DNA of 64,000 nucleotides from Microlunatus speluncae (lineage in GTDB: Bacteria > Actinomycetota > Actinomycetes > Propionibacteriales > Propionibacteriaceae). This document shows, in pieces, positions 1-64,000 of the stretch. The notes beneath the pieces were generated by a model. It saw only the letters and a list, made by a program, of their open reading frames with translations. It did not search any database and was not told the origin of the DNA. The stretch lies in NCBI RefSeq assembly GCF_009299835.1, contig NZ_VKCZ01000014.1, positions 1-64,000 on the forward strand, given 5' to 3'. A program made the translations under genes and the position numbers. Positions within the stretch are counted from its first letter, which is position 1, and the number at the start of each line of letters is the position of its first letter.

Positions 1-1
1 G

Positions 2-79
2 AACGCTCGACCCCGACCCACCCTCGACCTCAAGACCCCAGCACAGGCCCTGAACAAATTCCTGACCAAAGTTGCTTAG
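2..79 (+). pseudogene. C-terminal end of an IS30-family-like transposase (cut by window edge)
   Basis: The only open frame entering from the left edge ends at TAG 77-79. It encodes a 25-residue tail with the pattern N-x-RPRxTLDLKTPAQALN-x-x-L. Transposases of the IS30 family end in this way (RPRKTLGW-x-TPAEALN). Their RNase H-fold DDE domain, which cuts and joins element ends, would lie outside the window. The bases just after the stop (TTGCTTAGACCGCTTGA) resemble the right end of such elements, but only one end is present, so no inverted repeat can be tested. Whether the full gene is intact cannot be told from here; I list it as a partial gene. The family call rests on this short tail only. 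Confidence 0.6.
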
Positions 80-428
80 ACCGCTTGACTTTGGGTCGGT
101 TTCCAAGTGGGAAACGTCACTATCGATGATCAACATAATTCCTCGACGCCTCGGCGAGGTGTGCGCCGGGTCGGGCATGACAGCCAGCGGCACCGACCAT
201 CGCCGGAACCGGCGCCCGGGCGCGTTGTGGACCGACCGCAACCTGCCCGCCCTTGGTGCGCCTTTTCTGCTGTCAGGCCGAAACTGCGGGAGAAGGCGCG
301 GTCTGGTCGGCCCTTCGACAGGCTCAGGGAACGAACAATCCTGGGCTCAGCTCACCGGCCCGGTTGCGGCGCCCATCGGTGGATCCAGGCTCGCGGAGAC
401 AACACCCGCTGAGCATCCAGAGCTGCCA
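80..428. repeat. Intergenic region with a REP-like dispersed repeat (core 312-336)
   Basis: No gene is seen in this gap. Positions 312-336 carry the dispersed core CCTTCGACAGGCTCAGGGAA followed by CGAAC. The 60 bases before it (about 254-311) match the right arm of the composite repeat at 53271-53373: both have GTCAGGCCGAAAC, a purine-rich stretch and then the core. This is therefore half of the larger element. Positions 100-135 (GGGAAACGTCAC, then GATGATCA) resemble one arm of the hairpin at 52989-53043. This suggests the gap is built from fragments of the same repeat family, next to an insertion-sequence end. Confidence 0.65.
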
Positions 429-2474
429 TCAGGCGTCGGGGATCAGGGTGGCGATCACGGAGTCGGCGACGGTGGGGTCGGGGCGGACCTTGATCAGTTC
501 GTCCCAGAGGGTGGTGTTGCGGTCGCGGAGGGACAGGGCGGTGGCGCACCAGGCGGGGGCCCAGCCGAGTTCGAGGCACCAGGCGCCCCAGCCGGCGTCG
601 CCGGAGCTGCCCCAGTAGGCCCAGCGGTCGAAGTCGAAGGAGCGGAACCAGCCGCCGTCCAGCTCGGGCCGTTCGCTCCGGATCTGGATCCGGACCAGAT
701 AGTCGGCCAGCCGGTCGGCGCCCGCGCGCAGTCGATGATCATCGAGCACCGCGGCGGCCTCGTGCAGGCCGAGCAGCGCGAAGCCGGTCGAATACAGCTG
801 ATCGGAGGCCGGGTCGCCGGTGGCGAAGATGATCGGCTCTTCCGTCGTCCCGTACTCCTCGTTGGTCTCGGCGACCTTGAACAGGTGGATCCCGCCGGCC
901 TCGATCTCCGGGATCCCACCGCTGCGATCCTGCTGGCTGAGCAGTGCCTCGACGACGGCGGTCAGCCAGCCGCGGACCTGATCGGTCGGGTCGATCCGCA
1001 GCTGCCAGGCCAACGGCAGCAGGATCCGGGCCAGCTCGGTCACGTCGTTGCGGCGCCAACCCCCGGGGAACGCCTCCATCATGGTGATCAAGCCCGCCCG
1101 GGTCCGCTCCAGGAACGGCCGGTAGCCGGTCGCCTGGTAGGCCCACTGGTAGCAGGCCCAGAGGTAGCCCTCGAAATGTGAGCTGAGATTGATCACCGAG
1201 CCGTCGAAGTAGTGCCGCCAGCCGTTCTCGGTCAGTTGCGGCATATCGACCCGGTCGCCGCGGAAGCCGGTCCGCCCGGAGGTGCGGAAGTTCGCCGTGA
1301 TCGCGGTGAGCAGTTGCTCGTCCCAGTCCTTGGTGCCGAGGGCCGAGCCGGTGAGCAGCCAGGCCAAGATCACCCGGGCGTTGTCGTCGCCGTAGTTGGC
1401 GATCTCCCACGGCGCGGTACCGGTGCCCCAGCCGATCAGGCCGTACGCCGGATGATCAGGATCGGCCCGGTCGCCGCCACACAGCCCGGATGGGCCGCGC
1501 AGGTAGTCGATCAGGTTGCGGGCGAGCTGATGGCCCGCATCGGGCTCATCGCCGGCATCGAGGGCGAAGGCCATCGCGGTCTCGGCCACGCAGTCGGCCC
1601 GCAGCGCCATCCGGACCCGTTGCCGGCCGTCGGCCTGGATGCTGGACTCGTAGCCCTCGGTCACGCCCCAGCTGCCGTCGCCGTCGCCGGCCGGCAGCCG
1701 GTCGATGCCGGCCGCCTCGCCGGTGATCATCAGCTCGCGTACCGCGTGTTCCTGATCTTGGGTGAGCAGCATCCGGGACCGGCGCAACCACCGCTGGTAC
1801 GCGCTCACGGCGGCGGCACCGGCATCCGGCGGCAGCGGCTCGTCGAGGTCGTACCGGGTCGTCACCTCGGCCGTGCCGGTCAGCGTGACCTCGGCCGCCC
1901 CGGGCTGCAGGATCTTCAGGATCCCTTGCCACAAGGCGATCCAACCCCGGTGCGGCTCGAACCGGGCGCGGGCGAAGCGACTCAGCTGGCTGGTGGCGAC
2001 CAGGATCGACGAGTCGGGCAACCGGTAGAGCAGCGACTGGGCCGACTCCGGCAGTCCGAAGACGGCGGTGTCGAAGCCGGCCACGTGAGCCAGCCAGAGC
2101 AGGGTGCCCGGCTGACGGGTCGGGAGATAGCGGCAGGCGTGGGCGGCGAGCAGGCCGAGCTCCGGCCCGAGCCGCGGATCGGCCACGACCACCCGTTCCA
2201 GGACCGCGGTGACCGGTTCGGCGTCCAGGCCGGGCAGGGCCTCGGGGAACTCGATCAGCACCGACAGCCCCTTGGCGGTCGCGGCGGTGATCAACTCCGG
2301 CGGGAACGGCGTCCGCCGGTCCGGGTCGTTGTCGGCCAGCACCAGCACGGCGGTCCCGGCCTCGGCCGCCGCGATCGCCTCCGCCGGATCGTCGTAGCGG
2401 ATCGGGCGATGATCATCCACGAAGGAACGGTAGAGATCATTGTCCGCGGCACAGCAGAACAGGAATCCGGTCAT
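429..2474 (-). CDS. Six-hairpin-glycosidase-like protein with an N-terminal alpha/beta domain
   Basis: A 681-residue protein without signal peptide or membrane segment. Residues about 1-230 alternate short hydrophobic strands and helices (VLVLADND, LSVLIEFP, LERVVVADP, ILVATSQL), like the glutamine-amidotransferase-type domains found on some glycoside hydrolases. From about residue 260 the chain is helix-rich with many aromatic and acidic residues (YGDDNARV, HFEGYLWACYQWAY, GGWFRSFDF). This suggests an (alpha/alpha)6 barrel of the six-hairpin glycosidase type. The start ATG at 2474 opens MTGFLFCCAADNDLY. No transporter or regulator adjoins it. Fold assignment is by eye, and substrate and catalytic acids are unknown. 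Confidence 0.5.
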   Translation of the reverse strand: MTGFLFCCAADNDLYRSFVDDHRPIRYDDPAEAIAAAEAGTAVLVLADNDPDRRTPFPPELITAATAKGLSVLIEFPEALPGLDAEPVTAVLERVVVADPRLGPELGLLAAHACRYLPTRQPGTLLWLAHVAGFDTAVFGLPESAQSLLYRLPDSSILVATSQLSRFARARFEPHRGWIALWQGILKILQPGAAEVTLTGTAEVTTRYDLDEPLPPDAGAAAVSAYQRWLRRSRMLLTQDQEHAVRELMITGEAAGIDRLPAGDGDGSWGVTEGYESSIQADGRQRVRMALRADCVAETAMAFALDAGDEPDAGHQLARNLIDYLRGPSGLCGGDRADPDHPAYGLIGWGTGTAPWEIANYGDDNARVILAWLLTGSALGTKDWDEQLLTAITANFRTSGRTGFRGDRVDMPQLTENGWRHYFDGSVINLSSHFEGYLWACYQWAYQATGYRPFLERTRAGLITMMEAFPGGWRRNDVTELARILLPLAWQLRIDPTDQVRGWLTAVVEALLSQQDRSGGIPEIEAGGIHLFKVAETNEEYGTTEEPIIFATGDPASDQLYSTGFALLGLHEAAAVLDDHRLRAGADRLADYLVRIQIRSERPELDGGWFRSFDFDRWAYWGSSGDAGWGAWCLELGWAPAWCATALSLRDRNTTLWDELIKVRPDPTVADSVIATLIPDA

Positions 2475-2544
2475 GACCGACCACGCTAGTGACGATCACC
2501 GCCATGATCACCCAACCCCACTAGACCACTTGTCCACAGCCTCC

Positions 2545-2604
2545 CCGCCGACTTGTCAGAACTGAGTTGTGTCATGACACAACTCAGTTCTGACAAGTCG
2601 GCGG
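2545..2604. repeat. Perfect 60-bp palindrome (30-bp arms, no loop)
   Basis: The left arm 2545-2574 (starting CCGCCGACTTGTCAGAACTG) and the right arm 2575-2604 are exact reverse complements meeting at TGTCA|TGACA. It lies 16 bp after the stop of the IclR gene and 70 bp before the start of the next minus-strand gene. It could act as a terminator in either direction, although no T-run follows. The 12-mer CTGACAAGTCGG in its right arm recurs in the small hairpin at 18666-18690, so the two may be related. Confidence 0.8.
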
Positions 2605-2620
2605 AAGGGGGTGGAGGGGG

Positions 2621-3340
2621 TTAGTCGCCGGTGCGGCGGAGGACTTCGCTGAGGCGTTCGGCGGCGGCGATCACGGCCGGGGCGTGGAGGCGGCCGGGCT
2701 GGCGGGACAGGCGCTCGATCGGGCCGGAGACGCTGACCGCGGCGATCACCTTGCCGGAGGGGGAGCGGACCGGGGCGGACACCGAGGCCACGCCGGGCTC
2801 GCGCTCGCCGACCGACTGGGCCCAGCCGCGGCGCCGGACGGCGGCCAGGGCGACCGCCGAGTAACGGGACCCGCGCAGGCCGCGCTGCATCCGGTCCGGC
2901 TCCTCCCAGGCGAGCAACACCTGGGCGGCCGAGCCCGCGCTCATCGTCAGCTGGGTGCCGACCGGAACCGTGTCGCGTAACCCGGAGGTCCGCTCCGCCG
3001 TCGCCACACAGACCCGGTAATCGCCTTGCCGGCGGAACATCTGGGCCGATTCGCCGGTGATGTCGCGCAGCCGGGCCAGCACCGGGCCGGCCGTGGCCAG
3101 CAGCCGATCCTCGCCGGCCGCGGACGCCAGCTCGGCCAACCGTGGACCGAGGATGAAGCGCCCTTGCAGATCTCGGCTGACCAGTCGATGATGTTCCAAG
3201 GCGACTGCGAGTCGATGGGCCGTCGGCCGGGCCAGCCCGGTGGCAGCGACGAGACCGGCCAACGTCGTCGGACCGGTCTCCAAGGCCCCCAGCACCAGCG
3301 CGGCTTTGTCAAGCACCCCGACACCGCTAGAGTTGTCCAT
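2621..3340 (-). CDS. ltbR: IclR-family transcriptional regulator, probable LtbR/NdgR-type regulator of leuCD
   Basis: A 239-residue IclR-family protein. Residues about 8-65 form the winged helix-turn-helix (LDKAALVLGALETGP, TTLAGLVAATGLARPTAHRL). The rest is the effector domain (RLRDITGESAQMFRR, SAGSAAQVLLAWEEP, GEREPGVASVSAPVR). It is divergent from leuC with a 155-bp gap. This is the position of LtbR in Corynebacterium and NdgR in Streptomyces, which control leuCD and other amino-acid genes. Family and context support the same role here; the ligand and operator are not proven. The start ATG at 3340 opens MDNSSGVGVLDKA. Confidence 0.85.
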   Translation of the reverse strand: MDNSSGVGVLDKAALVLGALETGPTTLAGLVAATGLARPTAHRLAVALEHHRLVSRDLQGRFILGPRLAELASAAGEDRLLATAGPVLARLRDITGESAQMFRRQGDYRVCVATAERTSGLRDTVPVGTQLTMSAGSAAQVLLAWEEPDRMQRGLRGSRYSAVALAAVRRRGWAQSVGEREPGVASVSAPVRSPSGKVIAAVSVSGPIERLSRQPGRLHAPAVIAAAERLSEVLRRTGD

Positions 3341-3495
3341 GTCCTGATACTGCCGTCTCGGATGCTGGAATGCAAGTCGACAATACGTGGCTCCGGCGCC
3401 GTACTAGTACGAGATACGGGACACAGAGCCTCGGATTCGTTGTCCAAGTGGACGCGGCCGAAACAAATTTTTCATTTCAGAGGAAGTGACCATCA
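3341..3495. promoter_or_regulatory. Divergent IclR/leuC control region with palindromes
   Basis: This 155-bp gap separates the divergent regulator and leuC. It holds a perfect 12-bp palindrome CGTACTAGTACG at 3400-3411 and a second inverted repeat GTCCA-AG-TGGAC at 3442-3453. Both are plausible operators for the adjacent IclR protein. The gap is AT-richer than its surroundings just before leuC (AAACAAATTTTTCATTT, 3461-3477). The ribosome-binding site AGAGGAAG lies about 8 bases before the ATG at 3496. No leader peptide or T-box was recognised. Confidence 0.5.
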
Positions 3496-4911
<1,416 letters not shown>

Positions 4912-4934
4912 TCTCGCAAAGGAAGCACGTAACG

Positions 4935-5546
4935 ATGGAGAAGTTCAGCAGCCACACCGGGACCGCGCTACCGCTGCGGCGGAGCAACGTCGACACCGAC
5001 CAGATCATCCCGGCGGTGTATCTGAAGCGGGTGACCAAGACCGGCTTCGAGGACGGGCTGTTCGCGGCCTGGCGGGCCGATCCCGAGTTCGTCCTCAACC
5101 GGCCCGAGTATGCCGGCGCGACGATCTTGATCCCGGGGCCGGACTTCGGCACCGGATCGTCTCGCGAGCACGCCGTCTGGGCCCTGCAGAACTACGGCTT
5201 CAAGGTGGTGATCGGCTCGCGGTTCGGCGACATCTTCCGCGGCAACTCGGGCAAGGCCGGGCTGCTGATCGCGGTCGTCGACCAGAAGATCATCGAGGAG
5301 CTGTGGGAGTTCGTCGAGGCCAACCCGAGCCGGCCGCTGACGGTCGACCTGGCCGAGCGCAAGATCACCGCGGACGGCTTCGAGGCGCATTTCGAGATCG
5401 ACGACTACACTCGCTGGCGCCTGCTGGAAGGCCTCGACGACATCGGTCTCACCTTGCGTCATGAGGAACTGATCGACGGCTTCGAGCTCGGCCGGGCTTC
5501 CTACAAGCCGGCCACACTGCCGGCGAAGGTCGACGCAGCCGGCTGA
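4935..5546 (+). CDS. leuD: 3-isopropylmalate dehydratase small subunit
   Basis: 203 residues, usual length for the swivelling small subunit that completes the isomerase with LeuC. Diagnostic features are the N-terminal [19 protein letters not shown] and the central [17 protein letters not shown] loop that closes over the substrate. The ATG at 4935 was chosen because AAAGGAAG precedes it at good spacing and MEKFSSHTG is the usual family start; the open frame extends further upstream, inside leuC. It is co-transcribed with leuC (23-bp gap). No hairpin follows, and hupB begins 174 bp downstream with its own promoter-like sequence. Confidence 0.97.
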
Positions 5547-5616
5547 TCAATGTTCGGAAACCGGCCCGAATCGGCCAGTTTCTCTTGCGACACGGCGATT
5601 TCTGGGCCGTTGGTAT

Positions 5617-5645
5617 TTGTCAGGGCGCGCCGATTTCCCTAGCGT
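5617..5645 (+). promoter_or_regulatory. Candidate sigma-70-type promoter for hupB
   Basis: TTGTCA at 5617-5622 and TAGCGT at 5640-5645 are separated by exactly 17 bp, close to the group-1 sigma consensus (TTGACA, TANNNT). A transcript would start near 5652 and have about a 70-base leader before the GTG of hupB at 5721. The match is by eye; no transcript data are available. Confidence 0.45.
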
Positions 5646-5720
5646 TGTTCCTGCAGACGTACGGTACGGCTGCCATGGGCCTCCAACAAGGCTTGGAAAC
5701 TGTTCGTAAGAAGGGAAGCT

Positions 5721-6206
5721 GTGAACAAGGCTGAGTTGATTGAGGCGTTGTCGACTCACTATGAGGGCAACAAGGCCGAGGCAGCCAGGGCGCTGAACGC
5801 GGTGGTGCAGACCATCACCTACCAGACGGCGGGTGGCGAGAAGGTCTCGATCACCGGGTTCGGTGTCTTCGAGAAGGTCCACCGGTCGGCCCGCATGGTG
5901 CGCAATCCCCGGACCGGCGAGCGCAAGCGGGCCAAGGCCACGGCTGTCCCGCGTTTCCGGGCCGGCTCGGACCTGAAGGCCTTCGTTTCCGGCGCGAAGA
6001 AGGTGCCGAAGACGTCCGCCAAGAAGGCTGCTGCCAAGACCACCGCGACCGCCACCGTGGCCAAGAAGGCGGCTCCGGCGAAGAAGGTCGTGGCGAAGGC
6101 TCCGGCCAAGAAGGCGGCTCCGGCCAAGAAGGTCGTGGCGAAGAAGGCTCCGGCCAAGAAGACCGCGGCGAAGAAGGCTCCGGCGAAGCGCACCGCCAAG
6201 CGCTGA
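5721..6206 (+). CDS. hupB: HU-type nucleoid protein with lysine-rich tail
   Basis: 161 residues. Residues 1-90 are a canonical HU domain (MNKAELIEALSTHYEGNKAE; GFGVFEKVHRSARMVRNPRT, holding the DNA-binding beta-arm). Residues about 100-161 are a low-complexity tail of KKAAPAKKVVAK/KKAPAKK repeats, like the HupB (HLP/MDP1) tail of mycobacteria, which binds DNA and RNA and compacts the nucleoid. The start is GTG at 5721 with AAGGGAAG 5-12 bases upstream. Position after leuCD matches mycobacteria. The tail is encoded by near-repeated DNA (AAGAAGGCTCCGGC units), so copy number may vary between strains. Confidence 0.96.
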   Translation: MNKAELIEALSTHYEGNKAEAARALNAVVQTITYQTAGGEKVSITGFGVFEKVHRSARMVRNPRTGERKRAKATAVPRFRAGSDLKAFVSGAKKVPKTSAKKAAAKTTATATVAKKAAPAKKVVAKAPAKKAAPAKKVVAKKAPAKKTAAKKAPAKRTAKR

Positions 6207-6228
6207 GTCACCGCGACGCAGTCCCGAG

Positions 6229-6262
6229 AATCCGGGTCGACCCAGGTCGGCCCGGATTTTTC
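6229..6262 (+). terminator. Rho-independent terminator after hupB
   Basis: An 8-bp stem AATCCGGG (6229-6236) / CCCGGATT (6251-6258) with a 14-base loop is followed directly by a T-rich run (TTTTTC). It lies 23 bp after the hupB stop, before the convergent cofC gene. It is one of the few classical terminators in the window. Confidence 0.75.
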
Positions 6263-6311
6263 ATGTCCACAAAGGATTGCGGCCCGTCGGGCAGGGTCCG
6301 GCGTCCGCCGG

Positions 6312-7010
6312 TCAGGCGGTCCGGGTCCAGCCGTTGAGCACGGCCCGGGTCTCGGGGCCGAGGTCGTACCGGCCGATCTCGGCAAGATCATCCTCGGTGT
6401 CCACATCGCGCCGGGCATCCGGCACCGATCGACCGATGGCGTCGTCCAGCAAGGGAACCGCGCCGCTGTCCCGGTGGGCCGCCGCCGATCCGGGCCCGAA
6501 GCGGGGATCCAGGGCGACACCGTCGGCGATCAGCATCGTGGTGCCGACCCCGTCGGCGTCGGCCAGGAAGCTGCGCGGGTGCGGACCGGCCGCGGCGATC
6601 ACGCCCCGGAGCGTCTCCGCCCGCAGCGCCGGAAGATCGGCGACGCAGGCCAGCACCCGCCGGATTCCCTGCTGCTGCAGCGCTTCCGCCCCGGCTCGCA
6701 ACGCCTGGTTCAGGCCGGTCGGCTCGGTCTCCTGGACGATCTGGACGGTCAGCCCGTGATCATCGAATCGACGTCCCAAGCCCGGCTCCGCGGTCACGAT
6801 GACGGTCCGGGCGACGCCGGACAGCACCCGGACCGTGTCCAGCAACATCGCCAGCACCAACTCGCGGCGCAGCGGACCGGGCACGGTCGCCAGCCGGGTC
6901 TTGGCCTGTCCCAACGGCTTGATCGCCACGACGGCACCGAGTTCCGGCGGCTGCCGGTCGGCCTGATCGGCGGGGTGGATCAGCCGGGGTGATCGCTCCA
7001 TGGCAGCCAT
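6312..7010 (-). CDS. cofC: 2-phospho-L-lactate (or phosphoenolpyruvate) guanylyltransferase
   Basis: About 232 residues. CofC/FbiD activates phospho-lactate or phosphoenolpyruvate with GTP in coenzyme F420 synthesis. Family features: the nucleotidyltransferase start AVVAIKPLGQAKTRL, the core RRVLACVADLPAL with its acidic residues, the motif LADADGVGTTML, and the C-terminal RRDVDTEDDLAEIG. The start is placed at ATG 7010 (MAAMERS), with ATG 7001 as an alternative; neither has a clear ribosome-binding site. It is divergent from plsC with only 75 bp between. The rest of the F420 pathway is not in the window. Position next to plsC-gpsA is common in actinobacteria. Confidence 0.88.
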   Translation of the reverse strand: MAAMERSPRLIHPADQADRQPPELGAVVAIKPLGQAKTRLATVPGPLRRELVLAMLLDTVRVLSGVARTVIVTAEPGLGRRFDDHGLTVQIVQETEPTGLNQALRAGAEALQQQGIRRVLACVADLPALRAETLRGVIAAAGPHPRSFLADADGVGTTMLIADGVALDPRFGPGSAAAHRDSGAVPLLDDAIGRSVPDARRDVDTEDDLAEIGRYDLGPETRAVLNGWTRTA

Positions 7011-7085
7011 GGTGCCACTGCCACACCAAACCGGTCCGCCGACCCGGCGTCGAGGAGCCGGAGTCCGGAATCCTCCGACACTAAG

Positions 7086-7847
7086 GTGATCCTGGTGGAG
7101 ACCTCCCGACGACTGCCCGATGTGGTGGCCCGGGTCGCCGAGCCGGGCGAGCCGACACTGCGTCGTACCGTCTGGCTGCTGAACGCGGTGCTGGGCCGGC
7201 TGACCAAGCGCGACTGGCGGGACGAGGACAAGATGCCGGCCCGGGGCGGGCTGGTGATCGTCGCCAATCACATCTCCAATGTCGATCCGCTGGCCCTGGG
7301 TCAGTTCGTCGCCTATGCCGGCCGGTGGCCCCGGTTCCTGGCCAAGGAGTCGCTGTTCCGGGTGCCGGTGTTCGGCCGGCTGATCACCCGCTGCGGACAG
7401 ATCCCGGTCCGGCGGGGCACCGGCCAGGCCGGGATGGCTCTGGACCAGGCGATCGACGCGGTACGATCCGGCCGGGCCGTGATCATCTACCCGGAAGGAA
7501 CGATCACTGTGGATCCCGACCTCTGGCCGATGGCCGGCAAGACCGGAGCCGCCCGGGTCGCTCTGGCCACGGGCTGTCCGGTGATCCCGATCGGCCAGTG
7601 GGGCGCCCAGGAGATCATGTACGGCAAGCGGATCCACCCGCCGCGATTCCTGCCTCGCAAGACCCTGCGGCTGATCGCCGGCGATCCGGTGCCCCTCACC
7701 GATCTCCAGGAACGGCATGATCTTCGCGATCAGCCGGCCTCCGCGGAGCTACTGCGGCAGGCCACCGATCGGATCATGACCGCGATCACCGACCTGGTCG
7801 AGGTGCTGCGGGAACAGCCGGCGCCGCGGACGGATGGGGAACGATGA
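7086..7847 (+). CDS. plsC: 1-acyl-sn-glycerol-3-phosphate acyltransferase family protein
   Basis: 253 residues. PlsC-type enzymes acylate lysophosphatidate at the inner membrane face. The HX4D catalytic motif is NHISNVD (residues about 60-66). The acceptor-binding block is VIIYPEGTITVDPDLWPM, and a third block VIPIGQWGAQEIM follows. The start used is GTG 7086; a second GTG at 7095 is possible. The stop overlaps the gpsA start by four bases (ATGA), so the two are translationally coupled. Other lysophospholipid acyltransferases share these motifs, so the exact substrate is inferred from context. Confidence 0.88.
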   Translation: MILVETSRRLPDVVARVAEPGEPTLRRTVWLLNAVLGRLTKRDWRDEDKMPARGGLVIVANHISNVDPLALGQFVAYAGRWPRFLAKESLFRVPVFGRLITRCGQIPVRRGTGQAGMALDQAIDAVRSGRAVIIYPEGTITVDPDLWPMAGKTGAARVALATGCPVIPIGQWGAQEIMYGKRIHPPRFLPRKTLRLIAGDPVPLTDLQERHDLRDQPASAELLRQATDRIMTAITDLVEVLREQPAPRTDGER

Positions 7848-8851
7848 GCACCGAATCCACCCGGGTCACCGTGATGGGTGCCGGGTCCTGGGGGACCGCC
7901 TTCTCCCTGGTGCTGTGCGACGCCGGTCAACAGGTCACGCTGTGGGCGCGTCGGCCCGAGCTGGCCGACAAGATCAACACCCAGCAGTGCAACCCGGACT
8001 ACTTCCCGACCATCGATCTGCCGGAGACCCTGCGGGCCGATCATGATCCGGACCGGGCGATGGCGGGCGCCGAGTACGTGGTGCTCGCGGTGCCGGCGCA
8101 GTCGTTGCGGGCGACGATGGCGCAGTGGCGGATCCCGGCCGACGCTACGGTGATCAGTCTGGCCAAGGGGATCGAGCTCGGCACCGGCTACCGGATGAGT
8201 CAGGTGATCACCGAGGTGGCCGGGATCCCCGAGGAGCGGATCGGGGTCGTCACCGGACCGAACCTGGCCCGGGAGATCGCCGAGCGGCAACCGTCGGCCA
8301 GCGTCGTCGCCAGCGCCTCCCAGGATCTTGCGGTGCGGCTGCAGCAGCTCTGCCACACCAGCCGGTTCCGGGCGTACACGAACAACGACGTGATCGGCTG
8401 CGAGCTGGCCGGAGCGACCAAGAACGTGATCGCCCTGGCCGTCGGGATGGCGGCCGGGCTCGGCTTCGGCGCCAACGCGACCGCGTCGGTGATCACTCGC
8501 GGCCTGGCCGAGACAGCCCGGCTCGGCCACGCCCTCGGCGCCGACCCGTACACCTTCTCCGGGCTGGCCGGCCTCGGTGATCTTGTCGCCACCTGCTCGT
8601 CGCCGCTGTCGCGCAACCGGACCTTCGGCGAGGAGCTCGGCTGGGGTCGGACCGTCGCCGAGATCACCGGCGAGACCCGCCAGGTCGCCGAGGGTGTCAA
8701 GTCCTGCTCGTCGATTCAGGATCTGGCCCGCCGGCACGGTGTGGAGATGCCGATCGTCGATCAGGTCGCAGCGGTGATCGCCGGCACGATCACCGCCAAG
8801 GAGATGATCGTGGCCCTGATGTCCCGGTCGGCCAAGCCGGAGCGCTACTGA
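7844..8851 (+). CDS. gpsA: NAD(P)H-dependent glycerol-3-phosphate dehydrogenase
   Basis: 335 residues, standard GpsA length. It reduces dihydroxyacetone phosphate to sn-glycerol-3-phosphate, the backbone for phospholipids. The Rossmann motif GAGSWGT is at residues 12-18, the catalytic lysine region is AGATKNVIALAVGMAAGLG, and the conserved GLAGLGDLVATCSSPLSRNR follows. It overlaps plsC by four bases and precedes the SARP gene by 71 bp. With plsC it supplies and then acylates glycerol-3-phosphate, a sensible two-gene operon. Confidence 0.97.
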   Translation: MSTESTRVTVMGAGSWGTAFSLVLCDAGQQVTLWARRPELADKINTQQCNPDYFPTIDLPETLRADHDPDRAMAGAEYVVLAVPAQSLRATMAQWRIPADATVISLAKGIELGTGYRMSQVITEVAGIPEERIGVVTGPNLAREIAERQPSASVVASASQDLAVRLQQLCHTSRFRAYTNNDVIGCELAGATKNVIALAVGMAAGLGFGANATASVITRGLAETARLGHALGADPYTFSGLAGLGDLVATCSSPLSRNRTFGEELGWGRTVAEITGETRQVAEGVKSCSSIQDLARRHGVEMPIVDQVAAVIAGTITAKEMIVALMSRSAKPERY

Positions 8852-8922
8852 CCCCCAGGCGATCCGGCCTTCTGGGATGATGCGGTCGCAAGGTTTGTGT
8901 CCGGCGGCAGAAGCAAGGAACT

Positions 8923-11085
8923 GTGGAGATCCGAGTCCTCGGCGAGATCGAGCTCTGGCGGGACGGTCAGCGGCTCGATGCCGTTGTCGGCAAGCAGAGT
9001 GCGCTGTTGGCCGTGTTGCTGTCCGTGCCGGAACTGACCGCTTCCCAGGACCTGTTGACCGATCAGCTCTGGCCGGACCGCGACCCGGAGGCGGGGCTGG
9101 TCTCCCTGCACACCTGTGTCTACCGGCTGCGGAAGTCGCTCGGTCACGGCACCGCTCGGCTGCACCGGCAGGGCGACGGCTACCGGCTGGAGCTCGGCTC
9201 GGACGACCTGGACCTGCACCGGTTCGAGCAACTGGTCGAGACCGGGCGGGAGGCGCTGGCCCGAGGTGATCATGATCGGGCCGCGCGGAGCCTGCGGGCC
9301 GCCCTGGGGTTGTGGCGCGGTGAGGCGATGGGCGGGATCGACATCGCCGTCGTGCAGGAGTACGCGCGCGGCCTGGACGACGCGCGGCTCGACGCCACCG
9401 AATGGGCGCTGACCGCGGACCTGGCTCTGGAGCGGCAGGAGGAGGTGAGCCGGGAGACCGAGCGGCTGATCGCCCGCTACCCGTTCCGGGAACGGTTCTG
9501 GGAACTGTCGATGGTGGCGCTGGTCCGAGCCGGCCGGCAGTCGGCGGCGTTGCAGCGTTACCGCGAGCTGTTTCGGCACCTCGACGAGGAGCTGGGCATC
9601 CAGCCCTCGCCGTCGGTGCAGCAGCTGCATCAGCGGATCCTCGACGGTGATCAGGACGTGATCAGCGAGCTGCCGGACGGGCTCACCGGCCGGTCGCCGG
9701 TCGCGGTGCCGCGCCAGCTGCCGCCGCCGATCGGCCGGCTGGCCGGGCGTGCGGACGAGTTGGCGCAGCTCTCCCAGGCGGACGCCGAGACCGGCCCGAT
9801 GATCACCGTGATCACCGGCCAGGCCGGGATCGGGAAGACGACGCTGGCACTGTCCTGGGCGCACAGCGTCGCCGACCGGTTTCCGGACGGCCAGCTGTAC
9901 GTCAACCTGCTCGGCTTCGACGCCTCCGGGCGGATCCGGACGGTCGGCGAGGTGGTCCGGACGTTCTTGATCGGCATGGGCATCGATGATCAAGCGCTGC
10001 CGCGCGACACGGATGATCAACTGGCCCTGTTCCGGACGCTCACCGCCGACCGGCGGCTGCTGGTCGTCCTGGACAACGCGCGCAACACCGACCAAGTCCG
10101 GCCGCTGCTGCCGCCCGGCTCGAGTTGCCGGGTGGTGATCACCAGCCGCGACCAGCTGGCCGGGCTGATCGCCATCGAAGGCGCGGATTCGATCACCCTC
10201 GACCTGTTGGACGCCGAGGCCAGCGAGCAGCTGCTGACCGGCCGGATCGGGGCGGAGCGGATCGCGGTCGACCGCGGCAGCGCGTCCAAGATCATCGAAT
10301 CCTGTGGCCGGCTGCCGCTGGCCCTGGCGCTGGTCGCGGCCCAGGTGGCCAGCCGGCCGCGGTTATCGCTGGCCGAGGCCGTCCGGTCGATCTTCGATCC
10401 GCGCCGCGGCCTGGACGCCCTCGAGCTCGGCGATTCCGGCGCGAGTCTGCGCCAGGTGTTCTCCTGGTCCTATTCGACGGTCGATCCGGCCGCGGCCCGG
10501 CTGTTCCGGTTGCTCGGCGTGCATCCCGGCCCCGATCTCAGTGCGGCCGCCGCGGCGAGCCTGGCCGCCGTCGAACCGGGCGAGGCGCTGCGGCTGCTGG
10601 ATCGGCTGACCACGGCGAACCTGCTCACCGAACACCTGCCGGATCGCTATCTGTTGCACGACCTGCTCCGGCACTACGCGGTCGAGCTGGCCCGTACGGT
10701 CGACGGTGCCGAAGAGGTCGAGCGGGCCCGGCGCCGCGTCCTTGATCATTACCTGTTGACCGCTCACGCCTTGGCGCTGGCGTACGACCCGCCGCGGACG
10801 CCGATCACGCTGCCGAGCCCGGCCCCCGGCGTGACGCCGGAGCCGGCGTCGCACACGGCCCTGATGCCCTGGGCCAAGAGCGAGTTCGGTGTCCTGCGGT
10901 CGGTGATCGAATGGGGGTGGAACGAGGGGCCGACCGGCACGTCTGGTGTCTGGTCTGGTCCCTGCGCGCCTACCTCGCGACGATCCGGCCGCCGCTGCCC
11001 GATCTCCCGTTCGAGACGGCCGCGGCGGAGTGCGCGCAACGGCTCGGCGATGCCGAAGCCGAAGCCGAGGCGCGCCGTTTCTTGA
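8923..11085 (+). CDS. AfsR/SARP-family regulator, N-terminal and central part (frameshifted gene)
   Basis: The frame encodes a SARP-type regulator. It has a winged-helix DNA-binding domain (residues about 1-95, MEIRVLGEIELWRDGQRLDA), a bacterial transcriptional activation domain (about 100-245, ending LGIQPSPSVQQLHQRILDGD) and an NB-ARC ATPase with Walker A GQAGIGKTTL (about residue 303) and Walker B LLVVLDNA. From about 10905 the frame turns into arginine-, serine- and proline-rich nonsense and stops at 11085. The expected TPR region continues in another frame (10911-11729). The SARP gene is therefore broken by a one-base loss or misread near a G-run at 10911-10917. The start is GTG 8923. 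Targets are unknown and no biosynthetic cluster adjoins it. Confidence 0.8.
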   Translation: MEIRVLGEIELWRDGQRLDAVVGKQSALLAVLLSVPELTASQDLLTDQLWPDRDPEAGLVSLHTCVYRLRKSLGHGTARLHRQGDGYRLELGSDDLDLHRFEQLVETGREALARGDHDRAARSLRAALGLWRGEAMGGIDIAVVQEYARGLDDARLDATEWALTADLALERQEEVSRETERLIARYPFRERFWELSMVALVRAGRQSAALQRYRELFRHLDEELGIQPSPSVQQLHQRILDGDQDVISELPDGLTGRSPVAVPRQLPPPIGRLAGRADELAQLSQADAETGPMITVITGQAGIGKTTLALSWAHSVADRFPDGQLYVNLLGFDASGRIRTVGEVVRTFLIGMGIDDQALPRDTDDQLALFRTLTADRRLLVVLDNARNTDQVRPLLPPGSSCRVVITSRDQLAGLIAIEGADSITLDLLDAEASEQLLTGRIGAERIAVDRGSASKIIESCGRLPLALALVAAQVASRPRLSLAEAVRSIFDPRRGLDALELGDSGASLRQVFSWSYSTVDPAAARLFRLLGVHPGPDLSAAAAASLAAVEPGEALRLLDRLTTANLLTEHLPDRYLLHDLLRHYAVELARTVDGAEEVERARRRVLDHYLLTAHALALAYDPPRTPITLPSPAPGVTPEPASHTALMPWAKSEFGVLRSVIEWGWNEGPTGTSGVWSGPCAPTSRRSGRRCPISRSRRPRRSARNGSAMPKPKPRRAVS

Positions 11086-11729
11086 TCACGTCCTACTCGC
11101 ACCTGGGCCGGCCGAAGGTCGGGCTGGAGCAGGCGGCGGTGGCGCTGCGGCTGGCCCAGGAGCTGGACAGCGCGCGGCACCAGGCCGAGGTGCTCCGGGC
11201 GATGGCGTTCCTGCACGAGCAGCACGACGAGCCGAAGCTCGCGATCGACCTGCTCCGCGAGTCGCTCCACTGGTGCCGCCGCTGGGGGCACGGACCGGCC
11301 ATCGCCAAGACGCTGAACCTGATCGGCTACTACGAAGCCAAGCGGGGCAACGGGAGTGACGCCGTCGAGCTCTGTCGCGAGGCGATCACCCTCTTCGCGG
11401 CGGCCGGCGATCCGGCCGAGGCCGACGCCTGGGACAGCCTCGGGCTGGCCTGCCGGATGGCCGGGGACCCGAAGACGTCGGCCGAGAGCTACCGGCACGC
11501 CATCGAGCTCTTCCACCGGACCGGCTTCCACCACGCCGCCGGCCATTCCTGGGTCGCGCTGGCCGACCTGCAGGAGGAGTGGGACGAGCCGGAAGCGGTG
11601 CTGGCGTCGCTGAGGTCGGCGCTGGCGGTCTTCCGCGAGGTCGCCTGGCACGAGGCCGAGCGGATCCATCGGCGGCTGATCCGGACGATGACCTCGCGCG
11701 CCGCCTCGGCGCCGGACCGCGCCTCCTGA
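10911..11729 (+). CDS. TPR-repeat C-terminal part of the frameshifted SARP regulator
   Basis: In this frame the chain reads smoothly as tetratricopeptide helices (ERGADRHVWCLVWSLRAYL, then repeats such as GRPKVGLEQAAVALRLAQEL and KTSAESYRHAIELFHRTG) up to the stop at 11729. It continues the domain order of the gene starting at 8923: SARP proteins normally end in such repeats. The two frames differ by -1 and overlap at about 10905-10925. The ATG at 10911 is unlikely to be a natural start. I read both as halves of one gene, either inactivated or misread in a G-rich run. It ends four bases from the convergent trans-sulfuration gene. Confidence 0.75.
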   Translation: MGVERGADRHVWCLVWSLRAYLATIRPPLPDLPFETAAAECAQRLGDAEAEAEARRFLITSYSHLGRPKVGLEQAAVALRLAQELDSARHQAEVLRAMAFLHEQHDEPKLAIDLLRESLHWCRRWGHGPAIAKTLNLIGYYEAKRGNGSDAVELCREAITLFAAAGDPAEADAWDSLGLACRMAGDPKTSAESYRHAIELFHRTGFHHAAGHSWVALADLQEEWDEPEAVLASLRSALAVFREVAWHEAERIHRRLIRTMTSRAASAPDRAS

Positions 11730-11733
11730 CGGG

Positions 11734-12876
11734 TCAATCCAGAGCGGCCAGAGCCTGATCGAGGTCGGCCCAGAGATCCTCGACGTGCTCCACGCCGACG
11801 GACATCCTGATCAATCCCGGCGGTACGGTCGGCAGCTCGCCGGGCCAGCGGCGGCGGCGCTCGAGCATCGACTCGACCCCGCCGAGGCTGGTCGCGAACA
11901 CCCACAGACCGAGCGCGTCGATGAACCGGTCGGCGGTCGCCGCGTCGGCCAGCTCAATCGACAGCAGAGTGCCGAATCCGGCCATTCCGGCCGTGGCCCG
12001 CGCGTGCCCCGGGTCGTCGGCCAGGCCGGGGTAGCGGACCCGGAGCACCGCCGGATGATCATGAAGTCGTCCGGCCAAGATCATCGCCGAGGCCTGCGCC
12101 GCGGCCAGCCGGACCGGCAGCGTCCGCAGCCCCCGGAGCACCAGATAGGTCTCCAGCGAGCCGGGGATCGCGCCGCCCAGCCGGCGGCCGGCCTCCAGCC
12201 GGCCGTAGTGATCATGATCATCGCTGTTGGCCGCCACGACCGCGCCGAGCAGCGCGTCGGAGTGCCCGGAAATGATCTTGGTCGCCGAATGCAGCACCAG
12301 GTCGGCGCCGAGCTCGAGCGGCCGCTGCAGCAGCGGCGTGGCGAAGGTGTTGTCGACCACCAGGGTGCTGCCCGGTTCGCGGGCCGCGGCGATCGCGGCC
12401 AGGTCGGCGACCTCGATCATCGGGTTGGTCGGCGACTCCAACCAGATCAGGTCCGCCCCGCGGGCCGCGGCCAGGAACGCCTCGGCGTCGGCCGGATCGG
12501 CCTCCCGGACGGTCCAGCCGTGCCGCTCGACCCGCTGCGCCATCGCGGCGGCGACGCCGAGATAGCAGTGCGCCGGCCGGAGCACCACCGTGCCCGGGCC
12601 GAACAGATCGAGGATCGCCGAGCCGGCGGCCATTCCGGAGCCGTAGGTCAGGCAACGGCCGCCCTCCAGGTCGCCGATCGCCTGCTCCAGCGCCTGCCAG
12701 CCCGGATTGCCGTAGCGTCCGTACCCGATCGCGGTCGGGTCGGTAGCCGGTGCGCCGACGTAGGTCGCGGCCGGGACCAGCGGCTGATTCAACGGCGCGT
12801 CCGGCACCCGGGCGGGGCGGCCGGCGGCGACGGCGACGGTTTCGGGGCGCCAGCGCGCGGCGGAGGAATCGGTCAT
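11734..12876 (-). CDS. Cystathionine gamma-synthase/lyase-family PLP enzyme
   Basis: 380 residues of the Cys/Met-metabolism PLP family (fold type I). The cofactor lysine lies in [17 protein letters not shown] and the phosphate-binding region is [12 protein letters not shown]. The aspartate that pairs with the pyridine nitrogen is in [20 protein letters not shown]. The C-terminal [13 protein letters not shown] motif is a variant of the usual SLGGxESLxxxP. Members are cystathionine gamma-synthases, gamma-lyases or beta-lyases, and the sequence alone does not decide between them. It is convergent with the SARP gene (4-bp gap) and divergent from ddl (116-bp gap). This position is conserved in related actinobacteria, as far as I recall. 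Confidence 0.85.
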
Positions 12877-12992
12877 ACCGACAGTCTTCCGGTGCCCGTG
12901 ACCGGGACACGCCGGGGGTCCGGGCGCTGGGTGGACCCGGTTCCGGGGTACTTGGGTAGGGTCGGCAGGGTTCTACAGCGAGGGAGTACCTG

Positions 12993-14114
<1,122 letters not shown>

Positions 14115-14165
14115 TGACCGACCGGCCACTCCGGCGGCGCTGACCGACGGTCGGGAGGCCGCAGG

Positions 14166-14948
14166 GTGGGGCAGGGTCGGGGGCCGGTCAAGTCGGCCGA
14201 TCGGGCGCTGGCGGCGATCGACTTCGTCGCGACGCAGGGGTCGGCCAGCTTCGCCGAGATCGCCACTGCGCTCGGGTTGCCGCGGTCGAGCGCCCACGGG
14301 CTGTTGAGCACGCTGGTCGATGCCGGCTGGTTCGTGCTGTCGGCCGAGCCGCGGCGATATCGGCTCGGGCTGCGGGCCTGGCAGATCGGGCAGCGCTACG
14401 ACGGGCACCGGCTGTTGCTGGAGAAGGCGCAGCCCTACTTGGACGGTCTGGTCGCCGCCACCGGCGAGACCGTACAGCTGGCCCGGCTGGACGGCGTGGA
14501 GAACGTCTACATCGGGATCAGCCTGTCGCCGAATCCGATGCGGATGGCCTCGTCGGTCGGGATGCGGCTGCATGCCCACGCGACCGGCATCGGCAAGGCG
14601 CTGCTCAGCGTGCTGGACGAGGCCGAGGCCCGGGCCCGGCTCGGCGCGGTGGTGCTGCCGCAGCTGACGCCGCGGACGCTGACCGACGTCGACGACATCC
14701 TGCGGGCCGTCAGCCGGGCCCGCGAGCTGGGCTTCGCCACCGATGACGAGGAGTTCGTCGCCGGGTGCCGTTGCATCGCCGTGCCGCTGACGACGGAGCG
14801 GGAGACCGGCATCGCCGCGGCGATGAGCATTACGATGCCCACCGCCCGCACCGACGATTCCTGGCCGCACGGGTTGTATCCGCCGCTGCGCGACGCCGCG
14901 CAGGCGATCCGCCGAGAGCTCGGCCTGACCGGCGCGCTCTCTCCCTGA
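14166..14948 (+). CDS. IclR-family regulator of the rhamnonate cassette
   Basis: 260 residues. The winged helix-turn-helix is at residues about 10-65 (VKSADRALAAIDFVATQGSA, IATALGLPRSSAHGLLSTL). The IclR effector domain follows (QPYLDGLVAATGETVQLAR, GVENVYIGISLSPNPMRM, HATGIGKALLSVLDE). The start is GTG 14166. It is followed on the same strand by MFS, dehydrogenase and rhamnonate dehydratase genes. Two operator-like repeats in the 106-bp gap after it (14994-15027) make it the likely cassette regulator, possibly responding to L-rhamnonate or its 2-keto product. The ligand is inferred from neighbours only. Confidence 0.85.
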   Translation: MGQGRGPVKSADRALAAIDFVATQGSASFAEIATALGLPRSSAHGLLSTLVDAGWFVLSAEPRRYRLGLRAWQIGQRYDGHRLLLEKAQPYLDGLVAATGETVQLARLDGVENVYIGISLSPNPMRMASSVGMRLHAHATGIGKALLSVLDEAEARARLGAVVLPQLTPRTLTDVDDILRAVSRARELGFATDDEEFVAGCRCIAVPLTTERETGIAAAMSITMPTARTDDSWPHGLYPPLRDAAQAIRRELGLTGALSP

Positions 14949-14993
14949 CCGCGGCGTTGCGCGTCGCGGCCGGCCGTGCCATCATCTGGCGGC

Positions 14994-15027
14994 TTCACAA
15001 CGATGAACCTCGATTCACATCCGTGAA
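14994..15027 (+). promoter_or_regulatory. Twin operator-like inverted repeats before the rhamnonate genes
   Basis: Two related sites: TTCACAACGATGAA at 14994-15007 (TTCA-N6-TGAA) and TTCACATCCGTGAA at 15014-15027 (perfect TTCAC-N4-GTGAA). Their centres are 20 bp apart, about two helical turns, so two dimers could bind the same DNA face. They sit 27-60 bp before the MFS start codon. The upstream IclR protein is the obvious candidate ligand; IclR proteins often bind as pairs of dimers. Confidence 0.6.
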
Positions 15028-15054
15028 CGACCCCGGTGATCGACGGAGATTCCT

Positions 15055-16389
15055 ATGACCACGACGGCGACGACGGCGCTCGCGCCCGTCATCCGCAAGG
15101 TGACGGTGCGGCTGATCCCGATCCTGCTGTTGATGTACATCCTGGCCTTCCTGGACCGGTCCAACCTCGGCTTCGCCAAGGCCGAGTTCCAGGCCGACAC
15201 GGGCCTCTCCAACGCCGCGTACGCCCTCGGCGCCGGCATCTTCTTCCTCGGCTACGCCGTGCTGGAGGTGCCGAGCAACCTTTTGATGCGCCGGGTCGGG
15301 GCCAAGGCCTGGCTGGCCCGGATCATGATCACCTGGGGCATCGTGTCGGCGTTGATGATGTTCGCGACGAACGAGCCGTCGTTCTACGCGCTGCGGGTGC
15401 TGCTCGGCATCGCCGAGGCCGGGTTCTTTCCGGGCGTGATCTATTACCTGACCCACTGGATCCCGGTCGAGCATCGGGCCCGGGTCAACGGACTGTTCTA
15501 CTTCGGCGCGCCGCTGGCGTTCATCTTCGGCGGCCCGCTGTCCGGGCTGCTTCTTGATCTTGACGGCCTCGGCGGCCTGCACGGCTGGCAGTTGATGTTT
15601 CTGATCACCGGGGTGCTGACGATCATCGTCGGTCTGATCGTGATCAGCTATCTGCCGAACGGCCCGCGGGATGCCCGCTGGCTGACCGAGGCCGAGCGGA
15701 CGACCCTGTTGGCGGCGATGGAATCCGAGGACGGGTCGAAGGAGGAGCATTCGCCGCGGGGCGCGCTCCGGGCCTTGGCGAACCCGGCCGTGCTCTACTT
15801 CAGCGTCATCTATCTGACGATCCAGATGGCGGTCTACGGCGTCACGTTCTATCTGCCCACCCAGGTCGCCGGCGTGGTCGGCCAAGAGGTCGGGTTCGTG
15901 GTCGGACTGATCACCGGAGGCGTCTGGACGCTGGCGATCGTCGGTGTCCTGATCGCCACCCGGCTGGCCGACCGGACCGGGCGCCGCCGCACGATCGCCG
16001 CCGTCGCGCTCGCGCTCGCCGCCATCGGCATCCTGCTCTCGGTGATCTTGGACCAGCCGGTGTTGGTGCTGCTCGCCCTGGCCGTCGGCGCCGCCGGGTT
16101 CATCGCCGTCCAGCCGGTGTTCTGGACGCTGCCGACCTCGTTCCTGGTCGGGGCCGCGGCGGCGTCCGGGATCGCCTTGATCAACTCGGTCGGCAGCCTG
16201 GGCGGTTTCCTGGCGCCGATCGTGAAGAACTGGGCGGACGGGGCCTGGGGTGCGGCCGGCGGATCGGTCACGCTGGCCGTGATCGCAGCCTTCGGTGCGG
16301 TGCTGATCGCCTGTAGCCATCTGGTTTCCGCGGGCGTACGGACGATCGCCGAGCGTCGAGAATCCAACCAGCACAGCGAAGCAGCGTGA
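15055..16389 (+). CDS. MFS transporter, anion:cation symporter type (probable L-rhamnonate uptake)
   Basis: 444 residues with about 12 hydrophobic segments. The N-terminal MYILAFLDRSNLGFAKAEFQ, then GAGIFFLGYAVLEVPSNLLM and LLGIAEAGFFPGVIYYLTHW, are typical of the anion:cation symporter family that imports sugar acids. The RhmT rhamnonate permease and the galactonate and tartrate permeases belong to it. The central cytoplasmic loop is LPNGPRDARWLTEAERTTL. Its place between the IclR gene and rhamnonate dehydratase suggests L-rhamnonate as substrate; this is inference. It is separated from the next gene by 54 bp that include GGAAGGAG. Confidence 0.88.
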   Translation: MTTTATTALAPVIRKVTVRLIPILLLMYILAFLDRSNLGFAKAEFQADTGLSNAAYALGAGIFFLGYAVLEVPSNLLMRRVGAKAWLARIMITWGIVSALMMFATNEPSFYALRVLLGIAEAGFFPGVIYYLTHWIPVEHRARVNGLFYFGAPLAFIFGGPLSGLLLDLDGLGGLHGWQLMFLITGVLTIIVGLIVISYLPNGPRDARWLTEAERTTLLAAMESEDGSKEEHSPRGALRALANPAVLYFSVIYLTIQMAVYGVTFYLPTQVAGVVGQEVGFVVGLITGGVWTLAIVGVLIATRLADRTGRRRTIAAVALALAAIGILLSVILDQPVLVLLALAVGAAGFIAVQPVFWTLPTSFLVGAAAASGIALINSVGSLGGFLAPIVKNWADGAWGAAGGSVTLAVIAAFGAVLIACSHLVSAGVRTIAERRESNQHSEAA

Positions 16390-16443
16390 CGGACCAGCGA
16401 CGGGAGAGGCGAGGATGAAGGCCCCGCGACGGAAGGAGCAACG

Positions 16444-17490
16444 ATGAAAGCACTGCAATTGGCGGAGATCGGGCGGCTCGAGGTGGTCGAGTTGCCCGAC
16501 CCGGACCCCGGGCCCGGTGAGGTCCGGCTACGGATCGTGGCGACCGGGATCTGCGGCTCCGACCTCCACGGCTACACCGGCGAGAACGGCCGGCGGCATC
16601 CGGGCCAGGTGATGGGGCACGAGAGCGTCGCGATCGTCGATGCGGTCGGCGCCGGCGTCGACGGGGTTCGGGTCGGCCAGCCGGCGACCTTCAACCCGGT
16701 GGTGGTGCCCGAGTCGGAGCTCGCGGACTTCGCCGGCCGGGAGCAGTTGGCGCCGGGCAAGCAGGTGATCGGTGTCGCACGGGAGATCGTCGCCGGGTTC
16801 GCTCAGCTGCTCTGCGTACCGGCGCGCAACGTGGTCGCGCTGCCGGATCCGATGCCGATCGAGTTCGGGGCGCTGGTGGAGCCGCTGGCCGTCGCCGTCC
16901 ATGCGGTCGGCCGGGCCGGGGTCACCGCCGGCGACCGGGTGCTGGTCGTCGGCGGCGGGCCGATCGGTCAGTCGGTCGTCCTGGCACTGCGCCGGGCCGG
17001 CGTCGGGCGGATCGTGGTGACCGAGTTGGCTGCCTCCCGCCGGGAGTTGGTCGAGCGGCTCGGCGCGACGGTGCTGGATGCTGCGACCGCCGACCCGGCC
17101 GCGGTGGCCGTGGCGCTGGAGGGGTCGGCCGACGTCGCGATCGACGCGGTCGGGATCGAGGCGACCGTCCGGCTCGGCCTGGAGTCGACGCGGCTCGGCG
17201 GCACGGTCTGCCTGGTCGGCATGGGCGCGCCGAAGCTGGCACTGGACGCGTACGCGGTGAGCACGGGGGAGCGGACCCTGGTCGGCAGCTTCACCTACAC
17301 GGCGGAGGACTTCACCGCGGCCGCGGCCTGGATCGGGCAGGCGCCGCCTGAGGCGGCCGAGTTGATCACCCGGGTGGTCCCGCTGGCCGACGGCGCCGCC
17401 GCCTTCGCCGAACTGGCCGGCCACGCCGACATCCCCGGCAAGGTGCTGGTCCGGATGGGCGACCAAGATCATGTGGAGGGACAGCGATGA
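16444..17490 (+). CDS. Zinc-type alcohol dehydrogenase lacking the structural-zinc cysteines
   Basis: 348 residues of the medium-chain dehydrogenase family. The catalytic zinc site is visible: Cys37 in GICGSDLHG, and His59 and Glu60 in GHES. The NAD-binding [20 protein letters not shown] follows. The lobe that normally has four structural-zinc cysteines reads [20 protein letters not shown], with no cysteine. It overlaps the rhamnonate dehydratase gene by four bases. An attractive role is oxidation of 2-keto-3-deoxy-L-rhamnonate or a related sugar-acid step. No aldolase or hydrolase gene for the next step is present. Substrate is therefore an inference. Confidence 0.8.
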
Positions 17491-18662
17491 CGCAGCCGAC
17501 CATCCGCGAGGTGCGGGCGACGACCGTGCGGGGCAAGGGTGCCGACTATCACGACCAGACCGGCTATCACTGGATCGATGATCACATCGCCACCCCGATG
17601 GCGGTCTATCCGGAATACCGGGAGTCGCGGCAGTCGTTCGGGCTCAACGTGCTCGGCACCCTGGTGGTCGAGATCGAGGCGAGCGACGGCACCGTCGGGT
17701 TCGCGGTCACCACCGGCGGCGAGATCGGGGCCTGGATCGTGGAGCGGCACCTGGCCCGCTTCCTCGAGGGTCGGCCGGTGACCGACCTGGAGCGGATCTG
17801 GGACCAGCTGTATCGCTCGACGATCTTCTACGGTCGCCGCGGCGTGGTGCTGAACGTGATCTCCGGTGTTGATCTTGCTCTGTACGACCTGCTCGGCCGG
17901 CTCCGCGGCGAGCCGGTCTACGCCCTGATCGGCGGACCGGTCCGGGACGAGTTGCAGTTCTACGCCACCGGCGCCCGGCCGGACATCGCCAAGGAGCTCG
18001 GCTTCATCGGCGGCAAGATGCCGTTGCACCACGGGCCGGCCGAGGGCCAGGAAGGGTTCGTGAAGAACCTGGCGGCACTGGCGGACATGCGGTCCCGGGT
18101 CGGCGACGACTTCTGGCTGATGTGGGACTGCTGGATGTCCCTCGACGTCGAGTACGCGACCCGGCTCACCCACGCCGCCGCCGAGCACGGGCTGAAATGG
18201 ATCGAGGAGGCGCTGATCCCCGACGACTACTGGGGTTACGCGCAGCTCAAGCGGCAGGCGCCGCCGGGGATGTTGATCACCACCGGCGAGCACGAGGCGA
18301 CCCGGTGGGGCTTCCGGCAGTTGCTCGAAACCGGGGTCGACATCATTCAGCCGGACGTCAACTGGTGTGGCGGAATCACGGAGTTGATCAAGATCTCGGC
18401 CCTGGCCGATGCCCACGGCACGATGGTGGTGCCGCACGGGTCGTCGGTGTATTCGTACCACTTCGTGATCACCCGGACCAACAGTCCGTTCGCCGAGTTC
18501 CTGATGATGCACGAGACGGCGGAAGAGGTGGTGCCGATGTTCACCCCGCTGCTGCTCGGTGAGCCGGTCCCGGTCAACGGTCGGCTCCGGGTGCCGGAGA
18601 CTCCCGGCTTCGGCGTGGAACTCAACCCCGACGTCCCCCGCGACCGCCCCTTCACCCACTGA
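17487..18662 (+). CDS. rhmD: L-rhamnonate dehydratase
   Basis: 391 residues, enolase superfamily. RhmD dehydrates L-rhamnonate to 2-keto-3-deoxy-L-rhamnonate. Match to the characterised enterobacterial enzyme is close throughout: [59 protein letters not shown], and the C-terminal [17 protein letters not shown]. Metal ligands correspond to Asp214 (WDCWMS), Glu240 (WIEEAL) and Glu268 (GEHE). The general base is His317 ([11 protein letters not shown]). It overlaps the dehydrogenase gene by four bases and is the last gene of the cassette. No rhamnose isomerase or kinase genes are present, consistent with the non-phosphorylating route. Confidence 0.93.
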
Positions 18663-18665
18663 TCC

Positions 18666-18690
18666 CTGCTGACAAGTCGGTGATCAGCAG
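18666..18690. terminator. Small hairpin between convergent rhmD and DUF3515 genes
   Basis: Stem CTGCTGA (18666-18672) / TCAGCAG (18684-18690) with an 11-base loop. The minus-strand stop codon of the DUF3515 gene (18684-18686) lies inside the right arm. The loop side carries CTGACAAGTCGG, the same 12-mer as the 60-bp palindrome at 2545-2604. No T-run follows, so terminator activity is tentative. Confidence 0.45.
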
Positions 18691-19100
18691 CCGCCGCGGT
18701 CGGGGTCGTGGGTGGTGATCACCGGGGCGAGGTCGAGCAGCGCGTCACCGGGCGGCTGGTAGCGCTCCGGCACCCGGACCTCGATCATCGCGGCCCGGCC
18801 GATGGCGGTGAAGATCGCGCCGCCGTCGGCGTCCTCGGGAAACCAGTCGACCCCGTTGGCGGTGAAGCAACTCACGCCCGGGACCATCGCCGCCGGGCGC
18901 GGGACGCCGCAGCGGAGCGTGATCGTCGGCGATCCCCACGCGGCCCCGTACCGGCCGGGTTCGACGTCGCGGCGAGCCTGCCCCAGCACCTGATCGGGCA
19001 GGGCCGCCATCACCTGGTCACAGGCCGGGACGGCGTCGCCGGCGGGAGCCGGCTCGTCCAACGCGACGGGGCCCGAGCAGCCGGTGGTGAGCAAGATCAA
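18684..19100 (-). CDS. DUF3515-family lipoprotein
   Basis: About 138 residues from TTG 19100. The frame stays open upstream to about 19139 and adds a basic N-terminus (NRTSRRGLLPAVLILLTTGC). This makes a proper lipoprotein signal with Cys after LLTTG, so the true start is probably further upstream with a rare start codon, next to the Lrp stop at 19136. The mature part matches DUF3515 proteins of actinobacteria: ACDQVMAALPDQVLGQARR, AAWGSPTITLRCGVPRP, and NGVDWFPEDADGG. Function unknown. In actinobacteria this family is typically found close to ddl, an Lrp-type gene and thiL; here the same neighbours are present apart from the inserted rhamnonate cassette. Confidence 0.82.
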   Translation of the reverse strand: MILLTTGCSGPVALDEPAPAGDAVPACDQVMAALPDQVLGQARRDVEPGRYGAAWGSPTITLRCGVPRPAAMVPGVSCFTANGVDWFPEDADGGAIFTAIGRAAMIEVRVPERYQPPGDALLDLAPVITTHDPDRGGC

Positions 19101-19135
19101 GACCGCCGGCAGCAGCCCGCGGCGGGACGTCCGGT

Positions 19136-19372
19136 TCAGATGTGCACCACCGGGCAGGTGACGGTACGGGTGATGCCCTCGACGGTCTGCACCTTGGCGA
19201 CCACCAGTTGGCCCAGCTCGTCGACGTTGGCCGCCTCGGCCCGGACGATCACGTCGTAGGGCCCGGTCACGTCCTCGGCCAAGGTGACTCCCTGGATCGC
19301 CCCGATCTTGGCGGCGACTTCGGCTGCCTTGCCGACGTTGGTCTGCACCAAGATGTACGCCTGTACCACCAT
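19136..19372 (-). CDS. Single-domain Lrp/AsnC ligand-binding protein
   Basis: 78 residues consisting only of the Lrp/AsnC effector (RAM) domain: MVVQAYILVQTNVGKAAEVA, VTLAEDVTGPYDVIVRAEA, and VQTVEGITRTVTCPVV. There is no helix-turn-helix. Such stand-alone domains form ring oligomers and may bind amino acids or modulate full-length Lrp proteins. The start ATG 19372 was chosen over a possible GTG 24 bases upstream (VTKETDT). It lies directly before the DUF3515 gene on the same strand. The actual ligand is unknown. Confidence 0.85.
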   Translation of the reverse strand: MVVQAYILVQTNVGKAAEVAAKIGAIQGVTLAEDVTGPYDVIVRAEAANVDELGQLVVAKVQTVEGITRTVTCPVVHI

Positions 19373-19534
19373 CGTGTCGGTCTCCTTCGTCACTGCTGCA
19401 CCGGACCGGCCTCGACCTGGGGAAGTGGCACTGCCGGTTGCCGCCACGCTACCGCGTCGGTCGCCGGCACGCGACCGACATGTCGCCGGTGGGCACGGCG
19501 GAATGGCCGGCGGCCGGGAGTATCGTCGCCGACC

Positions 19535-21014
19535 GTGAAACGACGCTGTCGCATCGTGGTCGGCACCGGACTCGGCGCGCTGCTCGCCCTGGTGCTGATC
19601 ATGGTCTGCGGTCCGCTGCCCCGGGCCACGGCGGAGCCGCCGAGCACTGTTGATCCGGCCACGATCGACGCCTTCCTGAGTCGGGCCCGGGAAGCGACCC
19701 GACTGCCCGGGCTGGCCGTCGCGGTCGTGCGCCGGGACGAGGTGGTGCACGTCGCCGGCTACGGCCGGGACGGCGCCGGCGCCCCGGTCACCGGCCGGAC
19801 CCCGTTCCGGATCGCCTCGCTCAGCAAGTCCTTCACCGCCGTCGCCGTGCACCGGCTGGCGGCCGCCGGCCGGCTCGACCTCGGCGCACCGGTCCGGCGC
19901 TATCTGCCCGACTTCGGGTTGGCGGGTCGGGCCGAGCCGATCCGGATTCGGGACCTGCTGCAGCAGCGCAGCGGGCTGGCCGACTCCGGCTATCCGGGGC
20001 TGCTCCGCGATCAGCCGCGAGACCCGGCGGAACGGGTCCGGCTGCTGCACGGCGCCGAGCAGGTGGACCCACCCGGTACGCAGTTCCACTACACCGACCT
20101 GAACTACCAGGTGCTGGCCCGGCTGATCGAGGTGATCACCGGCCTTCCGTACGACCGCTATCTGACCGAGCAGGTGATCGGCCCGCTCGGCCTGACGGGG
20201 ACGAGCACCGCGACGACCAGCGCGACCCCCGTGCCCGGGCTGACCTCCGGGCATCTGATGATCTACGGCGAACCGGTGGCGCGGCCCGAGCAGACCGGCC
20301 TCCTCGGCGGCGACGGACTGCTGGCCGGCTCCAGCGGCGTGGTCTCGACCGCCGACGACCTGGCCCGCTGGCTCCGGTTCAACCTCGGCGACGGCGCGCC
20401 GCTGCTCAGCCGGGCGGCGCTGACCGAATTGCACACCCCGGCTTCGCCGAACGGGTACGCCGAGGGTTGGCAGTTGATCACTCCCGCGCACGGCCCGCGG
20501 CGACTGGAACACCGGCATCCTGTCCAGCTTCTCGGCCGTGCAGGAGTTGCTGCCGGACAGCGGCTACGGATTTGTCCTGCTCTACAACGGAAACTCGATG
20601 GAGGTCGACACCGGCGCGATCACGGCCGGACTGGCCGACCTGCTGACCGGGGCGCGGCCCGCCGGTCCGCGCGACACCCGGCTGATCGCGTACCCACTCG
20701 GCTTGATCACGGTGCTGCTGGCGGGCTGGCGGACCCGGGCGGTGATCATCGAGATCCGCGGCTGCGGCCGTCGTCGATCATGGGTTCGGCTGGTGCTGGG
20801 ATCGTTGTGGCCGCTCGGGCCGGCCGTGATCATCGCGGCCGCGCCGGCGCTGCTGAACCTGACGATGGGCCGGGTGTTCAGCCGCGGCCAACTCGCCCTG
20901 GCCGTGCCGGATGCGGCCATCCTGTTCGTCACCGCCGCCGTCTCCGGCGTGGTCCTCGCCGCGCTCCGGGTCGCCAATCGTCTCGCCGGCCGGACAACCG
21001 ACCGGGGTCGCTGA
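19535..21014 (+). pseudogene. Beta-lactamase-class-C-like serine hydrolase with C-terminal membrane region (frameshifted)
   Basis: The gene starts at GTG 19535 with a signal or anchor segment (VVGTGLGALLALVLIMVCG). It continues as a serine hydrolase of the penicillin-binding-protein/class C fold. The nucleophile motif SxxK is SLSK in RIASLSKSFTAVAV, the family tyrosine region is FHYTDLNYQVLARL, and GLLAGSSGVVSTADDLARWL follows. Near 20490-20505 the frame changes by +1. The third motif (GDWNTGILSSFSAVQELLP) and a tail with about three hydrophobic segments read in the new frame to the stop at 21014. The first frame beyond the break becomes arginine- and glycine-rich nonsense. This is a pseudogene or a sequencing error in a GC-rich run. 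Related enzymes act on D-amino-acid peptides or esters; substrate unknown. Confidence 0.78.
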
Positions 21015-21132
21015 CATCCTTTCCGCTCCGGAGGGAAGGATGTGCGCTGACACCGGTGGGGCCGGGCCGATGGCGGCCGGGGGATGACCGGATGGTGCTG
21101 AGGCTGTGGCCGGACAGGGTGGAAGGAATCCG

Positions 21133-22083
21133 ATGGGTGAAGTGACGATCGCCGAGCTGGGCGAGTTCGGACTGATCGACCTGATCACCGAGGGGGTGCG
21201 GGACGCCCCGGAGGTCGAGGTCGGCCCCGGCGACGACGCCGCGGCCCTGCAATTGGAACCGCCGGTGATCGTCTCCACCGACATCCTGGTCGAGAACATC
21301 CACTTCCGGCCGTCCTGGTCGTCCGGCTCCGACGTCGGCCGGAAGGCGATCGCCGTCAACGTCGCCGACATCGAGGCGATGGGCGGCCGGGCGCGGGCGG
21401 TCACGGTCGCGTTCTCGGCGCCGGCGGACACGCCGGTGTCCTGGGTCCGCGAGTTCGCCGCCGGACTGCGCGAGGAGTGCGCCGCCGCCGGCGTGCACCT
21501 GGTCGGCGGTGACGTCACCGGATCCCGCGACGTCACCGTCTCGGTGACCGCCCTCGGCGTGACCGACGGCCGCGACCCGGTCCGGCGTGACGGCGCAGTG
21601 CCGGGCGAAGTGGTCGCGGTCTGCGGCCGGCTCGGCTGGGCCGCCGCCGGGCTGGTCGTGCTGGGACGCGGCTTCCGATCGCCGCGCGCGGTGGTCGAGG
21701 CGCAGCGGGTGCCGGCCGTCCCGTACGGTGCGGGCGCGGACGCCGCCGAGTCCGGCGCCACGGCGATGATCGACGTCTCCGACGGTCTGCTCGCCGACCT
21801 GGGCCACATCGCCCGGGCCTCCGGCGTCATCATCGACGTCGACACCGGCGCCTTCGAGATCGCCGAACCGCTGCAGGCCGTCGCCGCCGCCACCGGCACC
21901 GACCCGCTTCGGCTGGTCCTGACCGGCGGCGAGGACCACGCCCTCGCCGCGACCTTCCCCGACACCGGCGCCGTCCCCGAGGGCTGGCTGGTGATCGGCA
22001 CCGTCCGCGCCGGCGACCCGGAGGTCCTGGTCGACGGCGAACCCTGGGAGGAGTCCGCCGGCTGGGACCACTTCCGCCGCTGA
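21133..22083 (+). CDS. thiL: Thiamine-monophosphate kinase
   Basis: 316 residues. ThiL phosphorylates thiamine monophosphate to the active diphosphate. Characteristic features: GEFGLIDLI near the start, GPGDDAAAL with the metal-binding aspartates, STDILVENIHFRPSWSS, GRKAIAVNVADIEAMGGRAR, LVGGDVTGS, and the late motifs MIDVSDGLLADLGHIARASG and LTGGEDHALAATF. ATG 21133 was chosen because GGAAGGAATCC precedes it; the frame is open 27 bases further up. It closes the housekeeping block that began with cofC. A degenerate repeat element begins directly after the stop. Confidence 0.95.
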   Translation: MGEVTIAELGEFGLIDLITEGVRDAPEVEVGPGDDAAALQLEPPVIVSTDILVENIHFRPSWSSGSDVGRKAIAVNVADIEAMGGRARAVTVAFSAPADTPVSWVREFAAGLREECAAAGVHLVGGDVTGSRDVTVSVTALGVTDGRDPVRRDGAVPGEVVAVCGRLGWAAAGLVVLGRGFRSPRAVVEAQRVPAVPYGAGADAAESGATAMIDVSDGLLADLGHIARASGVIIDVDTGAFEIAEPLQAVAAATGTDPLRLVLTGGEDHALAATFPDTGAVPEGWLVIGTVRAGDPEVLVDGEPWEESAGWDHFRR

Positions 22084-22256
22084 CGCGTCCGTTCCTGCGG
22101 AGCCTGTCGAACGGCGGGCCAGAAGGCTCCCTCCGGTTTCGGGTCAGGGTGCGGAAGTCGCCACAGGTAGAGAAATAGTCCAGTCAGGGCCGGGTCGGCG
22201 GGTCGTTTGTCGCCACAGGTAGAGAAACGCTCAGTCCGGGCCGTGTCGGCAGCGTT
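22084..22256. repeat. Composite dispersed repeat, inverted and deleted copy of the element at 52841-53373
   Basis: Starting at the thiL stop there is a degenerate REP core (GAGCCTGTCGAACGG, about 22100-22114). It is followed by CCCTCCGGTTTCGGGTCAGG and two copies of GTCGCCACAGGTAGAGAAA (about 22154-22172 and 22209-22227) separated by CAGTCAGGGCCGGGTCGGCG. Read on the minus strand this is collinear with 53140-53360, minus about 55 bp that are deleted here. No gene is seen in 22084-22349. Confidence 0.75.
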
Positions 22257-22349
22257 TCAGGAAGGGTGATCGGCGCTGGCGGTCCAGGAAGGCCTCTGGT
22301 CGAATGTCCAGATCCACGGATTGCGGGCCGAGAAGATCGGAATGGCGAG

Positions 22350-22808
22350 ATGGCGGAGAAACACGCGAAGCGGGCGGCGGATCTGCGGACCGAGTTGCAG
22401 CGTCTCGACGCAAGCTTCCCCGATCTGCGGGAGCGTGCCGAACAGGCTGCCGCCACGACCCGCGGCCGGCTCCAGATCTTCGAGACCCATCCGACGACGT
22501 CCGTGGGCGTCGCCCGGAACCTTCAGCTTGATCCGACGCAGTTCGTGACCGCCTACCGCAAACTGTGCGTGTGGGCCGGGGCAACGGTCGACGTCGTGAA
22601 GGCGGGCCATGGGCTCTGTGTCAAGACCCTCGCGGTCGTGACTTCGGTTGAGTCCGAGCTGATGACTCTCGGTCGATTTCGAGCCTGGTCCGTGATCGGG
22701 GACCTCCAATCCAGAACGGAGGCCGTTCATCAGGCCTTCGGCCAGGCCGCCGTAGCGGTGCGGGAAGTGGAGGCCGAGATCTTGAAGCTCCCGCCTTCGC
22801 TGCGCTGA
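22350..22808 (+). CDS. Small helical protein of unknown function
   Basis: 152 residues from ATG 22350 (MAEKHAKRAADLRTELQRLD). It is predicted almost all alpha-helical, with an N-terminal coiled-coil-like stretch (LRTELQRLDASFPDLRERAE) and a C-terminal helix (VHQAFGQAAVAVREVEAEIL). It has two cysteines (CVWAG, GLCVKT) and no membrane segment. I do not recognise the family. Its codon use has more A/T at third positions than its neighbours, and it lies directly after a mobile-type repeat, which hints at recent arrival. The frame is open upstream to 22266, but that part runs into the repeat. It may be a real accessory gene; coding status is moderately supported. Confidence 0.5.
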   Translation: MAEKHAKRAADLRTELQRLDASFPDLRERAEQAAATTRGRLQIFETHPTTSVGVARNLQLDPTQFVTAYRKLCVWAGATVDVVKAGHGLCVKTLAVVTSVESELMTLGRFRAWSVIGDLQSRTEAVHQAFGQAAVAVREVEAEILKLPPSLR

Positions 22809-22820
22809 CGGACAGACAGG

Positions 22821-23633
22821 TCAGGGAACGGTGGTGCGCCGGCGGACCACCGGGGCGCTCGGGTCGCGCGGGGTGCCGAGGAAGAGGGGGAGGCCGCCGT
22901 GCCAGTCGGGGGCCTGGCCGGCGAGCAGTGCGGTCGGCGTCTGGCCGGCGATGGTGCGGCAGTCGCGGGACAGGTGGGCCTGATCGGCGTAGCCGGCTTC
23001 GGCGGCCAGCTCGGCCAGTTGCGCGTACGGCCGGCGGCGGGCCAGCCCCATGAAGCGCTGCAACCGGAGGATGGAGCGCAGGGTCGAGGGGCCGTAGCCG
23101 AAGTAGCGGTGGCTCCGTCGCTCCAACTGCCGCTCGGTCATCGCGGTCTCGGCGGCGAGCTCGCTGATCCGCCAGCTGTGCTGGGCCAGGGCACCGCCGA
23201 CGACGCCGGCCCACGGGTCCTCGGTGTCGATGCGCCGGCGCAGGTCCCGCGCCACGGACTCGAGCACGGCGACCTTCGCCCGCGGGCCGTCGGCATCCTC
23301 CAATCGCGCGGTCGCCGTCCGGGCCGGCCGGTCTCCGGTCAGCTCGGCCAGGCCGACCCGCCGGTTGCGGAGCTCGGCCAGCGAGGTGCGGAACAGGTCG
23401 GCGACCAGCCCGGGCCGGAACCGGATGCCGACCGACCGGGTGCCCGGCGGCAGGGTGAAGGTCCAGGATCCGGTGTCGGGCCCGCACAGGATGATCCCGA
23501 CCCGGTCCAGCCACATCAGGTCGACGCAGCCGTCCGGGACGAGGCGGTGGGTGCCCTCGATCTCGGCCGTCCAGGTGCAGACCAGCCGGTCGGCGAGATC
23601 CGGGGCCACCGCCCGGGGCACGTACCAGGTCAT
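22821..23633 (-). CDS. AraC-family transcriptional regulator
   Basis: 270 residues. The N-terminal part (residues about 1-110, VPDGCVDLMWLDRVGIILCG, GTRSVGIRFRPGLVADLF) matches the DUF6597-type domain common in AraC-like regulators. The C-terminal part has the two helix-turn-helix motifs (ISELAAETAMTERQLERRSH and LAELAAEAGYADQAHLSRDC). The ATG at 23633 opens MTWYVPRAVAPDLADRLVC. It is convergent with the small helical gene (12-bp gap) and divergent from ftsK (113 bp). No obvious target gene adjoins it, and the effector is unknown. Confidence 0.85.
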   Translation of the reverse strand: MTWYVPRAVAPDLADRLVCTWTAEIEGTHRLVPDGCVDLMWLDRVGIILCGPDTGSWTFTLPPGTRSVGIRFRPGLVADLFRTSLAELRNRRVGLAELTGDRPARTATARLEDADGPRAKVAVLESVARDLRRRIDTEDPWAGVVGGALAQHSWRISELAAETAMTERQLERRSHRYFGYGPSTLRSILRLQRFMGLARRRPYAQLAELAAEAGYADQAHLSRDCRTIAGQTPTALLAGQAPDWHGGLPLFLGTPRDPSAPVVRRRTTVP

Positions 23634-23746
23634 GATTTCGCAGCGTAACCCCGATCGCCGACACCGGCCGCGCCCGCGGAGCCGGCCGGGCCGGGGCGGC
23701 GTGTACCGGGCGCTGGAAAGGGTCCGATCGCGTAGGCTCAGCGACT

Positions 23747-26311
23747 ATGGCGACCCGCGCGTCTTCCCCGTCGCGGTCTCGAACCTCAGGCGGTTCCCGC
23801 TCCGGTTCGAACTCGCGGTCGAGCGGAAGCAAGAAACAGTCGACGAGATTGAAGAACGTGCCCGGCCGGACGAGCAACCGGTCGCGGGCCGGTCGTGCCT
23901 CGTCCCGGAAGCCGCAACGGCGGTCGCTGCCTCAGCTGATCGGCAGCGGGCTCGCCGCCGCCTGGATGGGGATCGCCGGCGCCCTCGGCAACGGCATCCG
24001 CCGGCTCGGCCATGAAGCCAAGGAACTCGACCCGGGGCTGCGCCGCGACGGTGTCGGCCTGTTCCTGATCGGGGTCGCGGTCATCCTCGCCGCCGAATTC
24101 TGGTGGGGCCTGCCCGCGCCGGTCGGACCGATGATCAAGGTCGGCGTGACCAGCGTGATCGGCACCCTGGCCTATGCCGCCCCGATCCTGTTCGGCCTGA
24201 TGGCCTGGCGGACGCTGCGCCGGCCCGATCGCAACGGCCCGGCCGGCCGCCAGATGATCGGCTGGTCGTCGATCACGCTCGGCCTGCTCGGCTTGATCAA
24301 CATCGCCCGCGGCCTGCCCCGGACCGACCATCCGGAACTGTTGCGCGAGGCCGGCGGTGTGCTCGGCTACATCTCCTCGACCCTGCTGGCCGACCTGTTG
24401 ACGGTGTACGTCGCGGTGCCGCTGCTGATCTTGTTGCTGCTGTTCGGCCTGGTCGTCGTGATCGGGATCCCGCTGCACCAGATCCCGGACCGGATCCGCG
24501 CGCTGCGTGAGTTCATGCAGCGTGATCATTCCGAGGACGCGGACGAGCGCGGCAAGGGTTACGGCGGCGACGAGGCGTACGAGCAGGTGCTGACGATCGA
24601 GGCCGAGCCCGAGCCCGCGGGCGAGCTCACCACCGGCCGGGAGGACGACGAAGCGCCGGACTTCGACGACGCGGCGGAGCCGACGGTCATCGTCGACAAC
24701 GCCCCGGACGGCGCCGTCGACGGCCGCAAGACGGTGACCGCCGGACTGCCGCCCGGGGTCACCGTGCACGGCGAGGACTCCGACCTCGAGCCGCCGCAGC
24801 ACACGCCGATCCCGCAGCGGATGGAACAGCTGCAGCTGTCCGGCGACGTGCAATACCTGCTGCCGGACTCGGAGGCGCTGAAGCAGGGGAGCGTGCACAA
24901 GGCGCGCACCGACGCCTCCGACGCGGTCGTGCACCGGCTGACCGGGGTGCTGCAACAGTTCGAGATCGACGCCAAGGTGACCGGCTACACCCGCGGCCCG
25001 ACCGTCACCCGCTACGAGGTCGAGCTCGGCCCGGCGGTGAAGGTGGAGAAGGTCACCGCGCTGTCCAAGAACATCTCCTACGCCGTGGCCAGCAACGAGG
25101 TCCGGATCCTGTCACCGATCCCGGGCAAATCGGCGATCGGCATCGAGATCCCCAACACCGACAAGGAAGTCGTCTCCCTCGGCGACGTGCTGCGGTCCAA
25201 CCGCGCGCGCAATGATCAACATCCGATGACGGTCGCCCTGGGCAAGGATGTCGAGGGCGGCTTCGTCACCGCCAACCTGGCCAAGATGCCGCACCTGCTG
25301 GTGGCCGGCGCGACCGGCTCGGGCAAGTCGAGCTTCATCAACTCGATCATCACCTCGATCATGATGCGGGCCACGCCGGACGAGGTGCGGATGATGTTGG
25401 TCGACCCGAAGCGGGTCGAACTGACCGCGTACGAGGGCATCCCGCACCTGGTCACGCCGATCATCACCAACGCCAAGAAGGCGGCCGAGGCGCTGCAGTG
25501 GGTGGTCCGCGAGATGGACCTGCGCTACGACGACCTGGCGGCGTTCGGCTTCCGGCACGTGGACGACTTCAACAAGGCGGTACGAGCCGGGACGGTGACG
25601 CCGCCGGAGGGGTCGGAGCGGGTCCTGGCCGCGTATCCGTACCTGCTGGTGATCGTGGACGAGCTGGCCGACCTGATGATGGTCGCGCCGCGCGACGTCG
25701 AGGACTCGATCGTCCGGATCACCCAGCTCGCCCGGGCCGCCGGGATCCACCTGGTGCTGGCCACGCAGCGACCGAGCACCGACGTCGTCACCGGTTTGAT
25801 CAAGGCCAACGTGCCGAGCCGGCTGGCGCTCGCGACCTCGTCGATGACCGATTCGCGGGTGATCATGGATCAGCCCGGCGCGGAGAAGCTGGTCGGCCAG
25901 GGCGACGCGCTGTTCCTGCCGATGGGCTCGAGCAAGGCGATCCGGATCCAGGGCGCCTGGGTGACCGAGTCCGAGGTGCGTTCGGTCGTGGAACACGTCA
26001 CCGAGCAGCTGAAGCCGGTCTACCGCGAGGACGTGACCGAGAAGCCGGAGAGTGCCAACAAGGTCGCCGAGGACATCGGTGATGATCTTGAGCTGGTGCT
26101 GCAGGCGGTCGAGCTGGTGGTCAACCTGCAACTCGGCTCGACCTCGATGCTGCAGCGCAAGCTGCGGGTCGGTTTCGCCAAGGCCGGCCGGCTGATGGAC
26201 ATCCTGGAGACCCGCGGCGTGGTCGGCCCCTCCGAGGGCTCCAAGCCCCGCGAGGTGCTGGTCAGGCCCGACGACCTCGAGGCCGTGATGGAGAATCTCC
26301 GCTCCGGCTAG
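23747..26311 (+). CDS. ftsK: FtsK/SpoIIIE-type DNA translocase
   Basis: 854 residues. The N-terminus is basic and serine-rich. About four membrane segments follow at residues roughly 100-245 (LFLIGVAVILAAEFWWGL; LLILLLLFGLVVVIGIPL). Then come an acidic linker, the alpha/beta ATPase motor with Walker A GATGSGKSS (about residue 520) and Walker B YLLVIVDELADLMM, the motif HLVLATQRPSTDVVTGLIK, and the C-terminal gamma winged-helix (LQRKLRVGFAKAGRLMDILE). It pumps DNA at the division septum, guided by KOPS-type skewed octamers. Position upstream of rimO-pgsA is typical, although here a methyltransferase, glycosyltransferase and carboxypeptidase intervene. Confidence 0.96.
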   Translation: MATRASSPSRSRTSGGSRSGSNSRSSGSKKQSTRLKNVPGRTSNRSRAGRASSRKPQRRSLPQLIGSGLAAAWMGIAGALGNGIRRLGHEAKELDPGLRRDGVGLFLIGVAVILAAEFWWGLPAPVGPMIKVGVTSVIGTLAYAAPILFGLMAWRTLRRPDRNGPAGRQMIGWSSITLGLLGLINIARGLPRTDHPELLREAGGVLGYISSTLLADLLTVYVAVPLLILLLLFGLVVVIGIPLHQIPDRIRALREFMQRDHSEDADERGKGYGGDEAYEQVLTIEAEPEPAGELTTGREDDEAPDFDDAAEPTVIVDNAPDGAVDGRKTVTAGLPPGVTVHGEDSDLEPPQHTPIPQRMEQLQLSGDVQYLLPDSEALKQGSVHKARTDASDAVVHRLTGVLQQFEIDAKVTGYTRGPTVTRYEVELGPAVKVEKVTALSKNISYAVASNEVRILSPIPGKSAIGIEIPNTDKEVVSLGDVLRSNRARNDQHPMTVALGKDVEGGFVTANLAKMPHLLVAGATGSGKSSFINSIITSIMMRATPDEVRMMLVDPKRVELTAYEGIPHLVTPIITNAKKAAEALQWVVREMDLRYDDLAAFGFRHVDDFNKAVRAGTVTPPEGSERVLAAYPYLLVIVDELADLMMVAPRDVEDSIVRITQLARAAGIHLVLATQRPSTDVVTGLIKANVPSRLALATSSMTDSRVIMDQPGAEKLVGQGDALFLPMGSSKAIRIQGAWVTESEVRSVVEHVTEQLKPVYREDVTEKPESANKVAEDIGDDLELVLQAVELVVNLQLGSTSMLQRKLRVGFAKAGRLMDILETRGVVGPSEGSKPREVLVRPDDLEAVMENLRSG

Positions 26312-26324
26312 GTACAGCTCGCCG

Positions 26325-26352
26325 CCGGCCCGCGCGTTTCCGTGCGGGCCGG
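26325..26352 (+). terminator. GC-rich hairpin after ftsK
   Basis: Perfect 9-bp stem CCGGCCCGC (26325-26333) / GCGGGCCGG (26344-26352) with a 10-base loop, 13 bp after the ftsK stop. There is no T-run, as is common for actinobacterial terminators. It separates ftsK from the methyltransferase gene. Confidence 0.5.
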
Positions 26353-26376
26353 GACCAGGATCAGTACGCTGCGGCG

Positions 26377-27120
26377 ATGTACTACATCGACTTCCTCACC
26401 GAGGTCCATCGCCGGCACCGCCCGGGCGCCTACCTCGAGATCGGCGTCGCCAGCGGGAAGAGCCTGCGGCTGGCCGGCTGCCGGGCGGTGGGCGTCGACC
26501 CGGCGTTCGCGATCACCACGCCGCTGGACAACGACGTGGCCGTGCTGCGGACGACCAGCGACGAATACTTCAACCGGCCGGACCCGATGCAGGTCACCAA
26601 GGGGCAGCCGTACGAGCTCGCGTTCATCGACGGGCTGCACCTGTTCGAGTTCGCGCTGCGCGACTACATCAACACCGAGCGGCACTCCAGTGCGCACGGC
26701 ATGATCATTCTCGATGACATGTACCCGCGGACCGTCGACGAGGCGGCCCGGGTCCGGCACACCGACGCCTGGACCGGGGATGTGTTCTGGATCATCGAGG
26801 TGCTGGCCAAGTATCGGCCGGAGCTGACCGTCGTCGGCGTCGACACCCAGCCGACCGGGCTGCTGCTCGTCCTCGGCCTGGATCCGGCCGACACGACCCT
26901 GACCGATCATTACGACGAGATCCTGGCCGAGTTCCGGCGCTCCGACCCGCAGCCCGTGCCGGCGGCGATCCTGGACCGGTCCAGCGTGTTCCCGGCGGCC
27001 CGGCTGCTGGAGTCGGAACTGATCGAGGCGGCTCGTTCGGCCGAGACGCCGGCCGAGATTCAGGCGAATCTGCAGCGGGTCGCGGCGTCCCGGCTCGGCG
27101 CGGACTTCGTCAACGCTTGA
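26377..27120 (+). CDS. Class I SAM-dependent methyltransferase-like protein
   Basis: 247 residues. The first motif AYLEIGVASGKSLRLA (about residues 18-33) and the next acidic block AVGVDPAFAI are the S-adenosylmethionine site of class I methyltransferases. Later motifs are YELAFIDGLHLFEFALRDYI and MIILDDMYPRTVDE. It resembles the Methyltransf_24 group, often encoded beside glycosyltransferases of cell-surface glycan clusters. The divergent-sense gene at 27110-28684 is glycosyltransferase-like and overlaps its 3' end by 11 bp. Acceptor substrate unknown. The start ATG 26377 has no strong ribosome-binding site. Confidence 0.75.
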   Translation: MYYIDFLTEVHRRHRPGAYLEIGVASGKSLRLAGCRAVGVDPAFAITTPLDNDVAVLRTTSDEYFNRPDPMQVTKGQPYELAFIDGLHLFEFALRDYINTERHSSAHGMIILDDMYPRTVDEAARVRHTDAWTGDVFWIIEVLAKYRPELTVVGVDTQPTGLLLVLGLDPADTTLTDHYDEILAEFRRSDPQPVPAAILDRSSVFPAARLLESELIEAARSAETPAEIQANLQRVAASRLGADFVNA

Positions 27121-28684
27121 GCAGTCGCCGCATCCGGCGATAGACCGACCGCGCCGTGATCTGCCGTCCGTTGGTCGCCTTGCCGGCCGGTGTCGGTTTC
27201 GAGGCTCTTGGGGCGGGTGAACTCGGGGCGGCGGGCTTCGGGGCCGCGGCCTTCGGAGCGGGCGTCGGTGGCTTCGGTACGGGCGCCGGCTTCGGTCGGA
27301 CCTGGATCCGACCGAGCGGCGAGATGTCCAGCACCAGCGACAACGGCGTGTTCGCGGCGCCGAACTTGGTGGACAGGCCGACCTGGCCGCTGAGGCCGGA
27401 GACGTAGGCCACGAGTCGGGCCACGCCGTCCTGCTCGACGATCCGGGCGGGCAGCCGCAACCCGCCCAGGCCGATCTCGCCGGCGAGGTCGGCGCCGGGC
27501 TCGGCGGCGATCCGGGGGAGTTCGAGCCGCAGCAGGGTGCCCCGGGCCGAATCGGTGATGATCGCGTCCCCGGCGTCGGCCTGCTGCACCAGGCTCTGCC
27601 GGCGGCAACCGACATCGAGATGCAGCCGATCGCCGATGGTCACCACGCCGACCGGCCGGCCCTCGATGATCGCGCCGCTCGGCCCGGCGCCACGCAGCGG
27701 TGCCTGCGCGTGCAGCCCGTCGCCGACCAGGTCGCCGTACAGCTGATGGATCGCCGTCTCGATCGGCCGGCCGTCCCGGTCGGACCGCGGGTCGAGCTCG
27801 GCCCGGATCCGTACCTCACGGGTGCTGCCGGGGTCGCCGGCGCTGAGCCACTGGGTTTCGGTCGGCAGGACCAGCTCGACTCCGTGCACGGGCTCGCGGA
27901 CCCGGAGTACGCCGACCGGCGCCGGCTCGGTCTCGGCCAGCCCGGCGACCCGGCCGGTGCACTCGAGCAGCAACCGGCCGTCGGCCCAGTGCGTCGTCGG
28001 CGGATCCCAGGTCAGCGTCACCGGGCCGCGGGGCCGCTCGAGCTCGCGCAACCGGTCCGCGACGCCGGTCGACCCCTCCGGCAGCCCGTCGATCGGCTCC
28101 GGTTGCCAGCCGCCGCGACCCCGGAGGTCCAGGCCCGGATAGCCGATCAGGATGGCGATCTCGGGGTCGCCGGCGAGCAGTTGGGCCCTGGAATCCGGCG
28201 CGTCGGCCAGCAACCGGCGCCGGATCAGCACCGCCGGTTCGCGGACCGCGGCGGCCCGCAGGTCGTCGGGGTCGGCCGCCCGGCCGAACAGGATCGGATC
28301 GGTATGGGCGCCGGCAAGGCCGACCGAACGGGCGACGACCAGATCGGCGTCGAGGGCGACCAGCCGTTCCAACGATTGCGGCAGCAACCGGTCCTCGGGC
28401 CGTACGGTGAGCACGCGCTCGGCCTTCGCCGCCCCGATGGCCGCGGTCCGGAGCGCGCGCTCGCCCTGGTCCCCGGAATCCGGAGCGACGGCGACGACCC
28501 GCACGTTGGGGCGGCGCCGGGACTGGGCATGCAGCGACTCCCAGGGCTCGCCGGGCCGGTCCGGAACCGCAACGACGATTTCGAACTCGTCCTGCCGCAG
28601 CGACTGCCGGTCGCAGGAGCCGAAGAGTCCGACCAGGTCGGCCGGCTTGGCGACCGGAACAAGCACACTCACCAGGGGGGTCAT
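27110..28684 (-). CDS. Glycosyltransferase-2-like N-terminal domain protein with proline/alanine/lysine-rich C-terminus
   Basis: 524 residues. The N-terminus MTPLVSVLVPVAKPADLVGLF and the segment VLTVRPEDRLLPQSLERLVA follow the GT-A fold of family 2 glycosyltransferases. The DxD motif, however, is weak (about residue 133, LDADLVVARSVG), so catalytic ability is doubtful. Residues about 230-450 are beta-rich repeats of unknown type. The last 75 residues are PKPAPVPKPPTPAPK-like with a basic end (RRMRRLLKR), resembling a surface-anchoring or polyelectrolyte tail. The 3' end overlaps the convergent methyltransferase gene by 11 bp. It may belong to a glycan-modification pair with it. Confidence 0.55.
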   Translation of the reverse strand: MTPLVSVLVPVAKPADLVGLFGSCDRQSLRQDEFEIVVAVPDRPGEPWESLHAQSRRRPNVRVVAVAPDSGDQGERALRTAAIGAAKAERVLTVRPEDRLLPQSLERLVALDADLVVARSVGLAGAHTDPILFGRAADPDDLRAAAVREPAVLIRRRLLADAPDSRAQLLAGDPEIAILIGYPGLDLRGRGGWQPEPIDGLPEGSTGVADRLRELERPRGPVTLTWDPPTTHWADGRLLLECTGRVAGLAETEPAPVGVLRVREPVHGVELVLPTETQWLSAGDPGSTREVRIRAELDPRSDRDGRPIETAIHQLYGDLVGDGLHAQAPLRGAGPSGAIIEGRPVGVVTIGDRLHLDVGCRRQSLVQQADAGDAIITDSARGTLLRLELPRIAAEPGADLAGEIGLGGLRLPARIVEQDGVARLVAYVSGLSGQVGLSTKFGAANTPLSLVLDISPLGRIQVRPKPAPVPKPPTPAPKAAAPKPAAPSSPAPRASKPTPAGKATNGRQITARSVYRRMRRLLKR

Positions 28685-28762
28685 GCTCGCCCATCCTTCA
28701 CCGCCGGGCCGGGTGCTGGCGAGCCCGCCACGCCGCTATTTCAGTGGGCAGAAGGGGCGCCG

Positions 28763-28840
28763 TGTCGCGATCTCTCTTCGCGCCGGCGACTGCCACGTAG
28801 CAGACGCCGGTTTCCTCGCGCACGAAGAGAAATCGCGACA
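28763..28840 (-). terminator. Long imperfect stem-loop downstream of the M14 carboxypeptidase gene
   Basis: Outer arms TGTCGCGATCTCTCTTCGCGC (28763-28783) and its near reverse complement (28818-28840) differ at two C/T positions that could form G-U pairs in RNA. An inner stem CCGGCGACTGC / GCAGACGCCGG, one mismatch, closes a CACGTA loop. It begins 8 bp after the stop of the minus-strand carboxypeptidase gene and lies upstream of the next minus-strand gene. Likely terminator or mRNA 3'-end stabiliser. Confidence 0.6.
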
Positions 28841-28847
28841 ACCGCGC

Positions 28848-30203
28848 TCAGCAGGTCTCGACCGGCTCCGCTTCGGTGAGTCGGTATTCGGACCGGGCGT
28901 CGAGCAGCAGCGGGATCAGTCCCCGGGTCGGCTGACCGAGCGACACCAGCCTGCCGCCGTCGATGGCCGTCGTGGTGATCCCGTGCAGGCCGAGGGTGGA
29001 CTTCAGTTCCGAGAACTGGGCGGCGGTCAGGCGATAGCCGCACATCGGGTGCGCCTCGACCTGATTGGCCGCCGTCGGAATCATGTCGTCCTGGCCACCG
29101 AAGTAGATCACCCCGGACTGCTCGGCGCCGGCCTTCGTCTGGCGTGCGGCGGCGGCCGCGGTCTCCTCGATCAGTTGCTCGCGGTTCTCCTGCACCATCT
29201 GGATGCTGCCGATCGCGCTGTTGTAGTTGACCGTCACCCGGCGCCGGTTGAGCAGCGCGTCGTCGGCCTCTTCCTCGTCGTTCAGCGGCGCGTTCGCCGT
29301 CTCGCTGAGCATGCCGACCACGTTGACCAGGCCGGCGTAGTTGCGCAGGATCCGGCCCTGGCCGTCGCCGGCGACCTGCAGGTACGGTTCGCCGTCCTTG
29401 ATCAACTGGCCGTAGACGCCCGAGGTGTAACCGAGCGAGGTGACCTGGGCGGAGGCGTAGTCGTTGCTCATCTGCTTGGCCAGGGCGTACGTGCCGGGAT
29501 CGACGTTGCGGTTGCGCGGCCACAGGTGCAGCAGGTCGGTGTCGTAGTGCTCCCGCGGACCGTACTCGTGCAGATCGTTGAGGGTGTCGGGCTTCCAGTC
29601 CCGGATCGCCTTCAGGACGGCCTGACCCTCGGGCGTCGCCCCGGCCAGGTAGTCCCGGTTGACGTCGGTGCCGTCGGCGTTGCCGCGGGTGTCGGCGACC
29701 CAGCCGTCGGGGTTGGCGTTGACGAACAGCACCGTGGTCTGTTCGAGGAAACGGATCACGTTCGCATCGGTGCTCAGGGCCAGATCCCGGTCCAGCTGCA
29801 GGCAGGCCTCGCGGCCGGACGGCTCGTCGCCGTGGACCGAGCAGACGAACATCGCGACCGACCCGGCCGCCGCCTCCTTGACCGACTTCGGCGCCGGCGC
29901 GCCGACAGCGACCAACTGGACCGGCCGGCCCTCGATCGTCTTGCCGATGTTCTGCACCGCGACCCGGTCGCTCGCCGCGGCCAGCGAGCGGTAGTACCGG
30001 AGTGATTGCGGGTGGGTCGTCCAGGCGGCGCCGTCGGATTTCTCGAACGGCGTGGGCAACTCGTCCGCGGCGGTGGCGATGGCGGTGCTCAGGTTCGGCT
30101 CGTTGCCGGGTTGCGGGTTCGGCTGGGCCTGGGCGGACACGACGAAGGTGGAGGTCAGCAGGGCCGCGGTGGCGGCCGCGGCGACGATGAATCGACGTTT
30201 CAT
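28848..30203 (-). CDS. Secreted M14-family zinc carboxypeptidase
   Basis: 451 residues with a classic signal peptide (MKRRFIVAAAATAALLTSTF, cleavage likely after SAQA). Zinc ligands of the M14 family are visible: His124 and Glu127 in SVHGDEPSGREA, and His212 in LNDLHEYGPREH. Also present are FVNANPDGWVADTRGN and the NRDYLAGATPEG block. Enzymes of this type remove C-terminal residues from peptides or hydrolyse cell-wall peptides outside the cell. ATG 30203 was chosen because AAGGGGAA stands at proper distance and the signal peptide starts there. The gene is monocistronic, divergent from rimO, with a long hairpin at its end. Confidence 0.88.
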   Translation of the reverse strand: MKRRFIVAAAATAALLTSTFVVSAQAQPNPQPGNEPNLSTAIATAADELPTPFEKSDGAAWTTHPQSLRYYRSLAAASDRVAVQNIGKTIEGRPVQLVAVGAPAPKSVKEAAAGSVAMFVCSVHGDEPSGREACLQLDRDLALSTDANVIRFLEQTTVLFVNANPDGWVADTRGNADGTDVNRDYLAGATPEGQAVLKAIRDWKPDTLNDLHEYGPREHYDTDLLHLWPRNRNVDPGTYALAKQMSNDYASAQVTSLGYTSGVYGQLIKDGEPYLQVAGDGQGRILRNYAGLVNVVGMLSETANAPLNDEEEADDALLNRRRVTVNYNSAIGSIQMVQENREQLIEETAAAAARQTKAGAEQSGVIYFGGQDDMIPTAANQVEAHPMCGYRLTAAQFSELKSTLGLHGITTTAIDGGRLVSLGQPTRGLIPLLLDARSEYRLTEAEPVETC

Positions 30204-30371
30204 GACACGGTTCCCCTTTGAAGTCTCGGTCCCGGCCGACTCAGGAGGTGGCGACCGGACCGGTGATGGACGCAAGCAAAATTGGCCGGCGCGGCTCTGT
30301 CAATGGCCCGACCCCGGCCGTGGGTCGCCGATTCCGGAAGGCTCGTCCAGCGCTGTCATACTGGTCCGGTC

Positions 30372-31859
30372 ATGACTGCTGAGACCCGCCCCGACACACT
30401 CACCTCGGTCCACCTGATCACCCTCGGCTGCGCCCGGAACGAGGTCGACTCCTCCGAACTCGCGGCCCGCCTCGAGGGCGGTGGCTTCCGCCTCGTCGAC
30501 GACCCCGAGGACGCCGACGCGGTGATGGTGAACACCTGCGGCTTCATCGAGGCCGCCAAGAAGGATTCGGTCGACACCCTGCTCGCCGCCGCCGACCTGA
30601 AGACCGACGGCAAGGCGCAGGCCGTGGTCGCGGTCGGCTGCATGGCCGAGCGGTACGGGTCCGAGCTGGCCGAATCGCTGCCGGAGGCCGACGCGGTGCT
30701 CGGCTTCGACGACTACGCCTCGGTGGCCGAACGGCTGCAGTCGATCCTGAACGGCGACAAGCACACCTCGCACGTGCCGCGGGACCGGCGGACCCTGCTG
30801 CCGATCTCGCCGGTCGACCGTCAGGCCGCCGCCGGGGTCGCCGCGATTCCGGGCCATGCCGCGCCCGACCTGCCGACCGGCCTGGCCCCGGCCAGTGGTC
30901 CGCGGGTGGTCCGGCGCCGGCTGGACGGCGCGCCGTCGGCGCCGCTGAAGCTGGCGTCCGGCTGTGACCGCCGCTGCACCTTCTGCGCCATCCCGTCCTT
31001 CCGCGGCGCGTACGTGTCCCGGACGCCGGCCGAGATCGTCGCGGAGGCCGAGTGGCTGGCCGAGAACGGGGTCCGCGAGGCGTTCCTGGTCAGCGAGAAC
31101 TCCTCCTCCTACGGCAAGGATCTGGGCGACATCCGGCTGCTGGAGCGGCTGCTCGGCGACCTCGCCGCGATCGACGGCCTGGACTGGGTCCGGGTCTCCT
31201 ACCTGCAGCCGGCCGAGACCCGGCCGACCCTGGTCGAGACGATGGCGACGACCCCGGGCGTGGTGCCGTACTTCGACCTGTCCTTCCAGCACGCCTCCGG
31301 CCCGGTGCTGCGACGGATGCGCCGGTTCGGTCAGGCCGAGACCTTCCTGGACCTGATCGCGTCGATCCGCAAGCTGGCTCCGCGGGCCGGGATCCGGAGC
31401 AACGTGATCTGCGGCTTCCCCGGCGAGACCGAGGAGGACGTCCAGATCCTGTCCGACTTCCTGATCGCCGCCCGGCTGGACGCGATCGGTGTGTTCGGCT
31501 ACTCCGACGAGGACGGGACCGAGGCAGCCGGTTACGACGGCAAGGTCAGCGAGGACGAGATCGACGCCCGACGCAACCACCTGACCGACCTGGCCGACGA
31601 ACTGGTGGCCGAGCGGGCGGAGGAGCGGATCGGCGAGCCGGTCCGGGTGCTGATCGAGGAGCTCGAGGACGGCGAGGTGATCGGCCGGGCCGAGCACCAG
31701 GGCCCCGAGGTGGACGGCTCGACCGCGGTGCTGGGACTGTCCGATCCGAAGCCGGGCGACATCGTCGCGGCGACCGTGGTCGGCACCGACGGCGTCGACC
31801 TGATCGCCGAAGTCGACGGCCCCGGTCGTCGCGGTGACGAGGGCCGGCGTGACGGCTGA
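30372..31859 (+). CDS. rimO: Ribosomal protein S12 (aspartate-C3) methylthiotransferase
   Basis: 495 residues. RimO is a radical-SAM enzyme that methylthiolates an aspartate of ribosomal protein S12. The N-terminal UPF0004 domain carries its cluster cysteines ([28 protein letters not shown]). The radical-SAM motif is C198-x3-C202-x2-C205 in [22 protein letters not shown] domain ends the protein ([20 protein letters not shown]). An extra alanine/proline-rich stretch of about 45 residues precedes the radical-SAM motif. ATG 30372 gives the usual family start; the frame is open 90 bases further upstream. It overlaps pgsA. Confidence 0.95.
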
Positions 31860-32442
31860 TCATCCGGCCGAGCCTGCGGCGACGACCGTGTCGCCGTGGA
31901 ACCTGCCGAACGCCCTCACGGTGCTGCGGATCATCCTGGTCCCGATCTTCGCCTGGATGCTGCTGGCCCACCCGGATGACGTCGTCTGGCGGATCGTCAC
32001 CACCCTCGTCTTCGCCGCTGCGATCGGCACCGACTCGATCGACGGTCATCTGGCCCGGAAATACAACCTGATCACCAGCTTCGGCAAGCTGGCCGATCCG
32101 ATCGCCGACAAGGCGCTGACCGGGATGGCGTTCATCGGCCTGTCGATCATCGGCGAGCTGTGGTGGTGGGTCACCATCGTGATCTTGGTCCGCGAGTGGG
32201 GGATCACGATCATGCGGTTCGTGATGCTGCGGTACGGGGTGATGGCGGCCGGTCGCGGCGGCAAGATCAAGACTGTGGTGCAGTCCGCCGCCTTGATCAT
32301 CGCGCTGCTGCCGCTGCCCGGCTGGGCGCTGCCGATCTCCTGGACCGTGATGGGTGCGGCCCTGATCCTGACCGTGATCACCGGCGTCGACTACGTGCTG
32401 GAGGCCCGCCGCGTCCGCGCGGCCGGAAGGTCCCCGGCGTGA
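31834..32442 (+). CDS. pgsA: CDP-diacylglycerol--glycerol-3-phosphate 3-phosphatidyltransferase family
   Basis: Up to 202 residues. PgsA makes phosphatidylglycerol phosphate from CDP-diacylglycerol and glycerol-3-phosphate in the membrane. The CDP-alcohol phosphotransferase signature DG-x2-AR-x8-G-x3-D-x3-D is present as [16 protein letters not shown] followed by LADPIAD. About five membrane segments follow. The start may be GTG 31834 or GTG 31849; both overlap the end of rimO. The stop overlaps the cinA start by four bases. The rimO-pgsA-cinA chain is a conserved actinobacterial operon. Phosphatidylinositol-phosphate synthases share the motif, but context favours PgsA. Confidence 0.92.
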
Positions 32443-32909
32443 CCGACCCGGCCACTCGGGCGATCGCCCGGCTGACCGAGCTAGGCCAGACCCTGGCCAC
32501 CGCCGAGTCGCTGACCGGTGGGTCGGTCGGGGCTCGGCTCACCGACGTGCCCGGCGCCTCGGCGGCCTACCGGGGCGGGTTGATCGTCTACGCGACCGAG
32601 CTGAAGGCCGAGTTGGCCGGCGTGGCCCTGGAGACGCTCGACCGCGACGGTGCCGTCGCCGAATCGACCGCCGGCGAACTGGCCGTGGGAGCGGCGAGCC
32701 GATGCCAAGCGACCTGGGGCCTCTCCACCACCGGAGTCGCCGGACCGGATCAACAGGAGGGCCATCCGGCCGGCACCGTGTTCGTCGGTCTGGCCCGGGG
32801 CGAGGAACGGGTCGAGGTGCGCCGGCTCAGCCTGGCCGGCGACCGGGCGCAGATCCGGCGACAGACCGTCGACCAAGCCCTGTCCCTCCTGCTCGACCAC
32901 CTCGGCTGA
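32439..32909 (+). CDS. cinA: CinA C-terminal domain protein (nicotinamide-nucleotide amidohydrolase)
   Basis: 156 residues from GTG 32439, consisting only of the CinA C-terminal (PncC) domain: TLATAESLTGGSVGARLTDV, AYRGGLIVYATELKAELAGV, STTGVAGPDQQEGHPAGTVF. PncC deamidates nicotinamide mononucleotide to nicotinate mononucleotide in NAD salvage; the N-terminal molybdopterin-like domain of full CinA is absent, as usual in actinobacteria. The four-base GTGA overlap with pgsA indicates translational coupling. A 176-bp gap follows before clgR. Confidence 0.92.
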   Translation: MTDPATRAIARLTELGQTLATAESLTGGSVGARLTDVPGASAAYRGGLIVYATELKAELAGVALETLDRDGAVAESTAGELAVGAASRCQATWGLSTTGVAGPDQQEGHPAGTVFVGLARGEERVEVRRLSLAGDRAQIRRQTVDQALSLLLDHLG

Positions 32910-33073
32910 GATCGAGACCGGAGCCGCAGCCGAACAGGGCGCGCCGTTGGATGGATCCTCGCGGCCGGATCTGAGTCGCGGGCCGGGAGCGGAGTTCGGC
33001 TGTCTCTTCTCGGAATGCGGGCACCCTGCGGTGTGTTGGGGTGTGGTGTGCGTGAGTTGTCGGACGAGGTAGG

Positions 33074-33092
33074 TAGAGTTTCGGTATGCGAC
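33074..33092 (+). promoter_or_regulatory. Candidate -10 element for a leaderless clgR transcript
   Basis: TAGAGT (33074-33079) fits the TANNNT -10 pattern and ends only 6 bases before the clgR ATG at 33086. No Shine-Dalgarno sequence lies between. This spacing suggests a leaderless mRNA starting at or next to the ATG, common in actinobacteria. No good -35 element was found, so the call is tentative. Confidence 0.35.
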
Positions 33093-33397
33093 CGGAGGAT
33101 TCGTTGAGACCAGTGCTGATGCGCGAGCTGATCGGCGAGTCCTTGCGCGAGGAGCGAGTCACCCAGGGCAAGACGCTGCGTGAGGTGTCGAAGAGCGCCC
33201 GGGTCAGCCTCGGTTACCTGTCCGAAGTGGAACGCGGCCAGAAGGAAGCTTCCAGCGAATTGCTCGCCTCGATCTGCGGCGCCCTCGAGCTCCCACTCTC
33301 GGTTGTGCTGAGCACGGTCAGCGAGAAGATGGCCCGCCAGGAACTGCTGGCCAAGGTCCCCACCATCCGCCCCGTCGCCCGCGTCGCCGCTGCCTGA
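33086..33397 (+). CDS. clgR: XRE-type regulator, ClgR family
   Basis: 103 residues. A helix-turn-helix spans about residues 18-75 ([58 protein letters not shown]), the pattern of ClgR/PspA-operon regulators. ClgR activates clp protease and stress genes in actinobacteria and is itself degraded by ClpCP. The C-terminus ends in alanines (RVAAA), like the ClpP-recognised C-terminus of known ClgR proteins. It follows rimO-pgsA-cinA as in Streptomyces and Mycobacterium. It may be leaderless. A strong hairpin follows its stop. Confidence 0.88.
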
Positions 33398-33413
33398 CCC
33401 CTTCACTCCGTCA

Positions 33414-33441
33414 CGAACGCCCGGCTACGGCCGGGCGTTCG
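33414..33441 (+). terminator. Terminator hairpin after clgR with a TACG tetraloop
   Basis: A perfect 12-bp GC-rich stem CGAACGCCCGGC (33414-33425) / GCCGGGCGTTCG (33430-33441) closes a TACG loop; UACG is an extra-stable UNCG-type RNA tetraloop. It starts 17 bp after the clgR stop. There is no T-run. It marks the right border of the conserved housekeeping block. Confidence 0.75.
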
Positions 33442-33779
33442 GCATCTCGACGCAGTTCGCCGTCGACTTCCTGCGGCTGATTCATCACCGATGATCTTGG
33501 ATCGGTCGCGTCGTGAAATTCCTCGTTCCCTGAGCCTGTCGAAGCGCCGTCCTGAGCCTGTCGAAGGGGGCAAGCCAGGTGGCGCCCCGCCTGTTCGTTC
33601 CCTGAGCCTGTCGAAGGGGGCAAGCCAGGTGGTGCCTTCCCGGAACAGGGCCCACCGGCCGGAAAGGACGCACCAAGAGCGGATGGGCTGGGCTGGGCGG
33701 CCGGACTCATGCCCGGCAGCCGGTACGGCCTGTTGAACGGAAAGACACACCAAGGGGCGGGCGGGTGGTAGCGATGGCT

Positions 33780-33942
33780 AGTGCCCTGCGCCCGAAGTTC
33801 GCTACATAATTCAGCGCGCTGAAGTGGCGATCTGCCGCGTTCTCCTCCGTCGCGGTACGACCCGGTAGCACTCCATCGTCGGCCTTGCAGCTCACCACTT
33901 CATCCCACTGACTTATGCACCGAACTTCGGGCGCAGGGCACT
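33780..33942. mobile_element. MITE-like element, 163 bp with 22-bp terminal inverted repeats
   Basis: The left end AGTGCCCTGCGCCCGAAGTT (plus CG) at 33780-33801 and the right end 33921-33942 are perfect reverse complements. The match continues imperfectly inward (CTACATAA / TTATGCAC). The inner 119 bp has no open frame of note and is AT-richer than its surroundings. The size, exact terminal repeats and lack of coding sequence are typical of a non-autonomous transposable element. No clear target duplication is seen in the flanks (GGCT / TGGT). The parent transposase family is not identifiable from this copy. Confidence 0.75.
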
Positions 33943-34095
33943 TGGTGTTGTTCGCCGGGTGCCGGTCTCGCCCGGGCCAAGGGTCGTGTTGGCCCGAGGT
34001 CGTGCCGCCGGGTTCGTTGAGGCGGCGCTCCCATCGGTGTCGGCGAAGGGGCTGGCCCGGAAGAGCGTCGAGCGCGGCCACCGACCTCACCGCCT

Positions 34096-34153
34096 CCGAG
34101 TGGACTGCTTGGCCGCTGGTTTCTGCCTAGGGGTGGCCAACCAGTCCACTCGG
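34096..34153. repeat. 58-base hairpin, 19-bp arms with one mismatch
   Basis: Left arm CCGAGTGGACTGCTTGGCC (34096-34114) and right arm 34135-34153 are reverse complements except one base, with a 20-base loop. It lies in the gene desert between the MITE and the inverted REP arm. It may be a second, smaller mobile palindrome or a structured RNA segment. Confidence 0.65.
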
Positions 34154-34540
34154 TCCGCGCCGGCGTCTGATCCGGACTCACCTGGTCCCAACCTCCGGCT
34201 TCGCGCCCTCTTGTGCGGCTTCGCCCCACCTACAACGGTCGCGAAGCACGAGTAACGGGCGCGGAGTCGGGTGATCGTGCCGGTCCGTGCCCGGCTCCGG
34301 GAACTGAGCCGAAGTGACCGCCGACGAACGCATCGAAATCCGCGCCGAACCCGCGGCCGGGCGTTAGTCCGCCGCCCAGCCCAGCCGTACTCGGTGCGTC
34401 CTTCCGGCCGGTAGGCGGTTATCCCCGCGAGGGGCACCCCGTGGCTTGCCCCTTCGACAGGCTCAGGGAACGAGCAAAAGGGGCGCCTCCTGGCTTGCGC
34501 CCTGGGACGGGCCAGGACGGGGCTTCGGCAGGCTCAGGGG

Positions 34541-34660
34541 TCAGCCCTTGACGGCGCCTTGCGGTGAAGCCACGGACGAAGAGGCGCTGCAGGGAAGAAG
34601 ACCTGCATCGGGTCGGCCATCGAGACGAGGGCCGCGGTGGGCAGCAACTGGATGCCGTCG
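34541..34660 (-). pseudogene. Degenerate copy of the 3' end of the sugar ABC permease gene
   Basis: These 120 bp match 35636-35756, the last 40 codons of the neighbouring permease gene, at roughly 85 percent by eye. Both begin TCAGCCCTTGACGGCGCC and share GACGAAGA-GCGCTGCAGGGA and GAGACGA-GGCCGCGG. The copy has small indels that break the frame. It stands 40 bp before the hydrolase gene, while the intact permease end stands 73 bp after it, both in the same orientation. The hydrolase therefore sits between two copies of the permease tail. Confidence 0.75.
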
Positions 34661-34699
34661 CTGCGATGAGTTTCTGACCTCGCGCGGGTCTACTCGGAC

Positions 34700-35563
34700 A
34701 TGACCACCAAGTCCACTCGTACCGTCGACGCGCCCGATGCCGTACTCACCTTCGACGTCCGCGAACCGTCGACGCCGGGCGAGCACCGGCCGCTGTTCAT
34801 CTTCGGCTCGCCGATGGGCGCTTCCGGCTTCGACCAACTGGTCGATCAGTTCGACGATCGCATCGTGATCACCTACGACCCGCGTGGCATGGAGCGGAGC
34901 ACCCGGGACCCGGCCGCCGAACTGACCGTCGAGACCCACGCCGAGGACTACCACCGGGTCGTCGTCGCCGCGGGACTCGGACCGGTCGATGCCTTCGGCT
35001 CCAGCGGTGGAGGAATGTGCGGGCTGCACTGGATCGTTGCCCACCCCGAGGACGTCCGAACCTTCGTCTCGCACGAGCCACCCCTGATCGCCCTGGTGGA
35101 GGACGCCGATGCTGCCCAGCGGGTCGGCGCGGACATCGTGGAGACCTACCGGCGGGACGGTTACGGGCCGGCCATGGCCAAGTTCCTGCGGATGGTGATG
35201 CACGACGGGCTGATGACGGACCTTCTCTCCGCTCCGGCGCCGGATCCGGCTCAGTTCGGCCTGCCGACCGAGGACGACGGGTCCCGCGACGACCTCCTGC
35301 TCAGCGGGAACCTCGCGATGCCGCCGTTCCGGCCGGACTTCCCGTCGATCAAGGCAGGCCCCGTGCGCCTCGTCGCGGCGATCGGCGCGGCCAGCGGCGC
35401 GGGAATGGCGTGTCGGGGCGGCCGGGCGCTCGCCGCCGGACTGGGCGTCGAGCCGATGATCTTTCCCGGCGACCATGGCGGCTTCGCGGCCAACGAGTGG
35501 GCGCCGGGCAACGACCCCGTGGCCTTCGCCGCGAAGCTGCGGGACGTGATCGACCGAGCCTGA
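34700..35563 (+). CDS. Alpha/beta-hydrolase
   Basis: 287 residues with the alpha/beta-hydrolase order: oxyanion region IFGSPMGASGFDQL, nucleophile elbow FGSSGGG with Ser102, an acid candidate in the C-terminal half, and the catalytic histidine in FPGDHGGFAANEW. The pattern RIVITYDPRGMERSTRD is typical of small esterases and peroxidase-like hydrolases. It stands alone on the plus strand between duplicated permease ends and opposite to the sugar-transport genes, so it looks like an insertion. ATG 34700 lacks a Shine-Dalgarno sequence. Substrate unknown. Confidence 0.85.
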   Translation: MTTKSTRTVDAPDAVLTFDVREPSTPGEHRPLFIFGSPMGASGFDQLVDQFDDRIVITYDPRGMERSTRDPAAELTVETHAEDYHRVVVAAGLGPVDAFGSSGGGMCGLHWIVAHPEDVRTFVSHEPPLIALVEDADAAQRVGADIVETYRRDGYGPAMAKFLRMVMHDGLMTDLLSAPAPDPAQFGLPTEDDGSRDDLLLSGNLAMPPFRPDFPSIKAGPVRLVAAIGAASGAGMACRGGRALAAGLGVEPMIFPGDHGGFAANEWAPGNDPVAFAAKLRDVIDRA

Positions 35564-35635
35564 CCGGGGCCGCTGCCGCGTCGGGGCCCAGCAGAGGCCA
35601 TGGCGCGGCTGCAGACGGCAGGGCGGCTGCGCCGG

Positions 35636-36502
35636 TCAGCCCTTGACGGCGCCGGCGGTGAGGCCGCGGACGAAGAAGCGCTGCAGGGAGAAGAAGACCA
35701 GCATCGGGACGGCCATGGAGACGAAGGCCGCGGCCGGGAGCAGTTCGAAGCCCTGACCCTGGGCGCCGAGGAGGGCCTGCAGGGTGACGATCACGGTCGC
35801 GCTCTCGCCCGAGCCGAGGAAGAGCAGGGCGATCAGCAGGTCGTTCCAGACCCAGATGAACTGCAGGATGCCGAACGCGGCGATCGCCGGCACGGACATC
35901 GGCACGATCAGTCGCCAGAAGGTCTGGAAATGGGTCGCGCCGTCGATCTTGGCCGACTCGATCACCGTCCCCGGCAGCGTCGACATGTAGTTGCGCAGCG
36001 TGTAGATCGCCAGCGGCATGCCGAAGCCGGTGTGCAGGATCCAGACCGCGAGATATTGGCCGTTGATGTTCAGGTTGTTCGGCCCGAGCAGGTCGAGCAT
36101 CGGCACGAAGGCGACCTGGATCGGCACCACCATCACGGCGACGATGATCACGAACAGCACGTCCCGGCCCCAGAACTTCATGAAGGTGAACGCGTAGGCC
36201 GCGAACGCCGCGAACATGATCGGGATGATCGTCCCCGGGATCGCCACCACCAGGCTGTTCAGGAACGAGCCGGCCATGTCGGTGTTCGCGCCGGTGAGCA
36301 CGTTGCGGTAGTTGTCGATCGTCCAGCCACTGCCGAACGGGTTGAACAGGGCGGTCCACCAGCCGGTCGACACCTGATCGTCGACCGGGCGGAAGGACGT
36401 GATCAACAAGCCGAGGGTCGGGATCGACCAGAGGATGACCAGGCCGATCATGATGATCCAGGCCGGGATGTTGCGCGGCTTGATAGTTGGGCCGTCACTC
36501 AT
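35636..36502 (-). CDS. Sugar ABC transporter permease, MalG/AglG type
   Basis: 288 residues with six membrane segments. The cytoplasmic EAA loop that contacts the ATPase is ESAKIDGATHFQTFWRLIVP. The C-terminus (FSLQRFFVRGLTAGAVKG) is the classic end of MalG-type permeases. Together with the next two genes it forms the membrane part of a carbohydrate importer. Its start overlaps the end of the preceding permease gene by four bases. No ATPase gene is present, so a shared MsiK-type ATPase encoded elsewhere is likely. Confidence 0.92.
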   Translation of the reverse strand: MSDGPTIKPRNIPAWIIMIGLVILWSIPTLGLLITSFRPVDDQVSTGWWTALFNPFGSGWTIDNYRNVLTGANTDMAGSFLNSLVVAIPGTIIPIMFAAFAAYAFTFMKFWGRDVLFVIIVAVMVVPIQVAFVPMLDLLGPNNLNINGQYLAVWILHTGFGMPLAIYTLRNYMSTLPGTVIESAKIDGATHFQTFWRLIVPMSVPAIAAFGILQFIWVWNDLLIALLFLGSGESATVIVTLQALLGAQGQGFELLPAAAFVSMAVPMLVFFSLQRFFVRGLTAGAVKG

Positions 36503-37665
36503 CGCATGGCCTCCTCTTTGCGGAACGACCGGACCTGGTAGATCAACACCGGCGTGACCGCGATCAGCAGCACGACCACGATGGCCGAGGCGACCCCGGA
36601 CTGGGAGTTGGCGAAGATCTCCCGGAAGAACAGGTTGGCGATCACGTCGGTGTTGAACTGGCCGTTGGTCATCACGTACACGATGTCGAACACCTTGAGG
36701 ACCAAGATCACCAGCGTGACGAAGACGGTCACCATGGTGCCGCGGATCTGCGGAATGACGATCTGCATGAAGATCTGGAACTCGTTCGCGCCGTCGATCC
36801 GGCCGGCCTCGAGGGTGTCTTCCGGCACGCCCTTGATCGCCGACGACAGCAACACCATGCCGAAGCCGACCTGCAGCCAGATCAGGATGACCATCAGCAG
36901 CAGACTGTTCAGCCGGAGCTGGTTCTGGCTGAGCCAGGACACCGGGTCGCCGCCCGTGCCGGTGACCAGCGCGTTGAGCAGGCCGGTCTGCGGCTGGCCG
37001 GCCGGCTGGTACGCATACATGGCGCCCCAGATCGTGGCCGCGCCGACGAAGGAGATCGCCATCGGCAGGAAGACCAGGCTCTTGGTGATGTTCTCCGCGC
37101 CGGTCGGCAGCCGGTCGGCGAGCACCGCGACGATGGTGCCGAAGAACACCACCGCCGCCGGGACGATCAACAGCCAGAGCAGGTTGTTGATCATCGCCGA
37201 CCAGAACTCCGGATTGGCGAGGATCGTGGCGTAGTTGCCGAGGCCGATGTAGGCGGTGCTGTCGGAGTTGGCGAAGCTGTAGTTGATCGTCTGCACCGTC
37301 GGATAAAGCAGCATCAGGCCGATCAGACCGACGCCCGGCAGCAGGAAGGCGTAGGGCAGGATCTTGCCGGAAGCCCGGTCCGGCAGGGCTTCGACGAACA
37401 TGTTGATGAAGTAGAAGACCGCGGCGGCGCCGCCGACCCCGAGGACAACGGCCAGCAGGCCCTGCAACAGCTTGGGGAAGTACTGCGGGTAGTAAGCGAA
37501 CGCCTGGAACAGGGTGCCGATGCCGGCGATCAGGACCCAGATCGCGATCACCGCGATGATCAGCCGCACCACCCCCGGGAGCCGGCGCAGTCCGTTTCCC
37601 GGCGGACTGTCAGGCCCCGCGGCCGAGCGCTCCTGCTGCGCCGCGTCCGCGGTCACTTCGGCCAC
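36499..37665 (-). CDS. Sugar ABC transporter permease, MalF/AglF type
   Basis: 388 residues. An N-terminal extension with two extra hydrophobic segments (VVRLIIAVIAIWVLIAGIG; LLAVVLGVGGAAAVFYFI) precedes the six-segment permease core. The EAA loop is LEAGRIDGANEFQIFMQIVI. It ends ...FRKEEAMR, overlapping the MalG-like gene. It also overlaps the binding-protein gene upstream by 13 bases. The size and the paired SBP resemble alpha-glucoside (AglEFG) systems; the sugar is not certain. Confidence 0.9.
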   Translation of the reverse strand: MAEVTADAAQQERSAAGPDSPPGNGLRRLPGVVRLIIAVIAIWVLIAGIGTLFQAFAYYPQYFPKLLQGLLAVVLGVGGAAAVFYFINMFVEALPDRASGKILPYAFLLPGVGLIGLMLLYPTVQTINYSFANSDSTAYIGLGNYATILANPEFWSAMINNLLWLLIVPAAVVFFGTIVAVLADRLPTGAENITKSLVFLPMAISFVGAATIWGAMYAYQPAGQPQTGLLNALVTGTGGDPVSWLSQNQLRLNSLLLMVILIWLQVGFGMVLLSSAIKGVPEDTLEAGRIDGANEFQIFMQIVIPQIRGTMVTVFVTLVILVLKVFDIVYVMTNGQFNTDVIANLFFREIFANSQSGVASAIVVVLLIAVTPVLIYQVRSFRKEEAMR

Positions 37666-39002
37666 GATGCCTCGATCTGATCAGTGACCTCTTTGGTGGA
37701 CTTGGTGCCGCGGACCCAGTCGACCATGCCGGTCCAGAAGGTGCCGGAGCCGACCGCCTTGGGCATCAGGTCCGACCCGTCGAAGCGGAAGACGTCGGCG
37801 TCGGCGGCCATCTTGGCGATCTTGCGGGTGGTTTCGTCCGGATACTTGCTCTGGTCGAAGGTCTTGTGCGGCGACAGGTAACCACCGTCGGCCGCCCACT
37901 GCTGCCCGAACTGGTCGGAGGTGAGGAACTTCATCAACTCGATCGCATCCGGGTCGTTGCCGTTGAAGAGCCCGGCCAGGTCGCCGCCGCCGAGCACAGG
38001 GCTGCCGGAGTATTCGCCGTCATAGCGGGGGAACTTCATCACGTCGACCTTGTTGTCCAGGTCGGCCTGCACCTCCTTGGGATAGAAGGAGTAGGCGAAG
38101 TTGGCCTGGCGGTGCAGCATGCACTTCGGCGGCGTCTGGAACGCCGGATTCATCGCGTCGCCGAACGGGGTGTTGATCACGCCGTCGGCCCCGCCGAACA
38201 CGTTGCCCTCGGTCTTGATGATCTTGCCGAAGGCGTCGAAGGCCTGCTGCACCCGCTCGTCGTTGAACGGGATCCGATGGCTTGTCCAGTCGTCGTACAC
38301 ATCCGGACCCCACATCCGGAGCATGTATTCCTCGATCCAGTCGGTGCCGACCCAGCCGGTGGACTGATCGGCGTTGAAGCCGATGCACCACGGCGCGATG
38401 CCGGAGTCGCGGATCTTGTCGCCGACCTGCTCCAGTTGCTGGATCGAGTCGACATCGGTCGGGTAGCCGGCCTCCTCGTAGGACTTCGGCATCCACACCA
38501 CGCTCTTCACGGCCATCCGCACCGGCGCCCCGTACACCCGTCCGTTGAGCCGGGACGACTCGAGGAAGCCGGGGACCAGGGTGCGGTCGATCGCGTCGTA
38601 GTCGAGGAACGTGTCGATCGGAGCGACCTGCTTCAGCGCCGCCATCTCCAACAGACCGCCCGGCTGCGGGAAGAGCGCGATGTCGGGCATGTCCCCGCCC
38701 TGCACCCTGGTCTTGATGATCGTCGCGAAGTCGGAGGAGCCGGTGTACGACACGGCAATCCCGGTGCGCTGCTCGAACGCCTGCAACTCCTTCTGCAGGC
38801 CCTCCTGCTCGGCGCCGCTGAACGAACCGAAGATCTCAACCTGCTTGTCACCGTCGGCGGACCCACCGGAGGCCACCGCTTCGCCGCCACCGCCGCCGTC
38901 TCGGCTGCTCGCATTCGGATCCCGCAGACAACCGGCGAGGCCGAGCACCAACACCAGGCATCCGGCGATCACGGCCAGTAACCGCTTCGTTTGCGATCTC
39001 AT
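37653..39002 (-). CDS. Sugar ABC transporter substrate-binding lipoprotein
   Basis: 449 residues. A lipoprotein signal MRSQTKRLLAVIAGCLVLVL ends in the lipobox LAGC. A glycine/serine-rich linker then leads to a family-1 extracellular binding protein (VEIFGSFSGAEQEGLQKELQ; MPDIALFPQPGGLLEMAALK; GWVGTDWIEEYMLRMWGPDV). It delivers a carbohydrate to the two permeases encoded after it. It is most like AglE-type alpha-glucoside binders, by eye. ATG 39002 has GGGAAGCGAG upstream. The 167-bp gap before it separates it from lhr, whose 3' end is next. Confidence 0.92.
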   Translation of the reverse strand: MRSQTKRLLAVIAGCLVLVLGLAGCLRDPNASSRDGGGGGEAVASGGSADGDKQVEIFGSFSGAEQEGLQKELQAFEQRTGIAVSYTGSSDFATIIKTRVQGGDMPDIALFPQPGGLLEMAALKQVAPIDTFLDYDAIDRTLVPGFLESSRLNGRVYGAPVRMAVKSVVWMPKSYEEAGYPTDVDSIQQLEQVGDKIRDSGIAPWCIGFNADQSTGWVGTDWIEEYMLRMWGPDVYDDWTSHRIPFNDERVQQAFDAFGKIIKTEGNVFGGADGVINTPFGDAMNPAFQTPPKCMLHRQANFAYSFYPKEVQADLDNKVDVMKFPRYDGEYSGSPVLGGGDLAGLFNGNDPDAIELMKFLTSDQFGQQWAADGGYLSPHKTFDQSKYPDETTRKIAKMAADADVFRFDGSDLMPKAVGSGTFWTGMVDWVRGTKSTKEVTDQIEASWPK

Positions 39003-39169
39003 CTATCACGCTCGCTTCCCCACGGGGCGCAGTCGCCCGCCGGATCGACCAGTCTTCTATCTCTACTCCCTCCGGCGGCAACTGTCCACCGCACGCGCCA
39101 ACCGGTGATGGTTCAACTCCCCGAGTCAAGATCGTTATTCGAGCGTGCCGGAGGATCCGGTTTCCATGA

Positions 39170-42100
39170 TCAAGAAGCAGAGCCGGCGGCCGGGCGGATC
39201 CTCAACCCCTGGGGCGTCATCACGAATCCCGCGTCCTGAAGCGCTTTCCGGACCGGTTCGGATCCGAAAACATGATCACCATCGGCTCGTTGTACGGTGA
39301 GCTTGCCGAGCTGACCGTGCCGCACCGCCGCGGCCAATGCCCGCGCCGCGGGGGCCAGCACCTCCGGTCGATCGACGAAGCTGAGCAGCGTCCGGCCGCC
39401 GCGTTCGACGTAGAAGATCAACTGTCCGCCGACCAGCACCACCAGGGCACCGGCCTTGCGACCCGGCCGGTGACCGGCCCGCTCCGGCCAGCCGAGGGCC
39501 GCGCCGTACGGATTCGCCGGGTCGCACGCCGACAGCACCAGCGCCGCCGGCTCGGTCGGTTCGGCCGACGCCGCGCGCAACCGGTCCACCGCGCCGGGCA
39601 GGGCGAACTGGGCCGCCCCCAACCCCTCGATGAAGTAGCCGCGCCGGCACTGACCCGATTCCTCCAGCGTGGCCAGGGCGCGATAGGCGGCGCCGAAGCC
39701 ACCCTCGGTGCCCTCGGCGGTGACCGAACCGCGGGTCACCACGCCGTAGCGGTCCAGCCAGCCGAACACCTGGTCGGTGAACCTGGCCGACGCGCCGCGG
39801 GTCCGACCCGGATCCGGCGCCTGGTCCGCGGCCGCGGACTCGCCTCGCTCGATCAGCGACCAGCGGCCGGCGGTGGTGGGTGAGGCGTTGATCCGGGCCA
39901 CCACCCGGGCCCGGAGTTGGGCTCGCAACTGACCCCGATGGGTCCGGCTCCGCGGCGCCGGCCGGCTCCGGTGTGCCCCGCCGGTGACCCGGGCCCGGAC
40001 CGGCGCGAACGTGTCCCCGGTGATCAGGCCGGACCAGATCAGCTCCCACAGGGCGCTTTCATAGCCGGACGCCTCGTCGTCGTCACCGAGTCGCCGGGTC
40101 AGCTCGGTCAGGAAGGACGCGCCACCGGGCTGGAACGTGGAGAGCAACGCGACCGCCCGGTGGTCCTCGGGCTGCTGCTTGGCCGGCGGCGGCTCCATCC
40201 CCGGCAGCAGGAACCGGACCCAACCGTCCGAGTCGCCGAGCTGGCCGTCGCCGACCCAGCTGACCTCGCCGGCGGTGATCAACTGATCGAGCTGGGACGG
40301 CTGATAGTCGGCCACCCGGGCCGGCAGGATGATCGATTCGACCGCGCTCGCCGGCACCGGGTAGCCGGCCAGGGACTCCAGCGCGGTGAGCACGGCGTCG
40401 CTGCCGCGGGCCGGCGTGCCGACTCCGTGCCAGTCGATCAAGAAACGGGCGTAGGCGCCCTGCTCGACCGGCTCGACCTCGCGGCGCAGCAGGGCCAGGG
40501 TGCGCCGCTTGATCAACGCCAGCACCCGGTGGTGGCAGTACTGCCGCAGCTGCGACCGGTCCTCCTCCAGCTGGATGAACTGTCCGGCCACCACCGAGCC
40601 GTCGTCGATCAATCGGCGGCAGGCGTCCTCGACGGTGCCGAGCTCGAGCCCGTACCGGTCGGCGATGGTCTCGGCGACGAACGGGCCGTGTTGCCGGGCC
40701 CAGCGCAGCACCAGGTCGTCGATCGGCCGCGGCACCGGCTCGGTGAACGAGGCGGCGACTCCCGGCGGGACCGGGATTCCCAGCCCGTCCCGCAGCCGGG
40801 GCACATCCTCGACCACCGCGACCTGGTCGGTGCCGGCGATCCGCACCTCGACCAGCCGCCGCGCGGTGATCAACTCCTTGACCGCGCTCTCATGATCGAA
40901 CTCGGGACGTTCGGGATCGGGCCGGGTGCGCAGCGCCAGCTCGTCCAACCGGTACGGGCCGGCCGTGCGGATCAGGTCGTACACCTGCTCGACGGTGCCG
41001 GCCTGCCGCTCCTCGCTCAGCGCCTGAAGGTCGGCCTCACAGGCGGCGATCACTCCCGGATCGAGCAGCTGCTTCAGCCCGTCCTTGCCGAGCAACTCGG
41101 CCAGCAGGGTCGCGTCCAAGGACAACGCGGCGGCCTTCTTCTCGGCCAGCGGCACGTCACCCTCGTAGACGAAGGCGCCGACATAGCCGAACAGCAGCGA
41201 CCGGGCGAACGGCGACGGCTCGCTCGTCTCCACCTCGACCACCCGCAACTCGCGGCCCGCGATCGACTGCTGCACCTTGATCAACTCCGGCAGCTCGAAC
41301 ACGTCGGTCAGGCACTCCCGCATCGTCTCCAGCACGATCGGGAAATCCGGATACTTCGCTGCCACGCCGAGCAACTGGGCCGATCGCATCCGCTGCTGCC
41401 ACAGCGGTGACCGGGCCCGCGGATCGCGCCGGGGGAGCAGCAGCGCCCGCGCCGCGCACTCGCGGAACCGCGAGGCGAACAGGGCTGAGCCGCCGACCTC
41501 GTCGGTGACGATCTGCTCCAACGCCTCGGGATCGATGATGATCAACTCCGGCCCGGGCGGGTCGGATTCGGTGTCCGGGATCCGCAGGATGATCCCGTCG
41601 TTGGTGGCCGTGGCTTGCACCTCGGTGCCGTACCGCTCCCGGGCGGCGTGCTCGATCGCCAACGCCCACGGCGTGTGCACGCCCAGCCCCAGCGGGGAAT
41701 GCAGGCAGACCCGCCAGTCGCCGAGCTCGTCCCGGAACCGCTCGAAGATCACGGTCCGGTCGGTCGGCAACGCCCCGGTCGCCTGCTGCTGCTCGCCGAG
41801 ATAGCCGATCAGGTTGCGGGCCGCATAGTCGTCCAGCCCGGCGCCCTGCAGCCGGCCGGTCGCCTGCTCGGGGTCGAGGCCGGCCAGCTCGCGGACGAAG
41901 CCGCCGAATGCGACCCCGAGCTCGGCCGGCCGGGCCGGCGCGTCGCCCTTCCAGAACGGCAGCCGCCCCGGCTGGCCGGGAGCGGGGGTGACCAGCACCT
42001 GGTCGTGGGTGATCTGTTCCACCCGCCAGCTGGTGGTGCCGAGGGTGAACACGTCACCCACCCGGGTCTCGTACACCATCTCTTCGTCGAGCTCACCGAC

Positions 42101-44002
42101 GCGGCGCCCCGGCGTCGACGATTCGCCGGCCAGGAAGACACCGAACAGGCCGCGGTCCGGGATGGTGCCGCCGGACGTGACGGCCAGCCGTTGGGCGCCG
42201 GGCCGGGCGCTGAGCTGTCCCGTGTCCCGCTGCCAGACCAGCCGCGGCCGCAGCTCGGCGAAATCCTCCGACGGATAGCGCCCGCTGAGCATGTCGAGGA
42301 CGGCGTCGAACGCGCTCCGCGGCAGGTCGGCGAAGTTGGCCGCCCGCCGCATCAGTTGGTAGACGTCGTCGGCCGCAACGTCGCCACCGGCGGCGATCGC
42401 CACGATCTGCTGGGCCAGCACGTCCAGCGGATTGCGCAGCTCGGCGACGGCCTCGATCGCGCCGGCCCGCATCCGTTCCACCACCACCGTCGACTCGATC
42501 AGGTCGCCCCGGTGGTTGGGGAAGAACACCCCGCGCGACACCGCGCCGACCTGGTGCCCGGCCCGGCCGACCCGCTGCAGCCCGCTGGCCACCGACGGCG
42601 GCGACTCGACCTGGACCACCAGGTCGACGGTGCCCATGTCGATGCCCAGCTCGAGCGAGGAGGTGGCGACCACACAGGGCAGCCGGCCCGACTTGAGGTC
42701 GTCCTCGATCTGGGCTCGCTGCTCCTTGCTGACCGAACCATGGTGGGCCCGGGCGACGATCGGCGCGGCCGACCCGTCCCGGCCCGCGGAGGAGCCGGAC
42801 TGGGCCATGATCTCGGCCGGAGGTTCGTGGGGCTCGGCGGCCTCGCCGAGCCGCTCGGCGTGCAGCTCGTTGAGATGGGCGGTCAGTCGTTCGGCCAGCC
42901 GGCGGGAGTTGGCGAAGACCAGCGTGGTGCGGTGCCGGCCGATCAGGTCGAGGATCTTGCTCTCCACATGCGGCCAGATCGAGGGCGGTCGGCGGTTCTC
43001 CTCCGGCTCCAGGTCCTCGACCGGGTCCGGCTGGCGCGGCGCGGCGGCCGCCTGGAGGTCGCTCATGTCCTCGATCGGGACCACGAGCTCGAGCTGCCAC
43101 GACTTCTGCGCCGGGGGAGCGACGATCGTCACCGGGTCGGTGCCGCCGAGATAGCGGGCGACCCGCTCCGGTGGGCGAACCGTCGCGGACAGCCCGATCC
43201 GCTGCAGCCGGGCTGCCGGTCGGGCTTGCCCTTCGACAGGCTCAGGGGACGTCGGTGGGGTGGGCTCAGGGGACGTGGATGGGGTGGGCTCAGGGGACGT
43301 GGATGGGGTGGGCTCAGGGGACGTGGATGGGGTGGGCTCGGGGGACGTGGATGGGGTGGGCTCAGGGGACGTGGATGGGGTGGGCTCGGGGGGCGAACTG
43401 ATCAGTTCCTGCAGCCGCTCCAACGACACCGCCAGGTGGGCGCCGCGTTTGGTCCCGGCCAGCGAGTGCACCTCGTCGATGATCACCGTACGCACCGAGG
43501 CCAGCGTGTCCCGGGCGGCGGAGGTCAACATCAGGAACAGCGATTCGGGCGTGGTGATCATGATGTCCGGCGGGCGGGTGGCCAGCTTCCGCCGGTCCGC
43601 GGCGCTGGTGTCGCCGGACCGGATGCCGACCGTCACCCCCGGCATCGGCTCGCCCAGCCGGCCCGCGGCCCGGCCGATCCCGGCCAGCGGTGCCCGCAGG
43701 TTGCGTTCGACGTCGACGGCCAGCGCCTTCAGCGGTGATACGTACAACACCCGGCAGCGTTCCTTGGCTGGCGGCTCGGGCTCCCGGATCAGGCCGTCCA
43801 GCGCCCACAGGAACGCGGCCAGCGTCTTGCCCGACCCGGTCGGCGCGATCACCAACGCGTTTTCCCCGGACGAGATCGCCGACCAGGCTCCCGCCTGCGC
43901 CGCCGTCGGCTCGGCGAAGACGTCGCGGAACCAGGCCGCGGTCGCCGGAGCGAACGCGGCCAGCGGATCTACGCGCCGGGAAGCCACGGAACCATCCTGC
44001 AC
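39170..44002 (-). CDS. lhr: ATP-dependent helicase Lhr with an internal minisatellite-encoded insert
   Basis: 1610 residues, the long actinobacterial Lhr of superfamily 2, a 3'-5' helicase for DNA and DNA:RNA linked to repair. Walker A is APTGSGKT (residues 53-60), the DEVH box is at about residue 175, and the core motifs TTPESLFLML, LVFANSRRLAERL and VQVESPPSVASGLQRVGRAG follow. Winged-helix and C-terminal Lhr domains fill the rest. At residues about 203-256, between the DEVH motif and LSATVRPPERVA, lies a repeat of SPEPTPST units ending SPEPVEGQ. It is encoded by a dispersed repeat core and a 24-bp tandem array. The start MQDGSVASRR may alternatively be the GTG at codon 6. Confidence 0.95.
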   Translation of the reverse strand: MQDGSVASRRVDPLAAFAPATAAWFRDVFAEPTAAQAGAWSAISSGENALVIAPTGSGKTLAAFLWALDGLIREPEPPAKERCRVLYVSPLKALAVDVERNLRAPLAGIGRAAGRLGEPMPGVTVGIRSGDTSAADRRKLATRPPDIMITTPESLFLMLTSAARDTLASVRTVIIDEVHSLAGTKRGAHLAVSLERLQELISSPPEPTPSTSPEPTPSTSPEPTPSTSPEPTPSTSPEPTPSTSPEPTPPTSPEPVEGQARPAARLQRIGLSATVRPPERVARYLGGTDPVTIVAPPAQKSWQLELVVPIEDMSDLQAAAAPRQPDPVEDLEPEENRRPPSIWPHVESKILDLIGRHRTTLVFANSRRLAERLTAHLNELHAERLGEAAEPHEPPAEIMAQSGSSAGRDGSAAPIVARAHHGSVSKEQRAQIEDDLKSGRLPCVVATSSLELGIDMGTVDLVVQVESPPSVASGLQRVGRAGHQVGAVSRGVFFPNHRGDLIESTVVVERMRAGAIEAVAELRNPLDVLAQQIVAIAAGGDVAADDVYQLMRRAANFADLPRSAFDAVLDMLSGRYPSEDFAELRPRLVWQRDTGQLSARPGAQRLAVTSGGTIPDRGLFGVFLAGESSTPGRRVGELDEEMVYETRVGDVFTLGTTSWRVEQITHDQVLVTPAPGQPGRLPFWKGDAPARPAELGVAFGGFVRELAGLDPEQATGRLQGAGLDDYAARNLIGYLGEQQQATGALPTDRTVIFERFRDELGDWRVCLHSPLGLGVHTPWALAIEHAARERYGTEVQATATNDGIILRIPDTESDPPGPELIIIDPEALEQIVTDEVGGSALFASRFRECAARALLLPRRDPRARSPLWQQRMRSAQLLGVAAKYPDFPIVLETMRECLTDVFELPELIKVQQSIAGRELRVVEVETSEPSPFARSLLFGYVGAFVYEGDVPLAEKKAAALSLDATLLAELLGKDGLKQLLDPGVIAACEADLQALSEERQAGTVEQVYDLIRTAGPYRLDELALRTRPDPERPEFDHESAVKELITARRLVEVRIAGTDQVAVVEDVPRLRDGLGIPVPPGVAASFTEPVPRPIDDLVLRWARQHGPFVAETIADRYGLELGTVEDACRRLIDDGSVVAGQFIQLEEDRSQLRQYCHHRVLALIKRRTLALLRREVEPVEQGAYARFLIDWHGVGTPARGSDAVLTALESLAGYPVPASAVESIILPARVADYQPSQLDQLITAGEVSWVGDGQLGDSDGWVRFLLPGMEPPPAKQQPEDHRAVALLSTFQPGGASFLTELTRRLGDDDEASGYESALWELIWSGLITGDTFAPVRARVTGGAHRSRPAPRSRTHRGQLRAQLRARVVARINASPTTAGRWSLIERGESAAADQAPDPGRTRGASARFTDQVFGWLDRYGVVTRGSVTAEGTEGGFGAAYRALATLEESGQCRRGYFIEGLGAAQFALPGAVDRLRAASAEPTEPAALVLSACDPANPYGAALGWPERAGHRPGRKAGALVVLVGGQLIFYVERGGRTLLSFVDRPEVLAPAARALAAAVRHGQLGKLTVQRADGDHVFGSEPVRKALQDAGFVMTPQGLRIRPAAGSAS
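43231..43393 (-). repeat. REP core plus 24-bp minisatellite inside lhr
   Basis: A REP core (CTTCGACAGGCTCAGGGGAC, 43231-43250) is followed by a tandem array of TGGGCTCAGGGGACGTGGAT plus GGGG. Full units lie at 43261-43284, 43285-43308, 43309-43332, 43333-43356 and 43357-43380, with a degenerate first unit at 43237-43260 and a partial one from 43381. The 24-bp period keeps the lhr frame and encodes eight residues (SPEPTPST). Units differ only by single bases, so the expansion is recent. Confidence 0.9.
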
Positions 44003-44042
44003 CCGGCCACTGACAGCCTCGAGCCCGCTGAACCCGCGCGGA

Positions 44043-44876
44043 CTAGAACGGCGAGGTGATCATCTCGCCGATCAGTTGATACTCCATGCCGTCCTTGCCC
44101 GCATAGAGGGCCCCCTGGGGGACCTGGACCGGCTCCTGCTCGCCGATCTGGATCCGGAGTCCGGACGAGGCCGGTGACCCGGGCGTCGGCGGGCGCAGGT
44201 CGGTCCGCAGCAGCAGCCGGACCACGTCCAGCTTGTCCGTCTGGAGCGGTTCTTCCTCCGGTTCCTGGTCACCGTCCTGGACGACGAGGGTCCCGTCCGG
44301 CCGGAGTTCGTACCGCTTGCCCCAGGGTCTCCCCTGAGACAGCTGCTCGACGACGATCCGCGGCAGGTCGGGTTGCCCGTTCGGCAGCGGACCGGCAAAG
44401 CGCCGGAACCGGATCTCCTCGAGCAGGCTCTCCAACTCTTCCAGGGCGGGGCGGTCGGAGATGATGCACGGGAAGACTCCGGTCAGCCGGCCCATCCGAA
44501 AGGTCGTCCGGCGGCCGACCTCTCCCAACTGCTGGCAGACCTGGGACTCGGTCCGGTCCAGCTCCCGGGTGAGATCCTCGCGGAACTCGACCGACTCGAG
44601 CAGCGTGCGCAGCCGGTCAAGCGTCGCGGCCCGGATCATTCCCGCCGTCCCGCCGGTCACGTCCAGGTGCAGCGCGGCCCCGTCACCGAAGCCGCGGATC
44701 TCATAGTGGAACAGGTCACCGAGGTAGCTGGTCAGGACGAAGTCACCGAACGGGTCGGCCGGCGCCGACGCTGCGGGGCTCTGCCGCAAGGCCGGGGGCA
44801 GCAGGGCGCAACCGGACGCCAGCCCGGCGGCCAGGCCGGTCACAGTGAGCCGGGCCAAGGCTCGTCGGGTCAACAC
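44043..44876 (-). CDS. Lipoprotein of unknown function
   Basis: 277 residues from GTG 44876, chosen because CGGAGGTG stands seven bases upstream. A lipoprotein signal (LTRRALARLTVTGLAAGLAS, then GC) is followed by a mature domain: DFVLTSYLGDLFHYEIRGFG, DVTGGTAGMIRAATLDRLRT, DRTESQVCQQLGEVGRRTTF, WGKRYELRPDGTLVVQDGD. I do not recognise the family. Two cysteines (CQQL, FPCI) may form a disulfide outside the cell. It lies directly upstream of lhr, 40 bp away, on the same strand, but they need not share a function. Confidence 0.75.
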   Translation of the reverse strand: MLTRRALARLTVTGLAAGLASGCALLPPALRQSPAASAPADPFGDFVLTSYLGDLFHYEIRGFGDGAALHLDVTGGTAGMIRAATLDRLRTLLESVEFREDLTRELDRTESQVCQQLGEVGRRTTFRMGRLTGVFPCIISDRPALEELESLLEEIRFRRFAGPLPNGQPDLPRIVVEQLSQGRPWGKRYELRPDGTLVVQDGDQEPEEEPLQTDKLDVVRLLLRTDLRPPTPGSPASSGLRIQIGEQEPVQVPQGALYAGKDGMEYQLIGEMITSPF

Positions 44877-44991
44877 GTGCGGCACCTCCGGGGGACGTTG
44901 TTGGTGCCCGCAGCCTGCCGCTGCCGACTGACACCTCACTGACAGTGCCGGTCCGTCGCCTGGCCATCGGCCCGCCGGACCGGGATGCTCC

Positions 44992-45396
44992 TCAGGGTCG
45001 CCAGAGGCGCAACGGGATATGTCGTGCCGCGTGGGCGAAATCCTGGTCCGCCGTGAGCAGGCTCGTTTCTTGCCGAATGGCGAGTTGGGCGATCAACGCG
45101 TCGACGGTGCCCAGTTGCACACCGGCGTGGCGACAGGTGTTGCGGAGCTCGGCCGCGGCGATGTGATCCGCCAGCTCGGGCTGGATCAGGGAAAGGCCCG
45201 CGAACCGCTCGACGATGGTGGCACGGGTCTTGCCCGGCAGGATGCCTTGGAGCAGTTCCTGCACGATGATGCCGGTCGTCAGGACGAGGTCCGATCCGGC
45301 GAGCAGGCTGCGGAGCGCCTCCACCTCGGCGACCTGGGCCGGGGCATCGCGACGCAGAGCCAGTGACCAGACGCTCGTGTCGACGAGGACGGTCAC
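44992..45396 (-). CDS. vapC: VapC-type PIN-domain toxin ribonuclease
   Basis: 134 residues of the PIN fold. Acidic active-site residues are visible: Asp6 in VLVDTSVW, Glu47 in GIIVQELLQGI, Asp99 in GTVDALIAQLA and the aspartates of LLTADQDFAHAA. VapC toxins cut specific RNAs, usually tRNAs or rRNA, and are held inactive by VapB. Its start overlaps the vapB end by four bases. The order antitoxin-toxin is standard for type II systems. Confidence 0.92.
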   Translation of the reverse strand: MTVLVDTSVWSLALRRDAPAQVAEVEALRSLLAGSDLVLTTGIIVQELLQGILPGKTRATIVERFAGLSLIQPELADHIAAAELRNTCRHAGVQLGTVDALIAQLAIRQETSLLTADQDFAHAARHIPLRLWRP

Positions 45397-45593
45397 GTCC
45401 GGGAGCGTTCCTCTTTGTAGTCGTAGGTCGGATCCCAGTCCAGCGTGCCGAAGGCGCCGATCAGTCGCCGCTGCTCTCGACGCGCGATGAATTCCTGAAG
45501 CGCCAGGGTGACCGCGGCCTTCTTGGTCCGTTCTCCGCTGACTTCGAAGGCCCGGTCCAGCAACTCCGGATCGATCGCGAGGTTCGTAGCCAT
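45393..45593 (-). CDS. vapB: VapB-type antitoxin
   Basis: 66 residues from ATG 45593 (MATNLAIDPELLDRAFEVSG). The N-terminal ribbon-helix-helix-like part is followed by ERTKKAAVTLALQEFIARRE and a C-terminal tail (GTLDWDPTYDYKEERSRT) that would wrap the toxin. This is the VapB/DUF2191 pattern. The Shine-Dalgarno AAGGAGG sits within an inverted repeat (45591-45612), suggesting autoregulation. The frame is open further upstream, but that part lacks family similarity. Confidence 0.9.
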   Translation of the reverse strand: MATNLAIDPELLDRAFEVSGERTKKAAVTLALQEFIARREQRRLIGAFGTLDWDPTYDYKEERSRT

Positions 45594-45622
45594 GTGTGCC
45601 TCCTTACACATGAGTTTACACA
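45591..45622 (-). promoter_or_regulatory. vapBC operator-like inverted and direct repeats
   Basis: CATGTGT (45591-45597) and ACACATG (45606-45612) form a 7-bp inverted repeat that spans the vapB start codon and its Shine-Dalgarno sequence. The motif TTACACA occurs at 45604-45610 and again at 45616-45622, 12 bp apart. Binding of VapBC here would block both transcription and translation start; type II systems usually autoregulate this way. Confidence 0.5.
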
Positions 45623-45735
45623 GATCCTGGTGGTGGGAAACGGACACTGAGTTTCAATCGCGGGTAACTCGATGACGCGGCGGATTGAACCGCTTAAGCT
45701 ACCCCGGAACCCCCGGCACCCCAGGAGGACGAGAG

Positions 45736-47475
45736 ATGCGCTTCACCCCCCGCGTCGTCGCAGTGCTGGCTGCGGCGACGTTGCTCTTCGCCGGTTGCTC
45801 CGGCGGGCGCAACGCCCAGCAGCCCGGCACCGACAACGCCGGCGTGCAATTGGACAAGGACGGCTACGCGTTCGTCACCGGCGAGGGAAAGCGCGGCGGC
45901 ACCATCCGGGTGCTCGGCCAGCCGGAGTTCTCCCACCTCGACCCGAGCATGGGCAACGACGGCGGCGTGAACAACTTCTATCGGTTGATCTACCGCACGC
46001 TGGTCACCCCGGCCAACGAGCCGGGTGAGGGCGGGACCAAGATCGTTCCCGACCTGGCCACCGACACCGGCCGGCCCAACGCCGACGCGACCGAGTGGAC
46101 CTACACGCTGAAGGACAACATCTTCTTCGAGGACGGCACGCCGATCACCGCGGCCGACTTCAAGTACGGGCTGGAGCGCTCGATGGACCCGGCGCTGCGG
46201 ATCGGCTCCGACTTCCACGTGCAGTATCTCGAGGGAGCCTCGGACTACAAGGGGATCTACAAGGATCCCAAGGGTCTGGACTCGATCGAGGTGGTCGACG
46301 ACAAGACGCTCACCTTCCACCTGAACCGGCCGGTGGCCTACTTCCCGGTGGTCGCGATGTCGCCGCCGTTCACGCCCTTCCCGGCGGGCAAGGTGGCCAA
46401 CGTCCGGCAGATCGACGACAAGCCGATCGCGTCGGGGCCGTACAAGCTGGAGAGCTACGACCGCGGCGAGCAGCTGACCTTGATCAGGAACGACAAGTGG
46501 GACCCGGCCACCGATGAGGTGCGGCCCGCCCTGCCCGATTCGTACGAGTTCCTGTTCGGCATCGACGCCAGCACGGTCGACGACCGGATGGTCGCGGCGC
46601 AGGGCGACGACGCCAACGCGGTCGGCGTCTACTCGATCCAGCCGTCCACGCTGGCCAAGATCCAGACGCCGGAGCTGAAGGCGCGCACGGTTCGTGATCA
46701 TCCGAGCTGCACGTTCTATCTGTTCCTCAACATGGCCAAGAAGCCGATCGACGATCTCAAGGTGCGGCAGGCGATCAACTACGTGATCGACAAGCAGAGC
46801 GTGATCACCGTGACCGGCGGACCGCAGGTGACCCAGGTCGCGACCGACATGCTGCTGCCCACCGTGCCCGGCCGGGAGGAGTTCGACCTGTTCCCGACGC
46901 CGGACCACAAGGGTGATGTGGAGAAGGCGAAGCAGCTGATGGCCGAGGCCGGTCACGCGGACGGCTTCAAGGTGACCATGGACGTCCGCGGGCTGCCGAA
47001 GTGGCAGGCGCAGTCGGAGGCGATCCAGGCATCGCTGGCCAAGATCGGGATCGAGGCGAAGCTGAACGTGATCGACGCCTCCACCTACTACGAGGTCATC
47101 CAGACCACCGCGAAGCAGCACGAGATCGGGATCACCGGCTGGTGCGGCGGCGGGCAGACCGGCGAGACCCTGCTGTCACCGCTGTTCGACGGCAAGCGGC
47201 TCTACCCGACCGGCAACAACAACAACAGCCAGCTCAACGATCCCAAGATCAACGCGCGGTTCGAAGAGATCGCCAAGATGAGCAACATCGACGAGCAGAA
47301 CGCCTCGGTGGCTCAGCTGAACAAGGAGATCATGGAGCTGGCCCCGGTGGTGCCGCTGGTCCGCGACACCCCGCTGCAGCTGATCGGGCCGAACGTCGGC
47401 GGCGCCTTCGCCCACGCCGGGATGACCGGCTACGTGGATCTGACCTCGCTCGGACTGAAGAACCCCGGTTCCTGA
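45736..47475 (+). CDS. Peptide ABC transporter substrate-binding lipoprotein
   Basis: 579 residues. The signal MRFTPRVVAVLAAATLLFAG is followed by Cys, and the mature protein is a family-5 extracellular binding protein (EFSHLDPSMGNDGGVNNFYR; EWTYTLKDNIFFEDGTPITA; DFKYGLERSMDPALRIGSDF). These bind oligopeptides or similar solutes. The strong AGGAGG site at 45723-45728 sets ATG 45736. It heads a five-gene transport operon plus a peptidase. Exact ligand unknown; dipeptide versus oligopeptide cannot be decided by eye. Confidence 0.92.
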   Translation: MRFTPRVVAVLAAATLLFAGCSGGRNAQQPGTDNAGVQLDKDGYAFVTGEGKRGGTIRVLGQPEFSHLDPSMGNDGGVNNFYRLIYRTLVTPANEPGEGGTKIVPDLATDTGRPNADATEWTYTLKDNIFFEDGTPITAADFKYGLERSMDPALRIGSDFHVQYLEGASDYKGIYKDPKGLDSIEVVDDKTLTFHLNRPVAYFPVVAMSPPFTPFPAGKVANVRQIDDKPIASGPYKLESYDRGEQLTLIRNDKWDPATDEVRPALPDSYEFLFGIDASTVDDRMVAAQGDDANAVGVYSIQPSTLAKIQTPELKARTVRDHPSCTFYLFLNMAKKPIDDLKVRQAINYVIDKQSVITVTGGPQVTQVATDMLLPTVPGREEFDLFPTPDHKGDVEKAKQLMAEAGHADGFKVTMDVRGLPKWQAQSEAIQASLAKIGIEAKLNVIDASTYYEVIQTTAKQHEIGITGWCGGGQTGETLLSPLFDGKRLYPTGNNNNSQLNDPKINARFEEIAKMSNIDEQNASVAQLNKEIMELAPVVPLVRDTPLQLIGPNVGGAFAHAGMTGYVDLTSLGLKNPGS

Positions 47476-47480
47476 CGACA

Positions 47481-48434
47481 GTGAGCGCTCCCGGCGTCCT
47501 GAGCCTGTCGAAGGACAACCCTTCGACAGGCTCAGGGAACGGAATCCCTCGGCGCCGCCGGCTGCCCCGACTACTGCTCAGCCGGCCGGCGACGGTGATC
47601 AGCCTGGTCTTCCTGACCTTGCTGGTGCTGATGGCGATCTTCGCCCCGCTGCTGACGGCGATCTCGGGTCAGGACCCGTACCGGTTCGACGAGACCGCGA
47701 TCGATCCGAACCTGGGCGGCCTGCCGATCGGCCCGCTGGGCGGGATCGGCCCTGAGCACTGGTTCGGCGTCGAACCGCTGAACGGCCGGGACCTGTTCGC
47801 CCGGATCGCTTACGGGGCACGGTTCTCGCTCAGCATCGCGGTGCTGGCGACGATCGTGACGACGGCGATCGGGGTGCTGCTCGGCACCCTGGCCGGCTAC
47901 TTCGGCGGCCTGGTCGACCAGGTGATCGGCCGGGTGATGGACTTCCTGATGGCCTTCCCGTCGCTGATCTTTATGATCGCGATCCTGTCGGCGGTGCCGG
48001 AGGCCAACCGGATGCTGATGTTGATCATCGTGCTCAGCCTGTTCGGCTGGCCGCAGCTGGGCCGGGTGGTCCGGTCCCAGGCGATGTCGGTACGTCAGCG
48101 CGAGTTCGTCGAGGCGGCAGTGGCCTCCGGGGCCGGTCGGGCCCGGATCATCTTCGCCGAGGTGATCCCGAACCTGTCCGGAACGATCATCGTGATCGCC
48201 ACGCTGATGTTGCCGCAGTTCATCGCCACCGAAGCCGGGCTGAGCTTCCTCGGCGTCGGCGTCCGGCCGCCGGATCCGTCCTGGGGCCAGATGATCTCCG
48301 CCGCCGTCCAGTGGTATCAGACCAACCCGATGTTCTTCGCCATCCCGGGCCTGTTCCTGACCTGCACCGTGCTCTCCTGCATGGTCGTCGGTGATCACGT
48401 ACAACGGATCTTCGCCCGGCGGGAGGGGGTGTAG
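47481..48434 (+). CDS. Peptide ABC transporter permease, DppC/OppC type, with repeat-derived N-terminus
   Basis: About 317 residues from GTG 47481, five bases after the binding-protein stop. The N-terminal cytoplasmic stretch VLSLSKDNPSTGSGNGI (residues about 6-22) is encoded by two inverted REP cores, not by typical permease sequence. Then come the first membrane segment (VISLVFLTLLVLMAIFAPLL), the DppC-type periplasmic loop (GIGPEHWFGVEPLNGRDLFA), and the EAA loop EFVEAAVASGAGRARIIFAE. It ends with GLSFLGVGVRPPDPSWGQMI. Order permease C before B is inverted relative to most dpp operons. If a later start were used the repeat would be untranslated. Confidence 0.88.
   Translation: MSAPGVLSLSKDNPSTGSGNGIPRRRRLPRLLLSRPATVISLVFLTLLVLMAIFAPLLTAISGQDPYRFDETAIDPNLGGLPIGPLGGIGPEHWFGVEPLNGRDLFARIAYGARFSLSIAVLATIVTTAIGVLLGTLAGYFGGLVDQVIGRVMDFLMAFPSLIFMIAILSAVPEANRMLMLIIVLSLFGWPQLGRVVRSQAMSVRQREFVEAAVASGAGRARIIFAEVIPNLSGTIIVIATLMLPQFIATEAGLSFLGVGVRPPDPSWGQMISAAVQWYQTNPMFFAIPGLFLTCTVLSCMVVGDHVQRIFARREGV
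47498..47536 (+). repeat. Perfect 17-bp inverted pair of REP cores in the dppC-like start region
   Basis: CCTGAGCCTGTCGAAGG (47498-47514) and CCTTCGACAGGCTCAGG (47520-47536) are exact reverse complements with a five-base loop ACAAC. The hairpin begins 15 bases after the GTG start codon of the permease. In mRNA it would form a stable stem close to the ribosome-binding region, so it may lower translation of the permease relative to the abundant binding protein. Confidence 0.85.
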
Positions 48435-48439
48435 CCGCC

Positions 48440-49435
48440 ATGATCGGTTATCTGGTGCGCCGGATCGGCTTCGCCCTGCTGACCCTGTTCGGGGTCTGCC
48501 TGTTCACGTACGCGATCTTCTTCGTGCTCTCGCCCGACCCGGCGGTGCTGATCTGCGGCCAGACCTGCAGTCCGGAACGGATCGCGACCATTCGCGAGCA
48601 GTTGGGCGTCGATCAGCCGTTCCTGATCCAGTTCGGGACCTTCCTGGCCGGGCTGTTCGTCGGCCGCAGCTACGGCGAGGGTGCCGCCGCGGTGCAGTGC
48701 GCGGCGCCGTGCCTCGGGCACAGCTTCCAGTCCGGGCAGAACGTCGGCACCATGATCGGCGACCGGATCGAGGTGACGATCACCCTGGCGGTCGGCGCCG
48801 CGATCATCTGGCTGATCTGGGGGCTGCTGTCCGGCGTGCTCAGCGCGTTGCGGGCCGGCAGTTGGGTCGACCGTTCGTTCAACACGGTGGCGCTGGCCGG
48901 CATCGCGTTGCCCAACTATTTCGTTGCCCTGGTGCTGCAGTTCGTGCTGGTGGTCCAACTCGGGCTGCTGCCGTTCCCGACCACGGTCCGGTTCGTCGAG
49001 GACCCGGCGCTGTGGTGGGACAGCTTCATCATGCCGTGGATCGTGCTGGCCCTGATGTACGCCGCGATGTACACCCGGCTGACCCGGACCAACGTGCTGG
49101 ACACGCTGAGCGAGAACTACGTCCGGACCGCGCGGGCCAAGGGTCTGCCGCCGGTCCAGGTGGTCGGCAAGCACGTGCTGCGGCCGTCGCTGACGCCGAT
49201 CATCACGATCTTCGGGATGGACGTCGCGACCCTGTTGGGAGGGGCCCTGATCACCGAGTCCGTGTTCGGATTGAACGGCATCGGCAAGATGGCCCGGGAC
49301 GCGATCAGCACCAACGACCAGCCGGTGATCATGGGCTTCACCCTGGTCGCGGCGTTCTTCGTGATCACCGCCAACATCGTCGTCGATCTGCTCTATTCGG
49401 TGCTCGATCCGCGGATCCGGGTGAGGTCGCGATGA
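48440..49435 (+). CDS. Peptide ABC transporter permease, DppB/OppB type
   Basis: 331 residues. The first segment MIGYLVRRIGFALLTLFGVC is typical of DppB. The EAA loop is YVRTARAKGLPPVQVVGKHV, and the end is FVITANIVVDLLYSVLDPRI. An insert with cysteines (CGQTCSPERIATIREQLGV, later CAAPCLGHSFQS) lies in the periplasmic loop. The usual GLDQP-type motif reads GVDQPFLIQ. Its stop overlaps the next ATPase start (ATGA). Confidence 0.93.
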   Translation: MIGYLVRRIGFALLTLFGVCLFTYAIFFVLSPDPAVLICGQTCSPERIATIREQLGVDQPFLIQFGTFLAGLFVGRSYGEGAAAVQCAAPCLGHSFQSGQNVGTMIGDRIEVTITLAVGAAIIWLIWGLLSGVLSALRAGSWVDRSFNTVALAGIALPNYFVALVLQFVLVVQLGLLPFPTTVRFVEDPALWWDSFIMPWIVLALMYAAMYTRLTRTNVLDTLSENYVRTARAKGLPPVQVVGKHVLRPSLTPIITIFGMDVATLLGGALITESVFGLNGIGKMARDAISTNDQPVIMGFTLVAAFFVITANIVVDLLYSVLDPRIRVRSR

Positions 49436-50286
49436 TGATCAATCCCGAGCAGCAGCGAAACCTGATCGAGGTGACCGACCTGACCGTCCGGTTCCCGACC
49501 GCCGACGGCGGGATCGCCACGGTCGTCGAGGGGCTGACCTTCGCGGTCGCGCCGGGCGAGGCGCTCGGCCTGGTCGGCGAGTCCGGCTCGGGCAAGTCGA
49601 TGACCTCGCTGGCGATCATGGGACTGCTGCCGCCGAACGCCCAAGTCACCGGATCGATCAAGCTGTTCGGTTCGGGCCACGGCGACGGGGTGGAGCTGGT
49701 CGGCCGGGGCGACCGGGCCATGCGCCGGATCCGGGGCGACCGGGTCGCGATGATCTTCCAGGATCCGCTGTCGTCGCTGAACCCGTACTACACGGTCGGT
49801 GATCAGGTCGCGGAGGCCTACCGGGCGCACCGCGGCGGCTCGGCCCAGGCGGCCAAGCAGGCCGCGATCGCCGCCATGGAACAGGTCCACCTGCGCGACC
49901 CGGCGCGGACCTATCACCACTATCCGCACCAGTTCTCCGGCGGAATGCGGCAGCGGATCATGATCGCGATGGCGCTGGTCTGCGAGCCCGAGCTGCTGAT
50001 CGCCGACGAGCCGACGACGGCGCTGGACGTGACCGTGCAGTCCCAGGTGCTGGAGTTGATCAAGGAGGTCCGGGCGACCACCGGGACCAGCCTGCTGTTC
50101 ATCACCCACGACCTGGCCGTGGTCAGCCGGGTCACCGACCGGGTGCTGGTGCTCCGGCACGGGGTCGAGCAAGAGCTGCGCACGACTCGCGAGCTGTTCT
50201 CCGATCCGCAGGCCGACTACACCCGGATGCTGATCGACGCCACGCCGCGCCTGCACGACCTCGACGAGGCGGGTGAGTCTCGATGA
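49432..50286 (+). CDS. Peptide ABC transporter ATPase, DppD/OppD type
   Basis: 284 residues. Walker A GESGSGKS (about residue 49), Q-loop MIFQDPLSSLNPYYTVGDQV, signature FSGGMRQRIMIAMAL, Walker B LLIADEPTTALDV and the switch HDLAVV are all present. It energises the importer together with the following ATPase. It overlaps both neighbours by four bases. The oligopeptide C-terminal extension is short. Confidence 0.93.
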   Translation: MMINPEQQRNLIEVTDLTVRFPTADGGIATVVEGLTFAVAPGEALGLVGESGSGKSMTSLAIMGLLPPNAQVTGSIKLFGSGHGDGVELVGRGDRAMRRIRGDRVAMIFQDPLSSLNPYYTVGDQVAEAYRAHRGGSAQAAKQAAIAAMEQVHLRDPARTYHHYPHQFSGGMRQRIMIAMALVCEPELLIADEPTTALDVTVQSQVLELIKEVRATTGTSLLFITHDLAVVSRVTDRVLVLRHGVEQELRTTRELFSDPQADYTRMLIDATPRLHDLDEAGESR

Positions 50287-51149
50287 CCGAGCCGACGGTC
50301 CGGCCAGTGATCTTGGCCGCCGAGAACCTGATCAAGGACTTCCGGGTGTCACAGCGCGGCCGGGTGCTGACCAGCCGGCGCAACTTCCGGGCGGTCGACG
50401 ACGTCACGCTGACGGTCCGGGAGGCCGAGACGGTCGGCCTGGTGGGGGAGTCCGGCTCCGGCAAGTCGACCACGGCGCGGATGGTCGGCCGGCTGGTCGA
50501 TGTGACTGCCGGGCGGGTCCGGCTGGGAGACCTGGACGTCACCACCGCGACCGGTCCGGCGCTGCGCGAGTTTCGGCGCAGCGTGCAGTTCGTCTTCCAG
50601 GATCCGTACTCCAGCCTCAATCCGCGGCAGAACGTCGAGGAGTTGGTGTCGGCCCCGTTGCGCTATCAGGGCATTTCGACGCTGGCCGGATCCGTCACCC
50701 GGGTGAAGGAACTGATGGAACGGGTCGGCCTCGATCCCGATCACTCCCGGCGCTACCCGGCGCAGTTCTCCGGCGGCCAGGCGCAGCGGATCGGGATCGC
50801 CCGGGCGATCGCCTGCAACCCGAAGATGATCATCTGCGACGAGCCGGTGTCCGCGCTCGACGTCTCGGTGCAGGCACAGGTGTTGCGGCTGCTGTCCGAT
50901 CTGCAGGACGACTTCGGCTTCAGTTATCTGTTCATCTCCCACGATCTCGCCGTGGTCCGGCAGGTCGCGCAGCGGGTCTGCGTGATGCAGGACGGCAAGA
51001 TCGTCGAGGAAGGGGAGCGGGACCAGATCTTCGCGGAGCCGCGGCACGATTACACCCGCACCCTGCTCGCGGCGGTGCCGACCATCCCGGCCGAATGGGA
51101 GCGGGAACGACGGACGAGGGAAGGCAGTGATGACCGACAGCCCAGCTGA
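50283..51149 (+). CDS. Peptide ABC transporter ATPase, DppF/OppF type
   Basis: 288 residues. Walker A GESGSGKSTTARM (about residue 57), Q-loop FVFQDPYSSLNPRQNVEELV, signature FSGGQAQRIGIARAI, Walker B MIICDEPVSALDVSVQAQ and switch SHDLAVVRQVA. It pairs with the preceding ATPase. Its end overlaps the start of the DUF885 gene, so that gene belongs to the same transcript. Confidence 0.93.
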   Translation: MTEPTVRPVILAAENLIKDFRVSQRGRVLTSRRNFRAVDDVTLTVREAETVGLVGESGSGKSTTARMVGRLVDVTAGRVRLGDLDVTTATGPALREFRRSVQFVFQDPYSSLNPRQNVEELVSAPLRYQGISTLAGSVTRVKELMERVGLDPDHSRRYPAQFSGGQAQRIGIARAIACNPKMIICDEPVSALDVSVQAQVLRLLSDLQDDFGFSYLFISHDLAVVRQVAQRVCVMQDGKIVEEGERDQIFAEPRHDYTRTLLAAVPTIPAEWERERRTREGSDDRQPS

Positions 51150-52830
51150 CACCGGACCGGCCGACGCCGAGCTGCGGCGGATCTACACCGAGGAATGGGA
51201 GTGGCGCACGGTCGAGCTCGGCGGCCAGTCCTGGCGGTCGACGGTGCCGGATCCGTCCCTGCCCGACATCGGGCCGGCGGCGCAGCAGCGCCGGCTGGAG
51301 CGCTGGCAGGCGACGCTGGCCGAGGTCGAGGCGATCGATCCGGACGCGTTGTCGGAGCCGGAGCGGACCAACCGCGAGGTCTACCGTGATCAATTGCGGA
51401 CCCTGATCGACCAGCAGCGGTTCCGCACCTTCGAGGCTCCGGCCAACGCCGACACCTCCTTCTGGAACACCCTGATCGAACGCGGCCGGCGGCCGATCAC
51501 CGATCTCGATCATGGTCGGCGCTGGCTGAGCCAGCTGCGGCACATCAGTGATCATCTCGCCCAGCAGCTGGAGAACATGCGGGCCGGCCTGCGCCGCGGC
51601 TTCGGTCCGCCGAAGATCACGATGATCGGCCGCGAGGCCACCGCGCGCACCGTCGCCGATGCGAGCGACCCGGCCGCGCTGTCGTTCGTGCAGGCCCTGG
51701 ATGGGCTGCCGGCCGGTCCCGAGGCGACGGCCTTGCGCGACGAGGCCGTCATCGTCGTCCGTGATCAGGTGCAGCCCGCTTTCCGTACCCTGCTGGCGTT
51801 TCTCACCGAGGAATACCTGCCCAACCTGCCGGAGGCCATCGCCGCGGTCGACCTCGCCGGCCGCGACTTCTATCTCGCCCAGCTGCGCGAGTTCACCACC
51901 TTGGAGCTGACCCCGGAGGAGATCCACGCGATCGGCCTGCGCGAGGTCGACCTGCTGCGGACCGAGATGCGGGCCATCGCCGAGGAGACCGGGTTCGACG
52001 GCGATGTGGACGCCCTGCTGGCCTTCATGCGGACCGATCCGCAGTTCTACGTCGACACGCCGCGGGCCCTGATGCTCGAGGCGACCTGGCAGGCGAAGAA
52101 GTTCGACGCGGTGGTGCACCGCTACTTCGGCCGGGTGCCGCGGCAGCGGTTCGGCATCGTCGAGGTGTCGCCCGACCTGGCGCCGTTCTACACCTTCGGC
52201 CGGGGCAGCGTCGACACCTACTTCCTCAACACGTACGGACTGCAGGACCGGCCGCTCTTCTCGCTGCCGGCGCTGACCCTGCACGAGGCGGCGCCCGGCC
52301 ATGCGTTCCAGATCCCGCTGGCGCTGGAGCAGACGCAGCATCCGGAGTTCCGACGCTCGACGTACATCTCGGCCTACGGCGAGGGCTGGGCGCTCTACAC
52401 CGAGCGGCTCGGCGTCGAGATGGGGACCTACGAGACCCCGTACGAGCTGATGGGCATGCTCTGCTACCAGATGTGGCGCGCGGTCCGGCTGGTGATCGAT
52501 CCGGGCCTGCACGCCCTGGGCTGGAGCCGCGAGCGGGCCCAGGCCTTCCTCCGCGACAACACGGCGATCGGTGAGCACGAGGTCGTGACCGAGGTGGACC
52601 GCTACATCGCCTGGCCCGGCCAGGCTTGCGCCTACTATCTCGGTGAGCTGGAGATCCTGGAGCTGCGTGCCCGGGCCGAGAAGGAGCTCGGCACGGCCTT
52701 CGACCTGCGCCATTTCCATGATCAGGTGCTGTCGCTGGGCTCCGTCCCGTTGCGCGTGCTCCGAACCGAGATCGACCGCTTCATCGCCCGCGGCGGCACC
52801 TCCCCGTACGTCGACGATCCCGTTCGCTGA
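51130..52830 (+). CDS. DUF885-family putative metallopeptidase
   Basis: 566 residues (567 if GTG 51127 is used). It matches the DUF885 family: DTYFLNTYGLQDRPLFSLPA, the zinc-binding-type motif HEAAPGH at about residues 385-391 (HExxPGH), YGEGWALYTERLGVEMGTYE, and the C-terminal PGQACAYYLGELEILELRAR. Members resemble M32-like carboxypeptidases, but activity is poorly characterised. Overlap with the peptide importer ATPase suggests that it degrades the imported peptides in the cytoplasm. The stop codon TGA (52828-52830) lies inside a degenerate REP core (GTTCGCTGAGCCTGCCG), so the C-terminus may have been reset by repeat insertion. Confidence 0.88.
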   Translation: MTDSPADTGPADAELRRIYTEEWEWRTVELGGQSWRSTVPDPSLPDIGPAAQQRRLERWQATLAEVEAIDPDALSEPERTNREVYRDQLRTLIDQQRFRTFEAPANADTSFWNTLIERGRRPITDLDHGRRWLSQLRHISDHLAQQLENMRAGLRRGFGPPKITMIGREATARTVADASDPAALSFVQALDGLPAGPEATALRDEAVIVVRDQVQPAFRTLLAFLTEEYLPNLPEAIAAVDLAGRDFYLAQLREFTTLELTPEEIHAIGLREVDLLRTEMRAIAEETGFDGDVDALLAFMRTDPQFYVDTPRALMLEATWQAKKFDAVVHRYFGRVPRQRFGIVEVSPDLAPFYTFGRGSVDTYFLNTYGLQDRPLFSLPALTLHEAAPGHAFQIPLALEQTQHPEFRRSTYISAYGEGWALYTERLGVEMGTYETPYELMGMLCYQMWRAVRLVIDPGLHALGWSRERAQAFLRDNTAIGEHEVVTEVDRYIAWPGQACAYYLGELEILELRARAEKELGTAFDLRHFHDQVLSLGSVPLRVLRTEIDRFIARGGTSPYVDDPVR

Positions 52831-52988
52831 GCCTGCCGCCTTGTTCGTTCCCTGAGCCTGTCGAAGGGCAAGCCAGGCGGTCCCCTCCGGCTTCGGCCGA
52901 CGGCCGAAAGACGCGCCAAGGACGGGCGGGTCATGGCGTCGCCTGGGAATCCCGGCCGGGTCTCGGTTGCGCTGCCCCCGGGATCATC

Positions 52989-53043
52989 GACTGTGACGTT
53001 TCCCGGCCGTTCAGTGCCGATCGAGCCGGGAAACCTCACAGTC
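52989..53043. repeat. Hairpin inside the composite element, 19-bp arms with one mismatch
   Basis: GACTGTGACGTTTCCCGGC (52989-53007) pairs with 53025-53043 except for one C/G position; the loop has 17 bases. A similar half site (GGGAAACGTCAC, read on the other strand) occurs at about 107-125, next to the window-edge insertion sequence. Confidence 0.7.
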
Positions 53044-53114
53044 GCTGGTCCCGCCAACCGACCAGCGCACACCGTGCCGACCTCAAGGTCGCAGGCCACC
53101 CCGGACCGGACATT

Positions 53115-53239
53115 TCTCCACCTGTGGCGACAAACGACCCGCCGACACGGCCCTGACTGGAGCGTTTCTCTACCTGTGGTGACAAACGACCCGCCGACTC
53201 GGCCCTGACTGGACTATTTCTCTACCTGTGGCGACTTCC
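53115..53239. repeat. Direct repeats of about 50 bp (2.5 copies) inside the composite element
   Basis: Each unit starts TTTCTCTACCTGTGGCGACA, continues AACGACCCGCCGAC-x-CGG and ends CCCTGACTGGA. Unit starts are at about 53115, 53163 and 53215; the third is cut after GTGGCGACTTCC. The same unit order appears on the other strand at 22154-22250. With period about 50 bp, variable bases and no conserved spacer length, this is not a CRISPR. Confidence 0.75.
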
Positions 53240-53453
53240 GCACTCCTGACCCGGCCGCCAATCCACGGACCGCCATGACCCGCCCGTCCTTTGGCGCGTC
53301 CTTCCGGCCGTCAGGCCGAAACCGGAGGGGACACAGCCCGGCTTGCCCTTCGACAGGCTCAGGGAACGAACAAGCCGGCAGGCTCGGGGAACGAACACCC
53401 TGGCCGCCCAGCCCGAACAGGAATCGCGACGCCGCGGATCCGGGCACGCGGCA

Positions 53454-54059
53454 CTAGATCCAGCCGTGGCGGCGGGCGACGGCGATCGCGTCGTGGCGGT
53501 TGGCGGCACCGATCTTGGAGGTGGCCGAGGACAGATAGTTGCGGACGGTGCCGACCGACAGGTGGGTCCGCTCGGCGATCTCCTCGACCTCGGCGCCCTC
53601 GGCCGCCAACTCCAATACGTCGGCCTCACGCGCGGACAGCGGCGACTCACCGGCCGCGATGGCGTCGGCGGCCAGATCGGAGTCGACGTAGCGGCCGCCG
53701 GCGGCGACGGTCCGGATCACCTCGGCCAGGGTCTTGGCCGACGTCGTCTTCGGTACGAAGCCGCGCACCCCGGCGCTCAGGGCGGACTTGAGATAGCCGG
53801 GCCGGCCGTGGCTGGTGACGATCACGATGCCGCAGCCGGGCTGCTCGGTGGCCAGCCGGCGGGCGGTCTCGATCCCGTCCAGGCCGGGCATCTGCAGATC
53901 CAGCACGGCGACGTCGGGACGGTGTTTCGCGGCGGCGGCCAGGGCCTCGGGGCCGGACGCGGCCTGGGCGATCACCTCGAGATCCTCGGTCAGACCGAGC
54001 AGCGCCGCGACGGCGTCGCGGATCAGGTTCTCGTCGTCGGCCAGCAGTACGGTGATCAT
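53454..54059 (-). CDS. NarL/DesR-type response regulator
   Basis: 201 residues. The receiver domain has the acidic pair Asp8-Asp9, phospho-acceptor Asp54 (AVLDLQMPG), and the conserved threonine and lysine (VIVTSHG, GFVPKTT). The C-terminal LuxR helix-turn-helix is LSAREADVLELAAEGAEVEE with RTHLSVGTVRNYLSSATSKI. The start ATG 54059 overlaps the kinase stop by four bases. It should control the adjacent ABC-2 exporter, as in LnrK or DesR systems. Confidence 0.92.
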   Translation of the reverse strand: MITVLLADDENLIRDAVAALLGLTEDLEVIAQAASGPEALAAAAKHRPDVAVLDLQMPGLDGIETARRLATEQPGCGIVIVTSHGRPGYLKSALSAGVRGFVPKTTSAKTLAEVIRTVAAGGRYVDSDLAADAIAAGESPLSAREADVLELAAEGAEVEEIAERTHLSVGTVRNYLSSATSKIGAANRHDAIAVARRHGWI

Positions 54060-55234
54060 GATCCGTCCTCGTTCGGCAGGGTCACCAGCAGGGTGAAGGT
54101 GTCGTTGGCCCGGCGTGCCTCCAGCCGGCCACCGAGCGGGACCAGCCGCTCGGCCAGTCCGGCCAGGCCGGAGCCTTCGCCGGAGGGCTCGGCGGTGACT
54201 CCGTTGTTGATCACTTCCAGGCGCGACCAGGCGGCGGCCCGGGAGACCGAGATGGTGCACTCGGTCGCGGCCGAGTGACGGATCACGTTGGTCACCGCCT
54301 CCCGGACCGCCCAGCCGAACGCGGTCCGGACCGACTCCGACAGAGTCAGGTCCTCGCCGAGCACGGAGCAGGTGATCCCGGCCGAGTCGAGCAGCGCCCG
54401 CGCACCCCGGAGCTCGTTGCCGAGATCGGCCTGCCGATAGCCGGCGGCCACGGCCCGCACCTCGGTCAGCGAGTCCTGGGCCAGCTGGCGCACCTCGAAC
54501 ATGGCCGCCGCGGCGTCGGCCGGCCGCCGGGTGGCCAGCTCCGCTGCGAGTTCGCTCTTCACGGCCACCGTGGCCAGCACCCGGCCGAACACGTCGTGCA
54601 GGTCCCGGGAGAACCGCAGTCGCTCCTCGGCGACGGCGAGCCGGGCCGCGGTCCCGCGGGCCTGATCCAGCTCGCGGACCACCCGCAGCACCCAGGACGA
54701 CGTCCCGTACACCGAGATCCAGACCAGGCACCAGAACCCGAGCGGGAGCCCGAGAGCCAGGGCCAGCCCGACACCGAGGTGCACCTGCAGCAGCATCAGC
54801 ACCACGGTGTCGACCAGGCCGACCACGACCAGGGCCCGGATGCCGAGCGCCGGGGCCCAGCTGACCGCCGTGCCGGTGACCACCAGGGCCTGGGCCAGCG
54901 TCGGGGCGGAGAGGAAGCCGTCGGTCACCGGCCCCCGGGTCGCGCCCAGGGCGAGCAGCAGCGGGATCGCCACCGCGACCTGGACGACCGCGAGACGCCG
55001 GTCGACCGGGCGCCCGGACAACACCCGGTACAACATGGCCACGCACAGTGCCGTGTGCCCGACGAACGGCAGCAGGATCAGCCAGGGCAGCCAGCCCTCG
55101 GGTCGGCCGGCCAGGAGTTGCAGGACGTAGACGAGTGGCGGCATGGCCGACATCGGATAGAGCGACCAGATCGTGTACGCCTCGACCCGCTCCGCCTGGG
55201 AGCGCGCCCGCCACGGTCTGATGGTCAACCTCAC
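54056..55234 (-). CDS. DesK-type sensor histidine kinase
   Basis: 392 residues. About five to six membrane segments in residues 30-185 (GWLPWLILLPFVGHTALCVA, VVQVAVAIPLLLALGATRG) have no large outer domain, so sensing is probably within the membrane. The HisKA_3 motif is RFSRDLHDVFGRVLATVAVK, with the phosphorylated histidine near residue 213. The ATPase end is VREAVTNVIRHSAATECTIS and GSGLAGLAERLVPLGGRLEA. It is encoded together with the response regulator (4-bp overlap) and lies next to the exporter genes, 35 bp downstream of the permease gene. Confidence 0.92.
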   Translation of the reverse strand: MRLTIRPWRARSQAERVEAYTIWSLYPMSAMPPLVYVLQLLAGRPEGWLPWLILLPFVGHTALCVAMLYRVLSGRPVDRRLAVVQVAVAIPLLLALGATRGPVTDGFLSAPTLAQALVVTGTAVSWAPALGIRALVVVGLVDTVVLMLLQVHLGVGLALALGLPLGFWCLVWISVYGTSSWVLRVVRELDQARGTAARLAVAEERLRFSRDLHDVFGRVLATVAVKSELAAELATRRPADAAAAMFEVRQLAQDSLTEVRAVAAGYRQADLGNELRGARALLDSAGITCSVLGEDLTLSESVRTAFGWAVREAVTNVIRHSAATECTISVSRAAAWSRLEVINNGVTAEPSGEGSGLAGLAERLVPLGGRLEARRANDTFTLLVTLPNEDGS

Positions 55235-55269
55235 CGGAACAGCCTTTCATCCGCCGTCGGCCGGGCCGG

Positions 55270-56049
55270 TCACCGACGCGGATCCCAGTGGAACGAGCGC
55301 CGGGCCCAGACGGCGCCGACCACGATCCAGCCCAGCATGATCAGCACCGGGCGGATCGCCGCCTGGAACGTCTCCGGCAGGCTCAACCGGGCTCCGTCCG
55401 CACCGGCACCGGTCAGGCCGAGCCGGAACAGCTCGACCACCGGCGACAGCGGCAGGAACTGGGCGATCTGTTGCAGCAGCTCGGGCAGGAACTGCAACGG
55501 GATGCTGATCCCGGAGAGGAAGAGGGGCACGAAGATCATCGGGAGGGTGGTGATCTGGGCCGCCTCGACGGTCCGGGTGAAGCTCGTCGAGGCGATCGCC
55601 AGCAGGGTCCAGGTCGCCGTGCCGAGGATCAGCGCGATCGGCAGCAGCACCGGATTGATCATGGTCGACAGGTCACCGATCGCGGCCGCCGCGGCGATCC
55701 CGAGCACCAGCTGAGCCAGCAGCACGATCAGCAGCGGCACTGCCATCCCGGTCATGATCACCCAGGTCGGCGACTCGCCGCTCTTCAGTCGTTTCAGCAC
55801 CAGATCCTGCCGGCGCGCCACCAGACTGGTGATCAAGGTGTAGTAGACGACGAAGGTCAGCCCGGCACAGGCGATCATGGTCAGCACAGTCACGCCGAGC
55901 GCGTCGCCACCGCCGATGGTGGCGAACAGGGCCACCATGCCCAGCGGCAGCAGGATCACATTGACCAGGGCGGTCCGGTTGCGGACCAGCAGCCGCGACT
56001 CGGCCCCGGCCAGCGACCGGACCCGGCGAAGATCAAGAGCGAGACTCAT
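55270..56049 (-). CDS. ABC-2-type transporter permease
   Basis: 259 residues, six hydrophobic segments (VNVILLPLGMVALFATIGGG, FVVYYTLITSLVARRQDLVL, ILGTATWTLLAIASTSFTRT, LIMLGWIVVGAVWARRSF). The loop LVARRQDLVLKRLKSGESPT is typical of ABC-2 permeases of drug-export systems. It overlaps the ATPase gene by four bases. With the kinase and regulator it forms a self-contained sensor-exporter unit, like the linearmycin-resistance Lnr system. The substrate is unknown. Confidence 0.88.
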   Translation of the reverse strand: MSLALDLRRVRSLAGAESRLLVRNRTALVNVILLPLGMVALFATIGGGDALGVTVLTMIACAGLTFVVYYTLITSLVARRQDLVLKRLKSGESPTWVIMTGMAVPLLIVLLAQLVLGIAAAAAIGDLSTMINPVLLPIALILGTATWTLLAIASTSFTRTVEAAQITTLPMIFVPLFLSGISIPLQFLPELLQQIAQFLPLSPVVELFRLGLTGAGADGARLSLPETFQAAIRPVLIMLGWIVVGAVWARRSFHWDPRR

Positions 56050-57029
56050 CGGGACACCTCCTGGGTGTCGACCCGCCGCGGCTCGGCCGTCGACCGTCCG
56101 GCAGTTGGTACGGGAGCGGCCGCGCGCCCGGCGCCGCCGCCCGCGACGGCGAGGAAGGTCTGCTCCAGCGAGGCGGACTGGGCCGACAGCCCGGTCAGCT
56201 CCCGGTCACCGGCCCAGTGCAGCAATGCGGTCAACGTGACCTGCAACCGGCCGGTCTCGATCAGGACCCGGGCACCGGAGTCGCTCAGACTCACCCCGGG
56301 CAGCCGGGGCAGGTCGCCCGCCGGCCGATCGAACTCGATCCGGGCCGGCTGATCCGCGACGATCTCGGCCAGCGTGCCGGCGGTGGCGATCCGGCCGCCC
56401 TGCATGATCGCGATCCGGTCGGCGAGCCGCTCCGCCTCCTCCAGATAGTGGGTGGTGAGCATGATCGTCGTGCCCGCATCGAGCAGCCGCCGGATCAGCC
56501 GCCAGGCCGCGTGCCGGCTCTCCGGATCCAGCCCGGTCGTCGGCTCGTCCAGAAACAGCACCTCCGGCCCGCCCAGCAGCGCCAGCGCCAGATCGAGTCG
56601 CCGGCGTTCCCCGCCGGAGAGGGATCCGACCCGCACCGGGCGGCGATCCTGAAGATCGACTTCGGCCAGCACCTCGGCGACCGGTCGGGGCGTGGTCAGC
56701 GTGCCGGCCCACATCCGGGCCGTCTCCTCGACGGTCAGGTCGTCGGAGAATCCCGCCTCCTGCAACATGATGCCCAGGCGCGGCCGTAACCGCGGCGCCT
56801 CGGTGTACGGGTCGAGCCCGAGCACCCGGACCGTGCCGCCGGTCGCCGGGGCCAGGCCTTCGATCACCTCCAGCGCGGAGGTCTTGCCGGCGCCGTTGGT
56901 GCCCAGCAGGGCGTACAGCTCACCGCGCCGGACCTCCAGGTCGATGCCGCCGACCGCCTCGAAGGCGGCGCCGCCGCCGCGATAGCTGCGGCGCAGCTCG
57001 CGGACCATGATCACCGTGTCGTCGTTCAT
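56046..57029 (-). CDS. ABC transporter ATPase (ABC-2 drug-export type)
   Basis: 327 residues. Walker A GTNGAGKT is at residues 43-50, signature SLSGGERRRLDLALA, Walker B VLFLDEPTTGLDPESRHAAW and switch LTTHYLEEAERLADRI. The C-terminal extension (residues about 230-327) matches drug-exporter ATPases and ends in an alanine/glycine-rich stretch. It is the first gene of the exporter operon, with ATG 57029. It is 65 bp from the end of the next minus-strand gene. Confidence 0.92.
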   Translation of the reverse strand: MNDDTVIMVRELRRSYRGGGAAFEAVGGIDLEVRRGELYALLGTNGAGKTSALEVIEGLAPATGGTVRVLGLDPYTEAPRLRPRLGIMLQEAGFSDDLTVEETARMWAGTLTTPRPVAEVLAEVDLQDRRPVRVGSLSGGERRRLDLALALLGGPEVLFLDEPTTGLDPESRHAAWRLIRRLLDAGTTIMLTTHYLEEAERLADRIAIMQGGRIATAGTLAEIVADQPARIEFDRPAGDLPRLPGVSLSDSGARVLIETGRLQVTLTALLHWAGDRELTGLSAQSASLEQTFLAVAGGGAGRAAAPVPTAGRSTAEPRRVDTQEVSR

Positions 57030-57094
57030 GATCCCAGCGTGCCCGCCGGATCGGTCCGGCGATCATGATCACGTCACCGGTTCGGATGAAGCGC

Positions 57095-57739
57095 TCACGC
57101 CGGCCGGCGGCCGCTGAAGGTGGTGCAGCTGCCGAGCCGCCAGCGGGCCGAGACGGTTCCGGTGCGGGTCACGTCGACGAAGCCGGCGGCGCGCAGCCGC
57201 TCCGGGATCCGGTCGTCGGCGTTGTCCCGGATCCGCTCGGGCAGCCGCCGGCTCCGGCTGCCGCTGCCGCCGGTGAAGTCCAGCAGGTGTAGCTCGCCGC
57301 CGGGCCGCAGCACCCGCAGCGCCTCGCTCAACGCGCGGGCCTTCCCGTCCTCCTCCAGGTGATGGAACATCAGCGACGACAGCACCCGGTCCTGGCTCCG
57401 GTCGGGGTAGGGCAGTTCGTCGGCGTAACCATGATCGAATCGCACGTCCAGGCGGTGACGCTCCGACTTCCGGCGGGCGTTGGTCAGCGCCAGGTGGTCC
57501 GGATCGAGCCCGACGACGGTCGCCGCGGACTGCCGGCGCTTGACCAGCAGGGCGAGGTTGCCGGTGCCGCAGCCGATCTCCAGCACGTCGGCGTCGGCCG
57601 GGATCCCGGCCCGGTCGACGAGGTAGCGGTGCATGGCCGACACGCCGGCCAGGCGGCCGAAGAGGTCGTACAGCCCGGTCAGCCGCTGCTGTCCCATCGC
57701 GGGGATGAAGTGGCGGTGTTCGTGCACCTGTTCCGGCAT
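57095..57739 (-). CDS. Class I SAM-dependent methyltransferase
   Basis: 214 residues from ATG 57739, which has GGAGGGACC upstream. Motif I is DVLEIGCGTGNLALLVKRR (about residue 50), followed by VVGLDPDHLALTNARRKSE and the Methyltransf_11-type SLMFHHLEEDGKARALSEAL and VLRPGGELHLLDFTGG. It is divergent from the AraC regulator gene by only 31 bp, so that regulator may control it. Acceptor unknown; a role in self-protection with the adjacent exporter is possible but only inferred. Confidence 0.85.
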   Translation of the reverse strand: MPEQVHEHRHFIPAMGQQRLTGLYDLFGRLAGVSAMHRYLVDRAGIPADADVLEIGCGTGNLALLVKRRQSAATVVGLDPDHLALTNARRKSERHRLDVRFDHGYADELPYPDRSQDRVLSSLMFHHLEEDGKARALSEALRVLRPGGELHLLDFTGGSGSRSRRLPERIRDNADDRIPERLRAAGFVDVTRTGTVSARWRLGSCTTFSGRRPA

Positions 57740-57770
57740 CGTTCTGGTCCCTCCATGGGATGATCTTCGG

Positions 57771-58742
57771 ATGGTTGCTGACAGCCTTCCCGGTGCCGGA
57801 CCGGGAGACCATGGACCATCTCCGGACAGTTCCGGACGATCTTTCGCATCCCACGACACCGGACGGCGGATCGCTGGTGCCCCGGTGTTCGGCTACCGCC
57901 GGATCCCCGGCGTGCCGCCGGTGATGGTGTTCCGGCAGGACCACTCGGCGGTGCCGGCGCAGGCCGTGCCGCATGCGCACGACTTCCTGGTGCTCGGCTT
58001 CGTGGTCGCCGGTACGGGCACCGTCCGGCTCAACACCCGGGACTGGCGACTGCGGCCCGGCGACCTGTTCCTGGTCGCGCCGACCGAGGTGATCGACATC
58101 GACCGGGCGACGGCCGGCCCCGGCCCGGTCGAGACCTGGACCGCGTTCTTCCCGCCGGACGCGATCGATCCCGACGCGCTGCGGGCCTGGCGTGATCATC
58201 CGTTGCTGGCGCCGTTCGTCCGCCCCGGCGGCGGCATCCAGCGGATCCCGGTGCCCGAACCCGAACGGGAGCGGCTGGTCGGCCACTTCCGGGAGTTGGA
58301 GCGTGAGCTCCGGGAGCGGCGGGATGGCTTCGCCGAGGCGGCGCTGGCCCGGCTGACCCTGCTGCTGGTCGAGGTGCGGCGGCTCGCGGCCGACATCCCG
58401 GGCGGGCTCCGGCTCCGGGACGAGCCGTTGCTGGCCGACGTCTTCGACCTGATCGAGACCCGCTTCGGCGAGCCGATCTCGCTCCGCGACGTCGCCGCCG
58501 CCGTGGCGGTGACGCCGGCCCACCTGACCACCGTGGTCCGGCGCAAGTCCGGCCGCACCGTGCAGCAGTGGATCACCGAGCGCCGGATGATCGAGGCCCG
58601 CCGACTGCTGGCCGAGACCACCCTGCCGGTGGCCGCGATCGCCGGTCGGGCCGGCTTCACCGATCCCGGCTACTTCAGCCGGGTGTTCCGTCGTGATCAT
58701 GGTGTGTCGCCGCATGCCTGGCGCCGGGACGCGCGGGCCTAG
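57771..58742 (+). CDS. AraC-family regulator with cupin-type sensing domain
   Basis: 323 residues from ATG 57771. The N-terminal AraC-binding cupin domain (HAHDFLVLGFVVAGTGTVRL, WRLRPGDLFLVAPTEVIDID) has the histidine pair usual for this fold. The C-terminus carries two helix-turn-helix motifs (ISLRDVAAAVAVTPAHLTTV and LPVAAIAGRAGFTDPGYFSR, then FRRDHGVSPHAWRR). It is divergent from the methyltransferase gene with a 31-bp gap, and nine bases from the acetyltransferase gene. Confidence 0.9.
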   Translation: MVADSLPGAGPGDHGPSPDSSGRSFASHDTGRRIAGAPVFGYRRIPGVPPVMVFRQDHSAVPAQAVPHAHDFLVLGFVVAGTGTVRLNTRDWRLRPGDLFLVAPTEVIDIDRATAGPGPVETWTAFFPPDAIDPDALRAWRDHPLLAPFVRPGGGIQRIPVPEPERERLVGHFRELERELRERRDGFAEAALARLTLLLVEVRRLAADIPGGLRLRDEPLLADVFDLIETRFGEPISLRDVAAAVAVTPAHLTTVVRRKSGRTVQQWITERRMIEARRLLAETTLPVAAIAGRAGFTDPGYFSRVFRRDHGVSPHAWRRDARA

Positions 58743-58751
58743 GCTGATGGC

Positions 58752-59246
58752 GTGGCAGATCTGCTGACCGAACGGCTCATCCTGCATCCGCTCACCGAGG
58801 ACGAAGCCTTGGCGATCATCGCAGCCGCTCCGGACGGCTCCGGCTATCCGAGCCCCGCCGATGTCGAGGCCGCGGTCGATTTCGTCCAGCACTGCCGGGC
58901 CGCCGGCGACCCACAGCCCTTCGGCGCGTACGAACTGCGGCTCCGCGACACCGGCGTGCCGATCGGCGGGGTCGGATTCAACCACCCCCTCGACGACCAG
59001 GGCGCCACGACGGTCGGCTACGGCCTGGTCCCGGACGCCCGCGGCCACGGCTACGCGACCGAGGCGCTGCTCGCGGTGCTCGAGCTCGCCCGCCGGTCCG
59101 GCGCGCAGCGGGTCGACGGCAGCGCGAACCTGGACAACCCCGCCTCGTGCCGGGTGATGGAGGCCGCGGGAATGATCTTCAGCCACAGCGACGACCGGGA
59201 GCGCTACTACTCGATCGACTGCAAGATCGTCAGCGGCGGCGGGTAG
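58752..59246 (+). CDS. GNAT-family acetyltransferase
   Basis: 164 residues from GTG 58752. The fold of RimJ-like N-acetyltransferases is visible: TERLILHPLTEDEALAIIAA at the start, the beta-strand GVGFNHPLDDQGATTVGYGL, and the acetyl-CoA loop VPDARGHGYATEALLAVLEL (Q/RxxGxG/A type). Late motifs are VDGSANLDNPASCRVMEAAG and MIFSHSDDRERYYSIDC. Substrate unknown. It follows the AraC gene closely and may share its transcript. Confidence 0.88.
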   Translation: MADLLTERLILHPLTEDEALAIIAAAPDGSGYPSPADVEAAVDFVQHCRAAGDPQPFGAYELRLRDTGVPIGGVGFNHPLDDQGATTVGYGLVPDARGHGYATEALLAVLELARRSGAQRVDGSANLDNPASCRVMEAAGMIFSHSDDRERYYSIDCKIVSGGG

Positions 59247-59257
59247 GGTCGCCCGGG

Positions 59258-59452
59258 ATGAAAGAGACCGAACTCTGGGCCCGGCTGAACCGCCACCTCG
59301 GCGAGGGTTATGCCCGCGTCTGGGCGGCCGAGCACAGCCTGGCCGTGCTCGACGGCCGCACCGTCCAACAGGCCCTCGACGACGGCGAACGGGCGAAGCT
59401 GATCTGGCGCGCGGTCTGGGCCGACCTCGAGCTGCCGGCCCGGGAGCGCTGA
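59258..59452 (+). CDS. DUF3046 family protein
   Basis: 64 residues (MKETELWARLNRHLGEGYAR, then VWAAEHSLAVLDGRTVQQAL, ending WADLELPARER). This is a clear DUF3046 member, a small actinobacterial protein normally encoded just before recA. Function unknown. Here four small genes and about 4.4 kb separate it from recA. It marks the return from the accessory region to the conserved backbone. Confidence 0.92.
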   Translation: MKETELWARLNRHLGEGYARVWAAEHSLAVLDGRTVQQALDDGERAKLIWRAVWADLELPARER

Positions 59453-59525
59453 CCGTCGCGCGATCGGCGACCGCGATGGCGCGAACCCGCCAGCCCGACG
59501 TGGCCGGCCGTGCTGGACTGGGTGG

Positions 59526-60176
59526 ATGACCGCAGAGAGCGGGCCGGACCGGCTGCCGCGGCCGTTGCGCAACCGGGTGGATCCCACCGGTGAGCTGTTC
59601 GCGACCGAGCACCGCGGCATCCTGTACGGCAATCGAGGCGTGCTGCACGACGACGAGCTGACCCTGGTCCGGCGGCACCAGGTCCGCCGCTGGATCGTTT
59701 GTGTGCTGGAGTTCCGTGGCCGGCGGCGGCCGATCCTGCGGCCACGTCGCTACACCGAGCTGTTCTTCCTCGACGAGGCGGTCGCGCTGGCCGCCGGGCA
59801 TCGGCCGTGCGCCGAGTGCCGGCACGCGGACTATCAGCGCTTCCGTACGGCCTGGACGGCGGCGCACGAACTCCCGGCCGCGCCGTCGGCCGACGGGCTC
59901 GACCGGATCCTGCATCCGCAGCGGCTGCTCCACGACGGCACCCGGAGCACGTTCGCGGCCGAGCTCGCCCGACTGCCCGACGGGGTGTTCGTCCGTTGGC
60001 AGGACGAGTGCTGGCTGTGGCAGCACGGGAGGCTGCACCGCTGGACGCCGGCCGGCTACACCGAACGGCGGGAGGCGTTCACCGGACCGGTCCGGGTGCT
60101 GACCCCGCGGTCGACGGTCGAGACGATCCGGGCCGGCTACCGGCCCGGCGTGCACCAGTCGGCGGATCCGCGGTGA
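59526..60176 (+). CDS. Conserved hypothetical protein with a PCAEC motif
   Basis: 216 residues, basic and arginine-rich. The central GHRPCAECRHADYQRFRTAW resembles the metal-binding Cys-x2-Cys part of Ada-type domains (RPCKRC-like), and the N-terminal FATEHRGILYGNRGVLHDDE has the preceding histidine. Other conserved-looking blocks are RYTELFFLDEAVALAAGHRP and DGVFVRWQDECWLWQHGRLH. I do not recognise a named family. It might bind zinc and nucleic acid. The start ATG 59526 gives a serine/proline-rich N-terminus. Confidence 0.65.
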   Translation: MTAESGPDRLPRPLRNRVDPTGELFATEHRGILYGNRGVLHDDELTLVRRHQVRRWIVCVLEFRGRRRPILRPRRYTELFFLDEAVALAAGHRPCAECRHADYQRFRTAWTAAHELPAAPSADGLDRILHPQRLLHDGTRSTFAAELARLPDGVFVRWQDECWLWQHGRLHRWTPAGYTERREAFTGPVRVLTPRSTVETIRAGYRPGVHQSADPR

Positions 60177-60204
60177 CGAACCGGCAGTCCGCGATACTGA
60201 CCGG

Positions 60205-60867
60205 ATGACCCTGCGTGGAACTCGGTTCGGGATCGCCGTCATCGCCGTCGCGCTGCTGGTCGCCGGCTGCGGCCCGGAGCCGTTCGAGCCCGACGGGGCG
60301 AAGGCGGTGGAGGAGCGGGCGCGGTCCTGGAGCGCGATCGATCGGGCCCTGGCCGAGGTGCAGGGCGATCGGGAGCCGATCGCTCAGGCCCGGTACGACG
60401 GCTGTCACACCGGTCAGAACAACTGGAAGATCAAGGACAAGTACGCCCACGAGTGCTCCGTGCTCCGATCCCTGCTGGTGCCGGCGGCCGAGCTCGACGA
60501 CGTGAGCGAGGCCCTGCAGACACTCAGCCGTCGGTTGGACGAGCTGGGCTGTACGGCAACCTGGCGCACGCTGGCCCACATCGATCAGGAGTACTGGACG
60601 AAGTTCCAGAGCCGCCCCGACTACCGGCCGGGAAGCCTGCCGGAGGCGGGGCACCAGTGCGGCGAGGTCCGGATCACCGTCAAACCGACCGACTCGATCA
60701 CGATCAAGAAGGCGGAGGCGCTACTGCCGTTCGCCCTGATCGGCCTGGACCAGCGGCGCGACGAGCAGCCGTACCCGGCCGACACCGATCGCCGGGCCGA
60801 GGCCGACGGCGCCGCGATGTTCTGGATGATCACCGCCGATCAGCGCTACTACGCCACGAAGTTCTGA
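60205..60867 (+). CDS. Small lipoprotein of unknown function
   Basis: 220 residues. Lipoprotein signal MTLRGTRFGIAVIAVALLVA followed by GC. The mature part is acidic and helical (AKAVEERARSWSAIDRALAE) with four further cysteines (YDGCHTG, HECSVLR, LGCTATW, HQCGEV) that could form two disulfides outside the cell. No family recognised. It begins 28 bp after the previous gene. Confidence 0.72.
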   Translation: MTLRGTRFGIAVIAVALLVAGCGPEPFEPDGAKAVEERARSWSAIDRALAEVQGDREPIAQARYDGCHTGQNNWKIKDKYAHECSVLRSLLVPAAELDDVSEALQTLSRRLDELGCTATWRTLAHIDQEYWTKFQSRPDYRPGSLPEAGHQCGEVRITVKPTDSITIKKAEALLPFALIGLDQRRDEQPYPADTDRRAEADGAAMFWMITADQRYYATKF

Positions 60868-60913
60868 TCATCGCGCCCCGGGTGACCTTCGCCGGCCGGT
60901 GGAAATTCGATCA

Positions 60914-61465
60914 TCAACGCCAGGCGGGCAGCGACGGCCAGCGGTCGGACGCCCAATGCGCCCACGTCGCATGGCCCGGCGGGGCATCGGGAATGACGTC
61001 TCCCTGCAGCTCCTCCTGATCCGGCGCTTCGAACCGCAGGTGCCAGCCCTCAAGCTCGATGTCGGTCATCTTGAACTGGCCCGGCAGGGTCTCGTAGCGA
61101 TGGCTGATACGCCGGCGCTGTTCTTCGTAGTCGATCGGCAGATAGACGACCTGCGCGCGGTGGCCGAGGGCGCCCGCGATCCAGCGCAGCGCCGAGCGCT
61201 CGTCCTTGCTCCAGAAGCCGAAATCGAAGATCACCGTGATGCCCAACCGCGCCGCGCGCAGCCCGGCCTCCAGCAGTTTTCCCTCGATCTGCAACCGATG
61301 GTCGACGCGCTCCTGCGAACGCCAACGCCCCGGATCGTCGCCGTGGAAGATCGCCTGCTGCCACTCGTCGGGGGTCAGCCGGAGTGCGGACTCGCTGACC
61401 TCCAACTCCTTGGCTCGCGTGGTCTTCCCGGCTCCGGGCAGGCCGACGATGAGATAGATGATCAC
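60914..61465 (-). CDS. Zeta-toxin-like/AAA predicted kinase
   Basis: 183 residues. Walker A GLPGAGKTT (residues about 8-16) opens the chain, followed by the SALRLTPDEWQQAIFHGDD region and VIFDFGFWSKDERSALRWIA. The pattern (Walker A, DEW, EGKLLEAGLRAARLG, ERSALR) matches the AAA_33 small-kinase family that includes zeta-toxin-like and tunicamycin-resistance-type kinases. Substrate unknown. The next gene upstream on the same strand is the RNHCP protein, 29 bp away. Confidence 0.82.
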   Translation of the reverse strand: MIIYLIVGLPGAGKTTRAKELEVSESALRLTPDEWQQAIFHGDDPGRWRSQERVDHRLQIEGKLLEAGLRAARLGITVIFDFGFWSKDERSALRWIAGALGHRAQVVYLPIDYEEQRRRISHRYETLPGQFKMTDIELEGWHLRFEAPDQEELQGDVIPDAPPGHATWAHWASDRWPSLPAWR

Positions 61466-61494
61466 CCCGGAGACGGTAGGGCATGCGACCTGGC

Positions 61495-61833
61495 TCAGGT
61501 GATCATCATCCGACCTCGGGCCTGGAGCTCGGCGATCGCCGTGATCGAATCAGGCTGTCTCGGATCGTCCGACGCCACCCGGTTGGTGGATCCGGCGCCG
61601 CACCAGAGGCAGCGGTGCCGGAGCGCGATCCCCTTGCTCCGTGGCTGGACGAGGTGCAGCGGTGCCATCGGACCGCCACAGGTGGCGGCCCGATCACCGG
61701 GCGTCTCGGCGTCGACATGCCGGGACCACAGACAGCCCGGGCAGTGGTTGCGATAGCTCCCGTTCGAGAGTGGGGTCACGTGATCACCGCAGTGCACGCA
61801 CGTGAAGGACTGGTTTTCGCTACTGCGCGACAT
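61495..61833 (-). CDS. RNHCP domain protein
   Basis: 112 residues from ATG 61833 (MSRSSENQSFTCVHCGDHV), chosen because GGAGAGCAGGA precedes it. The signature YRNHCPGCLWSRHVD, followed by PGDRAATCGGPMAPL and HRCLWCGAGSTNRVASDD, defines the RNHCP family. Four Cys-x2-Cys-type pairs (CVHC, CPGC, CLWC) suggest zinc binding. Function unknown. It is encoded together with the small kinase (29-bp gap). Confidence 0.88.
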   Translation of the reverse strand: MSRSSENQSFTCVHCGDHVTPLSNGSYRNHCPGCLWSRHVDAETPGDRAATCGGPMAPLHLVQPRSKGIALRHRCLWCGAGSTNRVASDDPRQPDSITAIAELQARGRMMIT

Positions 61834-62221
61834 TCCTGCTCTCCGCGGTCGAAGAAATACGACTGCGAAGGCGGAGGGTTCCGTGTGTTCTTCCCCTGGC
61901 GGGGCACCGGGCTTGAGGAGAGAGTGACTCGATTCACCGCCCGATGGTTGGGCGATTACTTCCGGTTCCTGCTTCACCGCACGGCGTGCGGATCCGAACC
62001 TCTGTCAGGTTTGCTGGGTTTGTCCTGACCACTGTCCATCAGCTCGTGCCGATGGCCACCGGTAGGTGTCATCTCGTCTCACCGGCTTGGGCGCCGTCCC
62101 CTCTCAACAGGTGGCGCGATGCTGTGTCATCGCTGGCGGCTCCTTCCGATCGACAGCCTTCCTTGATCACGAAAGGCAGGCTTGATCACGATAGGTCAGC
62201 CCGGCCCGGGACGCGCGCCAA
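61834..62221. promoter_or_regulatory. 388-bp gene-free leader region before the RNHCP gene
   Basis: No gene is supported here. The direct repeat CTTGATCACGAAAGG / CTTGATCACGATAGG occurs at 62162-62176 and 62181-62195, 19 bp apart. Reading towards the RNHCP gene there is GGAAGGAG, then a nine-codon open frame (62108-62134, minus strand) encoding MTQHRATC and a stop. It could be an upstream leader peptide, but the distance to the gene (over 270 bp) leaves this open. No known riboswitch was recognised. Confidence 0.3.
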
Positions 62222-62917
62222 TTACGTCGCCGCGAGGCACTGGGCCCGCAGCGTGTCCAGCCCGGGCCCGGCCAGCTCGTCGGCGAAGGCGACCCGGCCC
62301 GCCAGCACCATCGTCAGGGCTAGCGTGGTCCCGCCGACCCGTGGCCCGGTGCCGGTGTCGAACGGTCCGTCGGTCGCCGTCAGTCGAAGCCCCTTGGCGG
62401 TCGTCCGGCTGGCGACGGTGAAGTCGGTCCGGGCCAGGAACCGGGCCAGCTCGGTGAGGGCGGACACCGGTGTCGGGCTGTCGATACCGAGCGGCCGGCG
62501 GATGTCGTGGGCATGGATGACGGTCTCGCCGAGCCAGCCCAGGGCCGGCGTGCCGAACGGAGCGCGCCGAGACCCGGCCGCCGCCCGGAACCGGCGCAGG
62601 GTTTCGGCCGGAGTGTCGCCGAGCTGCTCGGCCAGCCGGGCGTCGTTGTGCCGGGCGAAGTCGAACCGGGCCGCGATCACGCTGCGGATCCAGGCCGGCC
62701 CGGTGGTGCTGGCCCCGGCCGTGAGGTGGGCTACGACCTCCTCGACGGACCAGCGATCGCAGAGCGTCGGTTGCCGCCACTGCGCCGCGGCGAGTCCGGT
62801 CAGGTCGGCAGCGAGCGCGGCGCGCTCCGCGCCGATCGCCGCCCAGGTCTGGGCGGTGCTCCACCGAAGCGAGGCGGGACGCGAACGGGCGGAGCTGGGT
62901 TCGGGATTCTGGCTCAT
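62222..62917 (-). CDS. Mycothiol-dependent maleylpyruvate isomerase-family (DinB-fold) protein
   Basis: 231 residues of the four-helix DinB/MDMPI fold: RAALAADLTGLAAAQWRQPT, LCDRWSVEEVVAHLTAGAST (metal histidine in HLT), and GETVIHAHDIRRPLGI with further histidines. Members are thiol-dependent enzymes using mycothiol or have unknown substrates. It is on the minus strand, like the next DinB-fold gene. The function of this copy is unknown. Confidence 0.82.
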   Translation of the reverse strand: MSQNPEPSSARSRPASLRWSTAQTWAAIGAERAALAADLTGLAAAQWRQPTLCDRWSVEEVVAHLTAGASTTGPAWIRSVIAARFDFARHNDARLAEQLGDTPAETLRRFRAAAGSRRAPFGTPALGWLGETVIHAHDIRRPLGIDSPTPVSALTELARFLARTDFTVASRTTAKGLRLTATDGPFDTGTGPRVGGTTLALTMVLAGRVAFADELAGPGLDTLRAQCLAAT

Positions 62918-62999
62918 GCCCGTCCAGACCGTCCGATCGGGACCGGAATCGTCGGTGTCAGCGGAGGAATCTCAGCGCGGATCTCGGGCCGGTGGCGGG

Positions 63000-63578
63000 T
63001 CAGCCGGCCCAGTCCGGATCCCGGCCGGCCAGGCCGAGGGCGCGGTCGAACGTCGGGCGATCGCCGGCCACCGGCACCTCCGGGCCGTACGCGCCCATCG
63101 TCCGGCCGAGTTCGGCGGTCACAGCGACGAGCCGGAGCAGTTCGGCCCCGATCTCGTCCGGGACGGTCAGCGGCTGCCCGGCGGTCCGGGTCAGGTCCCA
63201 GCCGTGCAACAACGCCTCGGCGAACGCCATCTGGCCCACCGCCTCGGCCGTCATCTCGCTGCCGCCGAAGCTGACGCTGCCGTGCCAGGCGTCGGGCCGG
63301 GACCAGGCCGTGCCCAGCCCGTCGACCGCCTCGGCCAGCCGGCCGCTCCAGTCCCCGGCCGCGGCGTGATCACCCTGACCCCAGGGGTGGTCGGGATCGA
63401 GCGGGTGACCCCAGCCGATCCGGCCGAGGGCACCGGCGGTTCCGGTGAAGTGGTTGATCAGCGCGGCGGCGTCCCAGTCCTGACACGGGGTCGGGGCGGC
63501 CGGGTCCAGTCGGTCGATGGCGCGCAGGGATTCGGCGACCGTACCGGCCGCGATCGAGAACGTGGATGCTGTCGTCAT
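63000..63578 (-). CDS. TIGR03086-type metal-binding DinB-fold protein
   Basis: 192 residues. PTPCQDWDAAALINHFTGTA carries the typical C-x-x-W-x7-H start of the TIGR03086 family, and GQMAFAEALLHGWDLTRTAG carries the second histidine. It is encoded 82 bp upstream of the other DinB-fold gene, on the same strand, so both may be one operon. It is divergent from recA with a 264-bp gap. Catalytic role unknown. Confidence 0.85.
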   Translation of the reverse strand: MTTASTFSIAAGTVAESLRAIDRLDPAAPTPCQDWDAAALINHFTGTAGALGRIGWGHPLDPDHPWGQGDHAAAGDWSGRLAEAVDGLGTAWSRPDAWHGSVSFGGSEMTAEAVGQMAFAEALLHGWDLTRTAGQPLTVPDEIGAELLRLVAVTAELGRTMGAYGPEVPVAGDRPTFDRALGLAGRDPDWAG

Positions 63579-63659
63579 GCCCTCAGCCTGGCGGTCCCGG
63601 CGCGTGGTGGCTTGAAGGAATCCGACCTCTGGCCGAGGACGGCGTGTCGAGTGGCCGTT

Positions 63660-63673
63660 CGAACGTGTGTTCG
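63660..63673 (+). promoter_or_regulatory. LexA-binding SOS box upstream of recA
   Basis: CGAACGTGTGTTCG matches the actinobacterial and Bacillus-type SOS box (CGAAC-N4-GTTCG). It lies 170 bp before the recA start. A possible -10 element TAGAGT lies downstream at 63757-63762, so the transcript leader may be about 75 bases. LexA would repress recA until DNA damage. It is also about 80 bp upstream of the divergent DinB-fold gene and could affect it. Confidence 0.85.
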
Positions 63674-63842
63674 CCTAAGTTATCCACCGAGGGGCACAAG
63701 TTTTTCGCCCCGTCCACAGGTTTGCGAAACGCTGAACCACTGTCAGCGGTTCTGTTTAGAGTCCGGACACGAAGACCACCAACGACAGCGGAAAGTGGCC
63801 CGGGGTTCGAGGGAATCCAGCGGGTTCGAAGGAGAGATCACC

Positions 63843-64000
63843 ATGCCACCAGCCACCAAGAACCGGGACATCTCGGGTCCGGCCAGCAAGGACCGGGAGA
63901 AGGCCCTCGAGGCTGCTCTCTCCCAGATCGAGCGACAGCACGGCAAGGGCACCGTGATGCGCCTCGGCGACGAGGTGCGGGCCCCGATCGAGATCATCCC
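63843..64000 (+). CDS. recA: Recombinase RecA (5' part; runs off the window)
   Basis: The first 52 codons are present: MPPATKNRDISGPASKDREK, then ALEAALSQIERQHGKGTVMR and LGDEVRAPIEIIP. This is the RecA N-terminal helix and linker with the typical QIERQHGKGTVMRLGD motif. RecA forms filaments on single-stranded DNA for recombination and LexA cleavage. ATG 63843 has GAAGGAGAG upstream. The ATPase core lies beyond the window end. Confidence 0.97.
   Translation, partial: MPPATKNRDISGPASKDREKALEAALSQIERQHGKGTVMRLGDEVRAPIEII

Follow-up and report, generated by a model that had tools for sequence, protein, structure and literature searches.

The window that we analysed is the whole 64,000-nucleotide stretch at the start of contig C1 of the soil bacterium Microlunatus speluncae (6.79-Mb genome, a draft of 21 contigs with 7.8% estimated contamination; G000 below). 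Its minus strand carries lhr, and within this gene six 24-bp tandem units adjoin, and partly overlap, a copy of a dispersed REP-like element. The features are as follows.

39170 to 44002, minus strand: lhr, encoding a large helicase-related protein of 1610 aa (open reading frame, GTG start as listed).
43181 to 43189, minus strand: helicase motif III, SAT (from the translation; invariant in a 21-row alignment).
43222 to 43251, plus strand: intact dispersed REP-like element, GGGCTTGCCCTTCGACAGGCTCAGGGGACG, whose 17-bp core has 442 exact copies in the genome.
43239 to 43262, plus strand: unit 1, GGCTCAGGGGACGTCGGTGGGGTG, the 3' half of the element (13 bp) and an 11-bp spacer, TCGGTGGGGTG (unit-by-unit reading).
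43263 to 43382, plus strand: units 2-6, GGCTCAGGGGACGTGGATGGGGTG, five near-identical 24-bp copies with the spacer TGGATGGGGTG (TRF and unit-by-unit reading).
43383 to 43395, plus strand: degenerate terminal half core, GGCTCGGGGGGCG, the seventh half core and the end of the array (unit-by-unit reading).
43466 to 43477, minus strand: helicase motif II, DEVH (from the translation; D, E and H are the same in all 21 rows of the alignment).

By its domains the product belongs to the Lhr proteins: the SF2 core, the Lhr winged-helix domains and the DEAD-associated domain are all recognized, by Pfam (DEAD, Helicase_C, WH_Lhr, DEAD_assoc and WH2-4_Lhr) and by matches to the PDB. The top PDB matches are 7lhl and 5v9x, and the alignment to 7lhl, which we take to be mycobacterial Lhr, runs to residue 205 and resumes at 266. 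Element and array lengthen the loop that joins motifs II and III; the initial annotation had put the repeats between DEVH and the next helicase motif, and the insert indeed maps between DEVH and SAT. The linker here is 70 residues long, and 91 of the 92 resolved Lhr linkers are 7-26 residues (110 loci were scanned, 18 of them unresolvable; the 92 include duplicate loci of single genes and the window's own lhr). An insert of equal length and sequence in distant genera had been named as a refutation, and none of equal length appeared among the other resolved linkers; the length difference is one between species only. Within the genus, 18 congeners have a full Lhr match: in 13, read directly, the linker has 9-26 residues, and in the remaining five the aligned Lhr blocks lie 6-18 bp apart. 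A full Lhr match was not found in the nineteenth congener, G019. AlphaFold, run on residues 14-520 with the 21-row alignment (mean pLDDT 75.3), gives the insert a pLDDT of 43-51, the level to be expected of a disordered loop, and the helix and strand on either side of it about 90.

Read on the lhr strand, the element encodes SPEPVEGQ, as first reported, and its reverse complement starts with CGTC. TRF finds a period of 24, 6.4 copies and a 96% match at 43239-43392, and tandem units of such high identity qualify as a minisatellite. Units 2-6 encode SPEPTPST repeats on the minus strand; unit 5 differs from the others by one A-to-G. The first description, of five near-identical units with degenerate ends, thus agrees with both TRF and the unit-by-unit reading, and the array observation is confirmed. 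Each of the six units, the last of which ends at 43382, opens with the 3' half of the element, GGCTCAGGGGACG (13 bp), a longer identity than the CAGGGGACG to which attention had been drawn. This identity bears out the proposal that the array derives from the core, as do 34 other arrays of the same plan in the genome and four orthologous sites in Microlunatus parietis that carry the element uniterated (both described below), and that interpretation is supported. A consistent target-site duplication was not borne out: a 9-bp repeat flanks an array in M. parietis (below), but the CTGCAGCCG repeat on the two sides of the lhr insert shares bases with the codons for LERL and LQRIGL, which are conserved, and is taken as coincidence.

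The element itself is far from a chance occurrence, since its 17-bp core, CCTTCGACAGGCTCAGG, compares at 442 exact copies with none for a reversed control pattern; the family is thus both dispersed and of high copy number. The core is carried by 14 of 20 Microlunatus genomes, this one included. In form it resembles the CGTC-tagged REPs, which are short dispersed imperfect palindromes with the tag CGTC (or TGTC/CCTC), a stem of 8-9 bp and a loop of 4-5 bases (Di Nocera et al. 2013, PMC3733652): it, too, is a short dispersed imperfect palindrome, with CGTC at one end of the lhr copy and with copies inside genes. Its stem, however, is weaker. The 37-nt forms fold at about -6 kcal/mol (z of -1.1 and -1.3) into weak, partial stems, and the 30-nt forms at -1.7 kcal/mol (positive z). 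On these values a strong hairpin is not borne out as the cause. Nor is CGTC, found on the reverse complement of the lhr copy, the usual tag: the most frequent variants have CGTT (GAACG follows at least 31 of the 53 cores found in 580 kb), a tag that PMC3733652 does not name. Because of the weak hairpin and the CGTT tag we call the element 'REP-like', despite the resemblance. The Y1_Tnp domain gave no match in any of the 20 Microlunatus genomes, this one included, in a search that was positive in five of 14 control genomes; its absence speaks against a mobiliser of the RAYT type, which we rejected. CGTC-tagged REPs are said to lack a dedicated transposase (PMC3733652).

Elements also occur in pairs in the window. 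At 47498-47536, an inverted pair lies right after a binding-protein gene, and the downstream open reading frame reads through it, LSLSKDNPSTGSGN. At 52851-53363, a segment with a 52-bp tandem repeat (53100-53235) is enclosed by two elements of opposite orientation, some 500 bp from each other. Elsewhere, nested tandem repeats of 15, 30 and 45 bp at 6059-6200, rich in GGCCAAGAAG, likely encode a basic tail rich in Lys, Ala and Pro.

The plan of the lhr array was read individually at 35 loci in this genome and at nine in the congener G006. It comprises an intact element followed by extra 3' halves, and the spacers between them recur inside each locus and vary from one locus to the next. An array has 1-6 extra 3' halves in G000 and up to seven in G006, in which whole copies also occur. 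The loci were chosen by pattern searches, and the array-reading script considers only what follows an intact core. The pattern of an element with a further 3' half matches 52 times here, 27 times in G006 and 25 times in G008, against none in controls. It is present in nine of the 20 Microlunatus genomes and, across the Propionibacteriaceae, in 18 of 198 genomes (own included) and six of 29 genera, with none in the control; whole-element repeats are included in these counts. TRF, run on 580 kb, had eight of 41 arrays flagged as element-containing, of which two (66361 and 535737) proved false on reading, leaving six. The lhr array is one case of a recurrent process that iterates the 3' half of the element together with locus-specific flank. 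An error of assembly or sequencing might be thought to have inflated it, as 154 bp nears short-read length and the genome is a draft of many contigs with some estimated contamination. But the units carry locus-specific and unit-specific substitutions, and the same layout is seen at many loci, also in congeners assembled as a single contig (e.g. G008 and G009), and we consider such an error extremely improbable.

Other tandem repeats in the genome differ in kind. Whole-element arrays, of 40-41 bp period and 7-8 copies, occur at G000:C11:91722-92030 and C16:512802-513063; their mode differs from that of the half-element arrays. A 78-bp repeat at G000:C1:535737-536076 (L265; 4.4 copies, 100% match) proved on reading to be without the element.

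The half-element arrays are polar. Because the array-reading script looks only downstream of the core, this claim rests on a search for the mirror arrangement, in which a 5' half lies ahead of the element: it was absent from the 28 matches, every one of them a whole element and one bearing a substitution. Where duplication begins was gauged from 40 second copies that were retrieved through their final eight bases alone and are not all independent loci. Twenty-one match the element exactly to GCTC or GGCTC, that is, to its midpoint; nine extend to approximately full length; and ten end in between or elsewhere, a division in which whole-element cases are undercounted because the pattern misses whole-element periods of 40 or more. 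A second breakpoint cluster, at CGACAG, accounts for six of the 40. The duplicated block thus starts most often at the element midpoint. What is duplicated is suggested by the bases that follow the last half core: they resemble the first spacer of their own locus more than the spacers of other loci (identity 0.499 versus 0.348 after shuffling; 0 of 5000 shuffles; n = 35). As the first spacer bases may be element tail, the comparison was repeated with six bases skipped, and the resemblance persisted (0.411 versus 0.308; 2 of 5000 shuffles; n = 32). Such a relic of the locus's own spacer is as predicted by tandem duplication of a half-element with its flank. In lhr itself there is no relic after the last core (0 of 11 matches). 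At five sites that could be compared with M. parietis, the spacers resemble the orthologous flank no more than they do the other flanks (the observed score is equalled or exceeded in 94 of 120 permutations). The orthologous flank was accordingly rejected as a demonstrated source, and because this comparison was negative, a flank origin of the spacers rests on the within-genome test.

M. parietis (G009) is the closest named relative by Lhr, at 86-87% identity. Eleven of the listed array loci fall within the syntenic stretches that we compared, and six have a resolvable partner site. At lhr the M. parietis site is empty: between flanking alignments of 84-87% identity lie 190 bp here and 8 bp there. 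The two species share the element at five sites. At four of these (L181, L187, L190 and L204), it is iterated here and uniterated in M. parietis, where at L190 and L204 it forms an inverted pair. The fifth, L179, is ambiguous because M. parietis carries a degenerate second copy there. In this comparison of two species, element first and array second is the simplest order; loss of arrays in M. parietis, as an alternative to gain here, would be less simple. A reverse case exists as well: M. parietis has a 24-bp half-element array of its own, AGCTCAGGGAGCGTTGTGGTGGTG (L247; G009:C1, approximately 527610-527712), at a TGA/ATG gene overlap, and the same site is empty in the window's genome. The array is flanked by a 9-bp direct repeat, CATGGCTGA, which preserves both overlapping genes, and the empty site does not contain the spacer of the array.

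These features of L247, together with the 3' polarity of arrays, could be taken to mean that arrays arrive ready-made, their iterated tails produced by repeated copying of the 3' half during mobilisation. Against this, the element is uniterated at four shared sites in M. parietis, the spacer relic past the last core fits ordinary tandem duplication, and the 9-bp repeat sits on a stop/start overlap that needs duplication if both genes are to be kept. We judge a ready-made origin unlikely. The two species also differ at G000:C1:150594-151100 (L226), where about 500 bp between inverted elements, holding a large inverted repeat, are missing in M. parietis.

Nine arrays in G000 are clearly coding: those of lhr, L181, L182, L187, L189, L190, L192, L199 and L202. 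'Coding' here means codon periodicity around the array in one open frame with a score of at least 0.45, a cut-off chosen after the scores had been viewed; L189, at 0.48, is the weakest. Unit distances are all multiples of three in each of the nine, compared with nine of the 26 others (p = 0.001), the latter proportion being near the expected one third. L200, an array seemingly in frame inside what is presumably an enzyme of the trehalose-synthesis type, falls below the cut-off and was counted with the others; reassigned to the coding class, it changes the figures to 10 of 10 and 8 of 25 (p = 0.0003). The test leaves out the nine G006 loci, one of which, L215, scored 0.50 with a period of 21. 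Filtering of array growth by reading frame is thus supported statistically, in keeping with the earlier remark that a 24-bp unit, divisible by three, keeps the frame.

For five of the eight coding loci besides lhr, Pfam shows clearly where the array sits: one is inside a glycosyltransferase, one in the linker of a 2-oxoacid dehydrogenase E2, one between two ABC ATPases, one inside PhnH, and one between an FAA hydrolase and an RraA domain. L189 matches DUF5605, L199 has only a below-cut-off match, and L181 has no Pfam match. CGTC-tagged REPs occur inside genes, many of them for replication and repair (PMC3733652). In contrast to the emphasis on repair genes there, only one of the nine coding arrays here is in a repair gene, so repair genes do not stand out.

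The lhr array, in frame and homogeneous, might instead owe its presence to selection for a functional, Pro-rich spacer in Lhr, the element being incidental; Pro/Ser/Thr repeats are typical flexible linkers. Nearly all resolved Lhr linkers are short, however, and the other coding arrays encode different peptides (e.g. AAQGTNKP, FPEPTTAP and GTEEAAQ) in different frames of unrelated proteins; moreover, 26 of the 35 arrays lack a clear coding signal on both sides. Selection for the linker therefore seems highly unlikely to us.

The best explanation is, with good probability, a tandem duplication with one end at the element midpoint, followed by slippage and filtered by reading frame. It is grounded in what was observed: the element is absent at lhr in M. 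parietis, it stands there without an array at four other shared loci, iteration is polar towards the 3' half, and coding arrays are biased in frame. After the split from M. parietis, a REP-like element would have entered the loop that connects Lhr motifs II and III. The stretch from its midpoint through its 3' half, with about 11 bp of adjoining DNA, would then have been duplicated in tandem, one end of such duplications lying mostly at the midpoint just after TTCGACA and the other some 6-15 bp beyond the 3' end. Replication slippage or unequal recombination between the 24-bp direct repeats could have multiplied them to six units; we infer slippage as the multiplying step. Purifying selection on lhr would have removed lengths that are not multiples of three, and a disordered Pro/Ser/Thr linker would be tolerated in this surface loop, the insert being presumably neutral for Lhr.

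The midpoint breakpoint may stem from the weak hairpin or from G-rich, possibly quadruplex-forming units, both of them candidates. Read on the element strand, spacers of half-type arrays have more G than C in 58 of 70 cases and less in seven, against 15 and 15 of 36 for the sequences after single elements (p = 6e-5), although the sets are unmatched, the arrays spanning 15 genomes and the single-element control two. The 70 are those kept from 86 strings, chosen by hand among the matches listed, after spacers ending in GACA had been dropped; whole-element repeats and repeats of one array are excluded. In the half-type arrays of G000 alone, G exceeds C in 15 of 20 and falls below it in three. By a G4Hunter-type score, a fraction of 0.0003 of the 150-base windows in the 64 kb reach the value of the lhr array. 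Quadruplex-assisted slippage is accordingly a candidate for what drives growth, and not a result.

Parallels exist in several known systems. MIRU-VNTR loci of mycobacteria are dispersed repeats turned tandem minisatellites in actinobacteria, as here, but their units are longer and repeat whole elements, whereas ours are shorter half-elements; we know of no half-element polarity in them. Clusters are rare for CGTC-tagged REPs, although REP clusters encoding 43-82 aa are described in two species, and the GTAG class shows tandem reiteration of units or dimers with flanking DNA (PMC3733652); here, unlike in the CGTC elements, the 3' half is iterated, and on one side only. REPINs also are dispersed repeats whose tandem clusters take in flanking sequence, but there whole REPINs are repeated, and three of the clusters have RAYT transposase genes as neighbours (Bertels and Rainey 2011, PMC3116915), whereas half-elements are iterated here, in a genus with no Y1_Tnp match in 20 genomes. 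Rickettsia palindromic elements are in-frame insertions in genes that likely encode functional proteins; no minisatellite growth from a 3' half, as seen here, is known to us from their description in PMC3733652. The words Microlunatus and Actinobacteria are absent from the main text of that paper. The literature that we searched by sequence held no match to the core, searches for REPs together with Microlunatus gave nothing relevant among the papers listed, and no description of half-element arrays was found in the portions of the literature searched. Polar, frame-filtered iteration of half-elements is a new form of the known clustering of REPs.

The loci provide before-and-after snapshots of the birth of a tandem repeat in a bacterial gene: no element, element alone, element with one further half, and an array of six units. 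The polarity of the arrays constrains the mechanism by which they arise, and dispersed repeats are seen to supply proteins with in-frame linkers. More tentatively, with somewhat less than an even chance in our estimation, the element midpoint could be a duplication hotspot, at which a hairpin-processing or nicking activity and the G-rich neighbouring DNA cut or restart copying and so convert the 3' half and its flank into a growing array. Across the genomes of the Propionibacteriaceae, the family would then generate expandable in-frame linkers for proteins as well as polymorphic loci. Independently of such a hotspot, arrays that prove variable would serve as typing markers for these bacteria.
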